NCBI RefSeq assembly: GCF_040373385.1
Contig: NZ_JBDXXH010000013.1
Location: forward strand, 21,059 to 85,058
Length of the DNA: 64,000 bases
Source: Nitratidesulfovibrio sp.
GTDB taxonomy: Bacteria; Desulfobacterota; Desulfovibrionia; Desulfovibrionales; Desulfovibrionaceae
Reading direction: 5' to 3'
Shown one piece after another: positions 1 to 64,000 of the stretch. The translations under genes were made by a program, and so were the position numbers. The notes under the pieces were generated by a model. It searched no databases, was not told the origin of the DNA, and saw only the letters and a program-made list of their open reading frames with translations. How positions within the stretch are numbered: the first letter of the stretch is position 1; every line of letters begins with the position of its first letter.

Positions 1-92
1 ACGCCGTGTTCTTCGAGGTACTGCTTGGTGTTCTTGCAGTGAACGCAGGTGGACAGGGCAAACAATTTCACTTCGTTGGAATCGTCGGACAT
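1..92 (-). CDS. Glutaredoxin/thioredoxin-like protein (partial, N-terminus only)
   Basis: Only the first 30 codons lie in the window; the gene continues past position 1. The start is ATG at 92-90 with a GAGG ribosome-binding site just upstream. The fragment reads from a short polar N-terminus into a beta strand (KLFALST) and a CVHC motif at residues 16-19, followed by the start of a helix (KNTKQYLEEHG). A CxxC directly after the first strand is the redox site of glutaredoxin-fold proteins, so a thiol-disulfide role in the cytoplasm is likely. The partner and exact subfamily cannot be told from this piece. Confidence 0.7.
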   Translation of the reverse strand, partial: MSDDSNEVKLFALSTCVHCKNTKQYLEEHG

Positions 93-270
93 GATCAATA
101 CCTCGCTCGGCGTGCGCGCCGCATCGTTCGATGGAATACGTCTGAGGTGCCGCGAACTGCTGGCGCATCCTAGCAGCAGCCCCCCGGCGTGACAATCCGC
201 ACGAAAACGCAAAGGGACTGCCCTTCCGGGGCATGCACCGGGATTACCTGCCGAAAGTCGCCCCCCGCCG

Positions 271-783
271 CTACGCCGATGGCCGCCCGGCCACCGCGTC
301 GGCAATGAGCGAGGCCAGCCGCCGCACGGTGGCGGCAAGGTCGGGGTGTTCCTCAAGGGCGCCGTCCACGCGGATGCCGTAGCGCTCATCCCGCAGGGGG
401 CGGCGAACGCCATCGCCGCCGGGGTGTCCGGTGCCGTCGCGGTCGCCCAGCAGCACCGTGAGCGCGTTGTGGGTGATCACGATGGTGCGCCCGCCCACCT
501 CCACGGTCAGGGTATCGCCGTCGTCCCGCACCTCGAAGCGCTGGTCCTCGGGCAATTCCTCGCGCATTTCGTCCAGGGCGGCGGCCACGGGGCGCAGCCG
601 TTCGCGGGCCACGTCGCGCAGCCGCTCGGACATGCCGGTGGCGCTTTCGCCCACGGCCCGGCGGCGCGACAGTTCCTCGCGCAGCACATCGCGCGGGTTT
701 TCCGGCCTGGTCCGCCACACGTAGCGCAACAGCAGGTAAATCAGCAGGACGAACAGGCCGCCCAGAATCAAGCCGCGTATCAT
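271..783 (-). CDS. Membrane-anchored hypothetical protein
   Basis: A 170-residue protein. ATG at 783 is chosen because a GGAG sits six bases upstream; in-frame starts at 795 and 852 lack this. Residues 4-21 form one hydrophobic helix (LILGGLFVLLIYLLLRYV) followed by an Arg-rich stretch, so the N-terminus is probably inserted in the membrane and the remaining ~145 residues are cytoplasmic. That part is charged, with a predicted helix (res. ~35-75) and a beta-rich segment (FEVRDDGDTLTVEVGGRTIVIT). I do not recognise a family. It faces the EF-G-like gene divergently across a 770-bp gap. Confidence 0.6.
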   Translation of the reverse strand: MIRGLILGGLFVLLIYLLLRYVWRTRPENPRDVLREELSRRRAVGESATGMSERLRDVARERLRPVAAALDEMREELPEDQRFEVRDDGDTLTVEVGGRTIVITHNALTVLLGDRDGTGHPGGDGVRRPLRDERYGIRVDGALEEHPDLAATVRRLASLIADAVAGRPSA

Positions 784-898
784 GCCATACTCCATGCCGC
801 GAAAGGTGTGCCTTGCGCAAGTGGCCGGACAAAGGCCCGGCCCGGCGGACATGCGGAACCATCGAAGCCGGGCGTGCCAGCCAGGCCAGGCACGTCAG

Positions 899-925
899 TC
901 AGGCCAGTCAGGCCACTCAGGCCAG
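899..925 (+). repeat. 9-bp tandem repeat (x3)
   Basis: TCAGGCCAG, TCAGGCCAC and TCAGGCCAG follow each other directly, with a further degenerate copy before them. This lies in the non-coding gap 784-1551 between two divergent genes. Apart from the promoter at 1076-1105 and these repeats I see nothing else definite in that gap. Confidence 0.6.
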
Positions 926-1075
926 ATCGGTACATGCGGGCTGCCGGGCCGCTTCAGCCAGCGCGGCGTGCCCGCAGGTACCCCGCCCCGTCATGGCCAT
1001 CCGCCCCCCCCGAACGGGGTGAAACCCGCAAACCGTTGCGGGGCGCGGATTGCCGGGGCGACGGCCAGTTTGCCC

Positions 1076-1105
1076 TTGACATCTTTCTTAACGTCTTCCT
1101 ATGAC
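1076..1105 (+). promoter_or_regulatory. Candidate sigma-70 promoter of the EF-G-like gene
   Basis: A perfect TTGACA at 1076-1081 is followed after 18 bases by TATGAC at 1100-1105 (four of six consensus bases). It lies in an AT-richer patch within very GC-rich surroundings. A start near 1112 would give a 5' leader of about 440 nucleotides before the ATG at 1552. Confidence 0.5.
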
Positions 1106-1551
1106 TTACGTAACTGGAAAGCCATCGGCAAGGCCCGTTGGCACGTTCCGGACTGTCACGATTCCCGCGCGAAACGGTTGCGAACCGGCACCGCGCCCCG
1201 GCAAACCTCAACCCGCATCGCCGCCCGAAAACCGGACGATACGCCACGCGACACGGGGGAAAACGCCCGACAGCGCGACAGCGCGATAACGCAACTGCGT
1301 CAGCCACGGCAGCCACGGCGGATTACGAAACACAGGGACCACGCAGCGCCACGGGCACCCGCCCGTACCGCGCACCGCCAGGCAAAGGCCGCACGAACGG
1401 CACTGACGCACGACGTCACAGGGACGACGCCCCGCACGAGGAAGCACGAACGGAACACGGTTTTGTTGGCGGCATCACGCATTCATGGACACTGCGCCCT
1501 GCCCGGCAGGGATTTCATCTCCACAACCATCAGGAACAAGGGAGACGGATT

Positions 1552-3618
1552 ATGTCCAAGGCGTTGGAGACCCAAAGAACCTATGCTCTCGTAGGAACCG
1601 GAGGTTGCGGTAAGACCTCGCTCGCCGAAATGCTGCTGTATCAGGCGGGCGTGGTCGGCCGCCTCGGCAAAATCGAGGAGGGCACCACCGCCCTCGACTT
1701 CGAGCCGGAGGAAACCAAGCGGCGCGGTTCCATTCAGCCCTCGGTGGCCACCCTGCAACGCAACGGTTCCCGCCACTTCCTGCTCGACATTCCCGGCGAC
1801 AACAACTTCATCGGCGACATCGGCTACCTGCTTTCAGGCGTCGATGCCGCCGTTTTCGTCATCGATGCGGTGGACGGCGTGCGGCCGCTCACCCGCAAGC
1901 TGTGGCAGTCGGTGCGGGCCGCCGGGCTGCCCGCCGCTGTGTTCATCAACAAGGTGGACCGCGACCGGGCCGACTTCGACATGGCCTTCTCCGGCCTTTC
2001 CGCCATCCTCGGCATGCGGCCCGTGCTGCTGTACATGCCCATCGGCCAGCAGACCAATTTCAAGGGCCTGGTGGACGTGCTGGCGGGCAAGGCCTGGTTC
2101 TTCGACGACGACGGCAAGGTGACCGAGGGCGAAATACCCGCCGACATGGCCGACGATGTGTCCGCCCTGCGCGAGACCACCATCGAGAACATCGCCGAGG
2201 CCGATGAAACCCTGATGGAAAAATACCTCGAAGAGGGCGAACTGACCCCCGAGGAAATGGCCCTGGGCCTGCAAAAGGGCGTTCTGGCCGGGGATCTCGT
2301 GCCCGTGGTGGCCGGCGCCGCCATGGAAAACAAGGGCGGCGCGCAGTTGCTGGACACCATCGACCGCCTGCTGCCCTCGCCACTGCAACGCGCCGCATGG
2401 CTGGACGCGGGCGGCAAGGAACGGGCCAGCAGCCCCGGCGCCCCCGCCGCCTGTTTCGTGTTCAAGACCCTGGCAGACCCCTTCGCGGGGCAGCTCAGCC
2501 TGATCCGGGTGCTTTCGGGTACCGTCTCCACCGAATCCACCCTGAAGAACATGACCACGGGCGAACCGGAACGCCTTGGCTCGCTGCTGTACCTTACCGG
2601 CAAGACCCAGACCCCCTGCAAGGACGTGCTGGGGCCCGGCGCCGTGGTGGCCGTGGCCAAGCTGAAGGGCACCCGCACCGGCGACACCCTGTGCGACGAA
2701 AAGAACCCCTTCGCGCTGCCCAAACCGGCCATGCCGCCGCAGCTGATCACCTATGCCCTCGCCCCCAAGGAAAAGGGCGACGAGGACAAGGTGTTCACCG
2801 CCGTGCACAAGCTGCTGGACGAGGACATCACCCTGCGCCTGGCCCGCGACGAGGAAACCGGCGACATCCTGCTTTCCGGCATGGGCCAGCTGCACATCGA
2901 ACTTTCCGTCGAAAAGGCCAGGCGGCGCTACAAGACAGAAATCGTGCTCAAGACCCCCAAGGTGCCCTACCGCGAAACCGTACGCGGCAAGGCCCAGGTG
3001 CAGGGGCGGCACAAGAAGCAGTCCGGCGGGCGCGGCCAGTTCGGCGACTGCTGGATAGAGATGGAAGGGCTGCCGCGCGGCTCCGGCTACGTGTTCGAGG
3101 ATGCGGTGGTGGGCGGCTCCATCCCCCGCCAGTACATCCCCGCCGTGGACAAGGGCGTGCAGGAGGCCTCCGCGCGCGGGTACCTTGCCGGGTGCCCGGT
3201 GGTGGACTTCAAGGTGAAGCTGTACGACGGCAGCTACCACACGGTGGACTCGTCCGAAATGGCGTTCAAGATCGCGGGTTCGCTGGCCTTCAAGAAGGCC
3301 ATGGAACAGATGAAGCCCACCCTGCTCGAACCCATCGTGCTGCTGTCCGTTTCCGTGCCCGACGAATACATGGGCGACGTCATCGGCGACCTGTCGTCGC
3401 GGCGCGGCAAGGTGCTGGGGTCCGATTCGCAGGTGGGCATCACCGAAATCAAGGCCCACGTGCCCATGAGCGAAGTGCTGCGCTACGCGCCCGACCTGCG
3501 TTCCATGACCGGCGGGCAGGGCGTGTTCACCATGGAATTCGACCACTACGAGGAAGCGCCGCCGCCGGTGGCCGAAAAGGTCATCGCCGACTACCGGAAG
3601 GAGCGCGGCGAGGAGTAG
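1552..3618 (+). CDS. Elongation factor G-like GTPase (EF-G2-type paralogue)
   Basis: A 688-residue translational GTPase with EF-G domain order. The start at 1552 has AAGGGAG seven bases upstream; the reading frame stays open further upstream but without signals. G1 is visible at residues 15-22 (GTGGCGKT) and G4 as NKVD. G3 reads DIPGDNNF instead of the canonical DTPGHVDF, so the catalytic histidine is absent. A domain-IV-like segment (GRGQFGDCWIEMEG) and EF-G C-terminal motifs (ADMSEV-type region, YAPDLRSMTGGQG) follow. It is not next to rpsL/rpsG/tuf, which fits a paralogue rather than the main translocase. Such EF-G-like proteins may act in ribosome recycling or under special conditions, but the role here is inferred. 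Confidence 0.85.
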   Translation: MSKALETQRTYALVGTGGCGKTSLAEMLLYQAGVVGRLGKIEEGTTALDFEPEETKRRGSIQPSVATLQRNGSRHFLLDIPGDNNFIGDIGYLLSGVDAAVFVIDAVDGVRPLTRKLWQSVRAAGLPAAVFINKVDRDRADFDMAFSGLSAILGMRPVLLYMPIGQQTNFKGLVDVLAGKAWFFDDDGKVTEGEIPADMADDVSALRETTIENIAEADETLMEKYLEEGELTPEEMALGLQKGVLAGDLVPVVAGAAMENKGGAQLLDTIDRLLPSPLQRAAWLDAGGKERASSPGAPAACFVFKTLADPFAGQLSLIRVLSGTVSTESTLKNMTTGEPERLGSLLYLTGKTQTPCKDVLGPGAVVAVAKLKGTRTGDTLCDEKNPFALPKPAMPPQLITYALAPKEKGDEDKVFTAVHKLLDEDITLRLARDEETGDILLSGMGQLHIELSVEKARRRYKTEIVLKTPKVPYRETVRGKAQVQGRHKKQSGGRGQFGDCWIEMEGLPRGSGYVFEDAVVGGSIPRQYIPAVDKGVQEASARGYLAGCPVVDFKVKLYDGSYHTVDSSEMAFKIAGSLAFKKAMEQMKPTLLEPIVLLSVSVPDEYMGDVIGDLSSRRGKVLGSDSQVGITEIKAHVPMSEVLRYAPDLRSMTGGQGVFTMEFDHYEEAPPPVAEKVIADYRKERGEE

Positions 3619-3685
3619 CCGAAGCTGCCGCCGCCAGTTGCGTGAAGACGGATGAAGAGAACTGACCACGAATGAGAAAAAGTGC

Positions 3686-3711
3686 GCCGCCCCCGGGGTT
3701 CCGGGGGCGGC
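3686..3711 (+). terminator. GC-rich stem-loop after the EF-G-like gene
   Basis: An 11-bp perfect stem (GCCGCCCCCGG / CCGGGGGCGGC) with a GGTT loop lies about 70 bases after the stop codon. No U-run follows, so it may act as a weak terminator or a 3'-end stabiliser. Confidence 0.5.
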
Positions 3712-3807
3712 ATTCACGTTGTGGGCGTCAGAGGGCAAGACCGTTACGACGCACCGGATTCCCTCCAACCAGACAGGGGGCCCCATCGACAAATGCACAC
3801 TGTCGTA

Positions 3808-3830
3808 TTTTTGCATTCTGCATGCAAAAA
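3808..3830. promoter_or_regulatory. Inverted repeat, probable GntR-family operator
   Basis: TTTTTGCAT and ATGCAAAAA form a 9-bp perfect dyad separated by five bases. It lies just upstream of a TTGACC hexamer (3833-3838) and 38 bases before the regulator's ATG. FadR/FCD-type regulators commonly bind short dyads in front of their own gene, so autoregulation is the simplest reading. Confidence 0.5.
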
Positions 3831-3867
3831 GGTTGACCCTTCCTCTCCCCCTGACTAAGCTTGCCCC

Positions 3868-4665
3868 ATGAAGCTTTCCACGCCTTCCAACGCGCCCTCC
3901 CCCACGACGGGCACCGCCGACAGCCTTGCCGTCATCCGGCACGAAAACCTCGACGAAAAGGTCTACGCCCGCATCCGGGCCATGATCGCCGACGGCGTGC
4001 TGGCCCCCGGCCAGCGCGTGGCGCAGGAGGCGCTGGCCGCGCAGCTTGGCGTCAGCCGCACCCCGCTGGTCAACGCGCTGAAACGGCTGGCGCAGGACGG
4101 GCTGCTGCGGGCCATTCCCCGGCGGGGGTTCCGGGTGCGCGAACTGACCCTGCTGGAACTGGTGCAGTTGTTCGAGTTGCGCGAACGGCTGGAGCCGCTG
4201 GCGGCGGAACTGGCCGCAACGCGCATCACCCCGGACGAGGCGGAGCGCATGGCCGATGAATGGCGGGCCATGGCCAGCCTGCCGGACACGCCGGAGGCGC
4301 ACCAGACCTACGTGGAGCGCGACCGGGCCTTCCACCGGCGGCTGGCCGAGCTTTCCTGCAACCCCTTCCTGCGTGCGGCCATGGACCCGGTAAGCATGCT
4401 GGCCGCCGCCTACCTGCACGGCACCCCCCGCCCGTGGGAAGACACCGTCCCCGATCATCTGGCCATCATTGAGGGACTGCGCCGGGGCGACCCTGCGGCC
4501 AGTGGAGCGGCCATGCGCAACCACATCGCACCGTCGCTGACCGCGTTGCGGCAGGCCCTGGCTGATGCCGAGGCTCCGGACGGGCCGGACGCCCTGCTCC
4601 CGACACCGGACGCGTCACCAGTCCCGGCAGGCGACGACAGCCACGAACCGCCCAAGGCGGCCTGA
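3868..4665 (+). CDS. GntR-family (FadR/FCD) transcriptional regulator
   Basis: A 265-residue repressor-type protein. Residues ~28-95 form a winged helix-turn-helix (YARIRAMIADGVLAPGQR; LGVSRTPLVNALKRLAQDGL). Residues ~100-235 resemble the all-helical FCD ligand-binding domain, with conserved Asp/His positions (ERDRAFHRRLAELS, DHLAIIEGLRRGD, MRNHI). A ~25-residue low-complexity N-terminus and an Asp/Pro-rich tail flank the domains. No Shine-Dalgarno precedes the ATG, and a TTGACC/TAAGCT pair upstream would place transcription almost at the start codon, so leaderless translation is possible. It heads a cluster with hyi and a hydroxyacid reductase and probably responds to a glyoxylate-pathway metabolite. 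Confidence 0.85.
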   Translation: MKLSTPSNAPSPTTGTADSLAVIRHENLDEKVYARIRAMIADGVLAPGQRVAQEALAAQLGVSRTPLVNALKRLAQDGLLRAIPRRGFRVRELTLLELVQLFELRERLEPLAAELAATRITPDEAERMADEWRAMASLPDTPEAHQTYVERDRAFHRRLAELSCNPFLRAAMDPVSMLAAAYLHGTPRPWEDTVPDHLAIIEGLRRGDPAASGAAMRNHIAPSLTALRQALADAEAPDGPDALLPTPDASPVPAGDDSHEPPKAA

Positions 4666-4740
4666 AGCAACCCCCTGCCCCACCGGCAGCCGACCATACC
4701 CCCCCTGCACCCGCCGCATCTCCATCCACAAGGAGTGACC

Positions 4741-5532
4741 ATGCCCAGATTCGCCGCCAACCTGACCATGCTGTTCACCGAACTGCCGTTCGCCGAGCGC
4801 TTCGCCGCCGCGCGGGCGGCGGGCTTTGACGCCGTGGAATACCTGTTTCCCTACGACCACGCCCCGGAAGCGCTGGCCGCGCTGCTGCGCGACAACGACC
4901 TGACCCAGGTGCTGTTCAACCTGCCTGCGGGCGACTGGGCCGCCGGAGAACGCGGCATTGCCGCCCTGCCGGGGCGCGAGGCGGAATTCCGCGCCGGGGT
5001 GGACCGTGCCGTCGCTTACGCCAAGGCCCTTGGCGTGCCCCGGCTGAACTGCCTGGCGGGCAAGGTGCCGGACAACGACCCCACCGCCGCGCAGGCCGCG
5101 TGGTCCACCCTGGTGGACAACGTGCGCTTCGCCGCCGACCGGCTGGCCGAGGCCGGGCTGGTGCTGCTGGTGGAATTCATCAACCGCAAGGACATTCCCG
5201 GCTTCTTCCTGCATTCCACCGCGCAGGTGCTGCGCCTGATGGACGAGGTGGACCGCCCCAACGTGCTGTTGCAGTACGACGTCTACCACGCCCAGCGCGA
5301 AGAGGGCGAACTGGCCGCCACCCTGTGCGCCCACATGGCCCGCATCGGCCACGTCCAGATTGCGGACACGCCGGGCCGCCACCAGCCCGGTACCGGAGAG
5401 ATCAACTACCCCTTCCTGTTCGCCGAACTGGACCGCCTGGGCTACGCCGGGCACGTCGGGCTGGAATACGTGCCCGCGCCCGGTACGCTGGCGTCGCTGG
5501 ACTGGATGCGTCCGTACGCGCAGCGGGCATGA
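4741..5532 (+). CDS. hyi: Hydroxypyruvate isomerase
   Basis: A 263-residue TIM-barrel protein of the xylose-isomerase-like/Hyi family, interconverting hydroxypyruvate and tartronate semialdehyde. The start at 4741 has AAGGAG upstream; a GTG at 4735 overlaps that site. The N-terminus (RFAANLTMLFTELPFAERFAAA) is characteristic of Hyi. Metal-binding acidic residues are expected in VEFIN (strand 5), QYDVYH, and the C-terminal GLEYVP. It is followed by tartronate-semialdehyde reductase, the next step toward glycerate. Glyoxylate carboligase (gcl) is not in the window, so the substrate may come from hydroxypyruvate or a distant gcl. Confidence 0.9.
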   Translation: MPRFAANLTMLFTELPFAERFAAARAAGFDAVEYLFPYDHAPEALAALLRDNDLTQVLFNLPAGDWAAGERGIAALPGREAEFRAGVDRAVAYAKALGVPRLNCLAGKVPDNDPTAAQAAWSTLVDNVRFAADRLAEAGLVLLVEFINRKDIPGFFLHSTAQVLRLMDEVDRPNVLLQYDVYHAQREEGELAATLCAHMARIGHVQIADTPGRHQPGTGEINYPFLFAELDRLGYAGHVGLEYVPAPGTLASLDWMRPYAQRA

Positions 5533-5570
5533 TGACAACCACGCAACACCGCACCGCAAAGGAGCACGCC

Positions 5571-6467
5571 ATGCAACGCATCGGATTCATCGGGCTGGGC
5601 ATCATGGGCGCCCCCATGTGCCGCAACCTGCTCAAGGCCGGATTTCCGGTAACCGCCTACACCCGCAACGGCGACAAGCTGCGGGCCATGGCAGCGGAAG
5701 GGGCCGTGGCCGCTGAAAGCCCCGCCGCCGTGGCCGCCGCATCGGACGTGGTCATCACCATGCTGCCCAACTCGCCCGAGGTGCGCGCGGTGGCCCTTGG
5801 CCCCGACGGCATCGCGGAAGGTGCGGCCCCCGGCTGCATCGTGGCGGACATGAGCTCCATCGCCCCGCTGGCCAGCCGCGACATCGCGGCGGAACTGGCC
5901 AAGAAGTCCATCCGCATGCTGGACGCCCCGGTGAGCGGCGGCGAGCCGAAAGCCGTCGACGGCACCCTGTCGGTGATGGTGGGCGGCGCGCAGGCGGACT
6001 TCGACGCCTGCCTGCCGGTGTTCAAGGCCATGGCCGCTTCCGTGGTGCGCGTGGGCGAGGTGGGCGCGGGCAACGTGGCCAAGCTGGCCAACCAGATCGT
6101 GGTGGCGGGCAACATCGCCGCCATGTCCGAGGCGCTGGTGCTGGCCACCCGCGCCGGGGCGGACCCGGACCTGGTCTACCAGGCCATCCGGGGCGGCCTT
6201 GCAGGCAGCACAGTGCTGGATGCCAAGGCCCCGCTGGTCATGGACGGCAAGTTCGCGCCCGGTTTCCGCATCAAGCTGCACGCCAAGGATCTGGGCAACG
6301 TGCTGGAAACCTCGCGCGAGTTGCACGTGCCCCTGCCGCTGGCCGCGCAACTGATGGAGGTAATGCAGGGACTCATGGCCGACGGGCTGGGAGACGCCGA
6401 CCACGGCGCGCTGATCCGCCACTGGGAAAAGCTGGCCGGGGTGGAGGTGCGCCGCAAGCCGTCGTAG
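5571..6467 (+). CDS. garR: 2-hydroxy-3-oxopropionate (tartronate semialdehyde) reductase
   Basis: A 298-residue beta-hydroxyacid dehydrogenase that reduces tartronate semialdehyde to glycerate with NAD(P)H. The Rossmann motif is at residues 5-16 (GFIGLGIMGAPM). The substrate-binding signature DAPVSGGEPKA and the catalytic-lysine region GAGNVAKLANQ are both intact, and the length is that of the family. The start at 5571 has AAAGGAG eight bases upstream. It lies 38 bases after hyi and is presumably co-transcribed. Could equally be called glxR; a 3-hydroxyisobutyrate dehydrogenase activity is less likely given the neighbour. Confidence 0.88.
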   Translation: MQRIGFIGLGIMGAPMCRNLLKAGFPVTAYTRNGDKLRAMAAEGAVAAESPAAVAAASDVVITMLPNSPEVRAVALGPDGIAEGAAPGCIVADMSSIAPLASRDIAAELAKKSIRMLDAPVSGGEPKAVDGTLSVMVGGAQADFDACLPVFKAMAASVVRVGEVGAGNVAKLANQIVVAGNIAAMSEALVLATRAGADPDLVYQAIRGGLAGSTVLDAKAPLVMDGKFAPGFRIKLHAKDLGNVLETSRELHVPLPLAAQLMEVMQGLMADGLGDADHGALIRHWEKLAGVEVRRKPS

Positions 6468-6498
6468 ACGGCATGCCGGGCGTCCGCTGATCATTTGT

Positions 6499-6515
6499 TG
6501 AACATTCGTTGTTCA
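6499..6515. other. Short perfect inverted repeat in the garR-rnj gap
   Basis: TGAACA and TGTTCA form a 6-bp dyad around TTCGT, in an AT-rich patch 30 bases after garR. It could be an operator or a small 3' hairpin; nothing decides between them. Confidence 0.3.
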
Positions 6516-6551
6516 CAGCTCGCACAAAATTATCATGCCCCGCCTCCACAT

Positions 6552-6580
6552 GCCGCGCCGCCCCACCGGGTGGCGCGGCT
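6552..6580 (+). terminator. Probable terminator after the hyi-garR unit
   Basis: GCCGCGCC and GGCGCGGC enclose a 12-base loop that can pair further (CCAC/GTGG). The stem is followed by TTTCGT. The rest of the gap up to 6842 has no other clear signal. Confidence 0.55.
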
Positions 6581-6842
6581 TTCGTGTGCCGTTCGCCCTG
6601 TTTGCCCTGCCGCCGTGCGGCCAGCATCGCGCAGTGCGCCCCTTTGCCCACGGCACCTGAGCCGTTGCACCCCAGGCATGCGCCGCGCCGCCCGCCCCTT
6701 CCGGAGACTGTTCAGCCAAACGGCACGGGTCGGTGTGCGCATCGCATCCCCTTGTGAGGCCCGTCTTTTTGCGATAGCAAGAGGAACTGACCCGTGCCCT
6801 TTCGCACCTCACCGGACGCGTAACCAGAGTGGAGCCCCTCGC

Positions 6843-8504
6843 ATGGCGGACCAGACCCCGCACCTGACCATCACCCCCCTTGGCGGACTCGGAGAGATCG
6901 GCCTGAACTGCCAGATCTGGTCCACGCCAGACTCCATGGTCCTGGTGGACTGCGGTCTGATGTTCCCCGAAGACTACCACCTTGGCGTGGACGTGGTGAT
7001 TCCGCGCTTCGACCACGTGATGCAGAACCGCCACCGGGTGCGCGGCATCGTGCTTACCCACGCGCACGAGGACCACATCGGCGCGCTGCCGTGGCTGATG
7101 CCCCACCTGAAGGCCCCCATCTACGGGTCGCGCTTCACCCTGGCCCTCGTGGAGCACAAGCTGCGCGAGCACGGCCTGGCCGACCGCGTGGAACTGGTGC
7201 CCGTCTCGCCGGACGCGCCGCTGGTGCTTGGCGACATGACCTTCCGTTTTCTACCCGTGTGCCATTCCATCATCGAAGGGTACGCCCTGGCCGTGGAAAC
7301 CCCGGCGGGCCGCGTGGTGCACACCGGCGACTTCAAGATCGACCCCAACCCCCTGTCCGGCCCCGGCACCGACCTTGCGCTGTTCCGCGACTTCGCCGGG
7401 GACGAGGGCGTGCGCCTTCTGCTGTCCGATTCGACCAACATCGAGCGTGACGGCCAGTCGCTGGGCGAACGCGAGATCATGGATACCTTCCGCCAACTGT
7501 TCCACGAGGCGGAAGGCCGCATTGTCGTCACGCTGTTCTCCAGCCACATCCAGCGCATCCAGGAAGTGTTCGACCTGGCCAGCGAGTTCGGGCGCAAGGT
7601 GGTGGTCAGCGGGCGCAGCCTGATGAACAACATAGAGATAGCGCGCAACCTGGGCTTTCTGCGGGCAGAGGCGGGCATGATCCTGGACGCCGTGACCATG
7701 CCCCCCATGGCCGACCGCGACCTGGTGCTGCTGGTCACCGGCTCGCAGGGCGAGCCGCTGTCGGCCCTTTCGCGCATCATCATGGGCGAGCACAGGCAGC
7801 TTTCCATCCACCGGGGCGACACGGTGGTCATGTCTTCGCGCTTCATCCCCGGCAACGCACGGGCCATCACCAAGCTGATCAACGAACTGTACCGGCTGGG
7901 CGCGGAAGTCTACTACGACAAGGTGCGCTCCATCCACGCTTCTGGCCACGCCCACCGCGACGAATTGCGCGCCATGATCGAGGCGGTACGGCCCCGCTAC
8001 TTCGTGCCGGTGCACGGCGAGTACCGTCATCTGGTCAAGCACTGTCGCCTGGCGCAGGAATGCGGCGTGGCGCCGGAACGCACCATAACCCTGGAAAACG
8101 GCGACCCCATCACCCTCACCCCGGAAGGCGTGCGCTTTGAAGAGCACGTGCCGGTGGAGTTCATTCTGGTGGACGGCAAGGGCGTGGGTGACGTGGGGCA
8201 TTCGGTGCTCAAGGAACGGCACATCCTTGGCGGCGAAGGCATGGTGATCGTGGTGCTGGTGGTGGACGAAATGAGCTGGGAAGTGCTGCACGGCCCGGAA
8301 ATGCTGTCCAAGGGCTTCGTGTTCGAGCAGCACTACAACCATGTGCTTGAAGACGCCAAGTGCATCGTGCTGGACATCTTCGAGAACATCCCCCCCGGCG
8401 AGACAGAGCGCTTGCAGGACCGCATCCGCTCGTCGTTGCGGCGGTTCTTCCGCAAGGTGCTGGAGCGCGACCCCATCGTGGTGCCCGTGGTGACCACCAT
8501 CTGA
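6843..8504 (+). CDS. rnj: Ribonuclease J
   Basis: A 553-residue metallo-beta-lactamase-fold ribonuclease (beta-CASP family) with endo- and 5'-3' exonuclease activity on mRNA and rRNA precursors. The zinc signature THAHEDHIGAL lies at residues 72-82. Further conserved blocks are CHSI (metal His), TGDFKID, beta-CASP motifs (SDSTN, SGRS), the C-terminal SGHAH, and PVHGEYRHL. The C-terminal domain runs to ~res. 553. Length fits the family. The frame is open upstream, but homology begins at this ATG (MADQTPHLTITPLGGLGEIG). Confidence 0.93.
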   Translation: MADQTPHLTITPLGGLGEIGLNCQIWSTPDSMVLVDCGLMFPEDYHLGVDVVIPRFDHVMQNRHRVRGIVLTHAHEDHIGALPWLMPHLKAPIYGSRFTLALVEHKLREHGLADRVELVPVSPDAPLVLGDMTFRFLPVCHSIIEGYALAVETPAGRVVHTGDFKIDPNPLSGPGTDLALFRDFAGDEGVRLLLSDSTNIERDGQSLGEREIMDTFRQLFHEAEGRIVVTLFSSHIQRIQEVFDLASEFGRKVVVSGRSLMNNIEIARNLGFLRAEAGMILDAVTMPPMADRDLVLLVTGSQGEPLSALSRIIMGEHRQLSIHRGDTVVMSSRFIPGNARAITKLINELYRLGAEVYYDKVRSIHASGHAHRDELRAMIEAVRPRYFVPVHGEYRHLVKHCRLAQECGVAPERTITLENGDPITLTPEGVRFEEHVPVEFILVDGKGVGDVGHSVLKERHILGGEGMVIVVLVVDEMSWEVLHGPEMLSKGFVFEQHYNHVLEDAKCIVLDIFENIPPGETERLQDRIRSSLRRFFRKVLERDPIVVPVVTTI

Positions 8505-8641
8505 GCCTGCTCCCGGTCCCCCGGTCGCCCTTGCGGGCCTGACGACAGTCCTTCCGGCCCTTTGCCGGACCTGACGGCGCCCAATTTCGGGTACTGACGA
8601 TGCAACGCGGCGGGCACCGCCCGCCGGAGCGGAGCGGCGAC

Positions 8642-9424
8642 ATGCGCGTGGTACGGGTGCAATACAAGGGCAGCGTGTTCTTTGGCGCGTTGCAGGACGA
8701 CGGCGTGGTGTGCCTGAACCACCAACTGGGCCTGAAAGACCCCATCCCCCTGGCGGAACTTTCCATCCTGCCGGTGGTGGCCCCTTCCAAAATCATCTGC
8801 GCGGGCATGAACTACCGCGACCACGCGGCGGAAATCGGCTTTCCCGTGCCGGACGAGCCGGTATTCTTCCTGAAGGCGCCCACCGCCGTCATCGGCAGCG
8901 GCCAGCCCATCCTGGTGCCGCAGGGCGTGGGCCGGGTGGACTACGAAGGCGAACTGGCCCTTGTGGTCGGGCGGCAGTGCCGCAACATTTCACCGGATGC
9001 CGTACCCGCGCACATCTTCGGCTATACCTGCGCCAACGACGTCACCGCCCGCGACCTGCAACGGCGCGACGGCCTGTTCGGCCGCTGCAAGGGCTACGAC
9101 ACCTTCTGTCCCGTGGGGCCGTGGATAGAAACCGATCTGCCCGACACCGCCAACCTGGCCGTGCGCACCCTGGTCAACGGCGAGGTGCGCCAGCAGGGCA
9201 ACACCGCCGACATGCTGTTCACCCCCAACGAGATGGTCAGCGCCATCTCGCGCGTCATGACCCTGCTGCCCGGCGACCTGATCCTTACCGGCACCCCGGT
9301 GGGCGTCGGCCCCATCGTGCCCGGCGACGAGGTGCGCGTGGAAGTGGAGCAGGTGGGCCTTTTGATCAACCCCGTGCTGGCCGCCCCGGATGCGGACGAG
9401 CATGCCGAGGTGCCGTTGCAGTAG
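8642..9424 (+). CDS. Fumarylacetoacetate hydrolase (FAH) family protein
   Basis: A 260-residue protein of the FAH/HpcE family. It has a short N-terminal region (res. 1-55) and the FAH fold with [21 protein letters not shown] (metal-binding Glu), [14 protein letters not shown], and the C-terminal [13 protein letters not shown] signature. Members cleave or decarboxylate 2-keto/enol acids such as oxaloacetate or acylpyruvates using a divalent metal. Nothing nearby identifies the substrate. A GGAG lies 8-14 bases before the ATG. It follows rnj by 137 bases, and rpsB begins ~310 bases downstream. Confidence 0.88.
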
Positions 9425-9586
9425 GCGGGGCCGGTTCCGCCTCGGCCCGCCTCCGCCCCCTGCCTGATCGCGTTGCCCCAGCATGCCCGCCGCGTACGCC
9501 CCAGGTTTTCTCCGCGTTCTCTCCGCAGTCTCTCCACATACGGGCAGCCGGTGCGAGCTTTTTCGCCACTCGCCCCACCCCATCGC

Positions 9587-9615
9587 TTGCCATCCGCCAC
9601 AATCTGACGTATGCA
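9587..9615 (+). promoter_or_regulatory. Candidate promoter of rpsB-tsf
   Basis: TTGCCA (9587-9592), a 17-base spacer and TATGCA (9610-9615) lie in the most AT-rich part of the 311-bp gap before rpsB. The predicted leader is about 115 nucleotides, long enough for the S2 autoregulation known in other bacteria, though no specific structure was identified. Confidence 0.4.
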
Positions 9616-9735
9616 GTCCTGCCTTTTACACCAAGCACACTCCGGTTTCGGCCCGGGGTGCCCGCCACGCCACGTGCGGCGCGGGTTGAAGGGCCATGGC
9701 CGGTGTGGAAGAAAAAACCCGCAAGGAGTTCTGAA

Positions 9736-10554
9736 ATGGCTTACGTTTCCATGAAGCAGATGCTGGAAACCGGCGTGCACTTCGGTCACCAGACCCGCCG
9801 CTGGAACCCCAAGATGCGCCCCTTCATCTTCGGCGCCCGCAACGGCATCCATATCATCGACCTGCAGCAGACCGTTAAGCTGTTCCGCACCGCCCACGAC
9901 AAGGTTGTGGACACCGTGGTCAACGGCGGCAAGGTCGTGTTCATCGGCACCAAGCGCCAGGCTCAGGAAGCCGTGGCCGTGGAAGCCAGCCGCGCCGGGC
10001 ATTTCTACGTGACCAACCGCTGGATGGGCGGCACGCTGACCAACTTCACCACCATCCAGAAGAGCATCGACCGCCTGAAGAAGCTCGAGGTCATGTTCGC
10101 CGACGGCACCGTCAACAAGTACCAGAAGAAGGAAATCCTGCGCATGCAGCGCGAGATGGACAAGCTGCTGGCCACCCTTGGCGGTATCAAGGAAATGGAC
10201 CGGCTGCCCCAGCTGGCCTTCATCGTGGACCCGCACCGCGAAGACATCGCCGTGAAGGAATGCCGCAAGCTCGGCATCCCCATCGTGGCGGTCACCGATA
10301 CCAACTGCGACCCCGACCTGATCGACTTCGTCATTCCCGGCAACGATGACGCCATCCGCGCCATCAAGCTCTTCGTGGCCGCCATCGCCGACGCCTGCAT
10401 GGAAGGCGACGCCATGCGCAAGGAACGCAAGGGCAAGGACGCCGAGGAAGAACTGAAGAAGGCCGCAGCGCCCAAGGCCGAAGCCGCCCCCGCCGCTGAA
10501 GCCCCCGCCGCTGAAGCCCCCGCGGCCCCCGTTGTCGAAGCCGCCGCCGAGTAA
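9736..10554 (+). CDS. rpsB: 30S ribosomal protein S2
   Basis: A 272-residue S2 protein of the small ribosomal subunit. Diagnostic segments: [22 protein letters not shown] at the start, [18 protein letters not shown], and [19 protein letters not shown] precedes the ATG at good spacing. The C-terminus carries an Ala/Glu-rich extension of about 35 residues with the repeat [12 protein letters not shown], beyond the usual S2 core. tsf follows 34 bases later, the standard bacterial order. Confidence 0.97.
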
Positions 10555-10588
10555 CCAGACCTCCACGACCTCTCAGGGAGACCGCACA

Positions 10589-11191
10589 ATGGCAATTACC
10601 GCCCAGATGGTTAAGGAACTGCGCGAAAAGACCGGCGCCGGCATGATGGATTGCAAGAAAGCCCTGGAAGAAAACGATGGCAGCCTCGAAAAGGCCATCG
10701 ACTGGCTGCGCCAGAAGGGCCTTTCCAAGGCCGCCAAGAAGGCTGGCCGCGCCACCTCCGAAGGCGTCATCGGCAACTACATTCACTCCACCGGCAAGAT
10801 TGCCGTTCTCGTGGAAGTGAAGTGCGAGACCGACTTCGTGGCTCGCAACGAGAAGTTCCAGGAATTCGCCAAGAACGTGGCCATGCAGATCGCGGCCAAC
10901 AACCCCGCCGCCGTGGACGCCGAGTCCGTGGACCCCGCCGTCATCGAGCGCGAGCGCGAGGTTTACCGCCAGAAGGCCCGCGAAGAAGGCAAGCCCGAGA
11001 ACATCATCGAGAAGATCGTTGAAGGCGGCATCAAGAAGTTCTACAAGGAGATCTGCCTCCTGGAACAGCCGTACATCCGCGACGACAAGCTGACCATCCG
11101 CGACCTGCTGAACGACGTCATCGCCACCCTGGGCGAAAACGTCACCATCGGTCGCTTCGTCCGCTTGCAGCTGGGCGCGGAAGAAGCCTAG
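10589..11191 (+). CDS. tsf: Elongation factor Ts
   Basis: A 200-residue EF-Ts, the guanine nucleotide exchange factor for EF-Tu. The N-terminal UBA-like domain (VKELREKTGAGMMDCKKAL) is complete, followed by the core with the TDFVARN signature. The protein is of the short type (~200 residues) compared with ~283 in E. coli, as in several delta-proteobacteria and chloroplasts. Start at 10589 with GGGAG upstream. It is co-transcribed with rpsB and closed by a strong terminator. Confidence 0.97.
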   Translation: MAITAQMVKELREKTGAGMMDCKKALEENDGSLEKAIDWLRQKGLSKAAKKAGRATSEGVIGNYIHSTGKIAVLVEVKCETDFVARNEKFQEFAKNVAMQIAANNPAAVDAESVDPAVIEREREVYRQKAREEGKPENIIEKIVEGGIKKFYKEICLLEQPYIRDDKLTIRDLLNDVIATLGENVTIGRFVRLQLGAEEA

Positions 11192-11277
11192 CCGCAGGAC
11201 GGAACGCCGCCATGCCGCACGGATGCAACCGCACCAAGATCGGCATGGAGCAGACCGTGCTCGCATCATGAATGAAA

Positions 11278-11301
11278 GGGGGGTCGCGAGACCCCCTTTT
11301 T
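11278..11301 (+). terminator. Rho-independent terminator of rpsB-tsf
   Basis: GGGGGTC (11279-11285), a GCGA loop and GACCCCC (11290-11296) are followed directly by TTTTT. This is a textbook intrinsic terminator about 85 bases after tsf. The 215 bases up to 11517 contain no other clear signal. Confidence 0.9.
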
Positions 11302-11517
11302 CGCGGGCTGCGACTTGGGGTATGTTTCCCCTCGGCAGCCGGGCGGGCGGGACTTCCACGCCGCCGCCACACACCAAGCCCCCGGCTGCCCCGCCGCCGC
11401 GAGGCCCCACGGGACGGGGCATCGTCCCCCCGGCGCGCCCCGCGCGCCCCACGCAAAGCAGGCCCCGCGCGCGAACGGCCCAGCCCCACGCCGCCCGGCC
11501 CCGGAGAAAGAACACCC

Positions 11518-12675
11518 ATGCGCGACACCTTCCTCGTCTTTGGCCAGCCGCTCATCGAACAGGCGGAAATGGACGAAGTACTCGACAGCATGAAGCGGGC
11601 GTGGATTGGCACCGGCCCCAAGGTGCACCAGTTCGAAAAGGATTTCGCCGCCTACAAGGGCATGCCCTACGCCGCCGCCGTCAACTCGTGCACGGCCGCG
11701 CTCCAGCTTTCCTGCCTTGCCCTCGACCTTGCGCGGGGCGACGAGGTAATCACCACGGCCATGACCTTCTGCGCCTCGGTGAACGCCATCATCCACTCCG
11801 GCGCCACCCCGGTGCTGGCCGACGTGGACCCGGTGACCCAGAACATCGACCCTGCCGACATCGAACGCCGCATCACCCCGCGCACCAAGGCCCTGCTGGT
11901 GGTGCACTTCGCGGGGCGCGCCTGCGACATGGACCCCATCATGGACATTGCGCGGCGGCACAACCTGGCGGTCATCGAAGACTGCGCCCACGCCATCGAA
12001 ACCACCTACAAGGGCAAGCAGGCGGGCGACATCGGGGACATCGGCTGCTTCAGCTTCTACGCCACCAAGAACGTGGTCACCGGCGAGGGCGGCATGATCC
12101 TCTCGCGCGACAAGGCCAGGATCGACCGTATGAAGATCATGGGCCTGCACGGCATGAGCGCCGACGCCTGGGCCCGCTTCTCCGATTCGGGCTACAAGCA
12201 CTATTACGTCGTCGATCACGGCTTCAAGTACAACATGATGGACATGCAGGCCGCCCTCGGCATCCACCAGCTGAAGCGTGTGGAGGCCTACTGGAAGCGC
12301 CGCGAGGCCGTGTGGCAGCGCTACATGCAGGCCTTCGCCGACCTGCCCGTGGGCCTGCCCGCCGCGCCGGAACCGGACACCCGCCACGCCTACCACCTGT
12401 TCGCCATCCGGGTGAACGAGGCGCGTTGCGGCGTCTCGCGCGATGCCATGCTGCCCATGATGACCGCCCGCAAGATCGGCGTGGGGGTACACTACCTGGC
12501 CATTCCGGAACACCCCTACTACCAGAAGAACTACGGCTGGAATCCGGACGACTACCCCAACGCCGTGGCCTACGGACGCGAAACCATCTCGTTGCCGCTT
12601 TCGCCCAAGCTCAGCGAACAAGACGTGGACGACGTGATCGAGGCCGTGCGCGACATCGTCACCGGCAAGGGATAG
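11518..12675 (+). CDS. DegT/DnrJ/EryC1 family sugar aminotransferase
   Basis: A 385-residue PLP-dependent aminotransferase of the ArnB/WecE/PseC type, which transfers an amino group from glutamate to a nucleotide-linked keto-sugar. Family blocks: WIGTGPKVHQFEKDFA, NSCTAALQLS, DEVITTAMTF, the PLP-lysine region SFYATKNVVTGEGGM, YNMMDMQAALG, and a C-terminal GVHY...PLSP. A GGAG lies 12 bases before ATG. It is followed, after a ~400-bp gap, by a glycosyltransferase, suggesting a role in lipopolysaccharide, capsule or glycan precursors. The exact sugar is not known. Confidence 0.88.
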   Translation: MRDTFLVFGQPLIEQAEMDEVLDSMKRAWIGTGPKVHQFEKDFAAYKGMPYAAAVNSCTAALQLSCLALDLARGDEVITTAMTFCASVNAIIHSGATPVLADVDPVTQNIDPADIERRITPRTKALLVVHFAGRACDMDPIMDIARRHNLAVIEDCAHAIETTYKGKQAGDIGDIGCFSFYATKNVVTGEGGMILSRDKARIDRMKIMGLHGMSADAWARFSDSGYKHYYVVDHGFKYNMMDMQAALGIHQLKRVEAYWKRREAVWQRYMQAFADLPVGLPAAPEPDTRHAYHLFAIRVNEARCGVSRDAMLPMMTARKIGVGVHYLAIPEHPYYQKNYGWNPDDYPNAVAYGRETISLPLSPKLSEQDVDDVIEAVRDIVTGKG

Positions 12676-12715
12676 GTAGCCATTTTTATACGTTTTTTGC
12701 GAGGGACATCGACTT

Positions 12716-12766
12716 TTTATGCGCCTCCGGCGGGCAGGGGCTTTGCCCCCTGCACCCCCGAGCTTT
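12716..12766. repeat. Remnant of the interspersed hairpin repeat
   Basis: CCTCCGGCGGGCAGGGG and its continuation resemble the junction between the 59-bp unit and hairpin B of the elements at 38.7-39.2 and 52.0-53.4 kb. A stem GCAGGGGC / GCCCCCTGC with a TTT loop is present, but the 59-bp unit itself is mostly missing. It lies in the non-coding gap 12676-13072. Confidence 0.5.
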
Positions 12767-12822
12767 AATTCTCCGTCTTTCTTGCCTTTCCGCTGTACGG
12801 GAAATTGTCTTTCCTCCTTACA

Positions 12823-12849
12823 CCCCGCAGCGGTCTTCCGCTGCGGGTG
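12823..12849. other. Perfect intergenic hairpin
   Basis: CCCGCAGCGG and CCGCTGCGGG form a 10-bp stem with a TCTT loop. No U-run follows. A second imperfect inverted repeat (TTTTTCGA / TCGAAAAA with GC-rich extensions, 12902-12959) follows in the same gap. Confidence 0.5.
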
Positions 12850-13072
12850 GCTGGTGCGGGCAGGATGCAAGGAATTACGATTTTTTGTGGCCGGGCAAGG
12901 CGGCGCGCATTTTTCGAGCGGAACATACTTCAGTATTTGAGCATCGAAAAACGCCCGCCAACGCCGCCCGGCCCAATAAAGTGGATTCTGCGGGCAGCGT
13001 GACCGCGCGACATCAATCCAGGCCCAGCCCTCGCTCCCCCAACCTCAACCCCGCCGCCACCGGCAGGACTGC

Positions 13073-13864
13073 ATGCCCCCCGCCATCACCGGCCTTGTGC
13101 TCACCTACAACGGCGAACGCCTGCTCGACAGGTGCCTCGCCTCGCTGTCCTTCTGCGACAGGGTTCTGGTGGTCGATTCCTTCAGTACCGACCGTACCGT
13201 GGACATGGCCCGCGCGGCCGGGGCAGAAGTCGTCCAGCGCACGTGGGAAGGGCCGGGCCCGCAGTTCCGCCACGCCCTCTCGCTCATCGACACCGAATGG
13301 GTGTTCAGCCTGGACCAGGACGAAATCTGCACCGAAGAACTGCGCGAAAGCGTGCTGGCCGCAGTGCGCGCGCAGGTGCGCGGGGGCGAGGGCAGCCATG
13401 CCGCCAAGGCTGGCCACTGGGTACCCCGGCGCTCGTGGTACTACGACCGGTTCATGGAGCACAGCGGCTGGTACCCGGACTATCTGCTGCGGCTGTTCCG
13501 CCCCGCCCACATGGATGTGCACGTCTCCGGCGCGCACTATTCGTTCCACCCCAGGGGCGAAACGGGCCGCCTGCGCGGCGACATCCTGCACTACCCGTAC
13601 GACAGCTTTCGCCAGCACCTGGACAAGATCAACTCGTACGCCCAGCAAGGCGCGGACGACCTGCGCGCCAAGGGGCGGCAGGGCGGCGTGGCCGTGGCCA
13701 CGGCGCACGGCCTGGCCCGGTTCCTGAAACTGTACGTGGTCAAGCTGGGCTTTCTGGATGGCCGGGCGGGCTTCATCAACGCGGCGCACGGGGCCTTCTA
13801 TGCCTTTCTGAAGTACATCCGGGTGCGCGAGGGCAACTGGGGCGCACCCTTCGACCATCACTAG
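13073..13864 (+). CDS. Family 2 glycosyltransferase (WaaE/KdtX-like)
   Basis: A 263-residue inverting GT-A glycosyltransferase. The N-terminal [20 protein letters not shown] block, the [14 protein letters not shown] stretch, and the metal-binding FSLDQDE motif are intact. Downstream [25 protein letters not shown] resembles lipopolysaccharide core glucosyltransferases of the WaaE/KdtX group. Acts at the cytoplasmic face of the inner membrane. No strong ribosome-binding site is seen at the ATG. It sits between a sugar aminotransferase and pyrH; a link to the aminotransferase in cell-surface glycan synthesis is inferred. Confidence 0.82.
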
Positions 13865-13959
13865 ACGCACGGCGACACTGCGGCGATGCCGCCAACGCCC
13901 CGCGAACGACCACGAATTCACGACGACGCAACATACAACCACCATACCGAGGGACGGAC

Positions 13960-14676
13960 ATGAGCGAACTCCGCTACAAGCGCGTGCTGCTCAAGCTCAG
14001 CGGCGAAGCCCTGGCGGGCGAAAACAAGTTCGGTATTGACCCCCAGACTGTTTCGAAGATATGCGAGGAAATCGCCGAGGTTGTCGACATGGGCCTGCAA
14101 GTGGCGCTTGTCATCGGCGGCGGCAACATCTTCCGCGGCCTCTCCTCGTCCGCCAAGGGCATGGACCGCTCATCGGCCGACTACATGGGCATGCTGGCCA
14201 CGGTGCTCAACGCGCTGGCCGTGCAGGACGCCCTGGAAAAGATCGGCCATCCCACGCGGGTGCTTTCGGCCATCACCATGCAGGAAGTCTGCGAGCCGTA
14301 CATTCGCCGCCGGGCCGACAGGCACCTGGAAAAGGGCCGCGTGGTCATCTGCGCGGCAGGCACCGGCAACCCCTACTTCACCACCGACACGGCGGCCGCG
14401 CTGCGCGGCATGGAACTGAAGTGCCAGGCCATCATCAAGGCCACCAAGGTCGACGGCGTCTATGACAAGGACCCCATGAAGCATGACGACGCCGTGATGT
14501 TCCGCAGCCTCGGCTACGTCGAAACGTTGCAGCGCAAGCTCGGCGTCATGGACTCCACGGCCATCACCCTGGCCATGGAAAACGACGTGCCCATCATCGT
14601 CTGCAACATGTTCAAGGGCAGCATCAAGCGCGTGGTCATGGGCGAAGACGTCGGAACCATCGTACACGGAGGCTAA
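13960..14676 (+). CDS. pyrH: Uridylate kinase
   Basis: A 238-residue UMP kinase of the amino-acid kinase fold, making UDP from UMP. Diagnostic segments: [49 protein letters not shown], and [23 protein letters not shown] site precedes the ATG. It opens the conserved pyrH-frr-uppS-cdsA gene string; frr starts six bases after the stop, with its ribosome-binding site inside the pyrH end. Confidence 0.97.
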
Positions 14677-14682
14677 CCCCTT

Positions 14683-15243
14683 ATGGATATGGATACCATT
14701 CTTCTCGATGCCGAAGAGCGCATGGAAAAGGCCCTCGGCGCACTGGACCGCGAATTCGCCAAGCTGCGCACCGGCCGCGCCTCCACCTCTCTCGTGGACA
14801 ACATCAAGGTGGACTACTACGGCACCCCCACGCCCATCAGCCAGTTGGCGTCCGTCAGCGTGCCCGACAGCCGCACCCTGACCATCCAGCCGTGGGACCG
14901 TTCGGCCTTTTCGCTGGTGGAAAAGGCCATCATGAAGTCGGACCTTGGCCTGAACCCGGTCAACGACGGCAAGATCATCCGCATCTCCATCCCGCCGCTG
15001 ACCGAGGAACGCCGCAAGGACCTCGTCAAGGTGGCCCGCAAGTACACCGAAGAAGCCAAGGTGGCCGTGCGCAACGTGCGCCGCGATGCCAACGACGCCC
15101 TGAAGAAGCTGGAAAAGGGCAAGGATATTTCCGAGGACGACGTGCGCAAGTCCACCGACGACGTGCAGAAGCTGACCGACCGCTTCGTGGCCAAGTCGGA
15201 CGAGAAGTGCACGGCGAAGGAAAAGGAAATCATGGAGCTTTAG
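14683..15243 (+). CDS. frr: Ribosome recycling factor
   Basis: A 186-residue RRF that splits post-termination ribosomes together with EF-G. The conserved core is complete ([45 protein letters not shown], and the C-terminal KEKEIMEL). GGAGG lies ten bases before the ATG. It is translationally close to pyrH. Confidence 0.97.
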
Positions 15244-15411
15244 GAAACGGCCTCCGAACGGCTTGCGCATGTTCGGTCGCACGGAATGATTCCACATGGC
15301 CGGTCGCGCCCGCAGCAGTCCCGCCCCGCACACGCGGTTGGACGGACGGGTGGGCGGACCGGCCATGGCGCATATGACGCGGAGGCATCGCCCGCGTACC
15401 AGAGGCTTATC

Positions 15412-16164
15412 GTGAACAACGCTTCCACGGCGGGGTCCCCCCTGCCGGAAACTCTTGCGCCAGACACCCTGCCCCGCCACGTGGCCATCATCATGGACGG
15501 CAACGGGCGCTGGGCCACCCAGCGCGGCCTTTCACGCAGCGACGGCCACCGTGCGGGCACCGAGGCAGCCAGGGCCATCGTCACCGAATGCCGCACCCTG
15601 GGCATACCCCACCTGACCATGTACACCTTCTCCAAGGAAAACTGGGGGCGCCCCGGTGCCGAGGTGAAGTTTCTGTTCGAGCTGCTGGTGGACTTCCTGC
15701 GCGAGGAGTTGCCCAACCTCGTCAAGCGCGACATCCGGCTGTCCGTGTTCGGCCAACTGGCCGACCTGCCGTTGGCCGCGCGCAAGGCGCTGGAGCACGC
15801 CATCTCCCGCACCGCCGCCTGCACCACCATGCGCCTGAACCTTGCGCTCAACTACTCCGCCCGCGACGAAATCCTCATGGCCTGCCGCGCCCTGGCCGCC
15901 GAGGGCCTGCCCCCGGATGCCATCACCGAGCAAGCCTTTGCCGCGCGGCTGTGGACCACGGGCCAGCCCGACCCGGACCTGGTCATCCGTACCAGCGGCG
16001 AAGTGCGCATCAGCAATTTTCTGCTCTACCAGAGCGCCTACAGCGAATTCCACTTCACCGACACCCTCTGGCCAGACTTCACCCCAGAGCATTTCCGCGC
16101 CGCCCTGCGCGATTACGCCGGACGGCAACGCCGCTTCGGCAAAACGGAGGCAACCCCCGCGTGA
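15412..16164 (+). CDS. uppS: Undecaprenyl diphosphate synthase (isoprenyl transferase)
   Basis: A 250-residue cis-prenyltransferase making the C55 lipid carrier for peptidoglycan and other glycans. GTG at 15412 is chosen because AGAGG lies six bases upstream; an ATG at 15286 is in frame, but the added part looks non-coding. The catalytic MDGNGRWA motif, GHRAG, the TMYTFSKENWGR block, and the C-terminal RTSGEVRISNFLLYQSAYSE are all present. It overlaps cdsA by four bases. Confidence 0.95.
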   Translation: MNNASTAGSPLPETLAPDTLPRHVAIIMDGNGRWATQRGLSRSDGHRAGTEAARAIVTECRTLGIPHLTMYTFSKENWGRPGAEVKFLFELLVDFLREELPNLVKRDIRLSVFGQLADLPLAARKALEHAISRTAACTTMRLNLALNYSARDEILMACRALAAEGLPPDAITEQAFAARLWTTGQPDPDLVIRTSGEVRISNFLLYQSAYSEFHFTDTLWPDFTPEHFRAALRDYAGRQRRFGKTEATPA

Positions 16165-16967
16165 CCCCGGCATCTCCCCACTTCCAACGCGTCGTCACCG
16201 GCACGGCCCTTGCCGCCCTGCTTACCGTGGGCCTTGCCATGGGCGGCTGGGTGCTGCTGGTCATGGTGGTGGCCGTGGCCAGCCTGGCCCTGCTGGAATT
16301 CTACACCATGTTCTGGCCCGGCAACGCCCGCCTGCCCCTGAAGGCCGCAGGCATGGCCCTTGGTGCCGCCGTACTGGCGGCAGGCCACATGGACCGCCCG
16401 TGGATGGTGCTGGGCTGCATCGCCGCCGCCTTCCTGGTGGGGGCCGTGGGCTTTCTGCTCGCCTGGGGCAACGGCGATGACGACTGCCGCTTCACCGAAG
16501 GCCAGGTGCTGGCGGCGGGCATCCTGTACGTGCCCGTGCTGCTGCTGCCCGCCCTGCACTTCAACCGCTGGGAACAGCTGGTGGTCGTGCTGGCCGCCGT
16601 CATCTCCGACACCGGCGCCTATTTCATCGGCACCTGGTTCGGCAAGGCCCGCATCTGGCCGCGCGTCAGCCCCAAGAAAAGCTGGGTCGGCAGCCTTGGC
16701 GGCCTTGCCCTGTGCGTGCTCGCCTGCACCGGCGTCGGCGTTGCCGCAGGTACCGCCCCGTGGTGGGCCTTTGCCCTGCTGGGCGGCCTGCTGAACGTGG
16801 CCTCGCAACTGGGCGACTTTTTCGAATCCGCCCTCAAGCGCACCCTCGGCGTCAAGGATTCCGGCACCCTGCTGCCCGGCCACGGCGGCCTGCTCGACCG
16901 CATCGACAGCCTGCTCTTTGTCGTGCCCGCCTATGCTGCCCTGGATTCGGTGTTTCCGTTCTTTTAA
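16161..16967 (+). CDS. cdsA: Phosphatidate cytidylyltransferase
   Basis: A 268-residue integral membrane enzyme forming CDP-diacylglycerol from phosphatidate and CTP. It starts with GTG at 16161, overlapping the uppS stop, with GGAGG upstream. Six to eight hydrophobic segments run through the protein. The C-terminal signature KRTLGVKDSGTLLPGHGGLLDRIDS, with the catalytic acidic residues, is complete, and SDTGAYFIG precedes it. The stop codon lies nine bases before the first of three hairpins that fill the following gap. Confidence 0.95.
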   Translation: MTPASPHFQRVVTGTALAALLTVGLAMGGWVLLVMVVAVASLALLEFYTMFWPGNARLPLKAAGMALGAAVLAAGHMDRPWMVLGCIAAAFLVGAVGFLLAWGNGDDDCRFTEGQVLAAGILYVPVLLLPALHFNRWEQLVVVLAAVISDTGAYFIGTWFGKARIWPRVSPKKSWVGSLGGLALCVLACTGVGVAAGTAPWWAFALLGGLLNVASQLGDFFESALKRTLGVKDSGTLLPGHGGLLDRIDSLLFVVPAYAALDSVFPFF

Positions 16968-16975
16968 TGTTTGTC

Positions 16976-17072
16976 GGGGGAGAGGAAGGAACCTTTTGAA
17001 GCGACAGCCGTCGGCGAGTCTTCGAGCCATACGGATGACGACAGCAGAGCTAAAGGTTCCTTCCTCTCCCCC
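16976..17072. other. Long hairpin element 1 (conserved core, 21-bp perfect arms)
   Basis: The left arm 16976-16996 (GGGGGAGAGG...) is perfectly complementary to 17052-17072. Between them lies a ~45-base core (17001-17045) with CAGCCGT, GGCGAGTC, CGAGCC, TACGGATG and CGAC blocks. The same core recurs in the element at 17163-17266 with a different arm sequence. It begins nine bases after the cdsA stop and could end or protect that transcript. Confidence 0.8.
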
Positions 17073-17091
17073 GCACCCCCTCTCCATCCTC

Positions 17092-17143
17092 CCAAACTTT
17101 TCAGTTGAAAAACCGTTGCCGCCATACCCATTGAAAAGTTTGG
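17092..17143. other. Third hairpin between the two long elements
   Basis: CCAAACTTTTCA (17092-17103) and TGAAAAGTTTGG (17132-17143) form a 12-bp perfect stem, with C-rich and G-rich flanks that can extend the pairing imperfectly (17075-17162). Its loop does not contain the core shared by the two flanking elements. Confidence 0.65.
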
Positions 17144-17162
17144 TGGAAAGGGGGATGGGGGT

Positions 17163-17266
17163 CCGGGGGAAGGGGGAAAACCACTTTTGCGGCAGCCGTT
17201 AGGCGAGTCACCGAGCCTTACGGATGGCGACCGCAACGCGAAAAGTGGTTTTCCCCCTTCCCCCGG
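17163..17266. other. Long hairpin element 2 (conserved core, 26-bp perfect arms)
   Basis: The arm 17163-17188 (CCGGGGGAAGGGGGAAAA...) is perfectly complementary to 17241-17266. The core at 17189-17234 aligns with that of element 1 at about five sixths of positions and can fold internally (CCGT.AGGC with GCCTTACGG). It ends 41 bases before the decarboxylase start. Confidence 0.8.
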
Positions 17267-17307
17267 AATAGCTCCAGACACGCCGCAACTCGCATACTTT
17301 ACACCCC

Positions 17308-18801
17308 ATGCAACGACACGAGACACTTGACCTGGAAGATTTCGAAGCTCTGCTGCACCGGGCGGCGACCATGATCGCGGACCGGGTGGAGCGCATCGGC
17401 CCGTGCGCCGAGGGTCCGGTGGTGCACCCGGCCACGTTCGACGAACTGGCGGCCCTGATTCCGTCCGACTGGCCGGAGGCGGGCGCGGGGGCGCACGCGG
17501 TGCTGGACGACGTGGCGCGGTGCATAGAGCCGTACGCCACGCGCATCGGGCATCCGCGCTTTCTGGCATGGATAACCACCAGCCCGGCCCCGGCGGGTAC
17601 GCTGGGCGACATCGTGTGCACGGGGCTGAACCAGGCACCGCTGTCGTTCAAGGGCGGCCCTGCGGCCACGGTGCTGGAGCACGTGGTCATCGGCTGGCTG
17701 GCCCGGCTGTTCGGCCTGCCGGAAGCGGTCGGTGCCGCAGGCGGTGCGGACGGCGCGGGCGGCACCATCGTGTCCGGCGGCACCATGGCCAACCTGATGG
17801 GCCTGACCGTGGCGCGGCACACGCACTTTCCGGAGGCGGCCACCAAGGGGCTTGCGGGCATCGGACGCACCCCGGTGCTGTACGTTTCCGACCAGGGGCA
17901 CATGTCCATCGAGCGTTCCGCGGTGTTGCTGGGCCTGGGCGCGGACAACGTGCGCGCCATCCCGTCCGACGCGGACAACCGCATGGACGTGGCGGCCCTG
18001 CGCACGGCCATCGCCACGGACCGGAAGGCGGGCCTGGCCCCGTTCTGCGTGGTGGCCCAGGCCGGCTCGGTGACCACCGGCGCGGTGGACCCGCTGCCGG
18101 AGATTGCCGACATATGCGCCGCCGAAGGTTTGTGGTTCCATGTTGACGCGGCTTACGGCGGCGCGGCCATGCTGACGGAAGAAGGCCGCGCGCTGCTGGC
18201 TGGCATCGACCGGGCGGACTCCATTTGCGTGGACCCGCACAAATGGTTCTTCATCCCGCTGGAATGCGGGGTGACCCTGTTCCGCAGCAGGGCGCAGCAG
18301 ATTGCCACGTTCCGGGCGCGCGCCTCGTACCTGGGCGAGGAGAATCCGCACGACCTCAAGAACACCACCTTCATCCTCAGCCGCGCCAACCGCGCGCTGA
18401 AGGTGTGGTTTGCCTTCCGCACCTACGGGCGCGAGCGGCTGCGGCGCATCGTGACGCGCAACATGGAACTGGCCCGGCTCTTCCGCGACCTGTGCGCCGC
18501 CTCGCCGGAATGGCGGGTGCTGGCCCCGGTGCAACTGTCCATCGCCTGCGCGCGCTACGTGCCGCAGGGCGATGGCTGGACCGAGGAACAGGTGGACCGC
18601 TTGCAGGTGCGCCTGTTGGAACGGCTGGAGGCATCGGGCGAAGGGTTCCTGACCCCGGCCATGGTGCGCGGTCGGGCCGGGGTGCGCCTGTGCGTGGCCA
18701 ATCACCGCACCTCCGAGGCCGACATCCGCCTGCTGTTCGACCTCATGACCACGCTTGGCCGCGAGCTTGCGGCGCAGGGCTTCCAGACCCCGCAGGTTTA
18801 G
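17308..18801 (+). CDS. PLP-dependent group II decarboxylase (aromatic-amino-acid/glutamate decarboxylase-like)
   Basis: A 497-residue fold-type I PLP enzyme. Conserved blocks: HPRFLAWITTSPAPAG, GGTMANLMGL, HMSIERSA, WFHVDAAYGG (PLP-binding Asp), and VDPHKWFFIPLECG, whose lysine binds PLP. Relatives decarboxylate aromatic amino acids, glutamate, diaminobutyrate or cysteine sulfinate; the substrate cannot be fixed from sequence. It interrupts the usually contiguous cdsA-dxr pair and is preceded by a gap made almost entirely of hairpins. No clear Shine-Dalgarno is seen. dxr starts 37 bases after its stop, so the two may be co-transcribed. Confidence 0.85.
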   Translation: MQRHETLDLEDFEALLHRAATMIADRVERIGPCAEGPVVHPATFDELAALIPSDWPEAGAGAHAVLDDVARCIEPYATRIGHPRFLAWITTSPAPAGTLGDIVCTGLNQAPLSFKGGPAATVLEHVVIGWLARLFGLPEAVGAAGGADGAGGTIVSGGTMANLMGLTVARHTHFPEAATKGLAGIGRTPVLYVSDQGHMSIERSAVLLGLGADNVRAIPSDADNRMDVAALRTAIATDRKAGLAPFCVVAQAGSVTTGAVDPLPEIADICAAEGLWFHVDAAYGGAAMLTEEGRALLAGIDRADSICVDPHKWFFIPLECGVTLFRSRAQQIATFRARASYLGEENPHDLKNTTFILSRANRALKVWFAFRTYGRERLRRIVTRNMELARLFRDLCAASPEWRVLAPVQLSIACARYVPQGDGWTEEQVDRLQVRLLERLEASGEGFLTPAMVRGRAGVRLCVANHRTSEADIRLLFDLMTTLGRELAAQGFQTPQV

Positions 18802-18838
18802 CCCCGCCAGCATACGGCGGAAAGGGAAGAACACGGGC

Positions 18839-20188
18839 ATGATCCGCTACATTTCGCGCATGCCGGACCGGGCCTGGGAAGACCATGCGCCGCGCACGGT
18901 GGCCCTGCTGGGCAGCACCGGCTCCATCGGCACCAGCGCGCTGAAGGTCATCGAGGCGCATCCCGGCCTGCTCCGTGTTGCCGCGCTGGCCGGTGCGCGC
19001 AACGTGCGCCTGCTGGCCGAACAGGCCACCCGCCACCGCCCCGCGCACCTCGGCGTGCTGGACGAGGCGGGCGCGGCAGAACTGCGCGCGCTGCTGCCCT
19101 CCGGGTACGCGCCGGACATCCACGTGGGGCCGGCAGGGTACGCCACGCTGGCCGCCCTGCCGGACGCCTCCACGGTGCTGTCCGCCCAGGTGGGGGCCGC
19201 CGGGCTGCGGGCCACGGTGGCGGCGGCGCAAGCGGGCAAGGTGATCTGCCTCGCCAACAAGGAATCGCTGGTGCTGGCGGGCGCGCTCATCAGGCAGATT
19301 TGTACGGAAACGGGCGCGGTGGTGCTGCCCGTGGATTCGGAACACAACGCCGTGTTCCAGGCCCTGCGCGTGCACGACGCCTTGCGGGGCGGGGGGCAGG
19401 CGCCCGATGTCGTGCGCCGGATCATTCTTACCGCGTCGGGCGGCCCGTTCCGGGGGCGCGACCGGGCCTTCCTGTCCACGGTCACCCGCGAGCAGGCCCT
19501 GAATCATCCCAACTGGTCCATGGGCGCAAAGATCACCATCGATTCCGCAACGCTGATGAACAAGGGGCTGGAGGTCATCGAGGCCTACCACCTGTACGGG
19601 GTGGCCCCGGACGCCATCGAGGTGGTGGTGCACCCGCAGTCCATCGTGCATTCGCTGGTGGAATACGCCGACGGCTCGCAGATCGCCCATCTGGGCACGC
19701 CGGACATGCGCATTGCCATTGCCTACTGCATGGCCTGGCCGCACTGCGTGGACACCGGGGTGGCTCCGCTGGACCTGGTGCGGGCGGGCAGCTTGACCTT
19801 CGAGGCCCCCGACTTATCCTCTTTCCCGTGCCTTGCGCTGGCGCGACGCGCGCTTGCGAGCGAGGCGCGCACACCCGGCGGGGCGGGCCTGCCCGTGGTG
19901 CTCAACGCCGCCAACGAGGCAGCAGTAGAGCTTTTCCTGCACGGGTGCATCGGGTTCATGGACATTCCCGCGCTCATCGAACGGGCGCTGGACGCCCATC
20001 AGGCCAAACCGGCAGACACCACCGGAGCGGCAGACACCGATCCGGCAGGCGCGGTGGCTCGCGCCAATGCAGAGATATACATGCCGATGCACGACATCGA
20101 CCACATAGAGGCGCTCGACGCCGCAACCCGCCGCCGCGTGCGCCACTGGGCAGACGCGGTCGGCACGCAAGGAACGGGTAACGCATGA
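18839..20188 (+). CDS. dxr: 1-deoxy-D-xylulose 5-phosphate reductoisomerase
   Basis: A 449-residue enzyme of the MEP isoprenoid pathway, making 2-C-methyl-D-erythritol 4-phosphate with NADPH. Visible motifs: GSTGSIGTSALKV (NADPH), ANKESLVLAG, PVDSEHNAVFQ (metal), TASGGPFRG, NHPNWSMGAKITIDSATLMNKGLEVIEA in parts, and VVLNAANEAAV. It is longer than the usual ~390-400 residues through a ~20-residue N-terminal lead and a C-terminal insert (res. ~385-405, ADTTGAADTDPAG). AAGGGAAG precedes the ATG. It overlaps rseP by four bases. Confidence 0.93.
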   Translation: MIRYISRMPDRAWEDHAPRTVALLGSTGSIGTSALKVIEAHPGLLRVAALAGARNVRLLAEQATRHRPAHLGVLDEAGAAELRALLPSGYAPDIHVGPAGYATLAALPDASTVLSAQVGAAGLRATVAAAQAGKVICLANKESLVLAGALIRQICTETGAVVLPVDSEHNAVFQALRVHDALRGGGQAPDVVRRIILTASGGPFRGRDRAFLSTVTREQALNHPNWSMGAKITIDSATLMNKGLEVIEAYHLYGVAPDAIEVVVHPQSIVHSLVEYADGSQIAHLGTPDMRIAIAYCMAWPHCVDTGVAPLDLVRAGSLTFEAPDLSSFPCLALARRALASEARTPGGAGLPVVLNAANEAAVELFLHGCIGFMDIPALIERALDAHQAKPADTTGAADTDPAGAVARANAEIYMPMHDIDHIEALDAATRRRVRHWADAVGTQGTGNA

Positions 20189-21249
20189 GCAGCTTCCTTT
20201 CGGTCCTCCTGGTCCTTGGCGGCCTGATATTCTTCCACGAACTCGGGCATTTCCTGATAGCACGGCTGTTCGGCATCGGCGTGCAGACCTTTTCGCTGGG
20301 CTTTGGCCCGCGCCTGTTCGGCTGGCGCGGCGGCCAGACCGACTACCGGCTGTCGCTGGTGCCGCTGGGCGGCTACGTGTCGCTGGTGGGCGAAAGCGAT
20401 GACGCGGAACTGCCAGAGGGCTTCGAAAAACGCCACAGCTTCACCCTGCGCCCGGCGTGGCAGCGGCTGCTGGTCATTGCCGCCGGGCCGGTATTCAACC
20501 TGCTGCTGGCGTGGTTCATCTACTGGGGGCTGTTCTGGGCGCACGGGCAGTTCCAACTGGCCCCGGAAGTTGGCCGGGTGCAGCCGGAAAGCCCCGCCGC
20601 CATCGCGGGCGTGGCCCCCGGTGACCGCATCCTGTCCATCGGCGGCAAGCCCGTGCAGTGGTGGGACGATGTGGCCGGGTCCATCGTGGCCAGCGAGGGC
20701 CGCGAACTGGCCATCGCCATCGACCGCAACGGCACGGCCCTGACCCTGAACGTCCAGCCCGAGGTGCGCAGCCGCAAGACCATCTTCGGCGAGGACGAGC
20801 ACACCTGGCTCATCGGCATCCAGGCATCCGGCCGCACCGTGTCCCTGCCGCTGGACGGCACCTCGGCCATGAAGGCCGGGCTGGACCAGACCTGGCGAAT
20901 GATCGTCATCACCGGCCAGAGCGTGCAGAAGATCTTCGAGCGGGTGGTGCCGCTGGATTCGGTGGGCGGCCCCATCATGATCGCCCAGATGGTCAGCGAA
21001 CAGTCGCGCCAGGGGCTGGACAGCGTGCTGGCCCTCACCGCGCTGATCAGCATCAACCTGGGGCTGCTGAACCTGCTGCCCATACCCGTGCTGGACGGCG
21101 GGCACATCATCTTCCTAACCATGGAAATGGTCATGCGCCGCCCGGTCAATGCCCGCCTGCGCGAGGTGACCAGCCGCATCGGCCTGGCCTTCCTGCTGGC
21201 CCTGATGCTGCTGGCCACCTACAACGACATCGTGCGGAACCTGCAATGA
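20185..21249 (+). CDS. rseP: RseP-type site-2 (M50) metalloprotease
   Basis: A 354-residue intramembrane protease. The zinc site HELGH is at residues 18-22 within the first membrane helix, and the third ligand region NLLPIPVLDGGH lies near the C-terminus. One PDZ domain spans about residues 120-200 (PAAIAGVAPGDRILSIGGKPV). The family cleaves anti-sigma factors and signal-peptide remnants in the inner membrane. ATG overlaps the dxr stop (ATGA), so coupling is likely. Confidence 0.93.
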   Translation: MSSFLSVLLVLGGLIFFHELGHFLIARLFGIGVQTFSLGFGPRLFGWRGGQTDYRLSLVPLGGYVSLVGESDDAELPEGFEKRHSFTLRPAWQRLLVIAAGPVFNLLLAWFIYWGLFWAHGQFQLAPEVGRVQPESPAAIAGVAPGDRILSIGGKPVQWWDDVAGSIVASEGRELAIAIDRNGTALTLNVQPEVRSRKTIFGEDEHTWLIGIQASGRTVSLPLDGTSAMKAGLDQTWRMIVITGQSVQKIFERVVPLDSVGGPIMIAQMVSEQSRQGLDSVLALTALISINLGLLNLLPIPVLDGGHIIFLTMEMVMRRPVNARLREVTSRIGLAFLLALMLLATYNDIVRNLQ

Positions 21250-22424
21250 CCCAGGTGCCCCCGACGGCGGGGCGAGTCGTGGCCCCCGACCCGACCGCAC
21301 CCACTGGACCCACTGGCCCCATAGGGGCCTGCGCCCAGCACGGCGCGGGGGGCATCACCCTGGCCCTGAACGCGGCGGAATCGCGCGTGCAGGCCGCCGC
21401 CCTGCGCGACGGCGAAGCCCTGTTCGCGCAGGAATGGCACGTACCCTCGCAGGGTACGGAACTGCTGGCCCCGGCCCTGGCCGACGCCTTCGCGCGGATG
21501 CGCCTTTCGCTGAGTGACGTGCGGCGCATCGCCTGCGTGCAGGGCCCCGGCAGCTTCACCGGGCTGCGCCTGGTGCTGTCCACGGCGGCGGGCATGGCCC
21601 GCGCGCTGGGGGCGCGGCAGGCCGGGTTATCGTACACGCAACTGCTGGCCTGCGGTCCGCTGCTGCCGCGCGGGGCGGTGCTGTGGGTGCTGACCCACGC
21701 CCGGCGCGGGCTGGTGCACATGCAGGCCTTCCGCATGCCCGGCGAGACGCTGGACGTCGCCAGCACCGGCGCCCCCGACGTCGCCCCGGACGCTGCTCCG
21801 GACACTGCCGCCGCCACGCCCCCCCGCCTGCCCGAAGCCCTGACCCCGGTGGAGGCGGCAACGCTTGACGCCGCCGTGGCCCGAATAGTGGCGCTTCAGC
21901 CAAACATAGAACACGCCGAGGGCAAATCGGCGGCGGCCGGATGCGATACTGACGCCGCCGTGGCCCGAATAGTGGCGCTTCAGCCAAACATAGAACACGC
22001 CGAGGGCAAATCGGCGGCGGCCGGATGCGATACTGACGCCGCCGTGGCCCGAATAGTGGCGCTTCAGCCAAACACAGAACACGCCGAGGGCAAATCGGCG
22101 GCGGCCCGATTCGATGCGGCCCCCGCCGTCTACCTGATGGGCAGCGGGGTCACCCGCAACCGCGCCGTCCTTGCCCCGGCATTGGCCGCGCTGTTGCCGG
22201 GGGCCTGCTTTCTGCCCAGCCGGTTCGACCACCCCGCCCCCGCCCTGCTGCTGCCCCTGGCCGCCACGGCCACCTACGGCCCCGATGACGTGCAACCGCT
22301 GTACGTGCGCCCCTGCGACGCGGAAGAAAACCTGCCCGCAATGGCCGCCGCGCGCGGCATGGACCCGGAACAGGCCCGGCTGGCACTGGCCCGGCTGACA
22401 ACAGCCCCGCTCGCCGACGCATAA
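21246..22424 (+). CDS. tsaB: tRNA threonylcarbamoyladenosine biosynthesis protein TsaB, with in-frame repeat insertion
   Basis: A 392-residue ASKHA-fold protein that works with TsaD and TsaE to make t6A37 in tRNA. The core is clear: ITLALNAAESRVQAA, RIACVQGPGSFTGLRLVLSTAAGMARALG, and a C-terminal YVRPCDAEENLP. TsaB is normally ~220-240 residues. The excess comes from a Pro/Thr-rich N-terminus, an Ala/Pro linker (res. ~165-200) and three tandem 28-residue repeats (res. ~208-291; unit begins DAAVARIVALQPNIEHAEG) encoded by an 84-bp direct repeat. Repeat codons (CGA, ATA, CTT, CCA, ACT) differ from the surrounding strongly GC3-biased gene. ATG overlaps the rseP stop. Confidence 0.85.
   Translation: MTQVPPTAGRVVAPDPTAPTGPTGPIGACAQHGAGGITLALNAAESRVQAAALRDGEALFAQEWHVPSQGTELLAPALADAFARMRLSLSDVRRIACVQGPGSFTGLRLVLSTAAGMARALGARQAGLSYTQLLACGPLLPRGAVLWVLTHARRGLVHMQAFRMPGETLDVASTGAPDVAPDAAPDTAAATPPRLPEALTPVEAATLDAAVARIVALQPNIEHAEGKSAAAGCDTDAAVARIVALQPNIEHAEGKSAAAGCDTDAAVARIVALQPNTEHAEGKSAAARFDAAPAVYLMGSGVTRNRAVLAPALAALLPGACFLPSRFDHPAPALLLPLAATATYGPDDVQPLYVRPCDAEENLPAMAAARGMDPEQARLALARLTTAPLADA
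21867..22118 (+). repeat. 84-bp direct repeat (x3) inside tsaB
   Basis: Units begin at 21867, 21951 and 22035. The first two appear identical; the third differs at one internal base (ACATAG to ACACAG) and diverges at its last ~12 bases. The period is a multiple of three, so the reading frame is kept. Confidence 0.92.
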
Positions 22425-22670
22425 TACGCTCCGTCCCCTCTGCCGTCAGGCGGGTTTGCCCCCCGGCACATCACGCCGCAGCGCCCTTCCCGATTTCCTG
22501 ATGGGGCCGCCGGGACGACCCGCGAATGCCCTCCTTCCCCGCCCCCGTAGCCGCGCCCCTGGCTCTCGCCCCGTCCTTTCCCGGCCTCCGAGCCCACACG
22601 CCACGCCCCCAACCTAAAGCCCTCCGCTCACCCGCCGATAAGGTTTGCGAGGGAGCAGGCGGTGCCACTC

Positions 22671-22686
22671 TGGCACCGGCCTTGCA
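22671..22686 (+). promoter_or_regulatory. Sigma-54 promoter of fliD
   Basis: TGGCAC-N5-TTGCA at 22671-22686 matches the -24/-12 consensus, with GG and GC dinucleotides correctly spaced. Transcription would begin near 22697, about 45 bases before fliD. The remainder of the 316-bp gap after tsaB shows no other clear element. Confidence 0.85.
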
Positions 22687-22740
22687 CCCTCACGGCGGGA
22701 GACCCCCATCGGGAAATTTCTTCCGGCGAAGAGGTGCATC

Positions 22741-24495
22741 ATGGTTGAACTGGCATCCGGCGGCGTATACTTTTCCGGGCTCGGCAACGGCACGGACTTC
22801 ACCAAGGTCATCGACCAGTTGAAGTCCATCGAGCAGATTCCGCAAAAGCGCCTTACCCTGTGGAAGGCAGACTGGCAGAAACGCCAGGATGCCTTTGGCG
22901 AGTTGCGCACGGAAATCGCCACGCTCAAGGACATCGTGGACTCCATGAACACCATGGAAAAATTCATGGTGAAGACGCCGTCCAGTTCCAACGAAACCGT
23001 GGCCAGCGCCACCACCGATTCCAGCGTCCTTGAAGGCACCTACAAGATAGAGGTGGGGCAACTGGCGTCCAGTTCCATCTGGACCTACAACACCGCCTTC
23101 GCCGACAAGAAGACCAAGGTCAACGACTCCGGCAGCGACCAGCAGTTCGTCTACACCTACATGGGCAAGACCCGCTCGATCACGGTGCCCAGCGGCACCA
23201 CCATCGACGGGCTCAAGAACATGATCAACAACGACCCCCAGAACCCCGGGGTAAAGGCCATGCTGGTGCAGAACGGCACCGGCTACACCTTCCAGTTCCG
23301 GGGCATGGACATGGGGTCCAACGCCACGCTGTCGGTAGGGGCGGGCACCACCGTCACCGGACTTCCCAGTACGGCCGCCAACTGGACCGTGCAAGCCAAC
23401 CAGAATGCCCAGTACCGGGTCAACGGCTGGCCCGCCACCACCTGGCTGGAATCGAACTCCAACACGCTGACCGGCGCCGTGGAAGGCATGACCATCACGC
23501 TGCGGGACGTGGGCACCTCGCAGATTTCGGTGGTCACCGACATCGAGAAAATCAAGGAAAACGTCGTCGGCTTCGTCGATGCCATGAACGCGGTGCGGAC
23601 GAAGATCAAGGAACTGACCGCCGTCAACAGTTCCAAGGACGTGGACAGCCCCGACGATGCCTCGTCGCTGTACTCCATGCAAAAGGGTTCCGTCCTGACC
23701 GGCAACTACGGCGTGCAGTTGCTGGCCACCCAGCTCAAGATGGCCACGGCGGACAAGGCCGCCGGCTTCGAATACCAGTACAAGGACGGCAACCTGCTGC
23801 GCGGCGACGTCTATTCGTCGCTGTCGCACATCGGCATCATGACCATTGCCGACTCCAACAGCCCCACTTCGGGCCTTCTGGAAATCCGGGAAGAAGACCT
23901 GGGGGACGGCCTGCCCTCCCTGGACCGGGCGTTGCGCGAAAATCCCGAGGCCGTGGCCGAATTGTTCGCCGCCAGCGGGCAGCCCCAGTCCGACTCGTCC
24001 GACTTCAGCTACTACTCGCACGTCAAGGGCGTGACCAAGGCGGGCATCTACGACGTGACCTACGACGTGGATGCCTCGGGCAACATCGTCAACGCCTTCA
24101 TCGGCGGCAAGCGCGCCAACGTCGACAACGCGAACAAGCAGATCACCGCCATGGAAGGCGACGCCCGAGGCCTGGCGCTGCAAATAGACAACCTGTCGCA
24201 GGGCAGCTATTCGAGCCGCATGCGCATCAAGGAAGGCAAGCTGAGCGGACTCAGCAGCCAGCTTGAAGACATGTTGGGCAGCGACGGCGCGCTGAAGATC
24301 CTGGAAGACAATTACCAGGAGATCATGGACGACATACAGACCAAGATCGACAAGGAAGTGGACCGCGTCACCCAGTGGGAACGGCGCGAACGGCTGCGCT
24401 ATTCGCGGCTGGAGGCCACCCTGGCCCGCTACGATGCGCTCGGCAAGTCGGTGGAAAGCCAAATCAAGTCGTTGTCCACTTCAACGTCTTCGTAG
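22741..24495 (+). CDS. fliD: Flagellar filament cap protein (hook-associated protein 2)
   Basis: A 584-residue FliD, which caps the filament tip and helps flagellin subunits fold as they are added. The N-terminal FliD domain contains FSGLGNGTDFTKVIDQLKSIEQ-type sequence and the C-terminal FliD domain includes SGLLEIREEDLGDGL and the coiled segment from ~res. 480 to the end. As expected for an exported axial protein it has no signal peptide, and its termini are helical. GAAGAGG precedes the ATG. A sigma-54 promoter lies directly upstream; fliS follows. Confidence 0.93.
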   Translation: MVELASGGVYFSGLGNGTDFTKVIDQLKSIEQIPQKRLTLWKADWQKRQDAFGELRTEIATLKDIVDSMNTMEKFMVKTPSSSNETVASATTDSSVLEGTYKIEVGQLASSSIWTYNTAFADKKTKVNDSGSDQQFVYTYMGKTRSITVPSGTTIDGLKNMINNDPQNPGVKAMLVQNGTGYTFQFRGMDMGSNATLSVGAGTTVTGLPSTAANWTVQANQNAQYRVNGWPATTWLESNSNTLTGAVEGMTITLRDVGTSQISVVTDIEKIKENVVGFVDAMNAVRTKIKELTAVNSSKDVDSPDDASSLYSMQKGSVLTGNYGVQLLATQLKMATADKAAGFEYQYKDGNLLRGDVYSSLSHIGIMTIADSNSPTSGLLEIREEDLGDGLPSLDRALRENPEAVAELFAASGQPQSDSSDFSYYSHVKGVTKAGIYDVTYDVDASGNIVNAFIGGKRANVDNANKQITAMEGDARGLALQIDNLSQGSYSSRMRIKEGKLSGLSSQLEDMLGSDGALKILEDNYQEIMDDIQTKIDKEVDRVTQWERRERLRYSRLEATLARYDALGKSVESQIKSLSTSTSS

Positions 24496-24646
24496 CCACG
24501 GCGGCCACCACGACCGGGACAATCAGGGTGCCCGCCCCGAGCGGCCATGCCCCAGACGAACACCCCCCGCCACGGCGCGGGGAACGACCACAACCCGCGA
24601 CACACTCACCGCACAGGCGCGCGGGCGCATACACCGGGAGAATGCA

Positions 24647-25465
24647 ATGCAGAAGGCCGCACACGCCTACCTTCAGACCCAGGTCACCACGACCACCCAG
24701 GGCGAACTGTTGCTCCTGCTGTATGACGGGGCCATCAAGTTCCTGAACCAGGCCAAGGAAAAGATCGCCGAACGCGACTACGCGGGCAAGGGCATCCTGA
24801 TCTCCAAGGCCCTGGACATCGTCAATGAACTGGACGCCAGCCTGAACCTGGAAAAGGGCGGCGAACTGGCGCAGAACCTGCACAAGCTGTACTTCTACTG
24901 CTCCACCCGCCTGCTCAACGCCAACCTGAAGATGGACGTGGCGTTCATCGACGAGGTGATCAAGATCCTGTCCGGCCTGCGCGGCGCCTACGGCCAGATC
25001 GTCAACACCCCGGAGGCCATGGCCGTGGGGGCCAGCATGGCGGCCAACCGCACGCCCGCCAACGCCGCGCCTTCGCGCGTGCCGCTGCCCACCGCGCACA
25101 TGCCGCCGCTGGGCAAGCCCGCGCAGTTCGGTCGCGCCCATGCCCAGGCCTACGGCCAGCAGGCCCCGGCGGGTGATGCCGTGCCGCAGGCGACCACCCT
25201 CGTGAGCCCGGCCCAGCCAGCCCAGCTAGCCGTGACGGAGCAGGCCGCGCAGGCAGCCGCCCCCGTCGTCCCGGCGCCACACACAGCGGCGATGGCGGCG
25301 GGCGTACCGCCCACGGCCCCTGACAATACCGCCGATGGCCCGGCAGCCCCAGACGCGCCGGACGCACCCGGTGCCCCCGTTGCTCCCGATGCCCCGCAGA
25401 CGAAGGGATTTGCCCCCAGCCGCATGGCCGCAGCCAACCTGTATCGCAAGTTCGCGCAGGGCTAG
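24647..25465 (+). CDS. fliS: Flagellar export chaperone FliS with long C-terminal extension
   Basis: Residues 1-~125 are a FliS domain (AYLQTQVTTTTQGELLLLLYDGAIKFLNQA; INELDASLNLEKGGELAQNL-like segment; LYFYCSTRLLNANLK), the flagellin-specific chaperone. FliS is usually ~130 residues; here about 145 further residues rich in Ala, Pro and Gln follow, ending in an SRMAAANLYRKFAQG tail. The extension looks disordered and includes DAPDAPGAPVAPDAP-like repeats. GGGAG precedes the ATG at 24647. It lies ~150 bases after fliD. Confidence 0.88.
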   Translation: MQKAAHAYLQTQVTTTTQGELLLLLYDGAIKFLNQAKEKIAERDYAGKGILISKALDIVNELDASLNLEKGGELAQNLHKLYFYCSTRLLNANLKMDVAFIDEVIKILSGLRGAYGQIVNTPEAMAVGASMAANRTPANAAPSRVPLPTAHMPPLGKPAQFGRAHAQAYGQQAPAGDAVPQATTLVSPAQPAQLAVTEQAAQAAAPVVPAPHTAAMAAGVPPTAPDNTADGPAAPDAPDAPGAPVAPDAPQTKGFAPSRMAAANLYRKFAQG

Positions 25466-25526
25466 GGCGAACGCCGGGCGGCAGACACCCTTCCCATGCC
25501 CGCCCCGCTGGGCTAGAACACGGCCC

Positions 25527-26768
25527 ATGGTCACCGCCGCACCCCACGCCAACGGCCCCACCGGAGCCGCCTTGCCGGGCCATTCCGACCCGCCGGAGCC
25601 TTTCGCGCGGCGTCGGGTGTTGCACGTGGTTTCTTCGCTGGGGCTTGGCGGCACCGAAAAGGTCATGCAGTTGCTGCTGACCCGGCTGGACCCGGCCCGT
25701 TTTCAGCGCGCGGTGTGGAGCCCCGCCGACGGCCCCCGCGCCGCGCCCCTGCGCGAGGCCGGGGTAACCACCTTCATCGGCGGCGACCTGGGCAGCGTGG
25801 CCGCCCGCTTTCTCCCCCACATCGTGCACGTGCACCGTGCGGGCTGGCCCCAGCCGGAACTGCTGCGCCCCCTGCGCACGGCCTTCCGTCAGGCACCTGC
25901 CGCCGCGCGCTCTCCGGGCGCGGGCGCTGACGCGCGTCTTCTCCCCACGGGCGCTGACGCGCCTCGGCGCCTGCCCGCCATCGTGGAAACCAACGTCTTC
26001 GGACGGCACGACCCCTCCCTGTCGGGGCAGCTCATCGACGTCACCCTGTTCGTCTCGCGCTTCTGCGCAGAACGCTTCGCCCGCGTGCACGGCATCGCCG
26101 CCGAGCCCCCGCGCTGGCGGGTGCTGTACAACCCCGTGGACACCGCCCTGTTCGCCCGGCTGACCCCGCCGCCCGCCGATCGCGACTACACCCGCCCCGT
26201 GCTGGGCCGCCTGTCCCGGCCAGACCCCGGCAAGTGGTCGCCACTGGCCCTGCACATCCTGCCCGTGCTGCGCCGCGAGATGCCCCACTTCCGCTACGAC
26301 GTCGTCGGCGGCACCCCGGACGCGGAACGCTACGTGCGCGAGCACGGCCTGACGGACAACGTGCGCTTTCTGCCGCCGCTGCACGACGATGCGGAACTTG
26401 CCGGTTTCTTCAACCAGCTTTCCCTGCTGGCCCACGCCAACGACACCGGCGAAAGCTTCGGGCTGGCCATAGCAGAGGCCATGGCCGCCGGACTGCCGGT
26501 GGTTACCCACCCCTGCCCCGGCCTGCGCGACAACGCCCAACTGGAACTGGTGGAGCATGGGGTCACCGGGCTGGTGGCCGAAACGGCGGACGACTACGCC
26601 GGGGCCGTGCTGCACCTCTTGCGCCACCCCGGTACCGCCCGGCGCATGGGCGAGGCGGGACGGCGCAAGGCCGCCGCGCTGTTCGACGCCGACATGCAGG
26701 CCCGCGCGCTGGAAACGTTGTATGACGAAGTGTGCCCGCCGGAAGTGACGAACGGGGAGGCCCCGTGA
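25527..26768 (+). CDS. Glycosyltransferase family 4-like protein
   Basis: A 413-residue GT-B glycosyltransferase. The N-terminal half starts with VLHVVSSLGLGGTEKVMQLLL, the usual acceptor-domain entry. The C-terminal half has LYNPVD, PVLGRLSRPDPGKWSPLALHI, and the donor-binding ESFGLAIAEAMAAGLPVVTH signature. No membrane segment is seen. Start at 25527 is chosen because homology begins soon after; no strong ribosome-binding site is present. It follows fliS and overlaps the next glycosyltransferase by four bases, so flagellin or surface glycosylation is a reasonable inference. Confidence 0.83.
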   Translation: MVTAAPHANGPTGAALPGHSDPPEPFARRRVLHVVSSLGLGGTEKVMQLLLTRLDPARFQRAVWSPADGPRAAPLREAGVTTFIGGDLGSVAARFLPHIVHVHRAGWPQPELLRPLRTAFRQAPAAARSPGAGADARLLPTGADAPRRLPAIVETNVFGRHDPSLSGQLIDVTLFVSRFCAERFARVHGIAAEPPRWRVLYNPVDTALFARLTPPPADRDYTRPVLGRLSRPDPGKWSPLALHILPVLRREMPHFRYDVVGGTPDAERYVREHGLTDNVRFLPPLHDDAELAGFFNQLSLLAHANDTGESFGLAIAEAMAAGLPVVTHPCPGLRDNAQLELVEHGVTGLVAETADDYAGAVLHLLRHPGTARRMGEAGRRKAAALFDADMQARALETLYDEVCPPEVTNGEAP

Positions 26769-28237
26769 GCGGCGCGCCCGGCACGCCCCCGGCGGGTGCA
26801 CATGGTGACACGCACCGCCCCGACGCCGCCGACTCCCTGCTGGCCGCGTATACCGCCATGGTCATGGGATTCCGGCTGGGCGGCACCGGACCGGAAAAAC
26901 CGGTGGGCAACGTTTCCGACCTGCCCGCACCCGATGCGGATGTCCTCCGGCAGGCGGCGGACAAGGCGGTGCGCCTTGCGCTGCGTAGCGGGCGACCGCA
27001 CCTGGTGCTGTTGGGCACCGGCGACGGCACCCTGCCCGAGGCCCTTGCCGCCCTCCTGGCGGCCCTGACCGCAGCCGGACAGGCCACGCCGGGCACCGTG
27101 CCGCGCCTGACCCTGTGCGACCTTGCGCCGGACCGGTTGCGCGCCGCGCTGGCCAGCGGACGGCTGAAGGCCTTCGCCTGCCCCACGTCCATGCCGAACA
27201 CCCCGCGCCTGCTGGCCGACACCTCGCCGTGGGCGCTGCTGCTGCTGTTGCGGGCCACCGGCATAACGCCGGAAACCGCCACCCTGTTCCCCAACCCGTT
27301 CCTGCCGGATGCCGAGGCCGGGGCACTGCACCGCTGGCGGCGCCTGTTCGCCGGGTGCGTGCCCGTGCAGTTGCCTCCGCATCTGTCCGTGGACCTGCCC
27401 CCGGCCCCGACCACCCGGCACGAAAGCACCGTGCCCTCCATACCCGCATCCTCCACACCCGCTCCCGACCTGGGCGTGGGGGCCATCCTGCACCCCGACG
27501 AGCCGGACCTGCCTGCCTTTTTCGCCCAGGTGCCCGGCTGGGTACGCGAAATGGCCGTGATCTGGGATGGCGCGCCGCCCGCTTTCGACCCGGTCCCCCT
27601 GTGCCCCGTGCCGCTCCGCCAGGCGGTGCGTCCGCTGGGGGGCGATTTTTCCGCCCAGCGCAATGCCATGCTGGAACTGCTGACCACCGCATGGTGCCTG
27701 TACCTCGACGCCGACGAGAGGCTGGCGCCCAGCGCCTGGGCGCTGCTGCCCCGCCTGATGGCCGTGCCCGGCACCGGGGCCTGGCTGTTGCCCCGCGCCA
27801 CCGCCTACCCCGACGCGGACCACCTGCGCGTGGGGTACGGCCTGTGGCCCGACGTGCAATTGCGGCTGTTCCGCCGCATGCCTGGGGTATGCTTTCGGGG
27901 TGCGGTGCACGAGCAGGTGGTGGGGGTGCACGGCCACACCTGCCTGCTGGCCGACGCCTGGATCGACCACCTGAGCTGGACCGCCAAGGACCGGGACGCG
28001 CTGGCCGAGCGCCTGCGGGTATTCGACGCGGCGGGCACCGGCCATGCGGCCCCCCCGCCTTCGGGCGGGCTGCACCGGCTGAGCACGGAATACCCGGCCC
28101 TGCCCCGCCGCCTGTTCGTCGCTGCCGGGCTGGTGCCCGCCGACAGCGAACCGGCGAACGCCAACGACGCGGAAAGGCCTGCCCCGAAGGCAGGCACGCG
28201 CCGCCATCTGGCCCTGCGCCTGCCCCTGTCCCCCTGA
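26765..28237 (+). CDS. Two-part glycosyltransferase (GT2-like C-terminal half)
   Basis: A 490-residue protein starting with GTG at 26765, overlapping the previous stop, with GGGGAGG upstream. The C-terminal half (res. ~235-440) resembles family 2 glycosyltransferases: FSAQRNAMLELLTTAWCLYLD, followed by a DADERL metal-binding motif, RLFRRMPGVCFRGAVHEQV, and DHLSW. The N-terminal ~220 residues (VLLGTGDGTLPEALAALLAA; LCDLAPDRLRAAL) are Rossmann-like and unassigned. Translationally coupled to the GT4 gene and downstream of fliD-fliS; the pair may build a flagellin glycan. Confidence 0.7.
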   Translation: MSGAPGTPPAGAHGDTHRPDAADSLLAAYTAMVMGFRLGGTGPEKPVGNVSDLPAPDADVLRQAADKAVRLALRSGRPHLVLLGTGDGTLPEALAALLAALTAAGQATPGTVPRLTLCDLAPDRLRAALASGRLKAFACPTSMPNTPRLLADTSPWALLLLLRATGITPETATLFPNPFLPDAEAGALHRWRRLFAGCVPVQLPPHLSVDLPPAPTTRHESTVPSIPASSTPAPDLGVGAILHPDEPDLPAFFAQVPGWVREMAVIWDGAPPAFDPVPLCPVPLRQAVRPLGGDFSAQRNAMLELLTTAWCLYLDADERLAPSAWALLPRLMAVPGTGAWLLPRATAYPDADHLRVGYGLWPDVQLRLFRRMPGVCFRGAVHEQVVGVHGHTCLLADAWIDHLSWTAKDRDALAERLRVFDAAGTGHAAPPPSGGLHRLSTEYPALPRRLFVAAGLVPADSEPANANDAERPAPKAGTRRHLALRLPLSP

Positions 28238-28333
28238 GCGGGGTGCCCCGTCTTCGCCCTTGGCGAGTTGGCGGCAAACCGGCGGTACCGCGCCCGTCGG
28301 CCCCGTGCGGGACGACACGCAAAGGCGCCAACC

Positions 28334-28362
28334 TTGATTTGCGCTGCCCGATGCCCTACACT
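28334..28362 (+). promoter_or_regulatory. Candidate sigma-70 promoter
   Basis: TTGATT (28334-28339), 17 bases, TACACT (28357-28362). Each box matches four of six consensus positions. The predicted start near 28369 gives a ~24-base leader containing the AAAGGA ribosome-binding site of the next gene. Confidence 0.5.
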
Positions 28363-28392
28363 GGGCATATGCAAGGAAGCAAAGGATTTCCC

Positions 28393-29958
28393 ATGATTAT
28401 ACGCTGCCCGGAATGCCAGTTCGAACGGAGCATCGACAGCAGCAAGATTCCGTCCTCGGCCGCCATCGCCACCTGTCCCAAGTGCCGTCACCGTTTCCGC
28501 TTTCGCGCCCTGGCTCCCGATGCTGCCCCGGGCGCCTCCCCCGACGGGCAGGCCACGCAGGCAATGGACGCGGCCCCACGCCGCGCGCCGGGAGAAGTCG
28601 CGCCCCGTACTATTGTGCCCGACGATGTCGCGCCCGGCGGCTCGCCCCATGCCGGGCCAGCCACGGGACACGAGGAAGACGATGACCTTCCCGCCGCGTT
28701 TCGCCGCGGCCCCTCGGCCACCCCGCCAGCCTCGACGCCCGGCGAATCCGACGCGTCTGGCGCATCTGGCGTGCAGGGCCTGACCGGCTCGGACTACGAC
28801 CACGCCGAAGAGCACGACCACGTGGGCGAGCCCCGCCCCGTTTCCGGCCCCACCGCGCAGCATTCCCCCCCTGCGGAGCTCTCCGATCCGGACACGACCG
28901 ATGCCCGCAACGCCCACGGGCGCACCGATCTTTCCCGCCCCGGCGACGATCCGCTGCCGCCCGGCGCGGTAATCCCCGGTCGCGACAGTGCCCCCGCCCA
29001 TGACGACGATCATGGAACCCATGCCTCCCAGGCCGGACGCGGCGGCTCCGCAGACGGCCAGCGCCGCACCGGCTCGCCCCGCGACATCTGGGACGCCGTG
29101 GCCTCGGTGGGGGACCGCTGGCGCAAGCAGTCCGAATCCGGCAAGCGGCCCGGCAACGATGACCGCGACACCCACCATGGCGCCAGTGACGGCATGGGCA
29201 ACGACCGGGACGGAAGCCCCAGCGGCCACCCCGGCGCGCGGAACACCGGCAATCACGGCGATCCCTTCCCCCCGCGCGACGGCGGGCACCCCGGCGAACG
29301 GGACGCCCCCCTGCCGCCGTGGGCCGCCTCTGCCCGCAGCGAGGTGCCGTGGGAAAACCTGGACCGGGTGGGCTTCTTCCCCGGCCTGTACCAGACCATC
29401 CTGCGGGTGATGATGGCGGCGCCGCGCTTCTTCTCCGGGGTGCGCTCATCGGGTTCGCTGAAGCGGCCGGTGGCGTTCTACCTGCTGATCGGCATCTTTC
29501 AGGCGCTCACCGAACGGCTGTGGTATCTCATGAGCATGCGCGCCTTCGGCGGCTTCATCGAAGACCCGCAGTTGCACGCCTGGATGGGCAGCGTCACCCA
29601 CGACATGAGCCTGCCCATGACCCTGCTGATCTCGCCCTTTACCCTGCTGCTGCAACTGGCCGTGCTGTCCGGCCTGTACCACTTCATGATCCGGCTGGTG
29701 GAACCGCGCGCTGCCGACCTGCCCACCACCGTGCGGGTCATCTCGTACAGCGCGGCGCCCACGGTGCTCAGCGTGGTGCCGCTGGTGGGGCCTGTGGTGG
29801 GGTCGCTGTGGTTCGTGGTATGTACTTTCGTGGGGGTCAAGTACGCCCACCGGCTGCCCTGGTCGCGCACGGCGCTGGCCATAGGGCCGCTGCTGGGGCT
29901 GGGCTTTGCGCTGACGCTGCAGTTGCTGCGCATGTTCATGTCCTCGGCCCCCGTGTAG
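28393..29958 (+). CDS. Zinc-ribbon (MJ0042-type) and Yip1-like membrane protein
   Basis: A 521-residue protein in three parts. Residues 1-40 form an MJ0042-type zinc ribbon (CPEC at 5-8, CPKC at 28-31). Residues ~45-335 are strongly low-complexity, rich in Asp, Pro, Gly, His and Arg, and likely disordered. Residues ~350-515 contain about five membrane helices resembling the Yip1 domain (FYLLIGIFQALTERLWYL; MTLLISPFTLLLQLAVLSGLYHFM; VRVISYSAAPTVLSVVPLVGPVVG). AAAGGA lies eight bases before ATG 28393. Function unknown; zinc ribbon plus Yip1 fusions recur in delta-proteobacteria. Confidence 0.75.
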   Translation: MIIRCPECQFERSIDSSKIPSSAAIATCPKCRHRFRFRALAPDAAPGASPDGQATQAMDAAPRRAPGEVAPRTIVPDDVAPGGSPHAGPATGHEEDDDLPAAFRRGPSATPPASTPGESDASGASGVQGLTGSDYDHAEEHDHVGEPRPVSGPTAQHSPPAELSDPDTTDARNAHGRTDLSRPGDDPLPPGAVIPGRDSAPAHDDDHGTHASQAGRGGSADGQRRTGSPRDIWDAVASVGDRWRKQSESGKRPGNDDRDTHHGASDGMGNDRDGSPSGHPGARNTGNHGDPFPPRDGGHPGERDAPLPPWAASARSEVPWENLDRVGFFPGLYQTILRVMMAAPRFFSGVRSSGSLKRPVAFYLLIGIFQALTERLWYLMSMRAFGGFIEDPQLHAWMGSVTHDMSLPMTLLISPFTLLLQLAVLSGLYHFMIRLVEPRAADLPTTVRVISYSAAPTVLSVVPLVGPVVGSLWFVVCTFVGVKYAHRLPWSRTALAIGPLLGLGFALTLQLLRMFMSSAPV

Positions 29959-30134
29959 GCGCGCGGTCAGCCCACCGTGTCGGGGCGCTGGATCACGGCA
30001 CGGCAGGGCACCGTATCCGGGGCATGCGGTCATGCGAGACGGGAGGACGGGATGCGGGGCACCAGCCCCGCCCCCGAGGAACGCGGAAACGGCCACCGGG
30101 CGGGGGCCCGGCCAGGACAACCGGGGAGGCGGCC

Positions 30135-30470
30135 ATGTTCAGGAAACTGCGCGCCCTGTGGAACGAACTGCGCGAACGGCGCAGGCATTCCCGCGAAATC
30201 GCCCCGCGCACCATCCGTGACCTAGCCGCCGAACTGCGCGAACTGGCCGAGATCGCCGAGCGGGTGGCCCCCGTGGACGCCGAGACGCTGGTGCGCTTGC
30301 GGCGCATCCGCCACGAAATGAACGACCTGATGGACCTTACCCGCCGCCCGGAATTCCACCGCATTCCCGCCCAGCGCAGGCTTGACCTGCACGACGGCAT
30401 TCAGCGCACCCGCGAACAGATACTGGAATCGGCCCAGGCCGCGCCCACTCCTACCCCGCGCCTGCAATAG
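30135..30470 (+). CDS. Small helical hypothetical protein
   Basis: A 111-residue, highly charged protein with ATG at 30135 and GGGGAGG nine bases upstream. It is mostly helical with Arg/Glu-rich heptad-like stretches (LRALWNELRERRRHSRE; LAAELRELAEIAERV; LRRIRHEMNDLMDLTRR). No membrane segment, Cys or known motif. It follows the zinc-ribbon protein by 176 bases. I do not recognise a family. Confidence 0.6.
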   Translation: MFRKLRALWNELRERRRHSREIAPRTIRDLAAELRELAEIAERVAPVDAETLVRLRRIRHEMNDLMDLTRRPEFHRIPAQRRLDLHDGIQRTREQILESAQAAPTPTPRLQ

Positions 30471-30549
30471 GCCCCCGACGGGGTTCCCGCCCTCTTCCTG
30501 CCGCGCGTCTTCCGGCCTGCCCCGGCGTCCTCGCGCGTCCGGCGGGTAC

Positions 30550-30599
30550 CTCACGCATCCTCACGCACCCTCACGCGTCCTTGCGCGTCCTCGTGCATC
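30550..30599 (+). repeat. 10-bp tandem repeat (x5)
   Basis: Five units of the type CTCACGCATC / CTCACGCACC / CTCACGCGTC / CTTGCGCGTC / CTCGTGCATC run without gaps in the intergenic region before the lipoprotein gene. A related unit occurs near 30530. Confidence 0.7.
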
Positions 30600-30730
30600 T
30601 GTCCGGCACCATTCTTGCTGTGGCATGACCATATCCGTCCGTACGACGGGTTTTCGACATCACCCCCTCGTGCGTCCTTCTTCGCCCGCCAGGGCAACGC
30701 AGGCGCACGGCCATTCCCGGAGCGTTGTCC

Positions 30731-31495
30731 ATGCCCTTCATGCCTTGCCCGGCCCCCCTCGCCGAACCCGCCGCCAAGTCCGCCACCCCACGTGGCCAGC
30801 GCGCCCGTCACGCCGCGCGCCGTCCGCTGCTCGTGCTGTTGCTGCTGCTTCTGCCGCTGGTCATGTCCTGCTCCGGTCCGCCCAAGGCCGGGGTGTACAT
30901 CGACCTTGCCAGCCAGCCCATTTTCTACATGGACGATTGGGTACGGCGCGGCAACCCGCAGGTCAGCGTGCGCCCGGCCACCCCGCCCAACCGCAGGCTG
31001 ACCGCGCTGTTCGTGCCCTTCCGGGTCACCCAGCAGATGGAGAAGCCCGGCGTGGTGGGGCTGGAGGTGTCGCGCCAGATCTGGCAGACGTGGCTGTCCG
31101 AAAAGGTCTTTCCGGTCATCGAATTTGCGGAAAACGCCACCCCCTACCGCCGCGACCTGGCCATGCAGATGGCCGCCCTGCGCGGGGCGCAGTTGCTGGT
31201 GGGCGGCTACGTCACCCACTACGTCAACGGCGGCACCTCCGGCGACTCAAAGCTGTCGGTATCGCTGGAAATATGGGACGTGAACACCGGCCAGATGATC
31301 TGGGCCATGGGGCACGCCGGGGTCATGGAGCACCAGTTCGCCAACGATTTCATCCTGTTCTCCGCCAAAGCGCGCATGCCCAGCGACCCCATGTGGGCCA
31401 TCACCCAGACCGTTTCGTGGGACATGGCGCAGGAAATCAAGCTGTGGATCGACCCGCCCGCGCCCAAGGGGCTGTCCAAGGAACCGGCGTTCTAG
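30731..31495 (+). CDS. Putative lipoprotein
   Basis: A 254-residue protein with an unusually long N-region (~30 residues) before a hydrophobic stretch of nine leucines and a lipobox-like LVMSC, with Cys at ~47. The mature part is periplasmic, with a repeated alpha/beta pattern (LTALFVPFRVTQQME; GAQLLVGGYVTHYVNGG; SVSLEIWDVNTGQMIWAMGHAG). This resembles outer-membrane lipoproteins of the curli-assembly/GNA1162 sort, but I cannot assign it firmly. GGAG lies ~9 bases before ATG. A terminator follows. Confidence 0.7.
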   Translation: MPFMPCPAPLAEPAAKSATPRGQRARHAARRPLLVLLLLLLPLVMSCSGPPKAGVYIDLASQPIFYMDDWVRRGNPQVSVRPATPPNRRLTALFVPFRVTQQMEKPGVVGLEVSRQIWQTWLSEKVFPVIEFAENATPYRRDLAMQMAALRGAQLLVGGYVTHYVNGGTSGDSKLSVSLEIWDVNTGQMIWAMGHAGVMEHQFANDFILFSAKARMPSDPMWAITQTVSWDMAQEIKLWIDPPAPKGLSKEPAF

Positions 31496-31559
31496 AACCG
31501 TCCGGATGACCGCCCCTGGCGGGACGCCATGTCCGCCCCACACCCTGCGGAACGTTTCC

Positions 31560-31597
31560 GGCGCCCCCGCACCCGCGCGCGGGGCGCCGTTTCTTCA
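31560..31597 (+). terminator. Probable terminator after the lipoprotein gene
   Basis: GGCGCCCC (31560-31567) and GGGGCGCC (31581-31588) enclose a 13-base loop and are followed by GTTTCTT. The remaining ~210 bases up to ahbC hold only the weak promoter-like pair at 31673-31700. Confidence 0.65.
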
Positions 31598-31672
31598 TGC
31601 CCCGCGCGGTGTTGACAGTATTCCGCCCCGCTGCACTCCGGCGCTCCCCGGTTTCACTCCGGCCAGGGCGGG

Positions 31673-31700
31673 TTGCTTTCCCTCCGTCACGAATTATGCT
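31673..31700 (+). promoter_or_regulatory. Weak promoter candidate for the ahb-hemB cluster
   Basis: TTGCTT (31673-31678), 16 bases, TATGCT (31695-31700). An isolated perfect TTGACA occurs at 31612-31617 but has no good -10 partner. Confidence 0.3.
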
Positions 31701-31808
31701 ACGGCGTGAGGACGTTTTTCCGGTGCCAGCCCGCCGCGCTCCGCCCCGTGCCCCATGGCCGGGGCCTCTCTTGTCAGCGCGCCCGGTGGCCAGCCAATAG
31801 GAGTGAGA

Positions 31809-32990
31809 ATGATCGGCATCTCCAAGCTTTACTGTGGTCAGGTCGAACCCTCGGACGCCCTTCGCTACGGGCGCCATTCGGGCCAGCTTCCCTCCCACCT
31901 GCTCCAGTTCTCCAAGGACAAGAAACCGGTGGTGGTCTGGAACATGACCCGCCGTTGCAATCTGAAGTGCGTGCACTGTTACGCCCAGGCCATTGACCCC
32001 GACGGCAAGGACGAAATCTCCACCGAACAGGGCAAGGCCATCATCGACGACCTGGCCGCCTACGGCGCCCCGGTGATGCTCTTTTCCGGCGGCGAACCGC
32101 TGGTGCGACAGGACTTGGTGGAACTGGCCAAGCACGCCACCACCAAGGGCATGCGCGCGGTCATCTCCACCAACGGCACCCTGATCACCAAGCAGAAGGC
32201 CCGCGAGCTGAAGGAAGTGGGCCTGTCCTACGTCGGCATTTCGCTGGACGGCGGCGAAGAGGTGCACGACAAGTTCCGCGCCGTGCCCGGTTCCTACCGC
32301 CGCGCGCTGGAAGGCATAGAGAACTGCAAGGCCGAAGGGCTGAAGGTGGGGCTGCGCTTCACCATCAACAAGCGCAACCAGGGCGAAGTGCCCAAGCTGT
32401 TCCAGCTGCTGCGCGACCTTGAAGTGCCGCGCATCTGCTTCTACCACCTCGTCTACTCGGGCCGCGGGTCCGAACTGATCAAGGAAGACCTGGACCACGC
32501 GGAAACCCGCGCCATGGTGGACCTGATCATGGACAAGACCCGCGAACTGTTCGACGCCGGGCTGCCCAAGGAAGTGCTGACCGTGGACAACCACGCCGAC
32601 GGCCCCTACGTGTGGATGCGCATGCTGAAGGAAGACCCCAAGCGCGCCGCCGAAGTGTTCGAGCTGCTCCAGTACAACGAGGGCAACAACTCCGGGCGCG
32701 GCATCGGCTGCATCTCGTGGGACGGCAAGGTGCACCCCGACCAGTTCTGGCGCCAGCACGTGGTGGGCAACGTTCTTGAACGCCCCTTCTCGCAGATCTG
32801 GGACGACCCGAACATCGAGCTGCTGCACAAGCTGAAGGACAAGAAGCAGCACGTGGGCGGCCGCTGCGCCACCTGCCGCTTCCTGAACATCTGCGGCGGC
32901 AACTTCCGCGCCCGCGCCGAGGCCTACTACGGCGACATCTGGGCGCAGGATCCCGCCTGCTACCTGAGCGACGACGAAATCCGCGCGTAG
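31809..32990 (+). CDS. ahbC: 12,18-didecarboxysiroheme deacetylase (radical SAM)
   Basis: A 393-residue radical SAM enzyme of the siroheme-dependent heme pathway. The SAM-cluster motif CxxxCxxC is C50/C54/C57 (MTRRCNLKCVHCYAQ). SGGEP and GISLDG follow. A C-terminal cysteine set (GCISW, CATCRFLNICGG, DPACYL) suggests an auxiliary iron-sulfur cluster. The N-terminus MIGISKLYCG is typical of AhbC as I recall it. AhbC removes the acetate groups at C2 and C7 of 12,18-didecarboxysiroheme to give iron-coproporphyrin III. AGGAGTGAGA precedes the ATG. The hemB-ahbD-ahbA/B neighbourhood supports the assignment; the AhbC/AhbD labels could in principle be exchanged. Confidence 0.8.
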   Translation: MIGISKLYCGQVEPSDALRYGRHSGQLPSHLLQFSKDKKPVVVWNMTRRCNLKCVHCYAQAIDPDGKDEISTEQGKAIIDDLAAYGAPVMLFSGGEPLVRQDLVELAKHATTKGMRAVISTNGTLITKQKARELKEVGLSYVGISLDGGEEVHDKFRAVPGSYRRALEGIENCKAEGLKVGLRFTINKRNQGEVPKLFQLLRDLEVPRICFYHLVYSGRGSELIKEDLDHAETRAMVDLIMDKTRELFDAGLPKEVLTVDNHADGPYVWMRMLKEDPKRAAEVFELLQYNEGNNSGRGIGCISWDGKVHPDQFWRQHVVGNVLERPFSQIWDDPNIELLHKLKDKKQHVGGRCATCRFLNICGGNFRARAEAYYGDIWAQDPACYLSDDEIRA

Positions 32991-33025
32991 GCCACGCCCA
33001 CGCCGGAACCATACCTGCCATGACG

Positions 33026-33057
33026 GCACCCGGACGGCCCTGGCGCCGTCCGGGTGC
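33026..33057 (+). other. Perfect 13-bp hairpin between ahbC and hemB
   Basis: GCACCCGGACGGC (33026-33038), loop CCTGGC, and the exact complement (33045-33057), with no U-run. It may stabilise the 3' end of ahbC mRNA or set relative expression inside the cluster. Confidence 0.6.
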
Positions 33058-33187
33058 ACGCTGCACCCATGCGGGCCACCGCCCCGGCGAACCGCCCGCA
33101 CCGCCGCCGCGCAACAGCGCGTAGCGGCATCCATTGCCCGCAAGCGGGGCACGCAGCGTTTCAACCCTGCCTACTCCAGGAGACGGC

Positions 33188-34189
33188 ATGTCCGAATTCG
33201 GGGACTTCTTCCGGGGGCGCAGACTGCGCCGCACCGCCGCCCTGCGCGAGATCGTGCGCGAAACCGCGCTGCACGCGGCCGACCTGATGATGGCCTATTT
33301 CGTGGTGGAAACCGACGACCCCGCCTTCCGCAAGGAAATCGGGGCCATGCCCGGCCAGTACCAGCTTTCGTTGCAGGAACTGGAAAAGCAGGTGGAAGCC
33401 GCCGTGGCCACCGGCCTGCGCAGCTGCATCCTGTTCGGCATCCCCAAAGAGAAGGACTATCGCGGCAGCGAGGCCTACAACAAGGACGGCATCGTCCAGC
33501 AGGCCGTGCGCCTGCTGAAGAAGCGCTGGCCGAACCTTGTGGTGTGTACCGACGTGTGCCTGTGCGAATACACCGACCACGGCCACTGCGGCCTGGTACG
33601 CCAGGGCGACACCTCCGGCGAGGTGCACAACGACCCCACCCTGTCGCTGCTGGCCAAGACCGCCATCAGCCATGCCGAGGCGGGCGCGGACATGGTGGCC
33701 CCGTCGGACATGATGGACGGCCGGGTGCAGGCCATCCGCCGGGCGCTGGACCAGAACGGATTCACCCACATCCCCGTCATGTCCTATGCGGTGAAGTACG
33801 CATCGAGCTTTTACGGCCCGTTCCGCGAGGCGGCGGAATCCACCCCGCAGTTCGGCGACCGCAAGACCTACCAGATGGACCCCGCCAACCGGGTGGAGGC
33901 CATGCGCGAGGCGGCGGCGGACATTGCCGAGGGCGCGGACATGCTCATCGTCAAGCCCGCCGGTCCGTACCTGGACATCATCCGCGACGTGCGCGAGCGC
34001 TTCGACGTGCCCGTGGCCGCCTATCAGGTGAGCGGCGAATACTCCATGATCCGCGCAGCCGGGCTGAACGGCTGGATCAACGAGGACGCCGTGGTCATGG
34101 AATCGCTGCTGGGCATCAAGCGCGCCGGGGCCGGGCTGATCATCACCTACTTTACCGAAGACCTGCTGCGCAAAGGGCTGGTGAACTAG
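33188..34189 (+). CDS. hemB: Delta-aminolevulinic acid dehydratase (porphobilinogen synthase)
   Basis: A 333-residue HemB that condenses two 5-aminolevulinate molecules to porphobilinogen. The zinc-type cysteine cluster [14 protein letters not shown] is present. The two active-site lysines lie in [19 protein letters not shown]-type and [12 protein letters not shown] segments, and the C-terminal [10 protein letters not shown] is conserved. AGGAG precedes the ATG. It is placed between the two radical SAM heme genes; ahbD starts one base after its stop. Confidence 0.96.
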
Positions 34190-34190
34190 C

Positions 34191-35441
34191 ATGAGCCATC
34201 CGCAACACCCCGGCGACGAACGCAAGCCCAATCCGCAGGGCGGACATCCGCATGGACATTCCGCAGGCATGGGCGGCCATCCGGCCAGCATGGGCGGGCA
34301 CCCGGCCACGCCGCAGGGCGGTCATCCCGGCGGACATCCTGGCGGCGTAGGCGCGCCGCAGATGCCGCGCACCCTGCCCGACGGTACCCCCACCTGCAAG
34401 CTCATCGCATGGGAAGTGACCCGTTCGTGCAACCTGGCCTGCAAGCACTGCCGGGCCGAAGCGCACGAGGAACCCTACCCCGGCGAATTTTCCACCGCCG
34501 AGGCCAAGGCCCTCATCGACACCTTTCCGCAGGTGGGCAACCCCATCATCATCTTTACCGGGGGCGACCCCATGATGCGGCACGACGTGTACGAACTTAT
34601 CGCGTACGCCACCGGCCTTGGCCTGCGCTGCGTCATGTCGCCCAACGGCACCCTGATCACGCCGGAAACGGCCCGCATGATGAAGGAAGCGGGCGTGCAG
34701 CGCTGCTCCATCTCCATCGACGGGCCGGACGCCGCCAGCCACGACGCCTTCCGGGGCGTGCCCGGCGCGTTCGACGCCTCCCTGCGGGGCATCGAATACC
34801 TGAAGCAGGCGGGCATAGAGTTCCAGATCAACACCACCGTCACCCGCGACAACCTCGGCAGCTTCAAGGATATCTTCAAGTTGTGCGAGCGCATCGGCGC
34901 GGCGGCGTGGCACATCTTCCTGCTGGTGCCCACCGGGCGCGCGGCGGGCCTTGGCGACCAGGTCATCTCGGCCACGGAATACGAGGAAGTGCTGAACTGG
35001 TTCTACGACTTCCGCAAGACCACCTCCATGCACCTGAAAGCCACCTGCGCGCCGCACTACTACCGCATCATGCGCCAGCGGGCCAAGGAAGAGGGCGTGG
35101 CCGTAACGCCCGACACCTTCGGCATGGACGCCCTGACGCGCGGCTGCCTTGGCGGCATCGGGTTCTGCTTCATCAGCCACGTGGGGCAGGTGCAGCCGTG
35201 CGGCTACCTGGAACTGGACTGCGGCAACGTGCGCGAAACGCCGTTTCCGGAAATTTGGCGCAACACGCACCATTTCAAGCAGTTCCGCGATCAGGAAGCC
35301 TACACCGGCAAATGCGGCCCCTGCGAATACCACAAGGTGTGCGGCGGCTGCCGCGCGCGCGCCTACAACATGAGCGGCGACCACATGGCCGAGGAACCGC
35401 TGTGCTCGTACACCCCCAGGCGCACCGGCGCGTGCCGCTGA
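34191..35441 (+). CDS. ahbD: AdoMet-dependent heme synthase (radical SAM), with His/Gly-rich N-terminus
   Basis: A 416-residue radical SAM enzyme that converts the propionates of iron-coproporphyrin III to vinyls, yielding heme b. The CxxxCxxC motif is C80/C84/C87 (EVTRSCNLACKHC). TGGDPMMR, SISIDGPDA, the TCAPHYYR block, and a C-terminal cysteine cluster (CGYLELDC, CGPCEYHKVCGGCRARAY) follow. Residues 1-60 are unusual: nine histidines in GGHP-type repeats, suggesting metal binding or a disordered tail. One base separates it from hemB; the Lrp-like Ahb subunit starts ten bases later. Confidence 0.8.
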   Translation: MSHPQHPGDERKPNPQGGHPHGHSAGMGGHPASMGGHPATPQGGHPGGHPGGVGAPQMPRTLPDGTPTCKLIAWEVTRSCNLACKHCRAEAHEEPYPGEFSTAEAKALIDTFPQVGNPIIIFTGGDPMMRHDVYELIAYATGLGLRCVMSPNGTLITPETARMMKEAGVQRCSISIDGPDAASHDAFRGVPGAFDASLRGIEYLKQAGIEFQINTTVTRDNLGSFKDIFKLCERIGAAAWHIFLLVPTGRAAGLGDQVISATEYEEVLNWFYDFRKTTSMHLKATCAPHYYRIMRQRAKEEGVAVTPDTFGMDALTRGCLGGIGFCFISHVGQVQPCGYLELDCGNVRETPFPEIWRNTHHFKQFRDQEAYTGKCGPCEYHKVCGGCRARAYNMSGDHMAEEPLCSYTPRRTGACR

Positions 35442-35451
35442 CGGAGGCATC

Positions 35452-35961
35452 ATGACCGCATCCCCCGCCGAAAGCGGCGCTGCCCCTGTGATTGATACGG
35501 ACACTGACACGCTGGACCAGACCGACAAGCGCATCCTGGACGTGATCCAGTCGGACTTTCCCCTGGAATCGCGCCCCTACGCCGTCATCGGCGAAAAGTG
35601 CGGCATCACCGAGGCCGAGGCGCTGGCCCGCGTGCGCGCCATGAAGGAACGCAGGCTCATCCGCCGCATGGGGGCCAACTTCCAGTCGGCCAAGCTGGGC
35701 TTTCGCTCCACGCTGTGCGCGGCCAAGGTGCCCGACGATGCCATGGACGGGTTCGTGGCCGAGGTGAACCGTCACGTGGGCGTCACCCACAACTACCTGC
35801 GCGACCACGAATACAACATCTGGTTCACCTGCATCGGCCCCTCTTGGGACAGCGTGTGCGCCACCCTGGCCGAGATCACCGAAAAGACGGGCATCCCCAT
35901 CCTGAACCTGCCCGCCACCAAGCTGTTCAAGATCAAGGTCGATTTCCAGATGGCCGAGTAG
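35452..35961 (+). CDS. Siroheme decarboxylase subunit (AhbA/AhbB type, Lrp-fold)
   Basis: A 169-residue protein with an AsnC/Lrp architecture: N-terminal helix-turn-helix-like region (LDQTDKRILDVIQSDFPLESRPYAVIGEKCG) and a ferredoxin-like alpha/beta domain. AhbA and AhbB form a heterodimer that decarboxylates siroheme to 12,18-didecarboxysiroheme, the step before AhbC. RRMGANFQSAKLGF and HNYLRDHEYNIWFT are typical of this family rather than of DNA-binding Lrp proteins. GGAGG precedes the ATG. Which subunit it is cannot be decided; its partner is not in the window. Confidence 0.8.
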   Translation: MTASPAESGAAPVIDTDTDTLDQTDKRILDVIQSDFPLESRPYAVIGEKCGITEAEALARVRAMKERRLIRRMGANFQSAKLGFRSTLCAAKVPDDAMDGFVAEVNRHVGVTHNYLRDHEYNIWFTCIGPSWDSVCATLAEITEKTGIPILNLPATKLFKIKVDFQMAE

Positions 35962-35982
35962 GTAGCCACCTCACGCATGCTT

Positions 35983-36020
35983 TGAACGCCAGCCATCCAT
36001 GTGGCTGGCGTTCATATTTT
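35983..36020 (+). terminator. Rho-independent terminator of the ahb-hemB operon
   Basis: A 13-bp perfect stem (TGAACGCCAGCCA / TGGCTGGCGTTCA) with a 6-base loop, followed by TATTTT. Confidence 0.9.
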
Positions 36021-36118
36021 GACGTATAGTAGGCAAGAACAACCCGAAAACTTCACTCTCACTTTCTCATGGCAAGACGCTCAGATGCATTAGAAACACT
36101 ATACCTGTGGGTAAAAGC

Positions 36119-36556
36119 ATGCATTTCATGCTACACCAACTATTGCTAGCATCTTTACGGCAGGATCGGAAATTCTTCTTTCACCACATTTCATCAGGTA
36201 TCATCTTACAGTTGGCAATTTTCGATGGCTTACCGCTGAAGTCACATGTCGAAATATCCAACTTTGATAAAAGCAAATTAGCACTTCTTATACTTGCTTT
36301 GTTAATGGCCATTATCTTACTAATTGCATATCATCTCTCCAAAAAAATACCAAAAGCTGTGTGTATATATTTAAATTCGAACAGATATATACTATTTTTA
36401 ACATCATCACTAAAAGGAACTGCAATAACACTATCTGGAATACTTATTCCATGCTTGATAATTGAACAAAATACTTTTGAAATTACCCTATACATCTACT
36501 TAACGCTTTTATTTGCAGAGAGCATGTACCACATAGAGCGTACTGTTGGCATGTGA
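36119..36556 (+). CDS. AT-rich orphan membrane protein
   Basis: An open frame of 145 residues from ATG 36119 (GTG 36107 and ATG 36128 are alternatives; none has a clear ribosome-binding site). Three hydrophobic stretches are visible (LALLILALLMAIILLIAYHL; ALTLSGILIPCLII-like; ITLYIYLTLLFAESM). Base composition is sharply AT-rich against a ~65-70% GC background, and codons such as ATA, TTA and AAA dominate. It sits alone between a strong terminator and a DUF3995-like gene. I recognise no family; transfer from a low-GC source is the simplest explanation. Confidence 0.5.
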   Translation: MHFMLHQLLLASLRQDRKFFFHHISSGIILQLAIFDGLPLKSHVEISNFDKSKLALLILALLMAIILLIAYHLSKKIPKAVCIYLNSNRYILFLTSSLKGTAITLSGILIPCLIIEQNTFEITLYIYLTLLFAESMYHIERTVGM

Positions 36557-36584
36557 CCTCAAACCTTTCACAACAAAAGGCAGC

Positions 36585-37022
36585 ATGATTTCCACTATAC
36601 TTGCCACTATTGCCACAGTCTCCCTTGCCGCCATCACCCTGCTGCACGGGGCATGGGTTCTGGGTTCCACCCTGTGGCTCGACAGGGTCATTCCCCGCAC
36701 GCCCGATTCCGTGGGTGGCCGCCCCCTGTTTGCCATGCCGCGCGGGCTTACCGGCGCGGTGACCCTGGTCTTTGCCCTGCTGGCGCTGCTGCCGGGGCTG
36801 ACCCTGGGCTGGCTGCCCCTGCCGTCGCCCCGTGTGGCCCCCACGCTGTGCCTGGGCGCGGCGTTCATCTTCGTGGTGCGGGCCATTGGCGACTTCCGGT
36901 ACTGCGGCCTGTTCCGGCGCATCCGTTCCACCACCTTCGCCCGCTGGGATGCCCGGCTGTACACGCCGCTGTGCCTGCTGCTGGCCGCCTGCTACGGGCT
37001 GCTGGGCATCGCCCCGCACTGA
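36585..37022 (+). CDS. DUF3995-like integral membrane protein
   Basis: A 145-residue protein with four predicted membrane helices (ISTILATIATVSLAAITLLHG; TGAVTLVFALLALLPGLTL; APTLCLGAAFIFVVRAIG; YTPLCLLLAACYGLLGI). The RAIGDFRYCGLFRR loop and the HGAWVLG segment are characteristic of DUF3995 proteins. AAAGG lies six bases before the ATG. Role unknown. Codon use returns to the normal GC-rich pattern here. Confidence 0.75.
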   Translation: MISTILATIATVSLAAITLLHGAWVLGSTLWLDRVIPRTPDSVGGRPLFAMPRGLTGAVTLVFALLALLPGLTLGWLPLPSPRVAPTLCLGAAFIFVVRAIGDFRYCGLFRRIRSTTFARWDARLYTPLCLLLAACYGLLGIAPH

Positions 37023-37122
37023 CGGGCGTTGGCGTCTACGGCATCCGCCTCCCCCAACTCGGCGCACGTAGCCCGGTTGTTCACGCCTTGCCCGTACCCG
37101 CCGCCTGCCCTATGGATGGGGC

Positions 37123-38583
37123 ATGGGACGCACCACACACAAGAAGCACACCGGCAAGCGCGGCGCGCAGCCGCCACCCGCCGAAGATTCCCGCCGGAAG
37201 CAGGGCAAGCGGGGCGCATCCGGCGCATCCGGAGCATCCGGCGCATCTGGCACGTCCGGCGTATCTAGGGCATCTGGGGCTGACCGCATGGCCTATGCCT
37301 CCTGCACCGGGGTACGCCACGCGCCGCCGCGCCTGTCCCTGACCATCCCGCCGGATCGGCTCGACGCCGCCACCTGGGACCAGATCGAAAGTGCTCTGGC
37401 CCTGCCCTGCATGGTACATCTGGCCGTCATGCCCGAAGCCCACGCGGGCTACGACCTGTGCATCGGCGGGGTGGCCCTGCTGGACGGGCACATCAGTCCC
37501 AGCTTCGTGGGCTACGACATCGGCTGCGGCATGTGCCACGTGAACACCGGCCTGCCCGCAGATGAAGTGCTGCCCGACGAGACCGCGCGGCAACTGCTGT
37601 TCGACCGGCTGCGGCTGGCCATTCCCGTGGGCACGGCCACGCGCGCACCCGGCGAATACGACCTGCCGCGCTTCACCAGCGCCAGCGGCGACGCGCAACT
37701 GACCGATGCGGTCAATGCGCGCCAGTCCATCCAACTGGCCACCCTGGGCGGCGGCAACCACTTTCTCGAAGTGGGGGTGAACAAACGGGGCGAGATCGGC
37801 CTTACCGTGCATTCCGGCTCCCGCCGCTCCGGCTGGGACATCGGGGCATGGTACATGAAGCAGGGCAGGCTGTTACCGCTCGATTCGCGCCTTGGCCGCG
37901 CCTACCGGCAGGACATGGACTGGGCGCTGGACTATGCCCTGCTGAACCGCCGCCTGATGCTGGAACACGCCCTGCGCGCGCTGGCCGACGTGCACCGGCA
38001 ACTGGCCCTGACCACACGCAAGCGCCCTGCCCGCCCCGCCAAACCCACCGGGGGCACCGGGAACACAGACCCCAACGGTCCCACCGTTCAGCCGGACGCC
38101 AACGCTTCCGCGATTCCCCGCACTCAGCCGCCCCTTGCCGAACAGGAAATATCCCTGCTGCTGGGCCGCATGATCAACGAAAACCACAACCACGCGGTGA
38201 TCCTGAACCAGACCGGCCCCTCCGGAGCTCCGCTGGTGCTGCACCGCAAGGGGGCCACTCCGGCGGACGCAGGCCAGCCCGGCGTCATTCCCGCCAACCA
38301 GCGGGACGGGGTGTACGTGACGGAGGGGCTCGGCAACGCGGAATACCTGTCCTCGGCCTCGCACGGGGCTGGCCGCCGCATGTCCCGCAACGAGGCGCAG
38401 CGCACCATACCACTTGAAAGATTCCGGTCGCAGATGCTCGGCATCGTCTGCCGCGCCGACAAGGGAGTGCTGGACGAGGCCCCGGACGCTTACAAACCCA
38501 TCGCGGAAGTGCTGGCGGCGCAGGACGGCGTGCTGGTGCGGATCATCGACCACTTCCGCCCGCTGGTGGTGCTGAAGGGGTGA
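37123..38583 (+). CDS. RtcB-family RNA ligase-like protein
   Basis: A 486-residue member of the RtcB (3'-phosphate/5'-hydroxyl RNA ligase) family. Metal and catalytic motifs retained: GYDIGCGM, GGGNHFLE, TVHSGSRRSG, NENHNHAVIL, HRKGATPA, and SASHGAGRRMSR with the guanylylated-histidine position. Two sites depart from canonical RtcB: MPEAHAGYDLCIGG replaces MPDVHxGKGxxIG, and the IPGSMGT loop reads IPANQRDGVYVTEG. Residues 1-55 are a basic tail with GAS tripeptide repeats from a 9-bp DNA repeat. Archease and rtcR are not nearby. Residues ~300-345 hold a Pro/Thr-rich insert. Confidence 0.8.
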   Translation: MGRTTHKKHTGKRGAQPPPAEDSRRKQGKRGASGASGASGASGTSGVSRASGADRMAYASCTGVRHAPPRLSLTIPPDRLDAATWDQIESALALPCMVHLAVMPEAHAGYDLCIGGVALLDGHISPSFVGYDIGCGMCHVNTGLPADEVLPDETARQLLFDRLRLAIPVGTATRAPGEYDLPRFTSASGDAQLTDAVNARQSIQLATLGGGNHFLEVGVNKRGEIGLTVHSGSRRSGWDIGAWYMKQGRLLPLDSRLGRAYRQDMDWALDYALLNRRLMLEHALRALADVHRQLALTTRKRPARPAKPTGGTGNTDPNGPTVQPDANASAIPRTQPPLAEQEISLLLGRMINENHNHAVILNQTGPSGAPLVLHRKGATPADAGQPGVIPANQRDGVYVTEGLGNAEYLSSASHGAGRRMSRNEAQRTIPLERFRSQMLGIVCRADKGVLDEAPDAYKPIAEVLAAQDGVLVRIIDHFRPLVVLKG

Positions 38584-38731
38584 TGGGAACCCGGTAGGAG
38601 AGGGCCAACAAGATCGCCCCTCGCCCGCCCCTTCGCGCATCGGCTCACCTTTTCCACAAGAGAGGTGACAGGCCATGCACCTCCCTGCCCTTCCATCGCC
38701 CGAGGCAACATACTGCGCGTAGCCTCGTGTG

Positions 38732-39174
38732 ACGCCACGCCTTAGCCGAGGGAAACTACCCCGTAAGGAATGCTGTGCGGATTCGCCGGTAGAGGCACCC
38801 TCGCATCGCCAAGCCTCCGAGAGCCACGCGCACATTGCATTCCGCCGGGCAGATCACCCGAAGGTGCTTTGACCGAGGGAAGCTGCCCGGCAAGGAATGC
38901 GGTGCAGGATGCCCACCGGTAAAGGCACCCTCGCATCGCCATGCCTGCGAGAGCTTTGCGCGCATTGGCGTCACTGGCGGCAGATCACCCGAAGGCGCCT
39001 TGCGCCGCTGGGAAGCTGCCGCCGCAGGGACGCCGCGCAGGATACGTTGGGGGTTCAGGGGGCAGCGCCCCCTGAAGCGCGGGGATGCAAGGGGCCATCG
39101 CTTAATGGCCCCTTGCCCGCCGGAGGCATAACGAAATCGAGGAGGTTCAACAGGGCTGACGTGCCTTCGTAGAA
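38732..39174 (+). repeat. Interspersed composite repeat element, copy 1
   Basis: Two and a part imperfect ~130-bp units (GGCACCCTCGCATCGCC begins units at 38794 and 38924; a truncated one precedes). Hairpin A follows at 39054-39076 (TTCAGGGGGC / GCCCCCTGAA), then hairpin B at 39087-39116 (GCAAGGGGCCAT / ATGGCCCCTTGC, 6-base loop), and the 59-bp unit at 39116-39174 ending CTTCGTAGAA. No gene is seen between 38584 and 39324. Confidence 0.8.
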
Positions 39175-39245
39175 ATCGCCCCCATCAAGGCACAACATCT
39201 CCCCCTCTTCCTCCCCTTCCCCTTCCCCTTCCCTCTTCCCCCCAA

Positions 39246-39279
39246 CAAAAAAAGCGCCCGGTCATACCGACCGGGCGCT
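39246..39279 (-). terminator. Terminator of the apr-qmo cluster
   Basis: Read on the minus strand, AGCGCCCGGTC, loop GGTAT and GACCGGGCGCT are followed by seven T's. It lies 45 bases past the qmoD-type stop. Confidence 0.92.
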
Positions 39280-39324
39280 CTCTTCTCATAGCAAGCCGCG
39301 TGGCGGCTCTACACCGCGTAGCGA

Positions 39325-40071
39325 CTAGAAACCGAAACCGTCGTCGCTGGCGCCGGAGGCACCAAAGCCGAAGGTATCGGGCACGCCACCGCTGGTGTCT
39401 TCAGCGGGCGCATCGAAGTCGGCCATGGCGCCACCCTCGGCGGCGGCAGCACCGGCGGCACCAGCGGCGGCCACGGGCAGGGCCTTCAGGGCGTCCTTGA
39501 CGGCGCGGGAAACGATGTCCTTCACGCTGGACTCGATTTCCTTCTCGTCAATGGCCACCTTGCCGTTGAAGGGAGCCAGTTCCTTCTTCAGGTTGGCGAT
39601 GTCGCCGTTCAGGCTCTGGACCTTCTGCTCGGACTGGCCAAGCTTCTTTTCGAGGTCGGCGGCCTGGCCCTTGAAGGGGGTCAGTTCCTTCACCTGGGCC
39701 TGCAAACCGGCCACGGTTTCTTCCAGGTCGGCCACGTTGGCCTTCAGCACGGCGATCTTGTCCAGCACCACGCTGATGCCGGCCAGTTCCGCGGCGGAAA
39801 TGGGCTGCAGGGACACGTTGTCGCCAAGGCGGCCACATTCCTTCTTCATCCAGTCGTCGTAGTTGCCTTCGGCTTCACCGCACTGCATGAACGCGGGGTT
39901 CTGGCTGTACAGCCAGCCCTTGGCCATGGGCGCCACGGCGGCTTCTTCTTCGGTGGCCAGGGCGCGCTGGGCCAGGTACCCCAGCAGGTCGGACACGTCG
40001 GCACCGGCTTTCCCGGCAACCAGGCCGAGAACGGTTTCCATCTTGAACACTCTGCGACCTTCGTCAGACAT
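39325..40071 (-). CDS. qmoD: QmoD-type protein (promoter-distal gene of the qmo operon)
   Basis: A 248-residue protein with ATG at 40071 and GGAGG upstream. Residues ~1-105 are a globular part (RRVFKMETVLGLVAGKAG; YLAQRALATEEEAAVAPMAKGWL). Residues ~110-190 form a coiled coil (VLDKIAVLKANVADLEETVAGLQ). The C-terminus is Ala/Gly-rich and ends in a DTFGFGASG-like tail. It follows qmoC by 84 bases and shares its terminator. In D. vulgaris Hildenborough the equivalent gene is known as the promoter-distal hypothetical gene of qmoABC; its biochemical role is unsettled. Confidence 0.8.
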   Translation of the reverse strand: MSDEGRRVFKMETVLGLVAGKAGADVSDLLGYLAQRALATEEEAAVAPMAKGWLYSQNPAFMQCGEAEGNYDDWMKKECGRLGDNVSLQPISAAELAGISVVLDKIAVLKANVADLEETVAGLQAQVKELTPFKGQAADLEKKLGQSEQKVQSLNGDIANLKKELAPFNGKVAIDEKEIESSVKDIVSRAVKDALKALPVAAAGAAGAAAAEGGAMADFDAPAEDTSGGVPDTFGFGASGASDDGFGF

Positions 40072-40155
40072 TGCAGCCTCCTGATATCGGAAGAATGACT
40101 TCTCGGTTCGTTGTTCCGGCCGGGCGCGCACCGTCGCGCGCCGCCTTCTCTGCCG

Positions 40156-41310
40156 CTAGCGGCGGCCCATGGCGCGCACGTAGGTGAGCGCGGCGGTACG
40201 GTACACAAGGTGGCCGAGCTTCGACCACGGCAGGTAGGCGAACAGCATCCACACCGCCACGAGGTGCACGTAGTACACGCTGTAGGCGACAGGAGCGATG
40301 CCCGCGAGGCGGAACAACTGGCTGAGCACGCCGGTGACGGCCACTACCCAGATGACGCCGAGCAGGTACCAGTCGTAGTAGTTCGAGCTGGTCTTCTTGG
40401 GATCAAGCGCCTTGCGGCGCACCGTAAGGATGGCCAGGCCCACCAGCAGCATCACCGCGCCGATGTTCGCCAGGATCTTCACGGGGAAGGTCTGGGGCAT
40501 GGGCGTGTGGACCGCGATGGCCGGAATCACCTTGCCGCCCCAGTGCCCCACGGCCACCACCGCGGTGACGAAGGCCAGGATGACGAAGGCGTACATGAGG
40601 GTCATGTGACCCACCTTGCGGTCGGACTTGTCCGCGCCGCAATCCTTGAACTTGGAGTGGGTCACCACTTCCTCGAGCAGCACGTCGACGAGGTGCAGCA
40701 CCCAGTGCTTGGTCTTGCCGAGCATCATGGTGCGCCCTTCAGGCTGGAACGAGGCGATGAGGTTCTTCGTCCCCTTGAACAGTATCCCCACGGCCGTGAA
40801 GAAGGTGAGGATGAAGATGGGGTCGATGGTGAAGTCGCCGGGGAACAGCTTGCCGAACACGATTTCGCCTTCGGGGAAGACGGAACCGTTCACGCTGGCC
40901 ATGATCATCCAGACCACCGCCCACAGGATGGCCGGAATGGCCACCAGGATGGGCAGGTACTGGGCGGAGGACAGCCACTTGCCCACCACGGAGGGCTGGG
41001 TAAGCCGCGCATAGGTCATGTTGCGCAGCGCGGACAGCAGGTCGCCGGGCTTGGCGCCACGGGGGCACAGGTCGGAACAGGTGCCGCAGTTGTGGCACAG
41101 CCAGATGTCCACGTCGGACAGCAGCTTGTCCTTCAGGCCCCACGAGGCCCAGACCATCTCCTTGCGGGGATAGGGGTTGTTTATGGGGGAGATGGGACAG
41201 GCCACGCTGCAAGTGGCGCACTGGTAGCACTTCTTGAGCGATTCGCCACCGACTGCCTGCAGTTCTTTGACGAACTCAAGATCGGGTTGAATCCTGACGG
41301 GTTGAGTCAT
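40156..41310 (-). CDS. qmoC: Quinone-interacting membrane-bound oxidoreductase subunit C
   Basis: A 384-residue membrane subunit of Qmo, which passes electrons between the menaquinone pool and APS reductase. Two 4Fe-4S motifs open the protein (C28/C31/C34/C38 and C72/C75/C78/C82), as in HdrC. Six or so membrane helices follow, resembling the NarI/HdrE heme b subunit (ILWAVVWMIMASV; MYAFVILAFVTAVVAVGHWGG; IGAVMLLVGLAILTV), with histidines suited to heme b. AGGAGGAGA precedes the ATG at 41310. qmoB lies 13 bases upstream. Confidence 0.95.
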   Translation of the reverse strand: MTQPVRIQPDLEFVKELQAVGGESLKKCYQCATCSVACPISPINNPYPRKEMVWASWGLKDKLLSDVDIWLCHNCGTCSDLCPRGAKPGDLLSALRNMTYARLTQPSVVGKWLSSAQYLPILVAIPAILWAVVWMIMASVNGSVFPEGEIVFGKLFPGDFTIDPIFILTFFTAVGILFKGTKNLIASFQPEGRTMMLGKTKHWVLHLVDVLLEEVVTHSKFKDCGADKSDRKVGHMTLMYAFVILAFVTAVVAVGHWGGKVIPAIAVHTPMPQTFPVKILANIGAVMLLVGLAILTVRRKALDPKKTSSNYYDWYLLGVIWVVAVTGVLSQLFRLAGIAPVAYSVYYVHLVAVWMLFAYLPWSKLGHLVYRTAALTYVRAMGRR

Positions 41311-41323
41311 TTTCCATCTCCTC

Positions 41324-43588
41324 CTAGTACCCCTTGAACGGGTTCGGACCCTTCTCAAGGATCATGTTCATGAAGTCCTCGATCACGCCGGGGAGCTTGT
41401 CGTACTCGTCAATGGCGACTTCGTACTGCTCCACGCGGTCCGGTTCCACGCCAAGGCGGTTCAGCGTCTCGGCAATGTTCTCCTTGCGGCGCCGGCAGAT
41501 TTCCGAACCCTTGACGAAGTGGCACTGGTAGTCGTCGCCGTACTTGCAGCCCAGCATCATCACGCCGTCGATGCCCTTGGACATGGCGTCGGCAACCCAG
41601 ATGGCGTTGACCGAGCCAAGGCAGCGCACGGGAATGATGCGCACGTACGGGCTCCAGTGCTTGCCGCGCAGGGCGGCCATGTCCAGCGCGGGGTAGGCGT
41701 CGTTCTCGCAGGCCAGGATGATGACGCGGGGGCCGCCCTTCTTCATGTCCGGCGGCACGTTGATCTCGCGGATCATGGAGCCGATCTGGTCGATATTGTA
41801 GTTGGCGAAGGAGATGACGCGCTCGGGGCAGGCGCCCATGCACGTGCCGCAGCGGCGGCAGCGGGCCGGGTTCGGCTTCGGCGTGCCCTTTTCATCATCG
41901 TCCAGCGCGCCGAAGGGACATTCCTCGGTGCAGCGCTTGCACTGGGTGCAGCGGACGAAGTTGAACAGCGGGTACGACAGGTCGCCCGAGCGGGGGTGCA
42001 CCGCAACGCCCTTGTTGGCGGATTCAATGCACTGGATGGCCTTCATGGTGGCGCCAACGGCGTCTTCCTCGGCGGCATCCAGCATCATGGGCTGGCGCAC
42101 GCAACCGGCGGCGTACACGCCCGTGCGGCGGGTTTCGTAGGGGAAGCAGATGTAGTTCGAGTCGGCGTAGCCTTCGAACAGTTCCAGATCCGGGAAGGCC
42201 GGGCCCTGGCGGTAGTCGAAGTTGACGATGGGATCCTTGGCGGTGGCGGGCACGATGCCGGTGGGCAGCACCACCATGTCCACGTTGATCTCGATGTCGT
42301 CGCCGATCAGGGTCTTGTCGCACAGCACGTTCAGGCTGCCGTTGGCGGCCTGGGTGATGGAACGGATTTCCGCCTTGGACATCATGACGCCCAGGCGGTC
42401 CTGCGCGGCCTTGTAGAACCGCTCGTGAATGCCCTGCACCACCATGCTGTCGTACAGGATGAAGGCCTGGCCGCCTTCGAAGGCGTCACACACGTACCCG
42501 GCCTGCTTCAGGGCAACAACGCTGCTGATGGCGTTGGAGATGGGCAGGTGGCGCACGCTTTCGTGGTCCTTCACCACCGGGGCGGCGGCTTCGCCTTCCG
42601 CCGGGGCGGGGGCTTCGACCGGTGCCTCGGGGGCGCACAGTTCGGCGTAGGGGTCGGCCGGTTCAGCCAACGCGGTGTTCAGGATGAAGGCCACGCGGCG
42701 GGCGGTGATGGTGCCCGTCTTGGCCATCTTTTCGAACTCGGCGGCGGTGACCACGTTCTGCAAGGAGCCGTAGCCGAAGGGGGCCAGCACCTTGGTGTCC
42801 TGCGGCTGCCAGCCGGTGGCCAGCACCACGGCGCCAACCTTCACTTCCTGTTCGCCGGAAGCAAGGGCGATGGTGGCGGTGAAGTCGCCGGGCTGACCGG
42901 ACAGCTTGGCCAGCTTGGCCTTGGTGTACACGGTGATGTTGTCGTCAGCCTGCACGGCGGCGATCTTCTTTTCGATGCCGGTATCGTGCACGTCGGTGTA
43001 GGGGTGGCTGAGCGGCACGGTCTTCAGAAGGCCCAGGGCGCGACCGCCAAGGTTTTCTTCCTTCTCCACCAGCACCACTTCGTGCCCGGCCAGCGAGCCG
43101 TTGACGGCTGCGGTCAGGCCGGTCCAGCCGCCGCCCAGCACCAGGATGCGGCGCACGCCCTCGGAGGGCGAACCGTCGGGCGCGGTGGTCTTTTGCAGCC
43201 GCACGACGCCCATGTTCACGTAGTCGGTGACCAGCATTTCAAGCAGTTCGGGGGCCGCTTCAGGGTCGGCCAGCGAGCCGTCGGGGTTCTTGTAGCTCAT
43301 CACGCCCTGCTCGCGCAGGTTCACGCGGTCCACAAGCACACCCTCGAACTCGTAGAGGTCCCAGTCCACGCGGGGCGAAGCGCCGCACAGCAGCACGCCG
43401 TCCAGCCCTTCTTCCTCTATGTCGGCAGCGATCTCGTCACGCGCCTTCTTGTCGGCAAGGACGGGAAAGACCTTGCAGACCGGCGTGAGATCGCCCCATT
43501 TGCCGCCCACGGTGTCGGCAAGGGACTCAAGGTCGAGACCGCCTCCGATGCTCGACTGGTCGAAATAGACGCCAATTTTGGTGGCCAT
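41324..43588 (-). CDS. qmoB: Quinone-interacting membrane-bound oxidoreductase subunit B
   Basis: A 754-residue cytoplasmic flavoprotein related to heterodisulfide reductase HdrA. The FAD motif LGGGWTGL is at ~151-158. Two 4Fe-4S clusters are bound by CTQCKRCTEECP and CRRCGTCMGACP in the middle. The C-terminal ~140 residues form an MvhD-like domain (VIILACENDAYPALDMAALRG; VRCLGSVNAIWVADAMSKGIDGVMMLGC). It carries electrons between QmoC and QmoA. GGGAGG precedes the ATG. Only six bases separate it from qmoA. Confidence 0.95.
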   Translation of the reverse strand: MATKIGVYFDQSSIGGGLDLESLADTVGGKWGDLTPVCKVFPVLADKKARDEIAADIEEEGLDGVLLCGASPRVDWDLYEFEGVLVDRVNLREQGVMSYKNPDGSLADPEAAPELLEMLVTDYVNMGVVRLQKTTAPDGSPSEGVRRILVLGGGWTGLTAAVNGSLAGHEVVLVEKEENLGGRALGLLKTVPLSHPYTDVHDTGIEKKIAAVQADDNITVYTKAKLAKLSGQPGDFTATIALASGEQEVKVGAVVLATGWQPQDTKVLAPFGYGSLQNVVTAAEFEKMAKTGTITARRVAFILNTALAEPADPYAELCAPEAPVEAPAPAEGEAAAPVVKDHESVRHLPISNAISSVVALKQAGYVCDAFEGGQAFILYDSMVVQGIHERFYKAAQDRLGVMMSKAEIRSITQAANGSLNVLCDKTLIGDDIEINVDMVVLPTGIVPATAKDPIVNFDYRQGPAFPDLELFEGYADSNYICFPYETRRTGVYAAGCVRQPMMLDAAEEDAVGATMKAIQCIESANKGVAVHPRSGDLSYPLFNFVRCTQCKRCTEECPFGALDDDEKGTPKPNPARCRRCGTCMGACPERVISFANYNIDQIGSMIREINVPPDMKKGGPRVIILACENDAYPALDMAALRGKHWSPYVRIIPVRCLGSVNAIWVADAMSKGIDGVMMLGCKYGDDYQCHFVKGSEICRRRKENIAETLNRLGVEPDRVEQYEVAIDEYDKLPGVIEDFMNMILEKGPNPFKGY

Positions 43589-43594
43589 TCTGTA

Positions 43595-44833
43595 TTACCT
43601 CCCTCTCACCGTTTGAATCGCCTTCAGGGCGGCGCTGGTGCCGGACTGGGCGGTGCGCATCACGTCAAGCGGCTTCTGGGCGCACCCGGCGGCAAAGATG
43701 CCCTTTTCCTCGCCGCCGACGATGAAGCCTTCCTCGTCAACGGGCACGTCGAAGGGCAGCTTCTGCCCGGCAAGGCTGGGCTGCATGCCGGTGGCCAGCA
43801 CGACGAGATCGTAGCGGTACTTGCGCTTTTCGCCCTTCACCGCGTCTTCCACCTCGACGATGACATCGCCGGTGGCGGCGTCTTCCTCGACGCCGGCAAC
43901 CTTGCCCTTGACCAGGGCGATCTTTTCGTCCGCCTTCACCTTGCGCAGGAACTTGTCATAGCGGCCCGGGGTACGCAGGTCGATGTAGTACACCGTCACT
44001 TCCGCGTCGGGGTACTGCTCGCGCACGTACAGGGCCTGCTTGAGGGAGGCCATGCAGCAGATGTAGGAACAGTAGTTCAGGTGGTTCTGGTCGCGCGAGC
44101 CCGCACACTGCACGAAGGCCACCTTCTTGGGGGCCTTGCCGTCGGACGGGCGCTTGATCTGCCCGGCGGTGGGGCCGCTGGCCGAGGCCAGGCGCTCCAG
44201 CTGCATGTTGGACACGCAGTTGGCGTAGGCGCCCGCGCCAAGGTTGGAAAGCTTGGTCACGTCGTACGGCTTCCACCCGGTGGCGACCACGATGCTGCCC
44301 ACATTCAGCTCGATGTCGCGGGGGGCTTCGTTCATGTCGCAGAACGCGCTCTTGCCGACCTTCAGCTCGTCGGCACGGGAAAGCGCGGCCTTGTCGAGCA
44401 CGAAGCGGCTGGGGAAGGCGAACGGCACGCTCATGTACAAAGGCTTGCGCTTGGCGAGGCCCAGTTCGAACTCGTTGTCGACGTCGCTTTCAAGGGAGGA
44501 GGCGAGCAGGGAAAGATCGGCGCTGCTCGGCACGGTGCCGCGCGGCTCGATGTGCACCTTTACGGTGTAGTTGCCGGCATCGCCGGACACGGCGGTCACT
44601 TCCGCCTGGGTGAAGAACTTGATGCGGGGGTTCTTCTTGATGCGCTGGAACTGGATTTCCAGGCCGCAGGAGGGAGGGCAAAGCTTGGGGAAATACTTGT
44701 TCAGCTGCGCAACCCGCCCGCCAAGAAACGGTGTTTTCTCGACGATGTACACTTCATAGCCGACTTCCGCGGCTTCAATGGCGGCCGTAAGTCCGCTGAA
44801 ACCGCCTCCGACGACGAGTATGGAGTTCGACAT
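43595..44833 (-). CDS. qmoA: Quinone-interacting membrane-bound oxidoreductase subunit A
   Basis: A 412-residue HdrA-like flavoprotein. The N-terminal FAD site VVGGGFSGLTAAIEAAEVG is at 7-25, and an HdrA-type PSCGLEIQFQRI segment and a second nucleotide-binding block (VVLATGMQPSLAGQ-type) are visible. QmoA is the subunit thought to contact APS reductase. GGGAGG precedes the ATG at 44833. A pair of hairpins separates it from aprA. Confidence 0.95.
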   Translation of the reverse strand: MSNSILVVGGGFSGLTAAIEAAEVGYEVYIVEKTPFLGGRVAQLNKYFPKLCPPSCGLEIQFQRIKKNPRIKFFTQAEVTAVSGDAGNYTVKVHIEPRGTVPSSADLSLLASSLESDVDNEFELGLAKRKPLYMSVPFAFPSRFVLDKAALSRADELKVGKSAFCDMNEAPRDIELNVGSIVVATGWKPYDVTKLSNLGAGAYANCVSNMQLERLASASGPTAGQIKRPSDGKAPKKVAFVQCAGSRDQNHLNYCSYICCMASLKQALYVREQYPDAEVTVYYIDLRTPGRYDKFLRKVKADEKIALVKGKVAGVEEDAATGDVIVEVEDAVKGEKRKYRYDLVVLATGMQPSLAGQKLPFDVPVDEEGFIVGGEEKGIFAAGCAQKPLDVMRTAQSGTSAALKAIQTVRGR

Positions 44834-44873
44834 TCTCGCTATCCTCCCTACAGTTTATCGGGCCTTCGTCAAA

Positions 44874-44924
44874 ACGGCCTAAGCCCAGACAATAAGGCAT
44901 GCTTACTGCCCCGGCTTAGGCCGT
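44874..44924 (-). other. Hairpin in the aprA-qmoA gap, followed by U's
   Basis: On the minus strand ACGGCCTAAGCC pairs perfectly with GGCTTAGGCCGT (12 bp) around a 27-base loop, followed by TTTT. It could attenuate read-through from apr into qmo. Confidence 0.6.
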
Positions 44925-44940
44925 CCGGGTGAAAGGAGAA

Positions 44941-44972
44941 AGGGGCGGTTGCGGCTTGCCGCAACCGCCCCT
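44941..44972 (-). terminator. Stem-loop directly after aprA
   Basis: AGGGGCGGTTGCGGC and its perfect 15-bp complement with a 2-base spacer, followed on the minus strand by TTCTCCTTTC. Likely a partial terminator or a 3'-end protector that raises apr over qmo transcript levels. Confidence 0.75.
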
Positions 44973-44981
44973 GAAGCTCAC

Positions 44982-46979
44982 CTATTCGGTGGGAATGATC
45001 TGGTAGTAGGGCTTCTTGAAGATCTTCGTTTCGCCCTTCTTGGGATCATGCTTGGAGTTCACGAAGCATCTCCACTTGGAGTCGTCGAGGCCCATGAAGT
45101 CGGCACGGTAGTAGAAGCCGGGGTAACGGGACTCTTCGCGGAAGCGGATGTGCTGCATGTGCAGGCGCACGGTCCACAGACGGTGGTAGTTTTCCCAGCA
45201 GCGCAGCAGTTCGTGCAGGTCACGAGCGGCCAGCTTGAGGGAGTCTTCTTCCATCATGTCCATGAGCGCGAAGCCGGTGTCCAGCGCCGCAGCGGAGGTG
45301 GTGTAGTAGGTACCGCAACCACCGCCGTATTCATCGGTGCACTTCACGAGGCGCATCATGAAGTTCTTGGGGCTGATGTAGGTCGGGTTCACCACCGGGT
45401 CGGTGGAGGCGTCCTTGCCAGCCAGGTAGTTGTAGTAAGGACGGTAGATGAGCTGCTTCAGCTCTTCGGCCGTTTCCTTGATGGCGGGCTTGAAGCCCTT
45501 GTGGTCGATGCACCAGCGGACCATCTGCTTGCCGCAGATACGGCCTTCGGCGTGCGAACCGGAGGAGAACTTGTGGCCGGAAGCGCCCACGCCGTCGGCG
45601 CAGGTCCACAGGCCCATGACGGTGGTCATGCGGTTGTAGACCTTGCCGTTGTCCGCGCGCACCTTGTAGTCTTCGGGCACCCAGGCTTCGTCCGGACCGG
45701 ACACCCAGATACCGCAGCAGCCGGAGTGCGAGCCGAGCAGGTAAGGTTCGGTGGGCATGATTTCCGAGCCGCGTTCTTCGGGCTGGATGTTCATGCAGGC
45801 CCACAGGTTGGCCTGGCCCACGCACATGTCGAGGAAGTCTTCCCAGGCTTCGGACTCGAGGTGCTTCTGCTGTTCGGGGGTCATGTTCGCGAAGGTGCTC
45901 TGCAGGGCGGTCTTGGTGTCCATGTAGATGGGACCGCGACCTTCGCGCATTTCGCGAAGCATCATGTGGTTACGCAGGCAGGTCGGGATGACGTGACCCT
46001 TGGCGTAGCCGCGATCTTCGTAGGGCTTCAGCATCGCGCGGTTGGTGGCGCAGTAGTCTTCACCCTTGTAGTTGGTGGCCTTCGCCTTGAACAGCAGGAA
46101 CCACGCGCCGACCGGGCCGTAACCGTCCTTGAAGCGGGCGGGCACGAAGCGGTTTTCCATCATGGTCATTTCGGCGCCGACCTGGGCACACATGGTGTAG
46201 GTCGAACCGGCGTTCCACACGGGGTACCAGGCGCGGCCCATGCCTTCACCAGTGGAGCGGGGCTTGTACACGTTCACCGCGCCGCCGCAGGCAACCATCA
46301 TCGCGTTGGTACGGAAGATGTGCACTTCGTTGGCGCGCAGGTTGAAGCCCACGGCGCCAGCGATGCGGTTGTCGGTGTTGGCGTCGAGCAGCAGCTTCAC
46401 GATGAAGATACGTTCCATGATGCGGGCTTCGCCAAGGGCGTTCTTGGCCGCTTCGGCCACGATGCACTTGTACGATTCGCCGTTGATCATGATCTGCCAG
46501 CGGCCGGAACGCACGGGCTCGTCACCGGCGCGCAGCGACTTGCCGGCGGCCCTGGCCTGGGCACCGTCGAGGTTGTGGCCGTGTTCGTCCTTGATCCAGC
46601 AGGGCAGGCCCCACTCTTCGAACAGGTGCACGGAGTCGTCGACGTGACGGCCAAGGTCGAAGATGAGGTCTTCGCGCACGAGGCCCATGAGGTCGGTGCG
46701 GACCATGCGCACGTAGTCGTCGGCGGGGTTCTTGCCGAGGTACGTGTTGATGGCGGACAGGCCCTGCGCAACGGCGCCGGAGCGCTCGAGGGTGGCCTTG
46801 TCCAGCAGCATGATCTTCAGGTCGGGGGCGTACTTGTCGGCCCAGCGAACGACTTCGAACGCGGTACCGCAGGAGCCCATACCACCGCCGACAATGAGGA
46901 TGTCGACGTCATGTTCCTTCACGATGGGATCGGCGATGGCCACACCCTTCGGCTGTTCCTTAACGGGAATCATCGGCAT
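44982..46979 (-). CDS. aprA: Adenylylsulfate reductase, alpha subunit
   Basis: A 665-residue FAD subunit of APS reductase, reducing adenosine 5'-phosphosulfate to sulfite and AMP in the cytoplasm. The FAD motif GGGMGSCG is at 31-38. Other conserved blocks: DKATLERSGAVAQGLSAINTY-type region, NGESYKCIVAEAAK, CGGAVNVYKPRS, and SHSGCCGIWVSGPDE. The length fits the family exactly. The gene follows aprB by 42 bases with a GGAGAT site upstream. Confidence 0.98.
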   Translation of the reverse strand: MPMIPVKEQPKGVAIADPIVKEHDVDILIVGGGMGSCGTAFEVVRWADKYAPDLKIMLLDKATLERSGAVAQGLSAINTYLGKNPADDYVRMVRTDLMGLVREDLIFDLGRHVDDSVHLFEEWGLPCWIKDEHGHNLDGAQARAAGKSLRAGDEPVRSGRWQIMINGESYKCIVAEAAKNALGEARIMERIFIVKLLLDANTDNRIAGAVGFNLRANEVHIFRTNAMMVACGGAVNVYKPRSTGEGMGRAWYPVWNAGSTYTMCAQVGAEMTMMENRFVPARFKDGYGPVGAWFLLFKAKATNYKGEDYCATNRAMLKPYEDRGYAKGHVIPTCLRNHMMLREMREGRGPIYMDTKTALQSTFANMTPEQQKHLESEAWEDFLDMCVGQANLWACMNIQPEERGSEIMPTEPYLLGSHSGCCGIWVSGPDEAWVPEDYKVRADNGKVYNRMTTVMGLWTCADGVGASGHKFSSGSHAEGRICGKQMVRWCIDHKGFKPAIKETAEELKQLIYRPYYNYLAGKDASTDPVVNPTYISPKNFMMRLVKCTDEYGGGCGTYYTTSAAALDTGFALMDMMEEDSLKLAARDLHELLRCWENYHRLWTVRLHMQHIRFREESRYPGFYYRADFMGLDDSKWRCFVNSKHDPKKGETKIFKKPYYQIIPTE

Positions 46980-47021
46980 AGCTAAATCTCCTTATCGCAA
47001 TGACTTGCGGTGGGTTCCGAA

Positions 47022-47525
47022 CTAGCGGTTGCCGCCTTCGCAACCGGTTTCATACCAGCACTGGCTCAGATCAGCATCGCTGATCGCGGCCTTTTCGCCC
47101 AGGGCAACCTTGGGAGCGATGAGCGCCGTTTCGGTGAACAGCAGTTCATTTTCCAGGTCGCCAGCTTCGGGCTTGCCGTCGAAGGGCTTGATCGAGCCTT
47201 CGGGGGTGGTACGAATGGGGAACTTGAAGCGCTTCACATTCCCGTTGCGGAACTTGACGGTCCACATGATGGAGTCGGCCGAGCGCATGGGGATGCAGGT
47301 GCCGCCCATGGGCGCGAAGTCGGCGTAGGGGCGGGCCGTGATGGCGCCCTGGGGGCAGATCTTCACGCAGGAGTAGCATTCCCAGCAGGCTTCGGGCTCC
47401 TGGTTGTAGGCCTTCATGGCCTCGGGGTCGAGGATCATGAGGTCGTTGGGGCAGATGTACATGCAAGCGGTCTTTTCGCCACCCTTGCAGCCGTCACACT
47501 TGGACGGATCAACATAAGTCGGCAT
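47022..47525 (-). CDS. aprB: Adenylylsulfate reductase, beta subunit
   Basis: A 167-residue iron-sulfur subunit carrying two 4Fe-4S clusters: C10/C13/C21/C25 and C47/C50/C53/C57. It passes electrons to the AprA flavin. The C-terminal tail (res. ~110-167) is the segment that wraps around AprA in known structures and ends with a CWYETGCEGGNR-like stretch. GGAGGATAAGGT precedes the ATG. It is the first gene after the apr promoter. Confidence 0.98.
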   Translation of the reverse strand: MPTYVDPSKCDGCKGGEKTACMYICPNDLMILDPEAMKAYNQEPEACWECYSCVKICPQGAITARPYADFAPMGGTCIPMRSADSIMWTVKFRNGNVKRFKFPIRTTPEGSIKPFDGKPEAGDLENELLFTETALIAPKVALGEKAAISDADLSQCWYETGCEGGNR

Positions 47526-47612
47526 ACCTTATCCTCCAACTCAGCGAATTAAGGGGTTATACCTTGTCAGCCTCAACCCATGCGGATCCCACCATCATGT
47601 CGATGGAGGCTG

Positions 47613-47640
47613 AAAAAGCAGGTTCGGGAGCCTGCCTTTT
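47613..47640. promoter_or_regulatory. Terminator-like hairpin in the aprB 5' leader
   Basis: On the minus strand AAAAGGCAGG, an 8-base loop and CCTGCTTTTT form a 10-bp stem (one G-U pair) ending in U's. It lies ~90 bases upstream of aprB and inside the predicted leader. It could be an attenuator, and it also reads as a hairpin plus T-run on the plus strand. Confidence 0.55.
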
Positions 47641-47686
47641 CGGACTGCATCGCCCTCGTGCGGCCTGATCGTGTTGCTTGTGACTG

Positions 47687-47714
47687 ATTTAACAATGTGC
47701 CCTGATAGTGTCAA
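47687..47714 (-). promoter_or_regulatory. Promoter of aprBA(-qmo)
   Basis: Minus-strand TTGACA (47714-47709), 16-base spacer, TTAAAT (47692-47687). A perfect -35 and a good -10 in an AT-rich patch, about 160 bases before aprB. Confidence 0.7.
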
Positions 47715-47718
47715 GCAA

Positions 47719-47739
47719 CTTGTTCAAACCCTTCACAAG
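47719..47739. promoter_or_regulatory. Dyad immediately upstream of the apr -35 box
   Basis: CTTGT and ACAAG bracket a 21-bp imperfect palindrome (plus strand CTTGTTCAAACC...). The TTGTnnA...TnnACAA shape recalls Rex (NADH-sensing) sites, and apr-qmo has been placed in Rex regulons of Desulfovibrio by comparative work; the match here is imperfect. Confidence 0.35.
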
Positions 47740-48448
47740 GATACGACATGATGCTGTTTTTTCGGCATTTATTTGGTGATTTCACCACGTTGCCACCACC
47801 GCAGGGCACGCAAGCCGCCGCACTGCCCCTTGCGGTGTATCGTGAAGCAGGCAGAGTTTCAAGACCGTCCGCCGCCTATTCCCACCCTTTTATCCATTTT
47901 TTCACGAAAGACCGTTCGGAACGGGTTTCCGGCAATGGAGGATCAAACCAATTCCTGACCAAAACTTCTGGCTATGACTGTTCGAACAAGCAGTTACACA
48001 CCACCGCGACACCCCTGCGACGGCCTTGTGACGGTATGCGCATGCCGCCGAAACGTCACGTGGGCGCGGTCCGCTTTTACGCCGGGCAAAAGTCCCGGCC
48101 ACCCCAACAACCTAGTAACCAATTGAAATAGCGACAGACTGCGCCAGAACAACGTCCCATCCGAGTATGTGCGTCTTGTCGCAAGCAGATGACGCGCCCC
48201 AACTCCGGATCCGGGCAAGCGCTCCAGCGCTAACCGCCCACACGCCGGACGCCCTTCCGGGCCTGCCCCTCCTTCCTCCGCCGGGCAGAGGGACCACCAG
48301 TTCCGGCGTCACACATCCGGATACGCGCACCCGGTGCGCCCGCATTCATGCCTGGCCCGTCACGGCTCCCACGGGCCTTGCCACTTGCCGAAGCGCACGT
48401 TTCGGGCTAGGTGGTACGCCACATCACCATCCCAACACAGGTTCCCCC

Positions 48449-50374
48449 ATGCACGACACCAACGATTCCCCGTCCGGCCGTCCGGAACGGGATGCCGCGT
48501 CCCAGCCGGAGCGCTTCGAACGTACCGAGCGCCCCGAACGGGCAGAACGTCCAGAACGGGCCGAACGCCCCGCCCGGCCAGACAGAGCCGACAGGCCCGA
48601 CCGCTCCGACAGGGGCGACCGCTCCGACAGGGGCGACCGCCCCGACAGGCCCGACCGCCCGCCGCGCTCCGGCCAGGGGCGTCCCGCCTCCGGCCAGTCG
48701 CTGGTCGAGACCATCATGGAACTCGACCGAGACATCATCCGCCTGCTGTCCAAACGCGCCCGTCTTTTCCAGAAAGTGCGCGGCAGCCGCCGTCCCGGTG
48801 TGTCCTCCGCCCCCGCGCGCGACACCGTGGCCGAGAAGCAGCTGCGCGAGGCGTGGGAAAGCGCCGCCGCGCGCGTCAGCCGCGACCCGCGCTTCGTGCG
48901 CCAGCTGTTCGCCCTGCTGCAGGAAGTGGAAATGCAGGAACGCAGCCCCGAAGGCGAGGTGCGCCCCAGCTTCAACCTGGCCCCGCCGCGCCGCCCGGTC
49001 TCCATCAATATATATGGACCGCTGGCCGCCCGCCCCACCCGGCTGTGGGTGACGCTGGCCGCCGCCGCCGGTGCCGAGGCGGACATAGAGGGCGCCATGC
49101 TGGGCGACCACCTGATCGACGCCGTGAAGGCGCTGAACCAGGCGGGCGCGCACCTGTCGTGGGAAGGCGACAGCCTGGTGCGCAGCAAGGGCGGCGACGC
49201 CCTGGACTTCACCGACAAGGTCATCTACGCGGGCGACGATTCCCTCAATTTCCACCTGCTGGCCGCGCTGTCCCTGGGCGTGACCGGAAAGGTCAAGTTC
49301 ACCGGCGGCCCGGCCCTGAAGATGGCCGACACTACCGCCCTGCGCCAGTTTCTGCCGCAGCTCGGCGCGCGCCTTGCCCCAGTGCTGCCGAAATCCTCCG
49401 GCCTGCCCGTGCGTCTGGAATGTTCCGGCGTGCTGCCCGACGAAGTGCGCATCCCGGCGGAACTGCCCGCCGACGCGCTGACCGCGCTGCTGCTGGCCGC
49501 TCCTTTCTGGAACGCCACCATCACCCTGCACTGTGCGGATCATCCGGCTGCGGCCGCCTGCATCGCCGAGGTGCTGCCCCTGCTCAGGACCTGCAAGGCC
49601 GACGCCGCCCCCCTGGGCGAAACCGGCGAGGCAGCCCTGTCGGTGCGCATCGCCCCCACTGCCAAGCTGCGGGTACCCAAGGCCCCGGCCATGGGCATCG
49701 ACCCCCTGGTCTCCGCCGTGGTGCTGGCCATGCCCGCCTTCACCGGCGGCGAAGCCCGGCTTTCCGGCACCTGGGATGCCACGCAGCCCCATGCCGCAGC
49801 AGTGCTGGACATGCTGCGAGGCACAGGCCTTGTGGTCAGCGCCGACGCCAAGGGCGTGGCTGCAAAGCCCGCCATGAAGCCATCGGTGCAGGCCGCGCCC
49901 GCGCCCACCGCACCGCTGGATGCATCCGCCCTGCCCCTCGACTACGCCCCGCTGGCGCTGGCCCTGGCCGCCGCCACGGCCCGCGCGGCCAAGGTGGACG
50001 TGGTGCCCGCGCCGCTCCTGCCCGAAGGGCTGGACACCGTGACGGCGGAAAGCTTCACCGAACAGTTGGGCTTCGCCCTGACTACCGAGGCTGGCCAGCT
50101 GGTGCTGCGTGCCGTGGTGCCCGCCGGTTCCAAGGCCCCGGCCAATGGTTCGCCCTGGGCAAGCCCCACGGCGCCCTGGACGTTCGGGCTGGCGCTGGGC
50201 GCACTGCTGCGCCCCGGCCTGCACCTGTCCAACCCCGGCAACGTGACCGAGATGATGCCGGGGTTCTGGGCGCTGTACAACGGCCTGCCCTCGCCAGAAA
50301 ATGCCCCGCGCAAGCCCAAGGAGCAGAAGGATGACGGCGCCAAGCCCACTCGACGACGCATCATTGCCGAATAG
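48449..50374 (+). CDS. Chorismate mutase-like / degenerate EPSP synthase-like protein
   Basis: A 641-residue protein in three parts. Residues ~10-75 are RPER/RPDRxDR low-complexity repeats encoded by near-repeats of 18 bp. Residues ~83-160 look like a type II chorismate mutase helix bundle (SLVETIMELDRDIIRLLSKRARLFQKV). From ~180 on the sequence follows the EPSP synthase (AroA) fold pattern (GDHLIDAVKALNQAGAHLSWEGD; LKMADTTALRQFLPQLGARL), but the GNAGT-R phosphate motif reads GDDSLNF and other catalytic residues are not evident. A catalytically dead or repurposed enzyme is inferred. No clear ribosome-binding site at 48449. It overlaps the next gene. Confidence 0.65.
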   Translation: MHDTNDSPSGRPERDAASQPERFERTERPERAERPERAERPARPDRADRPDRSDRGDRSDRGDRPDRPDRPPRSGQGRPASGQSLVETIMELDRDIIRLLSKRARLFQKVRGSRRPGVSSAPARDTVAEKQLREAWESAAARVSRDPRFVRQLFALLQEVEMQERSPEGEVRPSFNLAPPRRPVSINIYGPLAARPTRLWVTLAAAAGAEADIEGAMLGDHLIDAVKALNQAGAHLSWEGDSLVRSKGGDALDFTDKVIYAGDDSLNFHLLAALSLGVTGKVKFTGGPALKMADTTALRQFLPQLGARLAPVLPKSSGLPVRLECSGVLPDEVRIPAELPADALTALLLAAPFWNATITLHCADHPAAAACIAEVLPLLRTCKADAAPLGETGEAALSVRIAPTAKLRVPKAPAMGIDPLVSAVVLAMPAFTGGEARLSGTWDATQPHAAAVLDMLRGTGLVVSADAKGVAAKPAMKPSVQAAPAPTAPLDASALPLDYAPLALALAAATARAAKVDVVPAPLLPEGLDTVTAESFTEQLGFALTTEAGQLVLRAVVPAGSKAPANGSPWASPTAPWTFGLALGALLRPGLHLSNPGNVTEMMPGFWALYNGLPSPENAPRKPKEQKDDGAKPTRRRIIAE

Positions 50375-50597
50375 CATCCCCGAGCTGGAGGCCCAGATGG
50401 CCCAGCTTGAAGAGGAACGGCGCGCCTGCGAGGCCACCGTACGCCGCCTGTGCGAAACCGAGCGCCCCGACGAGGGCATCTGCTTCGCGCAGGAAATCCA
50501 CCAGGCGCGCCAGCGCAAGCTGCAACTGGAAGTGCAGAGGGAACTGCGCCGCGTGCGCATCAACCGCCTGCGGCTGGACGCCAACTCCATGTTCTAG
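50331..50597 (+). CDS. Small coiled-coil hypothetical protein
   Basis: An 88-residue protein with ATG at 50331 and AAGGAG upstream, overlapping the previous gene by 44 bases in another frame. It is almost entirely helical with heptads (IPELEAQMAQLEEERRAC; HQARQRKLQLEVQRELRRVRINRLR). No known family. Overlap and shared hairpin downstream suggest co-expression with the EPSP synthase-like gene. Confidence 0.65.
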   Translation: MTAPSPLDDASLPNSIPELEAQMAQLEEERRACEATVRRLCETERPDEGICFAQEIHQARQRKLQLEVQRELRRVRINRLRLDANSMF

Positions 50598-50610
50598 TTC
50601 ATGACCTGTC

Positions 50611-50643
50611 GGGGGAGGCAACGCACGCCGCGTTGCCTCCCCC
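50611..50643 (+). terminator. Long stem-loop after the coiled-coil gene
   Basis: GGGGGAGGCAACGC and its perfect 14-bp complement around ACGCC. No U-run follows, so termination strength is uncertain. Confidence 0.6.
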
Positions 50644-50716
50644 GCGTCGTTCGCGGTTCTCCGCCTGCTTCGCGCCGAACCGCCCGCTTCACCGATCAAC
50701 CGCCGAGGTCAACACC

Positions 50717-51901
50717 ATGTCGCTCATCTCCCAGCAGATTTCCGGGTACCTTGAACGTTCGTCGTGGATCCGCAAGATGTTCGAGGCGGGCATCGCCCTC
50801 AAGCAGCAGTACGGCGAAGAGGCCGTGTGCGATTTCAGCCTGGGCAACCCCGATCTGCCCGCCCCGCCCGCCGTGGCCCAGGCCCTGCGCGAGCTGGCCG
50901 ACAACGCGGGCGAGCCGTTCACCTTCGGATACATGCCCAACGGCGGCTATCCGTGGGCGCGCGCCAAGCTGGCCGCGCACCTTTCACGGGAACAGGGCGT
51001 GGACCTTGCCGCCGATGACGTGGTGCTCACCTGCGGCGCGGCTGGCGGGCTGAACGCCTTCCTGCGCGCGGTACTGGAACCCGGCGACGAGATGCTGGCC
51101 GTGTCGCCGTTCTTCGTGGAGTACGGCTTCTACGTGGCCAACCACGGCGGCACCTTCCGCACCGTGCCGTCCAAACCGGACACCTTCGCGCTGGACGTGG
51201 CCGCCATAGAGGCCGCCATCGGGCCGAAAACGCGCGCGCTCATCGTCAACTCGCCCAACAACCCCACCGGGGTCATCTACAACCGGGCGGAACTGACCGA
51301 ACTGGCAGCGGCGCTTGGCCGCGCATCGCAAAAGCACGGGCGGCCCATCTTCCTCATTTCTGACGAGCCGTACCGCTTCCTGTCCTATGACGGCGACGAG
51401 GTACCCTCGCTGCTGCCCCTGTACCCGCACGCGGTGGTGGTCAGTTCGTTCTCCAAGAACCTTTCGCTGGCGGGCGAGCGGCTGGGCTACATTGCCCTGT
51501 CGCCGCTGATGGAAGGGCGCGCCACGCTGATGGCCGCGCTGCTGCTGACCAACCGCATTCTCGGCTTCGTGAACCCGCCCGCCGTGGGCCAGCACCTGAT
51601 GGCGAAAGCGCTCGGGTCGCAGGTGGACGCGGGCATCTACGCCCGCCGCCGCGACCTCATGGCGCGCATCCTGCGCGACGCGGGGTACGAATTCCAGATG
51701 CCCGCCGGGGCGTTCTACTTCTTCCCCAAGGCGCCGGGCGGCGACGACGTGAAGTTCGTCAACCGGCTGATGGAAGAGAAGGTGCTGGCCGTGCCCGGTT
51801 CCGGCTTCGGCGGGCCGGGGCATTTCCGGCTGACCTTCTGCGTGGGCGAGGATGTGATTGCCCGTTCGGAGGAAGGGTTCAGAAGGGCCATCAAGGGGTA
51901 G
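50717..51901 (+). CDS. Class I/II pyridoxal phosphate aminotransferase
   Basis: A 394-residue fold-type I aminotransferase of the aspartate-aminotransferase superfamily. PLP-site motifs: FSLGNPDLPAPPAV, GAAGGLNAFLRAVL, NSPNNPTGVIY, ISDEPYRFLSYDG, and the lysine motif SSFSKNLSLAGERLGY; the C-terminal arginine region FRLTFCVGED is present. GAGGTC precedes ATG 50717. The substrate is not fixed; aspartate or aromatic 2-oxo acids are possible. Its position beside a shikimate-pathway-like protein is suggestive only. Confidence 0.88.
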   Translation: MSLISQQISGYLERSSWIRKMFEAGIALKQQYGEEAVCDFSLGNPDLPAPPAVAQALRELADNAGEPFTFGYMPNGGYPWARAKLAAHLSREQGVDLAADDVVLTCGAAGGLNAFLRAVLEPGDEMLAVSPFFVEYGFYVANHGGTFRTVPSKPDTFALDVAAIEAAIGPKTRALIVNSPNNPTGVIYNRAELTELAAALGRASQKHGRPIFLISDEPYRFLSYDGDEVPSLLPLYPHAVVVSSFSKNLSLAGERLGYIALSPLMEGRATLMAALLLTNRILGFVNPPAVGQHLMAKALGSQVDAGIYARRRDLMARILRDAGYEFQMPAGAFYFFPKAPGGDDVKFVNRLMEEKVLAVPGSGFGGPGHFRLTFCVGEDVIARSEEGFRRAIKG

Positions 51902-51951
51902 CGGCTGGTGCCGGGAAGAATCAGACAAGATCAGGATTAAGAGCAAGAGAA

Positions 51952-51993
51952 GAGAGGCCGTGCCCTGATGGGTGCGGCCTCTCGTTATTATTG
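51952..51993 (+). terminator. Rho-independent terminator after the aminotransferase
   Basis: GAGAGGCCG (51952-51960) and CGGCCTCTC (51975-51983) enclose a loop that can itself pair, followed by GTTATTATTGTT. Confidence 0.82.
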
Positions 51994-52033
51994 TTGGCGG
52001 GTGGGGATGGGGTCGTGCGCAGTTGCACCCTAC

Positions 52034-52362
52034 TTCTACGAAGACAGCCGTGCGCGGTTGGGGATACCCGGTTTCGTTATGTCTCCGACGGGGACGAAGA
52101 GGCTGTGCGCGGTTGCATCCGGATTCTACGAAGACAGTCGAGCTCTATTGACCACGCCCGATCTCGTTATGTCTCCGACGGGGACGAAGAGGCTGTGCGC
52201 GGTTGCATCCGGATTCTACGAAGACAGTCGAGCTCTATTGACCACGCCCGATCTCGTTATGTCTCCGACGGGGACGAAGAGGCTGTGCGCGGTTGCATCC
52301 GGATTCTACGAAGACAGTCGAGCTCTATTGACCACGCTCGATCTCGTTATGTCTCCGACGGG
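52034..52362 (+). repeat. Tandem array of the 59-bp unit (4 copies, 90-bp period)
   Basis: Units TTCTACGAAG...CTCCGACGGG occupy 52034-52092, 52124-52182, 52214-52272 and 52304-52362, each exactly 59 bp, separated by a 31-bp spacer that is identical between the last three. The first unit is more divergent in its middle (GTGCGCGGTTGGGGA). The last unit is also the end of the composite element that follows. Confidence 0.92.
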
Positions 52363-52700
52363 CAAGGGGCCGCAGAGCGGCGGCCCCTTGCATCCCCGCG
52401 CTCCAGGGGCTCCGCCCCTTGGAACCCCGAGCCTTCATGCGCGGCGTTCCTTCGGCGGCAGCTTCCCTGCGGCGCAGGGCGCCTTCGGGTGATCTGCCGC
52501 CGGGAACGCCAATGCGCGCAAAGCTCCCGGTGGCTGAACGATACTTGGGTGCCTTTATCAACGAGCATCCTGCACCGCATTCCTTTCGCCACCAGCTTCC
52601 CTTCGGCGCTGGGGCGCCTTCGGGCGATCTGGCGCCGGGAATGCGATGTGCGCGAATCTCTCGCTGCCACAACCACACTCGGGTGCCTTTACCTCCGCCC
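52304..52700 (-). repeat. Interspersed composite repeat element, copy 2 (inverted)
   Basis: Read on the minus strand: ~130-bp units (GGCACCC near 52687 and 52553), hairpin A (52402-52422, GGGGC / GCCCC core), hairpin B (52362-52391, GCAAGGGGCCGC / GCGGCCCCTTGC with a 6-base loop) and the 59-bp unit. It is the mirror partner of the element at 53010-53378; ~310 bp of mostly unique, gene-free sequence lie between them. Confidence 0.82.
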
Positions 52701-53009
52701 CCGTTGCGACGCATGTGCCGCCGCCAAAGCCCGGCGTCACACGCTTCTACGCACATCACGTCCGCCGTTGTCCAACCACCCCGCGCGCCGGGCAACTGCT
52801 GATTCCACATCAGCCTTAAACCTCTAATGCCTGACAATCGCTCCCAATCACTTGCGCCCGCCCACCATCCCTTGCAACCAAACACTAGCATTCGCAAGGA
52901 TTGCGCCCGCAGCCGAAGATCACCGCCGGAGGCTTTGCAGCGTCGGAAACACTGGCGTCATGGGTACATCACAAACCAACCGACAGCACAGGCGCGACTC
53001 ATTCTGTGG

Positions 53010-53378
53010 TCCAAAGCTGCGAGAGTTGAGTGCACATCGCATTCCCGTCGCCAGATCACCCGAAGGCGCCCCAGCGCCGAAGGGAAGCTGGCGGCGAAGG
53101 AATGCGGTGCAGGATGCCCGCAGCTAAAGGCACCCAAGCCTCGCCAAGCCTGCGGGAGTGCAGCGCGCATTGGCGTTCCCGGCGGCAGATCACCCGAAGG
53201 CGCCCTGCGCCGCAGGGAAGCTGCCGCCGAAGGAACGCCGCGCATGAAGGCTCGGGGTTCCAAGGGGCGGAGCCCCTGGAACGCGGGGGTGCAGGGGGCC
53301 GTCGTTTCACGGCCCCCTGCCCGCCGGAGGCATAACGAAATCGAGCGTTCCCAACAGCGCACGACGGCCTTCGTAGAA
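53010..53378 (+). repeat. Interspersed composite repeat element, copy 3
   Basis: Two ~130-bp units (second begins at 53129), hairpin A at 53257-53282 (GTTCC.AGGGGC / GCCCCTGGAAC), hairpin B at 53291-53320 (GCAGGGGGCCGT / ACGGCCCCCTGC, 6-base loop) and the 59-bp unit at 53320-53378. With copy 2 it makes a ~1-kb inverted repeat between the aminotransferase and ffh. The following 130 bases are pyrimidine-rich without a gene. Confidence 0.82.
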
Positions 53379-53510
53379 ACCGCCACCAACCGCGCTCAAC
53401 ACTCCCCTCCTCCTCCAATCCCCTCCCCTCCTACCACACCTCAGCCTTGACTTCCCCCCCAAACCCATGTACCGATCCTCCTCTTACGATATTTGCCGGA
53501 CGGGGTATTC

Positions 53511-55049
53511 ATGTTCGATAGTCTCTCGGACAGGCTGACAGGAGTTTTCCGGAAATTCAGCGGCACGGGCCGCCTCGACGAAGCCAACATTCAGGATGGC
53601 CTTCGCGAGGTGCGTCTTGCGCTGCTAGAGGCCGACGTCAACTTCAAGGTCGTCCGCGACTTCATCGAGCGCGTACGCGAACGGTGCCTCGGCCAGGACG
53701 TGCTGAAAAGCCTCACCCCTGCCCAGCAGGTGGTGAAGATCGTCCATGACGAACTGGTCGAACTGCTGGGCGGCGGCACCACCCAGCTCGACCTGCGCGG
53801 CAGGCAGCCCTACGTCATCATGATGGTGGGCCTGCAAGGCTCGGGCAAGACGACATCGTCGGCCAAGCTGGCCAACCTGCTGCGCAAGCAGAAGATGCGC
53901 CCGTACCTGGCCCCCGCCGACGTGTACCGCCCGGCGGCCATCGACCAGTTGCACACGCTGGCCAAGCAGCTCGACATTCCGGCCTACCCCTCGGCCCCCG
54001 GCATGAACCCGGTGGACATCGCCGTGGCCGCCGTGGAAGACGCGCGCGAAAAGCAGTGCAACGTGGTCATCGTGGACACTGCGGGCCGCCTGCACATCGA
54101 CGAAACCCTGATGCAGGAGCTGGTCTCCATCAAGGGCCGCGTCGAACCGCAAGAAATTCTGTTCGTGGCCGACGCCATGACCGGCCAGGACGCGGTGACG
54201 GTTGCCGAATCGTTCAACGCCGCGCTCGACATTTCCGGCGTCGTGCTCACCAAGATGGACGGCGATGCCCGCGGCGGCGCGGCCCTGTCCATCCGCGCGG
54301 TCACCGGCAAGCCGGTGAAGTTCGTGGGCATGGGCGAGAAGCTCTCGGATATCGAGGTCTTCCACCCCGACCGCGTGGCGGGCCGCATTCTCGGCATGGG
54401 CGACATGATGACGCTCATCGAGAAGGCGCAGTCCACCATCAAGGCCGAAGAGGCCGAGGAACTGGGCCGCAAGTTCCAGAAGGCGGAGTTCGACCTGGAG
54501 GACTTCCGCACCCAGATGCGCCGGCTGAAGAAGCTGGGCTCGCTGGAAGGCATCCTGAAGCTGATTCCCGGCATGGGCGCGTTGCGCGAAAAGCTGGGCG
54601 AGATGAACGTGCCGGAAAAGGAGATGGGCCGGGTAGAGGCCATCATCAATTCCATGACCATGAAGGAACGCCGCAACCCCAAGCTGCTGAACGGCAGCCG
54701 CCGCCAGCGCATCGCCATGGGGTCCGGCACCACCGTGCAGGACGTGAATCAGCTGATCAACAATTTCGAGCAGATGCGCGGAATGATGAAAAAGGTCATG
54801 GGCGGGGGCAAACCCGCGCCGGCCGGCAAGATGCCGCGCATGCCCAAGCTGCCCGGAATGGGCGGCATGGGCGGACTGGGTGGAATGGCCGGGCTGGGTG
54901 GCCTGGGGGGCCTTGGCGGCATGCCGGGCATGCCCGGCATGGGTGACGGCGAAGGCGCGCCCGGCGGTCCCAACCCCGTATCCAAGACCGCGCTCAAGAA
55001 AAAGAAGCAGCTGCGCAAGCAGCAACGCAACAAGAGCAAGAAGCGCTGA
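53511..55049 (+). CDS. ffh: Signal recognition particle protein Ffh
   Basis: A 512-residue SRP54-type GTPase that binds signal peptides and SRP RNA and docks on FtsY. The N-terminal helical domain precedes the GTPase with GLQGSGKTT (P-loop), [23 protein letters not shown], and [10 protein letters not shown]. The M domain begins near res. 300 and contains the RNA-binding [10 protein letters not shown] block. It ends in an unusually long Met/Gly/Leu-rich stretch (res. ~440-480) before a basic tail. GGGGT lies near the ATG. It heads the conserved ffh-rpsP-khpA-rimM-trmD-rplS string. Confidence 0.96.
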
Positions 55050-55084
55050 GGACGAAAAGTTGTCGGGTGGGAATTCTCGCCCAC

Positions 55085-55112
55085 TTGCGCTTTTCCCGAG
55101 ATACCATACTAT
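55085..55112 (+). promoter_or_regulatory. Candidate promoter before rpsP
   Basis: TTGCGC (55085-55090), 16 bases, TACTAT (55107-55112), in a locally AT-rich patch. The transcript would start near 55119, about 20 bases before the rpsP ATG. Confidence 0.4.
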
Positions 55113-55137
55113 ACACAGACTAGTTGGAGACCAAATC

Positions 55138-55377
55138 ATGTCCGTTAAGCTGAGACTCGCCCGCATGGGCAACAAGAAGCGTGCCTTCTACCGGATCGTC
55201 GCCGTCAACAGCGCTGCGCGCCGCGACGGTCGTCCCCTGGAATTCCTGGGCTTCTACAACCCCATGGTGAATCCTGCCGAAGTGAAGATCGACACCGCAA
55301 AGGTGCAGAAGTGGCTGGACCAGGGCGCCGAGCCCACCGACACCGTCCGTACCCTGCTCAAGAAGCAGGCCGGCTAG
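55138..55377 (+). CDS. rpsP: 30S ribosomal protein S16
   Basis: A 79-residue S16. The family signature [20 protein letters not shown] opens the protein, followed by [12 protein letters not shown] and the C-terminal [25 protein letters not shown] precedes the ATG. It stands 88 bases after ffh and before khpA as in many bacteria. Confidence 0.97.
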
Positions 55378-55460
55378 TGCGGCGCCGGTAACCCGGTATC
55401 CTGTCGCGGAGGCGCCTCGCCGGAAGCTGTAATCCTGCAGAACATCCTGTGGAGGTGGCC

Positions 55461-55694
55461 ATGCTGAAAGATCTGGTCGAATACATCGCGAGATCCCTCG
55501 TCGACAAGCCGGAAGACGTGCATGTGACAGAGGTCGAGGGCGAACAGACGTCCGTTCTCGAACTGAAGGTAGCGAAGGAAGACCTCGGCAAGGTCATCGG
55601 CAAGCAGGGCCGCACGGCGCGTGCCATGCGCACCATTCTGGGAGCGGCTTCCACCAAGGCGCGCAAGCGTTCCGTGCTCGAAATCCTCGAGTAA
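55461..55694 (+). CDS. khpA: KH-domain RNA-binding protein KhpA
   Basis: A 77-residue single KH-domain protein with the GKQG loop ([19 protein letters not shown]). KhpA pairs with KhpB in other bacteria and binds many RNAs; roles in cell division and RNA regulation are known there. GGAGGTGG precedes ATG 55461. Located between rpsP and rimM, the standard place. Confidence 0.93.
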
Positions 55695-55707
55695 CCGGTG
55701 CGCCATG

Positions 55708-55728
55708 ACCCGCCACGGCGTGGCGGGT
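55708..55728 (+). other. Short hairpin between khpA and rimM
   Basis: ACCCGCCAC / GTGGCGGGT with a 3-base loop, 14 bases after the khpA stop and without a U-run. Possibly a processing or stability site inside the operon. Confidence 0.5.
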
Positions 55729-55883
55729 TCGCGACAGCAGCCTATCATAACGACTAGCCCGGAAGCGCAAGCCGAAGGGCTCTTGTCGCTTGGGCGACCG
55801 GGTACGTGCGCGGCAGGAATGAAACCTGCGCCACGTCCCTCGCGCCTTACGCCTTCACCCTACAATCCACGCAGCGGGCGCAC

Positions 55884-56489
55884 ATGAGCGACGACACCTT
55901 CATCGAAATCGGCCTCGTCGGCAGGCCCCACGGCCTGCGCGGCGAAGTGGGCGTGGACTTCTGGGCCGACTCGCCCGACCTTCTGCGCGGCACCCTGTGG
56001 CTGCGCCCCGGACGCGGCGCGCCCCGCCCCCATACGGTGGCTGCCGTGCGGCGCCATCAGGGACGCCCGCTGGTGCTGTTCGAAGGCATAGCCGACCGCA
56101 GCGCGGCGGAAACCCTGCGCGGCATGCACGTGCTGGTGCCCAAGGACCGCCTGCCCGAACCCGGCGAGGACGAGGTGTACCTGCACGAACTGCTGGGCCT
56201 GCGCGTGCTGCTGCACGATACGGGCACGCTGCTCGGCACCCTTGACGACGTGCAGATGCCCGGGGGCCAGGAGGTGTGGTCCATCCGCACCGCCGACGGC
56301 AAGGAAGTGCTGCTGCCTGCCGTGGACGAATTCGTGGCGTCCATAGACCTGGATACGCGCGAGGTGCGCATCACCCCGCCGCCCGGGCTGCTGGAACTGT
56401 ATCTGGAGACGCCGGACAAGTCCGATGCCCGCGCACCCGATGCGGATGCCGCCAGGCCGGATGGCCCGGACGAGGCGACCGGCGCATAG
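55884..56489 (+). CDS. rimM: Ribosome maturation factor RimM
   Basis: A 201-residue 30S maturation factor that binds S19 during head assembly. The N-terminal RimM domain (IEIGLVGRPHGLRGEVGVDFWAD; GIADRSAAETLRGMHVLVP) and the C-terminal PRC barrel (EVYLHELLGLRVL; EVLLPAVDEFVASIDLDTREV) are complete. The last ~25 residues are Asp/Ala/Pro-rich. Homology begins at ATG 55884, although the ribosome-binding site is weak. trmD begins 15 bases after its stop. Confidence 0.95.
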   Translation: MSDDTFIEIGLVGRPHGLRGEVGVDFWADSPDLLRGTLWLRPGRGAPRPHTVAAVRRHQGRPLVLFEGIADRSAAETLRGMHVLVPKDRLPEPGEDEVYLHELLGLRVLLHDTGTLLGTLDDVQMPGGQEVWSIRTADGKEVLLPAVDEFVASIDLDTREVRITPPPGLLELYLETPDKSDARAPDADAARPDGPDEATGA

Positions 56490-56504
56490 CGCCAGGCAAC
56501 CGCC

Positions 56505-57800
56505 ATGCACTTCACCCTGGTCACCCTGTTCCCGGAATTCTTCGACTCGCCCCTGTCCGCAGGGCTGATGGCCAAGGCACGCGAGTCGGGCACCGTGGAC
56601 TTTTCCTTCCGCAACCCGCGCGACGCCACCACCGACCGCCACCGCACCGTGGACGACCGCCCCTACGGCGGCGGCCCCGGCATGGTCATGCTGCCGGAAC
56701 CGCTGGCCACCACCCTGCGCGGCCTGCGTGAAGACGCCCCCAGGGGCCGCATCCTGATGATGGCCCCGCGCGGGCGCCGCTTTACCCAGCAGATGGCCCG
56801 CCAACTGGCCCTCGAAGAGCACGTGACCATCCTGTGCGGCCGCTACGAGGGCTTCGATGCGCGCATCGAGGAACTGTTCGACATCGAGCCGGTATGCGTG
56901 GGCGACTTCGTGCTCAACGGCGGCGAGACGGCGGCGCTGAACGTCATAGAGGCCGTGGCGCGGCTGGTGCCCGGCTTCATGGGCAAGGAAGAATCGGGCG
57001 AGGACGAGAGTTTTTCCGACGGCCTGCTGGAATACCCCCACTACACCCGTCCGGAAGTGTTCGAGGGACTGCCCGTGCCAGAGGTGCTGCGTTCCGGCGA
57101 CCATGGCCGCATCGCCGCGTGGCGGCGCGAGCAGTCGCTGGCGGCCACCCTGCGCCTGCGGCCCGAACTTCTGCCAGAGGCCCCGCTGACAGAAACCGAC
57201 ATGACCTTCCTGCGGCACAAGGCCGCCGAAACCGTGGAACGGCCCGGCCGCAACCTGCATTGCGCCCTGGTGCACTACCCGGTGCTGAACAAGGAAAAAA
57301 AATCGGTGGCCGTGTCTTTGACAAACCTCGACATTCACGATATAGGCCGCTGTTCCTGCACGTATGGACTTGGCGGGTATTACATCGTAACCCCCATCGA
57401 GGACCAGCGGCGCCTGCTCGACGGCATTCTCCGGCACTGGACGGAGGGTCCGGGCCTGGCGGCAAACCCCGATCGGGGCGAGGCGCTCGGGCTGGTACGC
57501 GGCGCCGAAACGGTACAGGACGCGGTTGACGACATCACCCGCCGCACGGGCCAGCGCCCCCTGGTCATGGCAACCAGCGCGCGCGGCGCGGGCGACACGA
57601 CCGTCGGCCAGGTGAGATCAATCCTTGCGGAACGCCCGGTGCTGCTGTTGTTCGGCACCGGTCACGGCTTGTCGCCGCATCTTGTGGCGGCGTGCGACGG
57701 CACCCTGCGGCCCGTCCGGTGGATGGACGGGTACAACCACCTTTCGGTGCGCACCGCCGCCGCCATCATCATGGACAGGATTCTCGGCGACTGCTATTAG
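56505..57800 (+). CDS. trmD: tRNA (guanine-N1)-methyltransferase fused to a second SPOUT-like domain
   Basis: A 431-residue protein. Residues 1-~240 are TrmD (m1G37 of tRNA): [22 protein letters not shown]-type start, [39 protein letters not shown]. Residues ~255-431 form an extra domain ([68 protein letters not shown]), matching the stand-alone SAM-dependent RNA methyltransferase family next to TrmD in related genomes (PF09936-like). The SPOUT-type C-terminal Gly/Asn motif is visible. So one polypeptide may carry two knotted methyltransferase domains. rplS follows. Confidence 0.92.
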
Positions 57801-57855
57801 GCGGAACCGACGAACCCACGATAGCGAAAAACTCCGGTCCAAGGGAGACACGATC

Positions 57856-58203
57856 ATGAATATCATCAAGAAAATCGAAGGCGAACACCTGCGCCTCGAC
57901 CTGCCCAAGTTCAAGTCCGGCGACACCATCAAGGTGCACCTGCGCATCGTGGAAGGTGAAAAGGAACGCATCCAGGTGTTCCAGGGCAACGTCATCCGCA
58001 TCCACCGCGGCACTACCGGCGCCACGTTCACCGTGCGCAAGGTGTCCGACGGCGTGGGCGTGGAACGCGTGTTCCCCCTGCACTCTCCCTTCATCGACCG
58101 CGTGGAAATGGTAACGGAAGGCCGCGTGCGCCGCAGCCGCCTGTACTACCTGCGCGAACTCAAGGGCAAGGCCGCGCGCATCAAGCCCAAGAACCGCTTC
58201 TAG
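57856..58203 (+). CDS. rplS: 50S ribosomal protein L19
   Basis: A 115-residue L19 located at the subunit interface. Signature: [44 protein letters not shown], and [26 protein letters not shown] precedes the ATG. It ends the rpsP-trmD ribosome-assembly string and is followed by a strong terminator. Confidence 0.97.
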
Positions 58204-58220
58204 GCCAGACTGCTTCATGC

Positions 58221-58254
58221 AAGGGGGGTCCGGCACGCCGGTCCCCCCTTTTTT
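58221..58254 (+). terminator. Rho-independent terminator after rplS
   Basis: AAGGGGGG and CCCCCCTT flank an inner CCGGC/GCCGG pairing, with six T's at the end. Confidence 0.92.
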
Positions 58255-58398
58255 CGTTGGTGCGACAGGCATCCCATCGCCCCGATGGTATGTTGCGCAC
58301 GCCCCGGCACCTCGGGCCGTGCAGCATCCGGCTCCGGTCGTGCACCTCGCATTCCGTTTCGGCCCGCTCCACCCGTCCCGTCACCCGCAGGAGGCCGC

Positions 58399-59325
58399 AT
58401 GTCACCGCCCCCCCGCCGCGCCAGCGCTCCCCGCGCATCCTCCGTGCGCGGCACCCACGGCGCGTCCGGCATGCTTCAGGGCCTGCTGGCGGACATGGCT
58501 CCCCCCCACCCGGCAACGGCGTACATCGGTATAGACGAGGCCGGGCGCGGCTGCCTTGCCGGGCCGGTGGTGGCCGCCGCAGTCATCCTGCCCCCCCACG
58601 CCGACGCGGCCAGCCTGGCCGCCCTGCTGCCCGACCTTGCCGGGCTGACCGATTCCAAGAAGCTCACCGCCGCCAGACGAGAAGTCCTGGCCCCGCGCAT
58701 CCGCCAGCACGCCGTGGCCTGGGGCCTTGGCGTGGTCTGGCCGCGCGACATCGAGCGCATCAACATATTGCAGGCCACCTTTCACGCCATGTGGCGCGCC
58801 GTGCGTGCCCTGCGCACCGGCCCCGCCGGGCGGGACGGCTCGGTCGCGCCCGGTTTCGATCCGGCTGCCCTGCCCGATGCGCCCCATTGGTCTGGCCTGC
58901 TCGATGTTCCGCTGATCATCGACGGCGACAAAACCATTCCCGCCGCCGTGTTCGCGGGCCTGCCGCCCTGTCCAAGCCGTCCAATCCGTCCGATCAGTCA
59001 GGCCAGTCCGACCAGCCCAATCCGTTCGGCCCGCGCCGTCCCAGCTGCAAGCCCATGCCCCGCGCCCGCGCAGCGTGCCGTGGTGGGGGGCGATGCGCTG
59101 GTCCCGGCCGTATCCGCCGCGTCCATCCTGGCCAAGACCTTCCGCGACCAGCTCATGACCGCCCTGGACCGCCGGTTTCCCGGCTATGGCCTGGCCGTGC
59201 ACAAGGGCTACGGCACGGCGGAGCACATGGCGGCCATTGCCGATCTTGGTCCCTGCCCGCAGCACCGGGCCACCTTTCGCGGGGTGCGACCAGAGGCGCC
59301 GCAAACCCAGGGATCGTTGCTGTGA
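58399..59325 (+). CDS. rnhB: Ribonuclease HII
   Basis: A 308-residue RNase HII, which cuts RNA in RNA-DNA hybrids and at single ribonucleotides. The active-site motif [17 protein letters not shown] and the later [16 protein letters not shown] and GYGTAEHM are present. It is longer than the usual ~200-220 residues because of a ~40-residue N-terminus and a ~35-residue Ser/Pro/Ile/Arg-rich insert (res. ~195-230) between the IIDGDKTIP strand and [10 protein letters not shown]; the insert is encoded by a degenerate 9-bp repeat. AGGAGG precedes the ATG. Overlaps yraN by four bases. Confidence 0.93.
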
Positions 59326-59768
59326 CCCCGCGCCGCCCCCGGTCTCCTGCTGCGCCATCCGCCACGGCGTCCGCCAATGCAGCAATCGGGGCACGTGGCG
59401 AGGAAGCGGCGGCCCAACTGCTTGCCAAACGCGGCCTGCGGGTGCTGGCCCGCAACTGGCGGCACGGCGGCCTTGAACTGGACATTGTCTGCGACGACCG
59501 GGGCACGCTGGTTTTCGTGGAGGTAAAAACCCGCGCCGCCAGCGGCCCCGCCCGCCCCGACGAGGCGCTGACCCCGGCCAAGCGCGGCAAGCTGGTACGC
59601 GCCGCCCGGCAGTACCTGGCCGCCCACGACTGCTGGGACAGGCCGTGCCGTTTCGACCTCGTGTGCGTGGTGCACGACGGGGCAACCCTGACGCTGGAGC
59701 ACTACCCCCATGCCTTCGACCTCACCGCGTCTCTGGGTGGTGGCGACACCGCTTGGCAACCCTGGTGA
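59322..59768 (+). CDS. yraN: YraN family (UPF0102) endonuclease-like protein
   Basis: A 148-residue protein beginning with GTG at 59322, overlapping the rnhB stop. The restriction-endonuclease-like core is visible: [44 protein letters not shown] (the D...E-x-K catalytic pattern), and [16 protein letters not shown]. Function is unsettled in the family; the neighbour rnhB is a common partner. Its 3' end overlaps rsmI by 59 bases. Confidence 0.88.
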
Positions 59769-60549
59769 CCTTTCGCCCCGCGCCCGCGACGTGCTGACCG
59801 AAGCCGCGCTGGTGCTGGCGGAAGACACCCGGCGCGCCGGGCAGCTGTTTGCCCGTTGCGGGCTGTCCGCCCAGCGGTTCATGAGCTTTCACGACCACAA
59901 CGAGGAAGAGCGCCTGCCGCGCATCCTCGACGAACTGCGCGGCGGGGCGCACATCGCGCTCATTTCCGACGCGGGCATGCCGCTGATGGCCGACCCCGGC
60001 TTTCGGCTGGTGCGCGCCTGCCGGGCCGAAGGCATCGACGTTTCGGTGCTGCCTGGTCCATCGGCCCCGATCACCGCGCTGGCGGGCAGCGGCATCGCCC
60101 CGCAGCCGTTCACCTTTCTGGGATTTCCGCCGCGCAAGCGTTCTGACGTGGAAAAGCTGTTCGCGGAATATGCCACCGTGCGCACCACCCTGGTCTTTTT
60201 CGAACGCAAGGACAGGCTGGCCGATACGCTGGATGCCGCCCATGCCGCGTTGGGGCCGCGTGAGTGCTGTATCGCGCGGGAATTGACCAAGCCCCACGAG
60301 GAGTTTATCCTTCTACGGTTGGAAGACAGGGCGCAACTGACCCGCGAATTGCTTGGAGAAATAACGGTGGTCATTGGTCCTCCGGAATCCGTGACCGCCA
60401 CCCCGAGCGCGGAAGTGCTGGCCCTGCTGGCCGACGAGGCCAAGGCCGCCCCCGACGAGAAGCCGCGTGAACTGGCCCGCCGGGTGCACGAGGCAACCCG
60501 GGGCTGGACGGTGAAGGATATCTACAAACTGTTGCAGGACAACAGGTAG
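59710..60549 (+). CDS. rsmI: 16S rRNA 2'-O-ribose C1402 methyltransferase
   Basis: A 279-residue tetrapyrrole-methylase-fold enzyme modifying C1402 in the ribosomal P site. Conserved blocks: [69 protein letters not shown], and ELTKPHEEF. The C-terminal segment (KPRELARRVHEATRGWTVKDIYKLL) is typical. The start at 59710 lies inside yraN in another frame. Confidence 0.93.
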   Translation: MPSTSPRLWVVATPLGNPGDLSPRARDVLTEAALVLAEDTRRAGQLFARCGLSAQRFMSFHDHNEEERLPRILDELRGGAHIALISDAGMPLMADPGFRLVRACRAEGIDVSVLPGPSAPITALAGSGIAPQPFTFLGFPPRKRSDVEKLFAEYATVRTTLVFFERKDRLADTLDAAHAALGPRECCIARELTKPHEEFILLRLEDRAQLTRELLGEITVVIGPPESVTATPSAEVLALLADEAKAAPDEKPRELARRVHEATRGWTVKDIYKLLQDNR

Positions 60550-60620
60550 GTCGCCCCCGGGGCAGCCGACGAGCCGCCCCGCGATACCCGACCTCGCCGA
60601 GCGGCCCGACCTCACAGACG

Positions 60621-60674
60621 GGTCCGACCGGCCCGGCTGGTCCGACCGACACGGCTGGTCCGACCGACACGGCC
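60621..60674 (+). repeat. 18-bp tandem repeat (x3)
   Basis: Three units of GGTCCGACCGACACGGCT (first with GGCCCGGCT, last ending in GGCC) lie in the ~195-bp gap before the PTS genes. Confidence 0.75.
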
Positions 60675-60744
60675 AACCCGGCGCCCCCCCGGCCCGGCTG
60701 ATCCACTGCCCCACAACACGACAACGGCCTTGCCACGGTGCCCC

Positions 60745-61524
60745 ATGCCCACGCCCGCCACCGCCATGCCCGACGCCAAGACCCTGCTGCTGTGCTTTCT
60801 GCGGTCGTATCTTGTCGGCGCGGCGTTCAACACGCGCGGGCACCAGAACATCGGCATCGTGTTCGCCATGGAGCCGGGGCTGGCCGCCATCTATCCGGAC
60901 CCGCGCGCCCGGCGCGATGCGCGCAAGCGCTACCTGCGCCACTTCAACACCCATCCGTTCTGGGCGCCGCTGCTGGTCGGCACCTTTCTGTCGCTGGAAG
61001 CGCGCATCGCGCGCGGTACCTTTCCGGCAGAGGTGCTGCGCAACCTGAAGGACACCACCGTGTACACCCTGTCGGCCATCGGCGATTCGGTGTTCGGCGG
61101 CAGCATGCTGGTATTCTGGTCGCTGACCACCTGTGCGCTGGTGGTTTCCGGCAACAACGGGGCGGCCTTTCTGTGGAGCCTGATGCTGTTCGTCTCGTTG
61201 CAGGTGTTCAAGCTGTTCACCTTCGCGGCGGGCCTGCGCGAAGGACTCAAGGTGCTGCAACGGCTGAAGCAGTGGGACCTCATCAACTGGGGCGAAAAGC
61301 TGAAGCTGTGCAACGCCGTGGTGCTGGCGGGCCTGTTGTGGCTGATCTGGCCGCATCACCAGCATGTTCCGCGCTGGACGCTGTCCGCGTTGCTGCTCAT
61401 GCTGGCCTCGTGGCTGATCGGCCGCTTTCATGTTTCGCGCATTTTTCTGGCTGTCTGCGCCACTGCGGCGGCCTTCGCCCTGCCGTGGGCGGATGACTGG
61501 ATGCCTTTGCCCTGGGGCTTCTAG
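60745..61524 (+). CDS. PTS mannose-family EIID component
   Basis: A 259-residue membrane protein of the mannose-type phosphotransferase system. FLRSYLVGAAFNTRGHQNIGIVFAMEPGL, NTHPFWAPLLVGTFLSLEARI and IGDSVFGGSMLVFW segments are typical of EIID. Several hydrophobic stretches end the protein. ATG 60745 is used; 60766 is possible. EIIC and EIIAB are not seen in the window. HPr starts 54 bases later. EIID, HPr and Enzyme I as neighbours suggest a reduced or regulatory PTS. Confidence 0.85.
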   Translation: MPTPATAMPDAKTLLLCFLRSYLVGAAFNTRGHQNIGIVFAMEPGLAAIYPDPRARRDARKRYLRHFNTHPFWAPLLVGTFLSLEARIARGTFPAEVLRNLKDTTVYTLSAIGDSVFGGSMLVFWSLTTCALVVSGNNGAAFLWSLMLFVSLQVFKLFTFAAGLREGLKVLQRLKQWDLINWGEKLKLCNAVVLAGLLWLIWPHHQHVPRWTLSALLLMLASWLIGRFHVSRIFLAVCATAAAFALPWADDWMPLPWGF

Positions 61525-61578
61525 CCCACCGCCCGCATCACGAACCATACCGACGCCATAGCCGACAGGATACACGAC

Positions 61579-61875
61579 GTGCAGGAACCCATCGAAGAGA
61601 CGCAGGAAGGACTTACCGTGACGGTGTGCGTGGCCAACGACCAGGGCCTGCACGCCAGACCGGCCGCCCGCCTGGCCCAGGAAGCGCAGAAGTTCGGCGC
61701 GGAACTCTTTCTTGCCATGGACGGCATGGAAGTGGACGCCAAGAGCATTCTGGACATCCTTTCCCTGGCCGCCGCCAAGGGCACGTGCCTTACCCTGCGC
61801 GGCGTGGGCACCGATGCGCGCCACGCGCTGGAGCACCTTTCCGCCTTGTTCCGCAACCGCTTTCGCGAGGAGTAG
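61579..61875 (+). CDS. ptsH: HPr phosphocarrier protein
   Basis: A 98-residue HPr. The phosphorylated histidine is H25 (NDQGLHARPAARLAQ), and the regulatory serine position is S56 (DAKSILDILSL). GTG at 61579 follows AGGATA; a ~12-residue N-terminal tail precedes the usual start. It receives phosphate from the Enzyme I encoded three bases downstream. Confidence 0.92.
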   Translation: MQEPIEETQEGLTVTVCVANDQGLHARPAARLAQEAQKFGAELFLAMDGMEVDAKSILDILSLAAAKGTCLTLRGVGTDARHALEHLSALFRNRFREE

Positions 61876-61878
61876 CCG

Positions 61879-63654
61879 GTGGCGCGCGAGATTCTGCAAG
61901 GCATAGCCGTTTCGGCGGGCGTTTCCATCGGCAAGGCGTTCTTCACCAACCGCCGCCGCAGAAGCGCCTCGTTCGAAATCATTCCGCCCGGTGCGGCGGA
62001 TTCGGAAGTGGCCCGCCTGGAGCAGGCCGCAAGCGACGTGCGCGACGACCTTGGCCGCGCCCGCGACAACGTGCCCGCAGAACTGCGCGACCACGCCGCG
62101 ATCATCAATTCGCACATGATGATCTGCCAGGACCCCAAACTTATCCGCGCCGCCTCGCAGCGCATCCGCGACCACCACATTTGCGCCGAATGGGCACTGG
62201 ACCAGACGGTGGACGCCATTGCCGCCGCGTTCTCGGCCATAGAGGACCCGTACATCCGCGAGCGGGTGCAGGACGTGCGCGCCGTTGCGGAACGCATCCA
62301 GACGCGCCTTGTGGGCCGCCACGCCGAACCGCTGCGCCCCCCGGACGAGCGCATCGTGCTCATGGCCCACGACTTGACCCCGGCAGACGCCATGGGCCTG
62401 CCCACGGTCAAGATCATGTCCTTTGCCACGGCGGAAGGCGGCAAGACCTCGCACACCGGCATTCTGGCGCGCAGCCTGCAAATCCCTGCCGTGGTCGGCG
62501 TCTCGTCGTTGGAAGAATCCATCACCGACGGTGACCTGGTCATCGTGGACGCCCTGCGCGGCCTCATCCTGGTGGACCCGGACGAGGCGGAACTGGCCGA
62601 TTACACCGACCTCAAATATCAGTTCGAAAACTACCAGAAATCCATCCGCCGCCAGTCCACCCTGCCTGCGGAAACCCTGGACGGCTACCGCATCGACGTG
62701 CAGGCCAACATCGAACTGGTGGAGGAAGTGCCCCAGGTGCTGGACGGCGGCGCCGACGGCGTGGGCCTGTACCGCACCGAATACGCCTTTCTGAACCGCC
62801 GCACCTCGCCCACGGAAGAAGAACTGTACGACGAATATTCCCAGCTTGCCGGACTGCTTTCGCCCCGGCGGGTGGTGTTCCGCACGCTGGACGTGGGCGC
62901 GGACAAGATGCTGTCCGAGCAGACCCAGCTGGAAGAACCCAACCCGGCCCTGGGCCTGCGGGCCATCCGCTTCTGCCTGCGCCACCAGGAGGTGTTCCGG
63001 CGGCAGTTGCGGGCCATCCTGCGGGCCAGCGCGCACGGTTCCGCCTCGCTGCTGTTCCCCATGATCTCGGGACTGCACGAGCTGCGGCAGGCCAAGCACA
63101 TCCTGAACGAGGTGCGCGCCGAACTGGACGCGGCGGGCCTGCCCTACGACCCGGACATGCCCGTGGGCATCATGGTGGAACTGCCCTCTGCCGTGCTGAT
63201 TTCCGAGGCGCTGGCGCAGGAAGTGGACTTCTTCAGCATCGGCACCAACGACCTGATCCAGTATTCGCTGGGCATCGACCGGGGCAACAAACACGTCTCG
63301 TACCTGTACCAACCGCTGCACCCGGCCATCGTGCGGTCCATCAAGTATGTGGTGGATTCGGCCCACCGCATGGGCATTTCGGTGTGCGTGTGCGGCGAGG
63401 TGGCGTCCGACCCGTACTGCCTGCCCATACTGCTGGGCATGCAGATTGACGCCATATCCATTGCCCCGCAGGCCATACCGGGCATCAAGCACATCCTGCG
63501 GCGCACCAACATGGAAGAGTGCAAGGAACTCTTGCGCGACGTGCTGAGCGCGTCCACCGTCTCCACGATCAACCGCATGGTGAAGGAAACGATCTACAAT
63601 CGGTTCCCGGAAGAGCTGACGTTCTTCTCGTCCATGCTGGACCAGGATGATTAG
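61879..63654 (+). CDS. ptsI: Phosphoenolpyruvate-protein phosphotransferase (Enzyme I)
   Basis: A 591-residue Enzyme I, which takes phosphate from PEP and gives it to HPr. The start is GTG at 61879. The phosphohistidine is H192 (GGKTSHTGILARSLQIPAVVG), the PEP-binding domain contains DGVGLYRTE, and GTNDLIQYSLGIDR and the catalytic cysteine in CVCGEVASDP are intact. Length fits the family. Co-transcribed with ptsH and EIID. Confidence 0.96.
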   Translation: MAREILQGIAVSAGVSIGKAFFTNRRRRSASFEIIPPGAADSEVARLEQAASDVRDDLGRARDNVPAELRDHAAIINSHMMICQDPKLIRAASQRIRDHHICAEWALDQTVDAIAAAFSAIEDPYIRERVQDVRAVAERIQTRLVGRHAEPLRPPDERIVLMAHDLTPADAMGLPTVKIMSFATAEGGKTSHTGILARSLQIPAVVGVSSLEESITDGDLVIVDALRGLILVDPDEAELADYTDLKYQFENYQKSIRRQSTLPAETLDGYRIDVQANIELVEEVPQVLDGGADGVGLYRTEYAFLNRRTSPTEEELYDEYSQLAGLLSPRRVVFRTLDVGADKMLSEQTQLEEPNPALGLRAIRFCLRHQEVFRRQLRAILRASAHGSASLLFPMISGLHELRQAKHILNEVRAELDAAGLPYDPDMPVGIMVELPSAVLISEALAQEVDFFSIGTNDLIQYSLGIDRGNKHVSYLYQPLHPAIVRSIKYVVDSAHRMGISVCVCGEVASDPYCLPILLGMQIDAISIAPQAIPGIKHILRRTNMEECKELLRDVLSASTVSTINRMVKETIYNRFPEELTFFSSMLDQDD

Positions 63655-63712
63655 GGGCTGACGCCTTTCTCGCAGAGCGGGGCCGGATGGCGCATAGCTC
63701 CAATGCGCACGC

Positions 63713-64000
63713 ACCTACGAAGACACGCCAGCCCGGTAGACCACGCCCGATTTCGTTATGCCTCCGGCGGGTTGGATTTAGGTTCAGCGCTGCTGCACCC
63801 GGCTTCTACGAAGACAGTCCAGCCCTGTTGAACACGCTCGATTTCGTTATGTCTCCGACGGGTTGGGTTTAGGTTCAGCGCTGCTGCACCCGGCTTCTAC
63901 GAAGACAGTACAGCCCTGTTGAACACGCTCGATTTCGTTATGTCTCCGACGGGTTGGGTTTAGGTTCAGCGCTGCTGCACCCGGCTTCTACGAAGACAGT
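63713..64000 (+). repeat. Second tandem array of the 59-bp unit (3 full copies + 1 cut by the window end)
   Basis: Units at 63713-63771, 63804-63862, 63895-63953 and from 63986 on, each 59 bp, with period 91. Spacers (TTGGGTTTAGGTTCAGCGCT...) differ from those of the array at 52.0 kb but share a TGCGC/CGCTG...TGCAnCC stretch before each unit. The first unit is the most divergent. No gene is seen after ptsI. Confidence 0.92.

Follow-up and report, generated by a model that had tools for sequence, protein, structure and literature searches.

A small structured repeat found at the tips of hairpins that also occur without it in genomes of the Desulfovibrionaceae

Related genomes carry the same long hairpins with and without a structured unit of about 50 nt at the apex: the unit has been inserted at the apices of hairpins that exist without it, in both orientations and with nesting. 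We think it probable that this unit, the core, is a structured, non-autonomous repeat whose insertion sites are the apices of hairpins already in place. The analysis starts from a window (the whole 64-kb stretch of DNA that was analysed) of one genome, G000, and extends to seven congeners, G001 to G007, which together with G000 make up a genus set of eight genomes.

RESULTS

Two hairpins behind cdsA have a common core and unlike arms

The spacer between cdsA and a decarboxylase gene holds two long hairpins (Table 1), which an earlier note on this DNA had described as having the same core and unrelated, perfectly self-complementary arms. Both features are real, with arms of 22 bp around a 55-nt spacer in hairpin 1 and of 27 bp around a 52-nt spacer in hairpin 2 (100% complementary in each), rather than the 21 and 26 bp first given, and the third hairpin that was said to fill the space between them is also present, in imperfect form. 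The arms of the two hairpins are unlike in sequence and alike in style, with a G-rich 5' arm, a C/T-rich 3' arm and a run of T at the apex. Over a length of 45 nt, the two cores agree at 80% of positions; the consensus pattern of the core is present at two places in the window, and 100 shuffles gave no match to it. In core copy 1, the pairing consists of P1 (CGAC/GACG), an A-T pair and a G.A step, P2 (CCGT/ACGG) and P3 (GGC/GCC), with the loop GAGTCTTCGA and the 3' tail ACAGCAGAGCT.

Table 1. Coordinates of the features of the cdsA-decarboxylase spacer and its flanking genes in the window
Feature	Position	Strand	Remark
cdsA (phosphatidate cytidylyltransferase, PF01148)	16161..16967	+	
Hairpin 1, left arm, 22 nt	16975..16996	+	
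Core copy 1 (structured unit), 51 nt	17001..17051	+	Orthologous hairpin in G004 and G006 without core
Hairpin 1, right arm	17052..17073	+	
Third hairpin, imperfect, no core; C-rich 5' arm, G-rich 3' arm	~17075..17162	.	
Hairpin 2, left arm, 27 nt	17162..17188	+	
Core copy 2 (structured unit), 52 nt	17189..17240	+	Missing in G006; opposite orientation in G004
Hairpin 2, right arm	17241..17267	+	
PLP-dependent decarboxylase (PF00282)	17308..18801	+	3' of the hairpins

Folded as RNA and compared with shuffles, hairpins 1 and 2 have z values of -6.9 and -8.3, respectively, most of which is accounted for by the arms; the cores folded without their arms have weaker values (-0.4 and -2.6). The third hairpin has a z of -3.9 on the plus strand and -2.4 on the minus strand. 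Hairpin 1 begins 7 nt after the cdsA stop codon. Neither hairpin 1 nor hairpin 2 is followed by a U-tract, and thus these hairpins are not canonical intrinsic terminators; a scan for intrinsic terminators, limited to loops of 3–8 nt, found none. Rfam families gave no match at gathering score in the 64-kb window, and the 56 sub-threshold matches were all to microRNA families, with two weak matches to sRNAs in other loci.

The decarboxylase gene is flanked by cdsA and dxr (PF02670), and its 5' part lies downstream of cdsA in seven of the eight genus genomes. In G001, the end of cdsA coincides with a contig end and the start of the decarboxylase gene stands behind another gene, with a core-less hairpin of the same perfect style between the two (L091). 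Elsewhere in the window there are three tandem repeats: an 84-bp unit in 3.1 copies (96%; 21866–22129), which lies within an open frame at 20658–22424 and encodes 28-aa repeats, and two arrays at 52067–52362 (90 bp, 98%) and 63715–64000 (91 bp, 94%) with partly common unit sequence.

The same hairpins occur filled and empty in congeners

The genus genomes are 93–96% identical in the flanks of the hairpins. Both hairpins of the cdsA spacer are filled in G000 and G005, with a single arm mismatch in hairpin 2 of G005. In G004, hairpin 1 is empty, with identical arms and a 4-nt loop, and hairpin 2 is filled by a unit in the other orientation; in G006, neither hairpin holds the core: the loops measure 4 and 2 nt, and a single substitution leaves a mismatch in the arms of hairpin 1. 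Thus, the three core-less hairpins of this spacer (both in G006 and the first in G004) have loops of 2–4 nt and arms that differ by at most one substitution. G003 has the core-less hairpins and the middle hairpin as an inverted three-hairpin cassette (L092). The spacer of G007, part of which was masked, has a core-less hairpin on its 3' side, and the three-hairpin cassette behind cdsA is probably inverted whole in this genome as it is in G003. In G002, the spacer is 81 bases long and the hairpins are missing.

These alleles bear directly on how the arms came about. The earlier note had raised, as one of two options beside strong selection for pairing, the idea that the arms are made by copying, for example by fold-back synthesis. 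At the cdsA locus, copying of the arms along with the core finds no support: core-less alleles bear the same arms, and the simplest order is therefore that the hairpin came first and the core entered its tip afterwards. The arms are specific to their locus among the long-hairpin copies, a point that the note had named as a check; they are not always perfect, given the one mismatch each in hairpin 1 of G006 and hairpin 2 of G005.

Across the eight genus genomes, we found both filled and empty alleles at nine hairpin sites in four spacers. Counting only the genomes that have the same hairpin, the numbers of filled and empty alleles are 2/2 at A-hp1 and 3/1 at A-hp2 in spacer A (the cdsA spacer), 3/2 at B-hpL and 2/2 at B-hpR in spacer B, 1/2 at C-hpR, 1/2 at C-alt and 1/1 at C-GC in spacer C, and 1/5 at D-hpR and 4/2 at D-GC in spacer D. 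Five of the nine sites had been picked for their filled state in G000; the remaining four came to light in other genomes, within the same spacers, without having been looked for. A covariance model of the unit, run over the 29 loci of the four spacers (with part of spacer A of G007 masked), had 18 matches, all of them at the nine sites. At four sites, a single genome has the filled allele, from which we infer that several of the differences are gains. Although several of the congeners are draft assemblies, G004, with 10 contigs, and G007, with 1 contig, also have empty alleles.

The insertion point lies no more than about 4 nt from the dyad axis at each site, and the empty allele has the same inner arms, based on the inner 26–36 nt of each empty hairpin (at B-hpR of G004 the left boundary is blurred by an arm substitution, and in the last D-GC row the axis is shifted by a short anchor). 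Filled and empty alleles differ in length by 49–57 nt, by 102 nt in the case of a tandem double insertion and by 125 nt in the case of a nested one. The tandem case is the D-GC site of G004 (L164), where two units stand directly in tandem in one hairpin loop. Three comparisons are clean (C-alt, C-GC, and G004 versus G000 at D-GC), and these show neither a target-site duplication nor the loss of any base; in the other comparisons, 1–8 nt of the empty loop were replaced, mostly 1–4, with 7–8 in two D-GC rows. With genomes that have one common unit counted once, there are 11 site-events, six in plus orientation and five in minus. Spacer A (16968–17307) is identical between G000 and G005 at 335 of 340 positions, while the flanking genes are ∼93% identical, and thus an exchange of entire spacers is likely as well, and such recombination may have carried filled alleles between species.

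The core is a dispersed repeat of one bacterial family

The recurrence of the core in Desulfovibrionaceae, which the earlier note had put forward as a check, is extensive: G000 has 59 core matches with at most three mismatches, compared to three for the reversed pattern, and the seven congeners have 48–111, compared to 2–5. With a core that is genome-wide and arms that are locus-specific, the outcome that the note had set against its own reading, a core absent elsewhere and arms decayed in relatives, is not what these genomes contain. At E values up to 0.001, the covariance model had matches in 37 of 120 genomes from the order, and all 37 belong to the family of the window; the number of matches per genome reaches at least about 49, and at least 20 other sampled genomes of the family had none. 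No clear core matches were found outside this one family (Desulfovibrio and relatives), and the model matches in five out-of-family genomes, one in each, were about equal to the control and were taken as chance. Similarly, an exact pattern was found in 28 stretches among genomes of named species, all under the names Desulfovibrio, Nitratidesulfovibrio, Pseudodesulfovibrio or 'Deltaproteobacteria bacterium', and another core pattern was found in three stretches in IMG/VR.

The repeat also occurs in longer arrangements. A predicted phage contig from IMG/VR (L033, 2970–3586) has five tandem 148-bp copies with one unit in each, and L031 has one similar copy. In another genus of the family (L234–L242 of G043 and L243–L252 of G129), the unit lies within longer composite repeats that are present in several near-identical copies, which suggests recent spread.

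The fold of the unit is maintained through compensatory changes

The unit is 50–52 nt long, or 56–57 nt with a longer loop. Its fold consists of P1 (four pairs, variable), an A-U pair, a G.A step, P2 (CCGU/ACGG), a small internal loop and P3 (three pairs). The loop that follows has the form GA-G..C-GA, and the 3' tail is of the GACMGCARMGC type. This structure is maintained through compensatory changes. In an alignment of 63 of the 79 distinct type-B units, with unit ends set by us, 96.0% of the cells are paired, compared to 85.7% when shuffled and 26–38% in slid controls, although pairing in P2 and P3 is inflated because it was required when the units were collected. P1, which was not selected for pairing, is paired in 86.9%. 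Across the same 63 units, there are 84 two-sided cells, compared to 24.1 when shuffled, and no excess of further pair types (18 versus 17.0). The variants of P3 include GGC/GCC, TGC/GCA, AGC/GCT, GAC/GTC and GGT/ACC; in 189 hits of a pattern blind to pairing (from G000, G006 and G003), G-U exceeds A-C in P3 by only 12 to 6, and in G003 alone the ratio is 2 to 5. The wider collection of 131 unit rows includes some chance matches to coding DNA. The subtype of the unit seems to be linked to the class of target, such that T-run apices have mostly GCGGCAG..GACCGC and GC hairpins have ACGGCAG..GATCGC.

Units build composites on a 111-nt base element

When composites are aligned, they resolve into a base element of 110–111 nt that is a hairpin in its own right and offers three insertion points, one of which is the dyad of the base element (GAGTAT^ACTC) and takes a 51-nt unit. 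The lengths of the composites cluster at 110–111 nt (7 of 52 copies), 161–163, 179–181, 211–218, 231–232 and 277–289 nt, with a single one of 337 nt. Orthologous loci differ in their modules: at L053, the base element stands alone in G007 and is joined by a unit in G000; at L011, G001 is one module short of G000; and at L015, the module sets differ among G000/G004, G005 and G002. The base element is also present at L003, L010, L013, L132 and other loci.

The inverted repeats that frame the base element are in many cases of one common type and in others particular to the locus, and in 33 of 52 cases they are 7 bp or longer, compared to 5.5% for mispaired flanks. Loci without the element also lack the framing arms (L010 in G004 and G005; L011 in G002, G005 and G007; L013 in G007), and thus these arms may have arisen together with the element. 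At L013 in G004, the left outer arm alone is kept and the element is missing. Among eight loci (one of which, L037, had no usable left flank), none was found with an empty allele in which both outer arms persist.

Hairpin tips hold the unit but are not its only home

To gauge how exclusive the association is, we refer to a survey of hairpins with perfect arms of ≥16 nt and a spacer limit of 160 in 464 kb of sequence, made up of 400 kb from two contig starts and the window. Among its 12 unmasked hairpins, all four with a spacer >10 nt hold the unit (two of two outside the window), and the remaining eight have spacers of ≤10 nt; thus, in this 464-kb sample only the unit occupies such tips. The reverse does not hold. 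When 60 rows from G000 were sorted automatically and then by hand (which moved 12 rows out of 'other' and one row each out of 'type A' and 'type B'), 42 lay in base-element composites, 10 at hairpin apices (two of them with arms that are short and imperfect by eye), three at a G-rich junction between hairpins and four nested within other units, and one was a chance match in a coding gene; hairpin tips are therefore not the sole home of the unit. In Desulfovibrio sp. OttesenSCG-928-I05, apparent short arms of 8, 7 and 9 bp stand beside the unit in L205, L219 and L220.

Candidate movers

The proposal of a mobile unit is weakened by the fact that no autonomous partner was found for it. The Y1_Tnp domain (PF01797; RAYT, IS200/IS605-type) had no match in G000, G002, G003, G005, G006, G007 or the unit-bearing genome G011, and had matches in G001 and G004 (frames of 74–75 aa, that of G004 with a stop) and in the unit-bearing genomes G009 and G015. 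PF02371 (IS110) was not matched at E 0.001 in any of the eight genus genomes and is present in the unit-bearing genomes G011 and G015; PF00078 (RVT_1, reverse transcriptase) had no match in G000 and five of the seven congeners and is present in G006, G007 and G011. Given these matches in other unit-bearing genomes, such an enzyme elsewhere in the family is possible. The consensus of the 63-unit alignment has neither a GTAG nor a CGTC tetranucleotide at either end.

Other element types were considered. The unit does not fit a MITE, since there is no target-site duplication at C-alt, C-GC or D-GC of G004 and the ends are not inverted repeats apart from P1. A resemblance to domain V of group II introns was dropped, and one to attC boxes was not adopted as a reading. 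The ends of attC sites are RYYYAAC and GTTRRRY, and these sites work with an IntI integrase; GTTAGGC occurs in the units, but the alignment has it in reversed order, on either side of a loop of 10 nt.

DISCUSSION

The reading that we favour has a mobile unit of about 50–57 nt, folding into an interrupted hairpin of its own, that would insert into the apex of long hairpins already standing downstream of genes. The perfect, locus-specific arms would then simply be hairpins that were present before insertion. We infer that recognition of the target depends mainly on the tip of a hairpin, a loop in single-stranded or cruciform DNA, rather than on sequence, given that the apices in use are unrelated in sequence: those of T-run hairpins, of GC hairpins, of the base element (GAGTATACTC) and of the unit's own kin. 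The apparent association between subtype and target class need not arise with an inserter that is directed purely by structure. A wider version of this proposal, which we hold tentatively and at somewhat less than an even chance, is that of a shape-directed, self-nesting family of mobile hairpins whose machinery would recognise any extruded hairpin tip and place there a structured unit of 50–57 nt.

The strongest rival is template switching during replication, in which a polymerase stalled at an apex (..TTTT / AAAA..) would copy the loop of a hairpin with a like apex and then return; this process would be free of transposase, and microhomology would spread units among hairpins of one class. 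We regard it as rather unlikely, and yet as a serious rival, since the subtype seems tied to the hairpin class and the loops are often replaced. Indeed, insertions are often flush with a short common apex, with the loop replaced, the subtype of the unit seems to track the hairpin class, and the tandem doubled unit of G004 looks like slippage. On the other hand, C-alt and C-GC keep all bases of the empty loop, sites that have no such apex (the base element and kin units) were entered, and copying alone leaves the covarying structure of the unit unexplained.

That same covarying structure would also fit a functional RNA module, a unit that a protein would bind at the apex of a 3'-end hairpin and that would be under selection for expression of the upstream gene, and the four hairpin spacers, judged by their sequence, seem to be placed after stop codons. 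This explanation is very improbable, however, given that both orientations occur at the same hairpin (A-hp2; 6:5 overall), that presence is sporadic among genomes with flanks that are 93–96% identical, and that the unit spreads via composites and nesting. No likelier is a REP-type repeat moved at present or recently by a RAYT (a Y1 transposase of the IS200/IS605 type): the size, the palindromic nature and the absence of a visible target duplication fit such a repeat, as do the Y1_Tnp matches in G001, G004, G009 and G015, but G000, five congeners and the unit-bearing G011 have no Y1_Tnp match, and the alignment has no conserved GTAG end. A current RAYT in G000 is unlikely. Least credible of all is the earlier idea that fold-back copying generated the arms together with the core, which can point to the often locus-differing inverted repeats that frame base-element composites and to the lack of framing repeats at loci without the base element, but which is contradicted by empty alleles that are already armed at all nine hairpin sites and by L013 of G004, which retains a left outer arm without the element, like a decayed copy.

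Group IIC introns insert at terminator-like stem-loops; the unit is far too small to be one, and G000 has no RVT_1 match. Closest among known systems are the palindromic repeats of green-algal organelles, together with the double-hairpin elements of Allomyces mitochondria, and the GC clusters of yeast mitochondria. The short palindromic repeats of Volvox carteri organelles are described as undergoing common nested insertions that give larger composites (PMC2670323), and like them the unit is about 50 nt, folds as a hairpin, is noncoding and is nested. As far as that account goes, the Volvox repeats differ in being organellar, in having short loops and in showing no apices of unrelated host hairpins that are filled in some alleles and empty in others (PMC2670323). 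In yeast mitochondria, GC42 is presented as a 42-nt structured mobile repeat that is polymorphic among strains, whose units merge and for which there is no settled mover (PMC4478555). The target-site nucleotides AG are reported for GC42 (PMC4478555), whereas our unit has no duplication in clean comparisons and targets hairpin tips.

The unit resembles bacterial REPs in being a small, dispersed, palindromic repeat, and REPs tagged with CGTC are reported to lack a dedicated transposase as well (PMC3733652); the main text of that paper makes no mention of Desulfovibrio. Unlike REPs, the unit has no GTAG or CGTC end and no RAYT match in G000, and it has an interrupted stem, a conserved GA..GA loop, a 3' tail and insertion at apices. 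REP palindromes are themselves targets of IS1397, IS621, ISKpn1 and ISPpu9/10, with a fixed insertion point for ISPsy8 and ISPpu9/10 (PMC1525189). Those insertion sequences bear genes and use particular REPs, whereas the unit is a noncoding 50-nt element that uses palindromes of unrelated sequence. A literature search of open-licence full texts yielded no description of the core repeat among the best matches listed and, there and in the passages cited above, no bacterial description of apex targeting by a small palindromic repeat. We rate the unit as a small non-autonomous palindromic repeat that its targeting behaviour seems to set apart.

If insertion into hairpin tips is the correct reading, perfect but unrelated arms are explained without copying. 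Each insertion would produce a longer hairpin with new loops, such that composites would grow as hairpin within hairpin, and the 3'-end hairpins of the host would serve as safe landing sites. If shape guides the insertion, a short defined element with natural pairs of empty and filled sites would help in finding the enzyme that acts on hairpin tips, or the process at the replication fork. The insertion of hairpins into hairpin loops would thus be a concrete answer to the question of how complex palindromic repeats grow.
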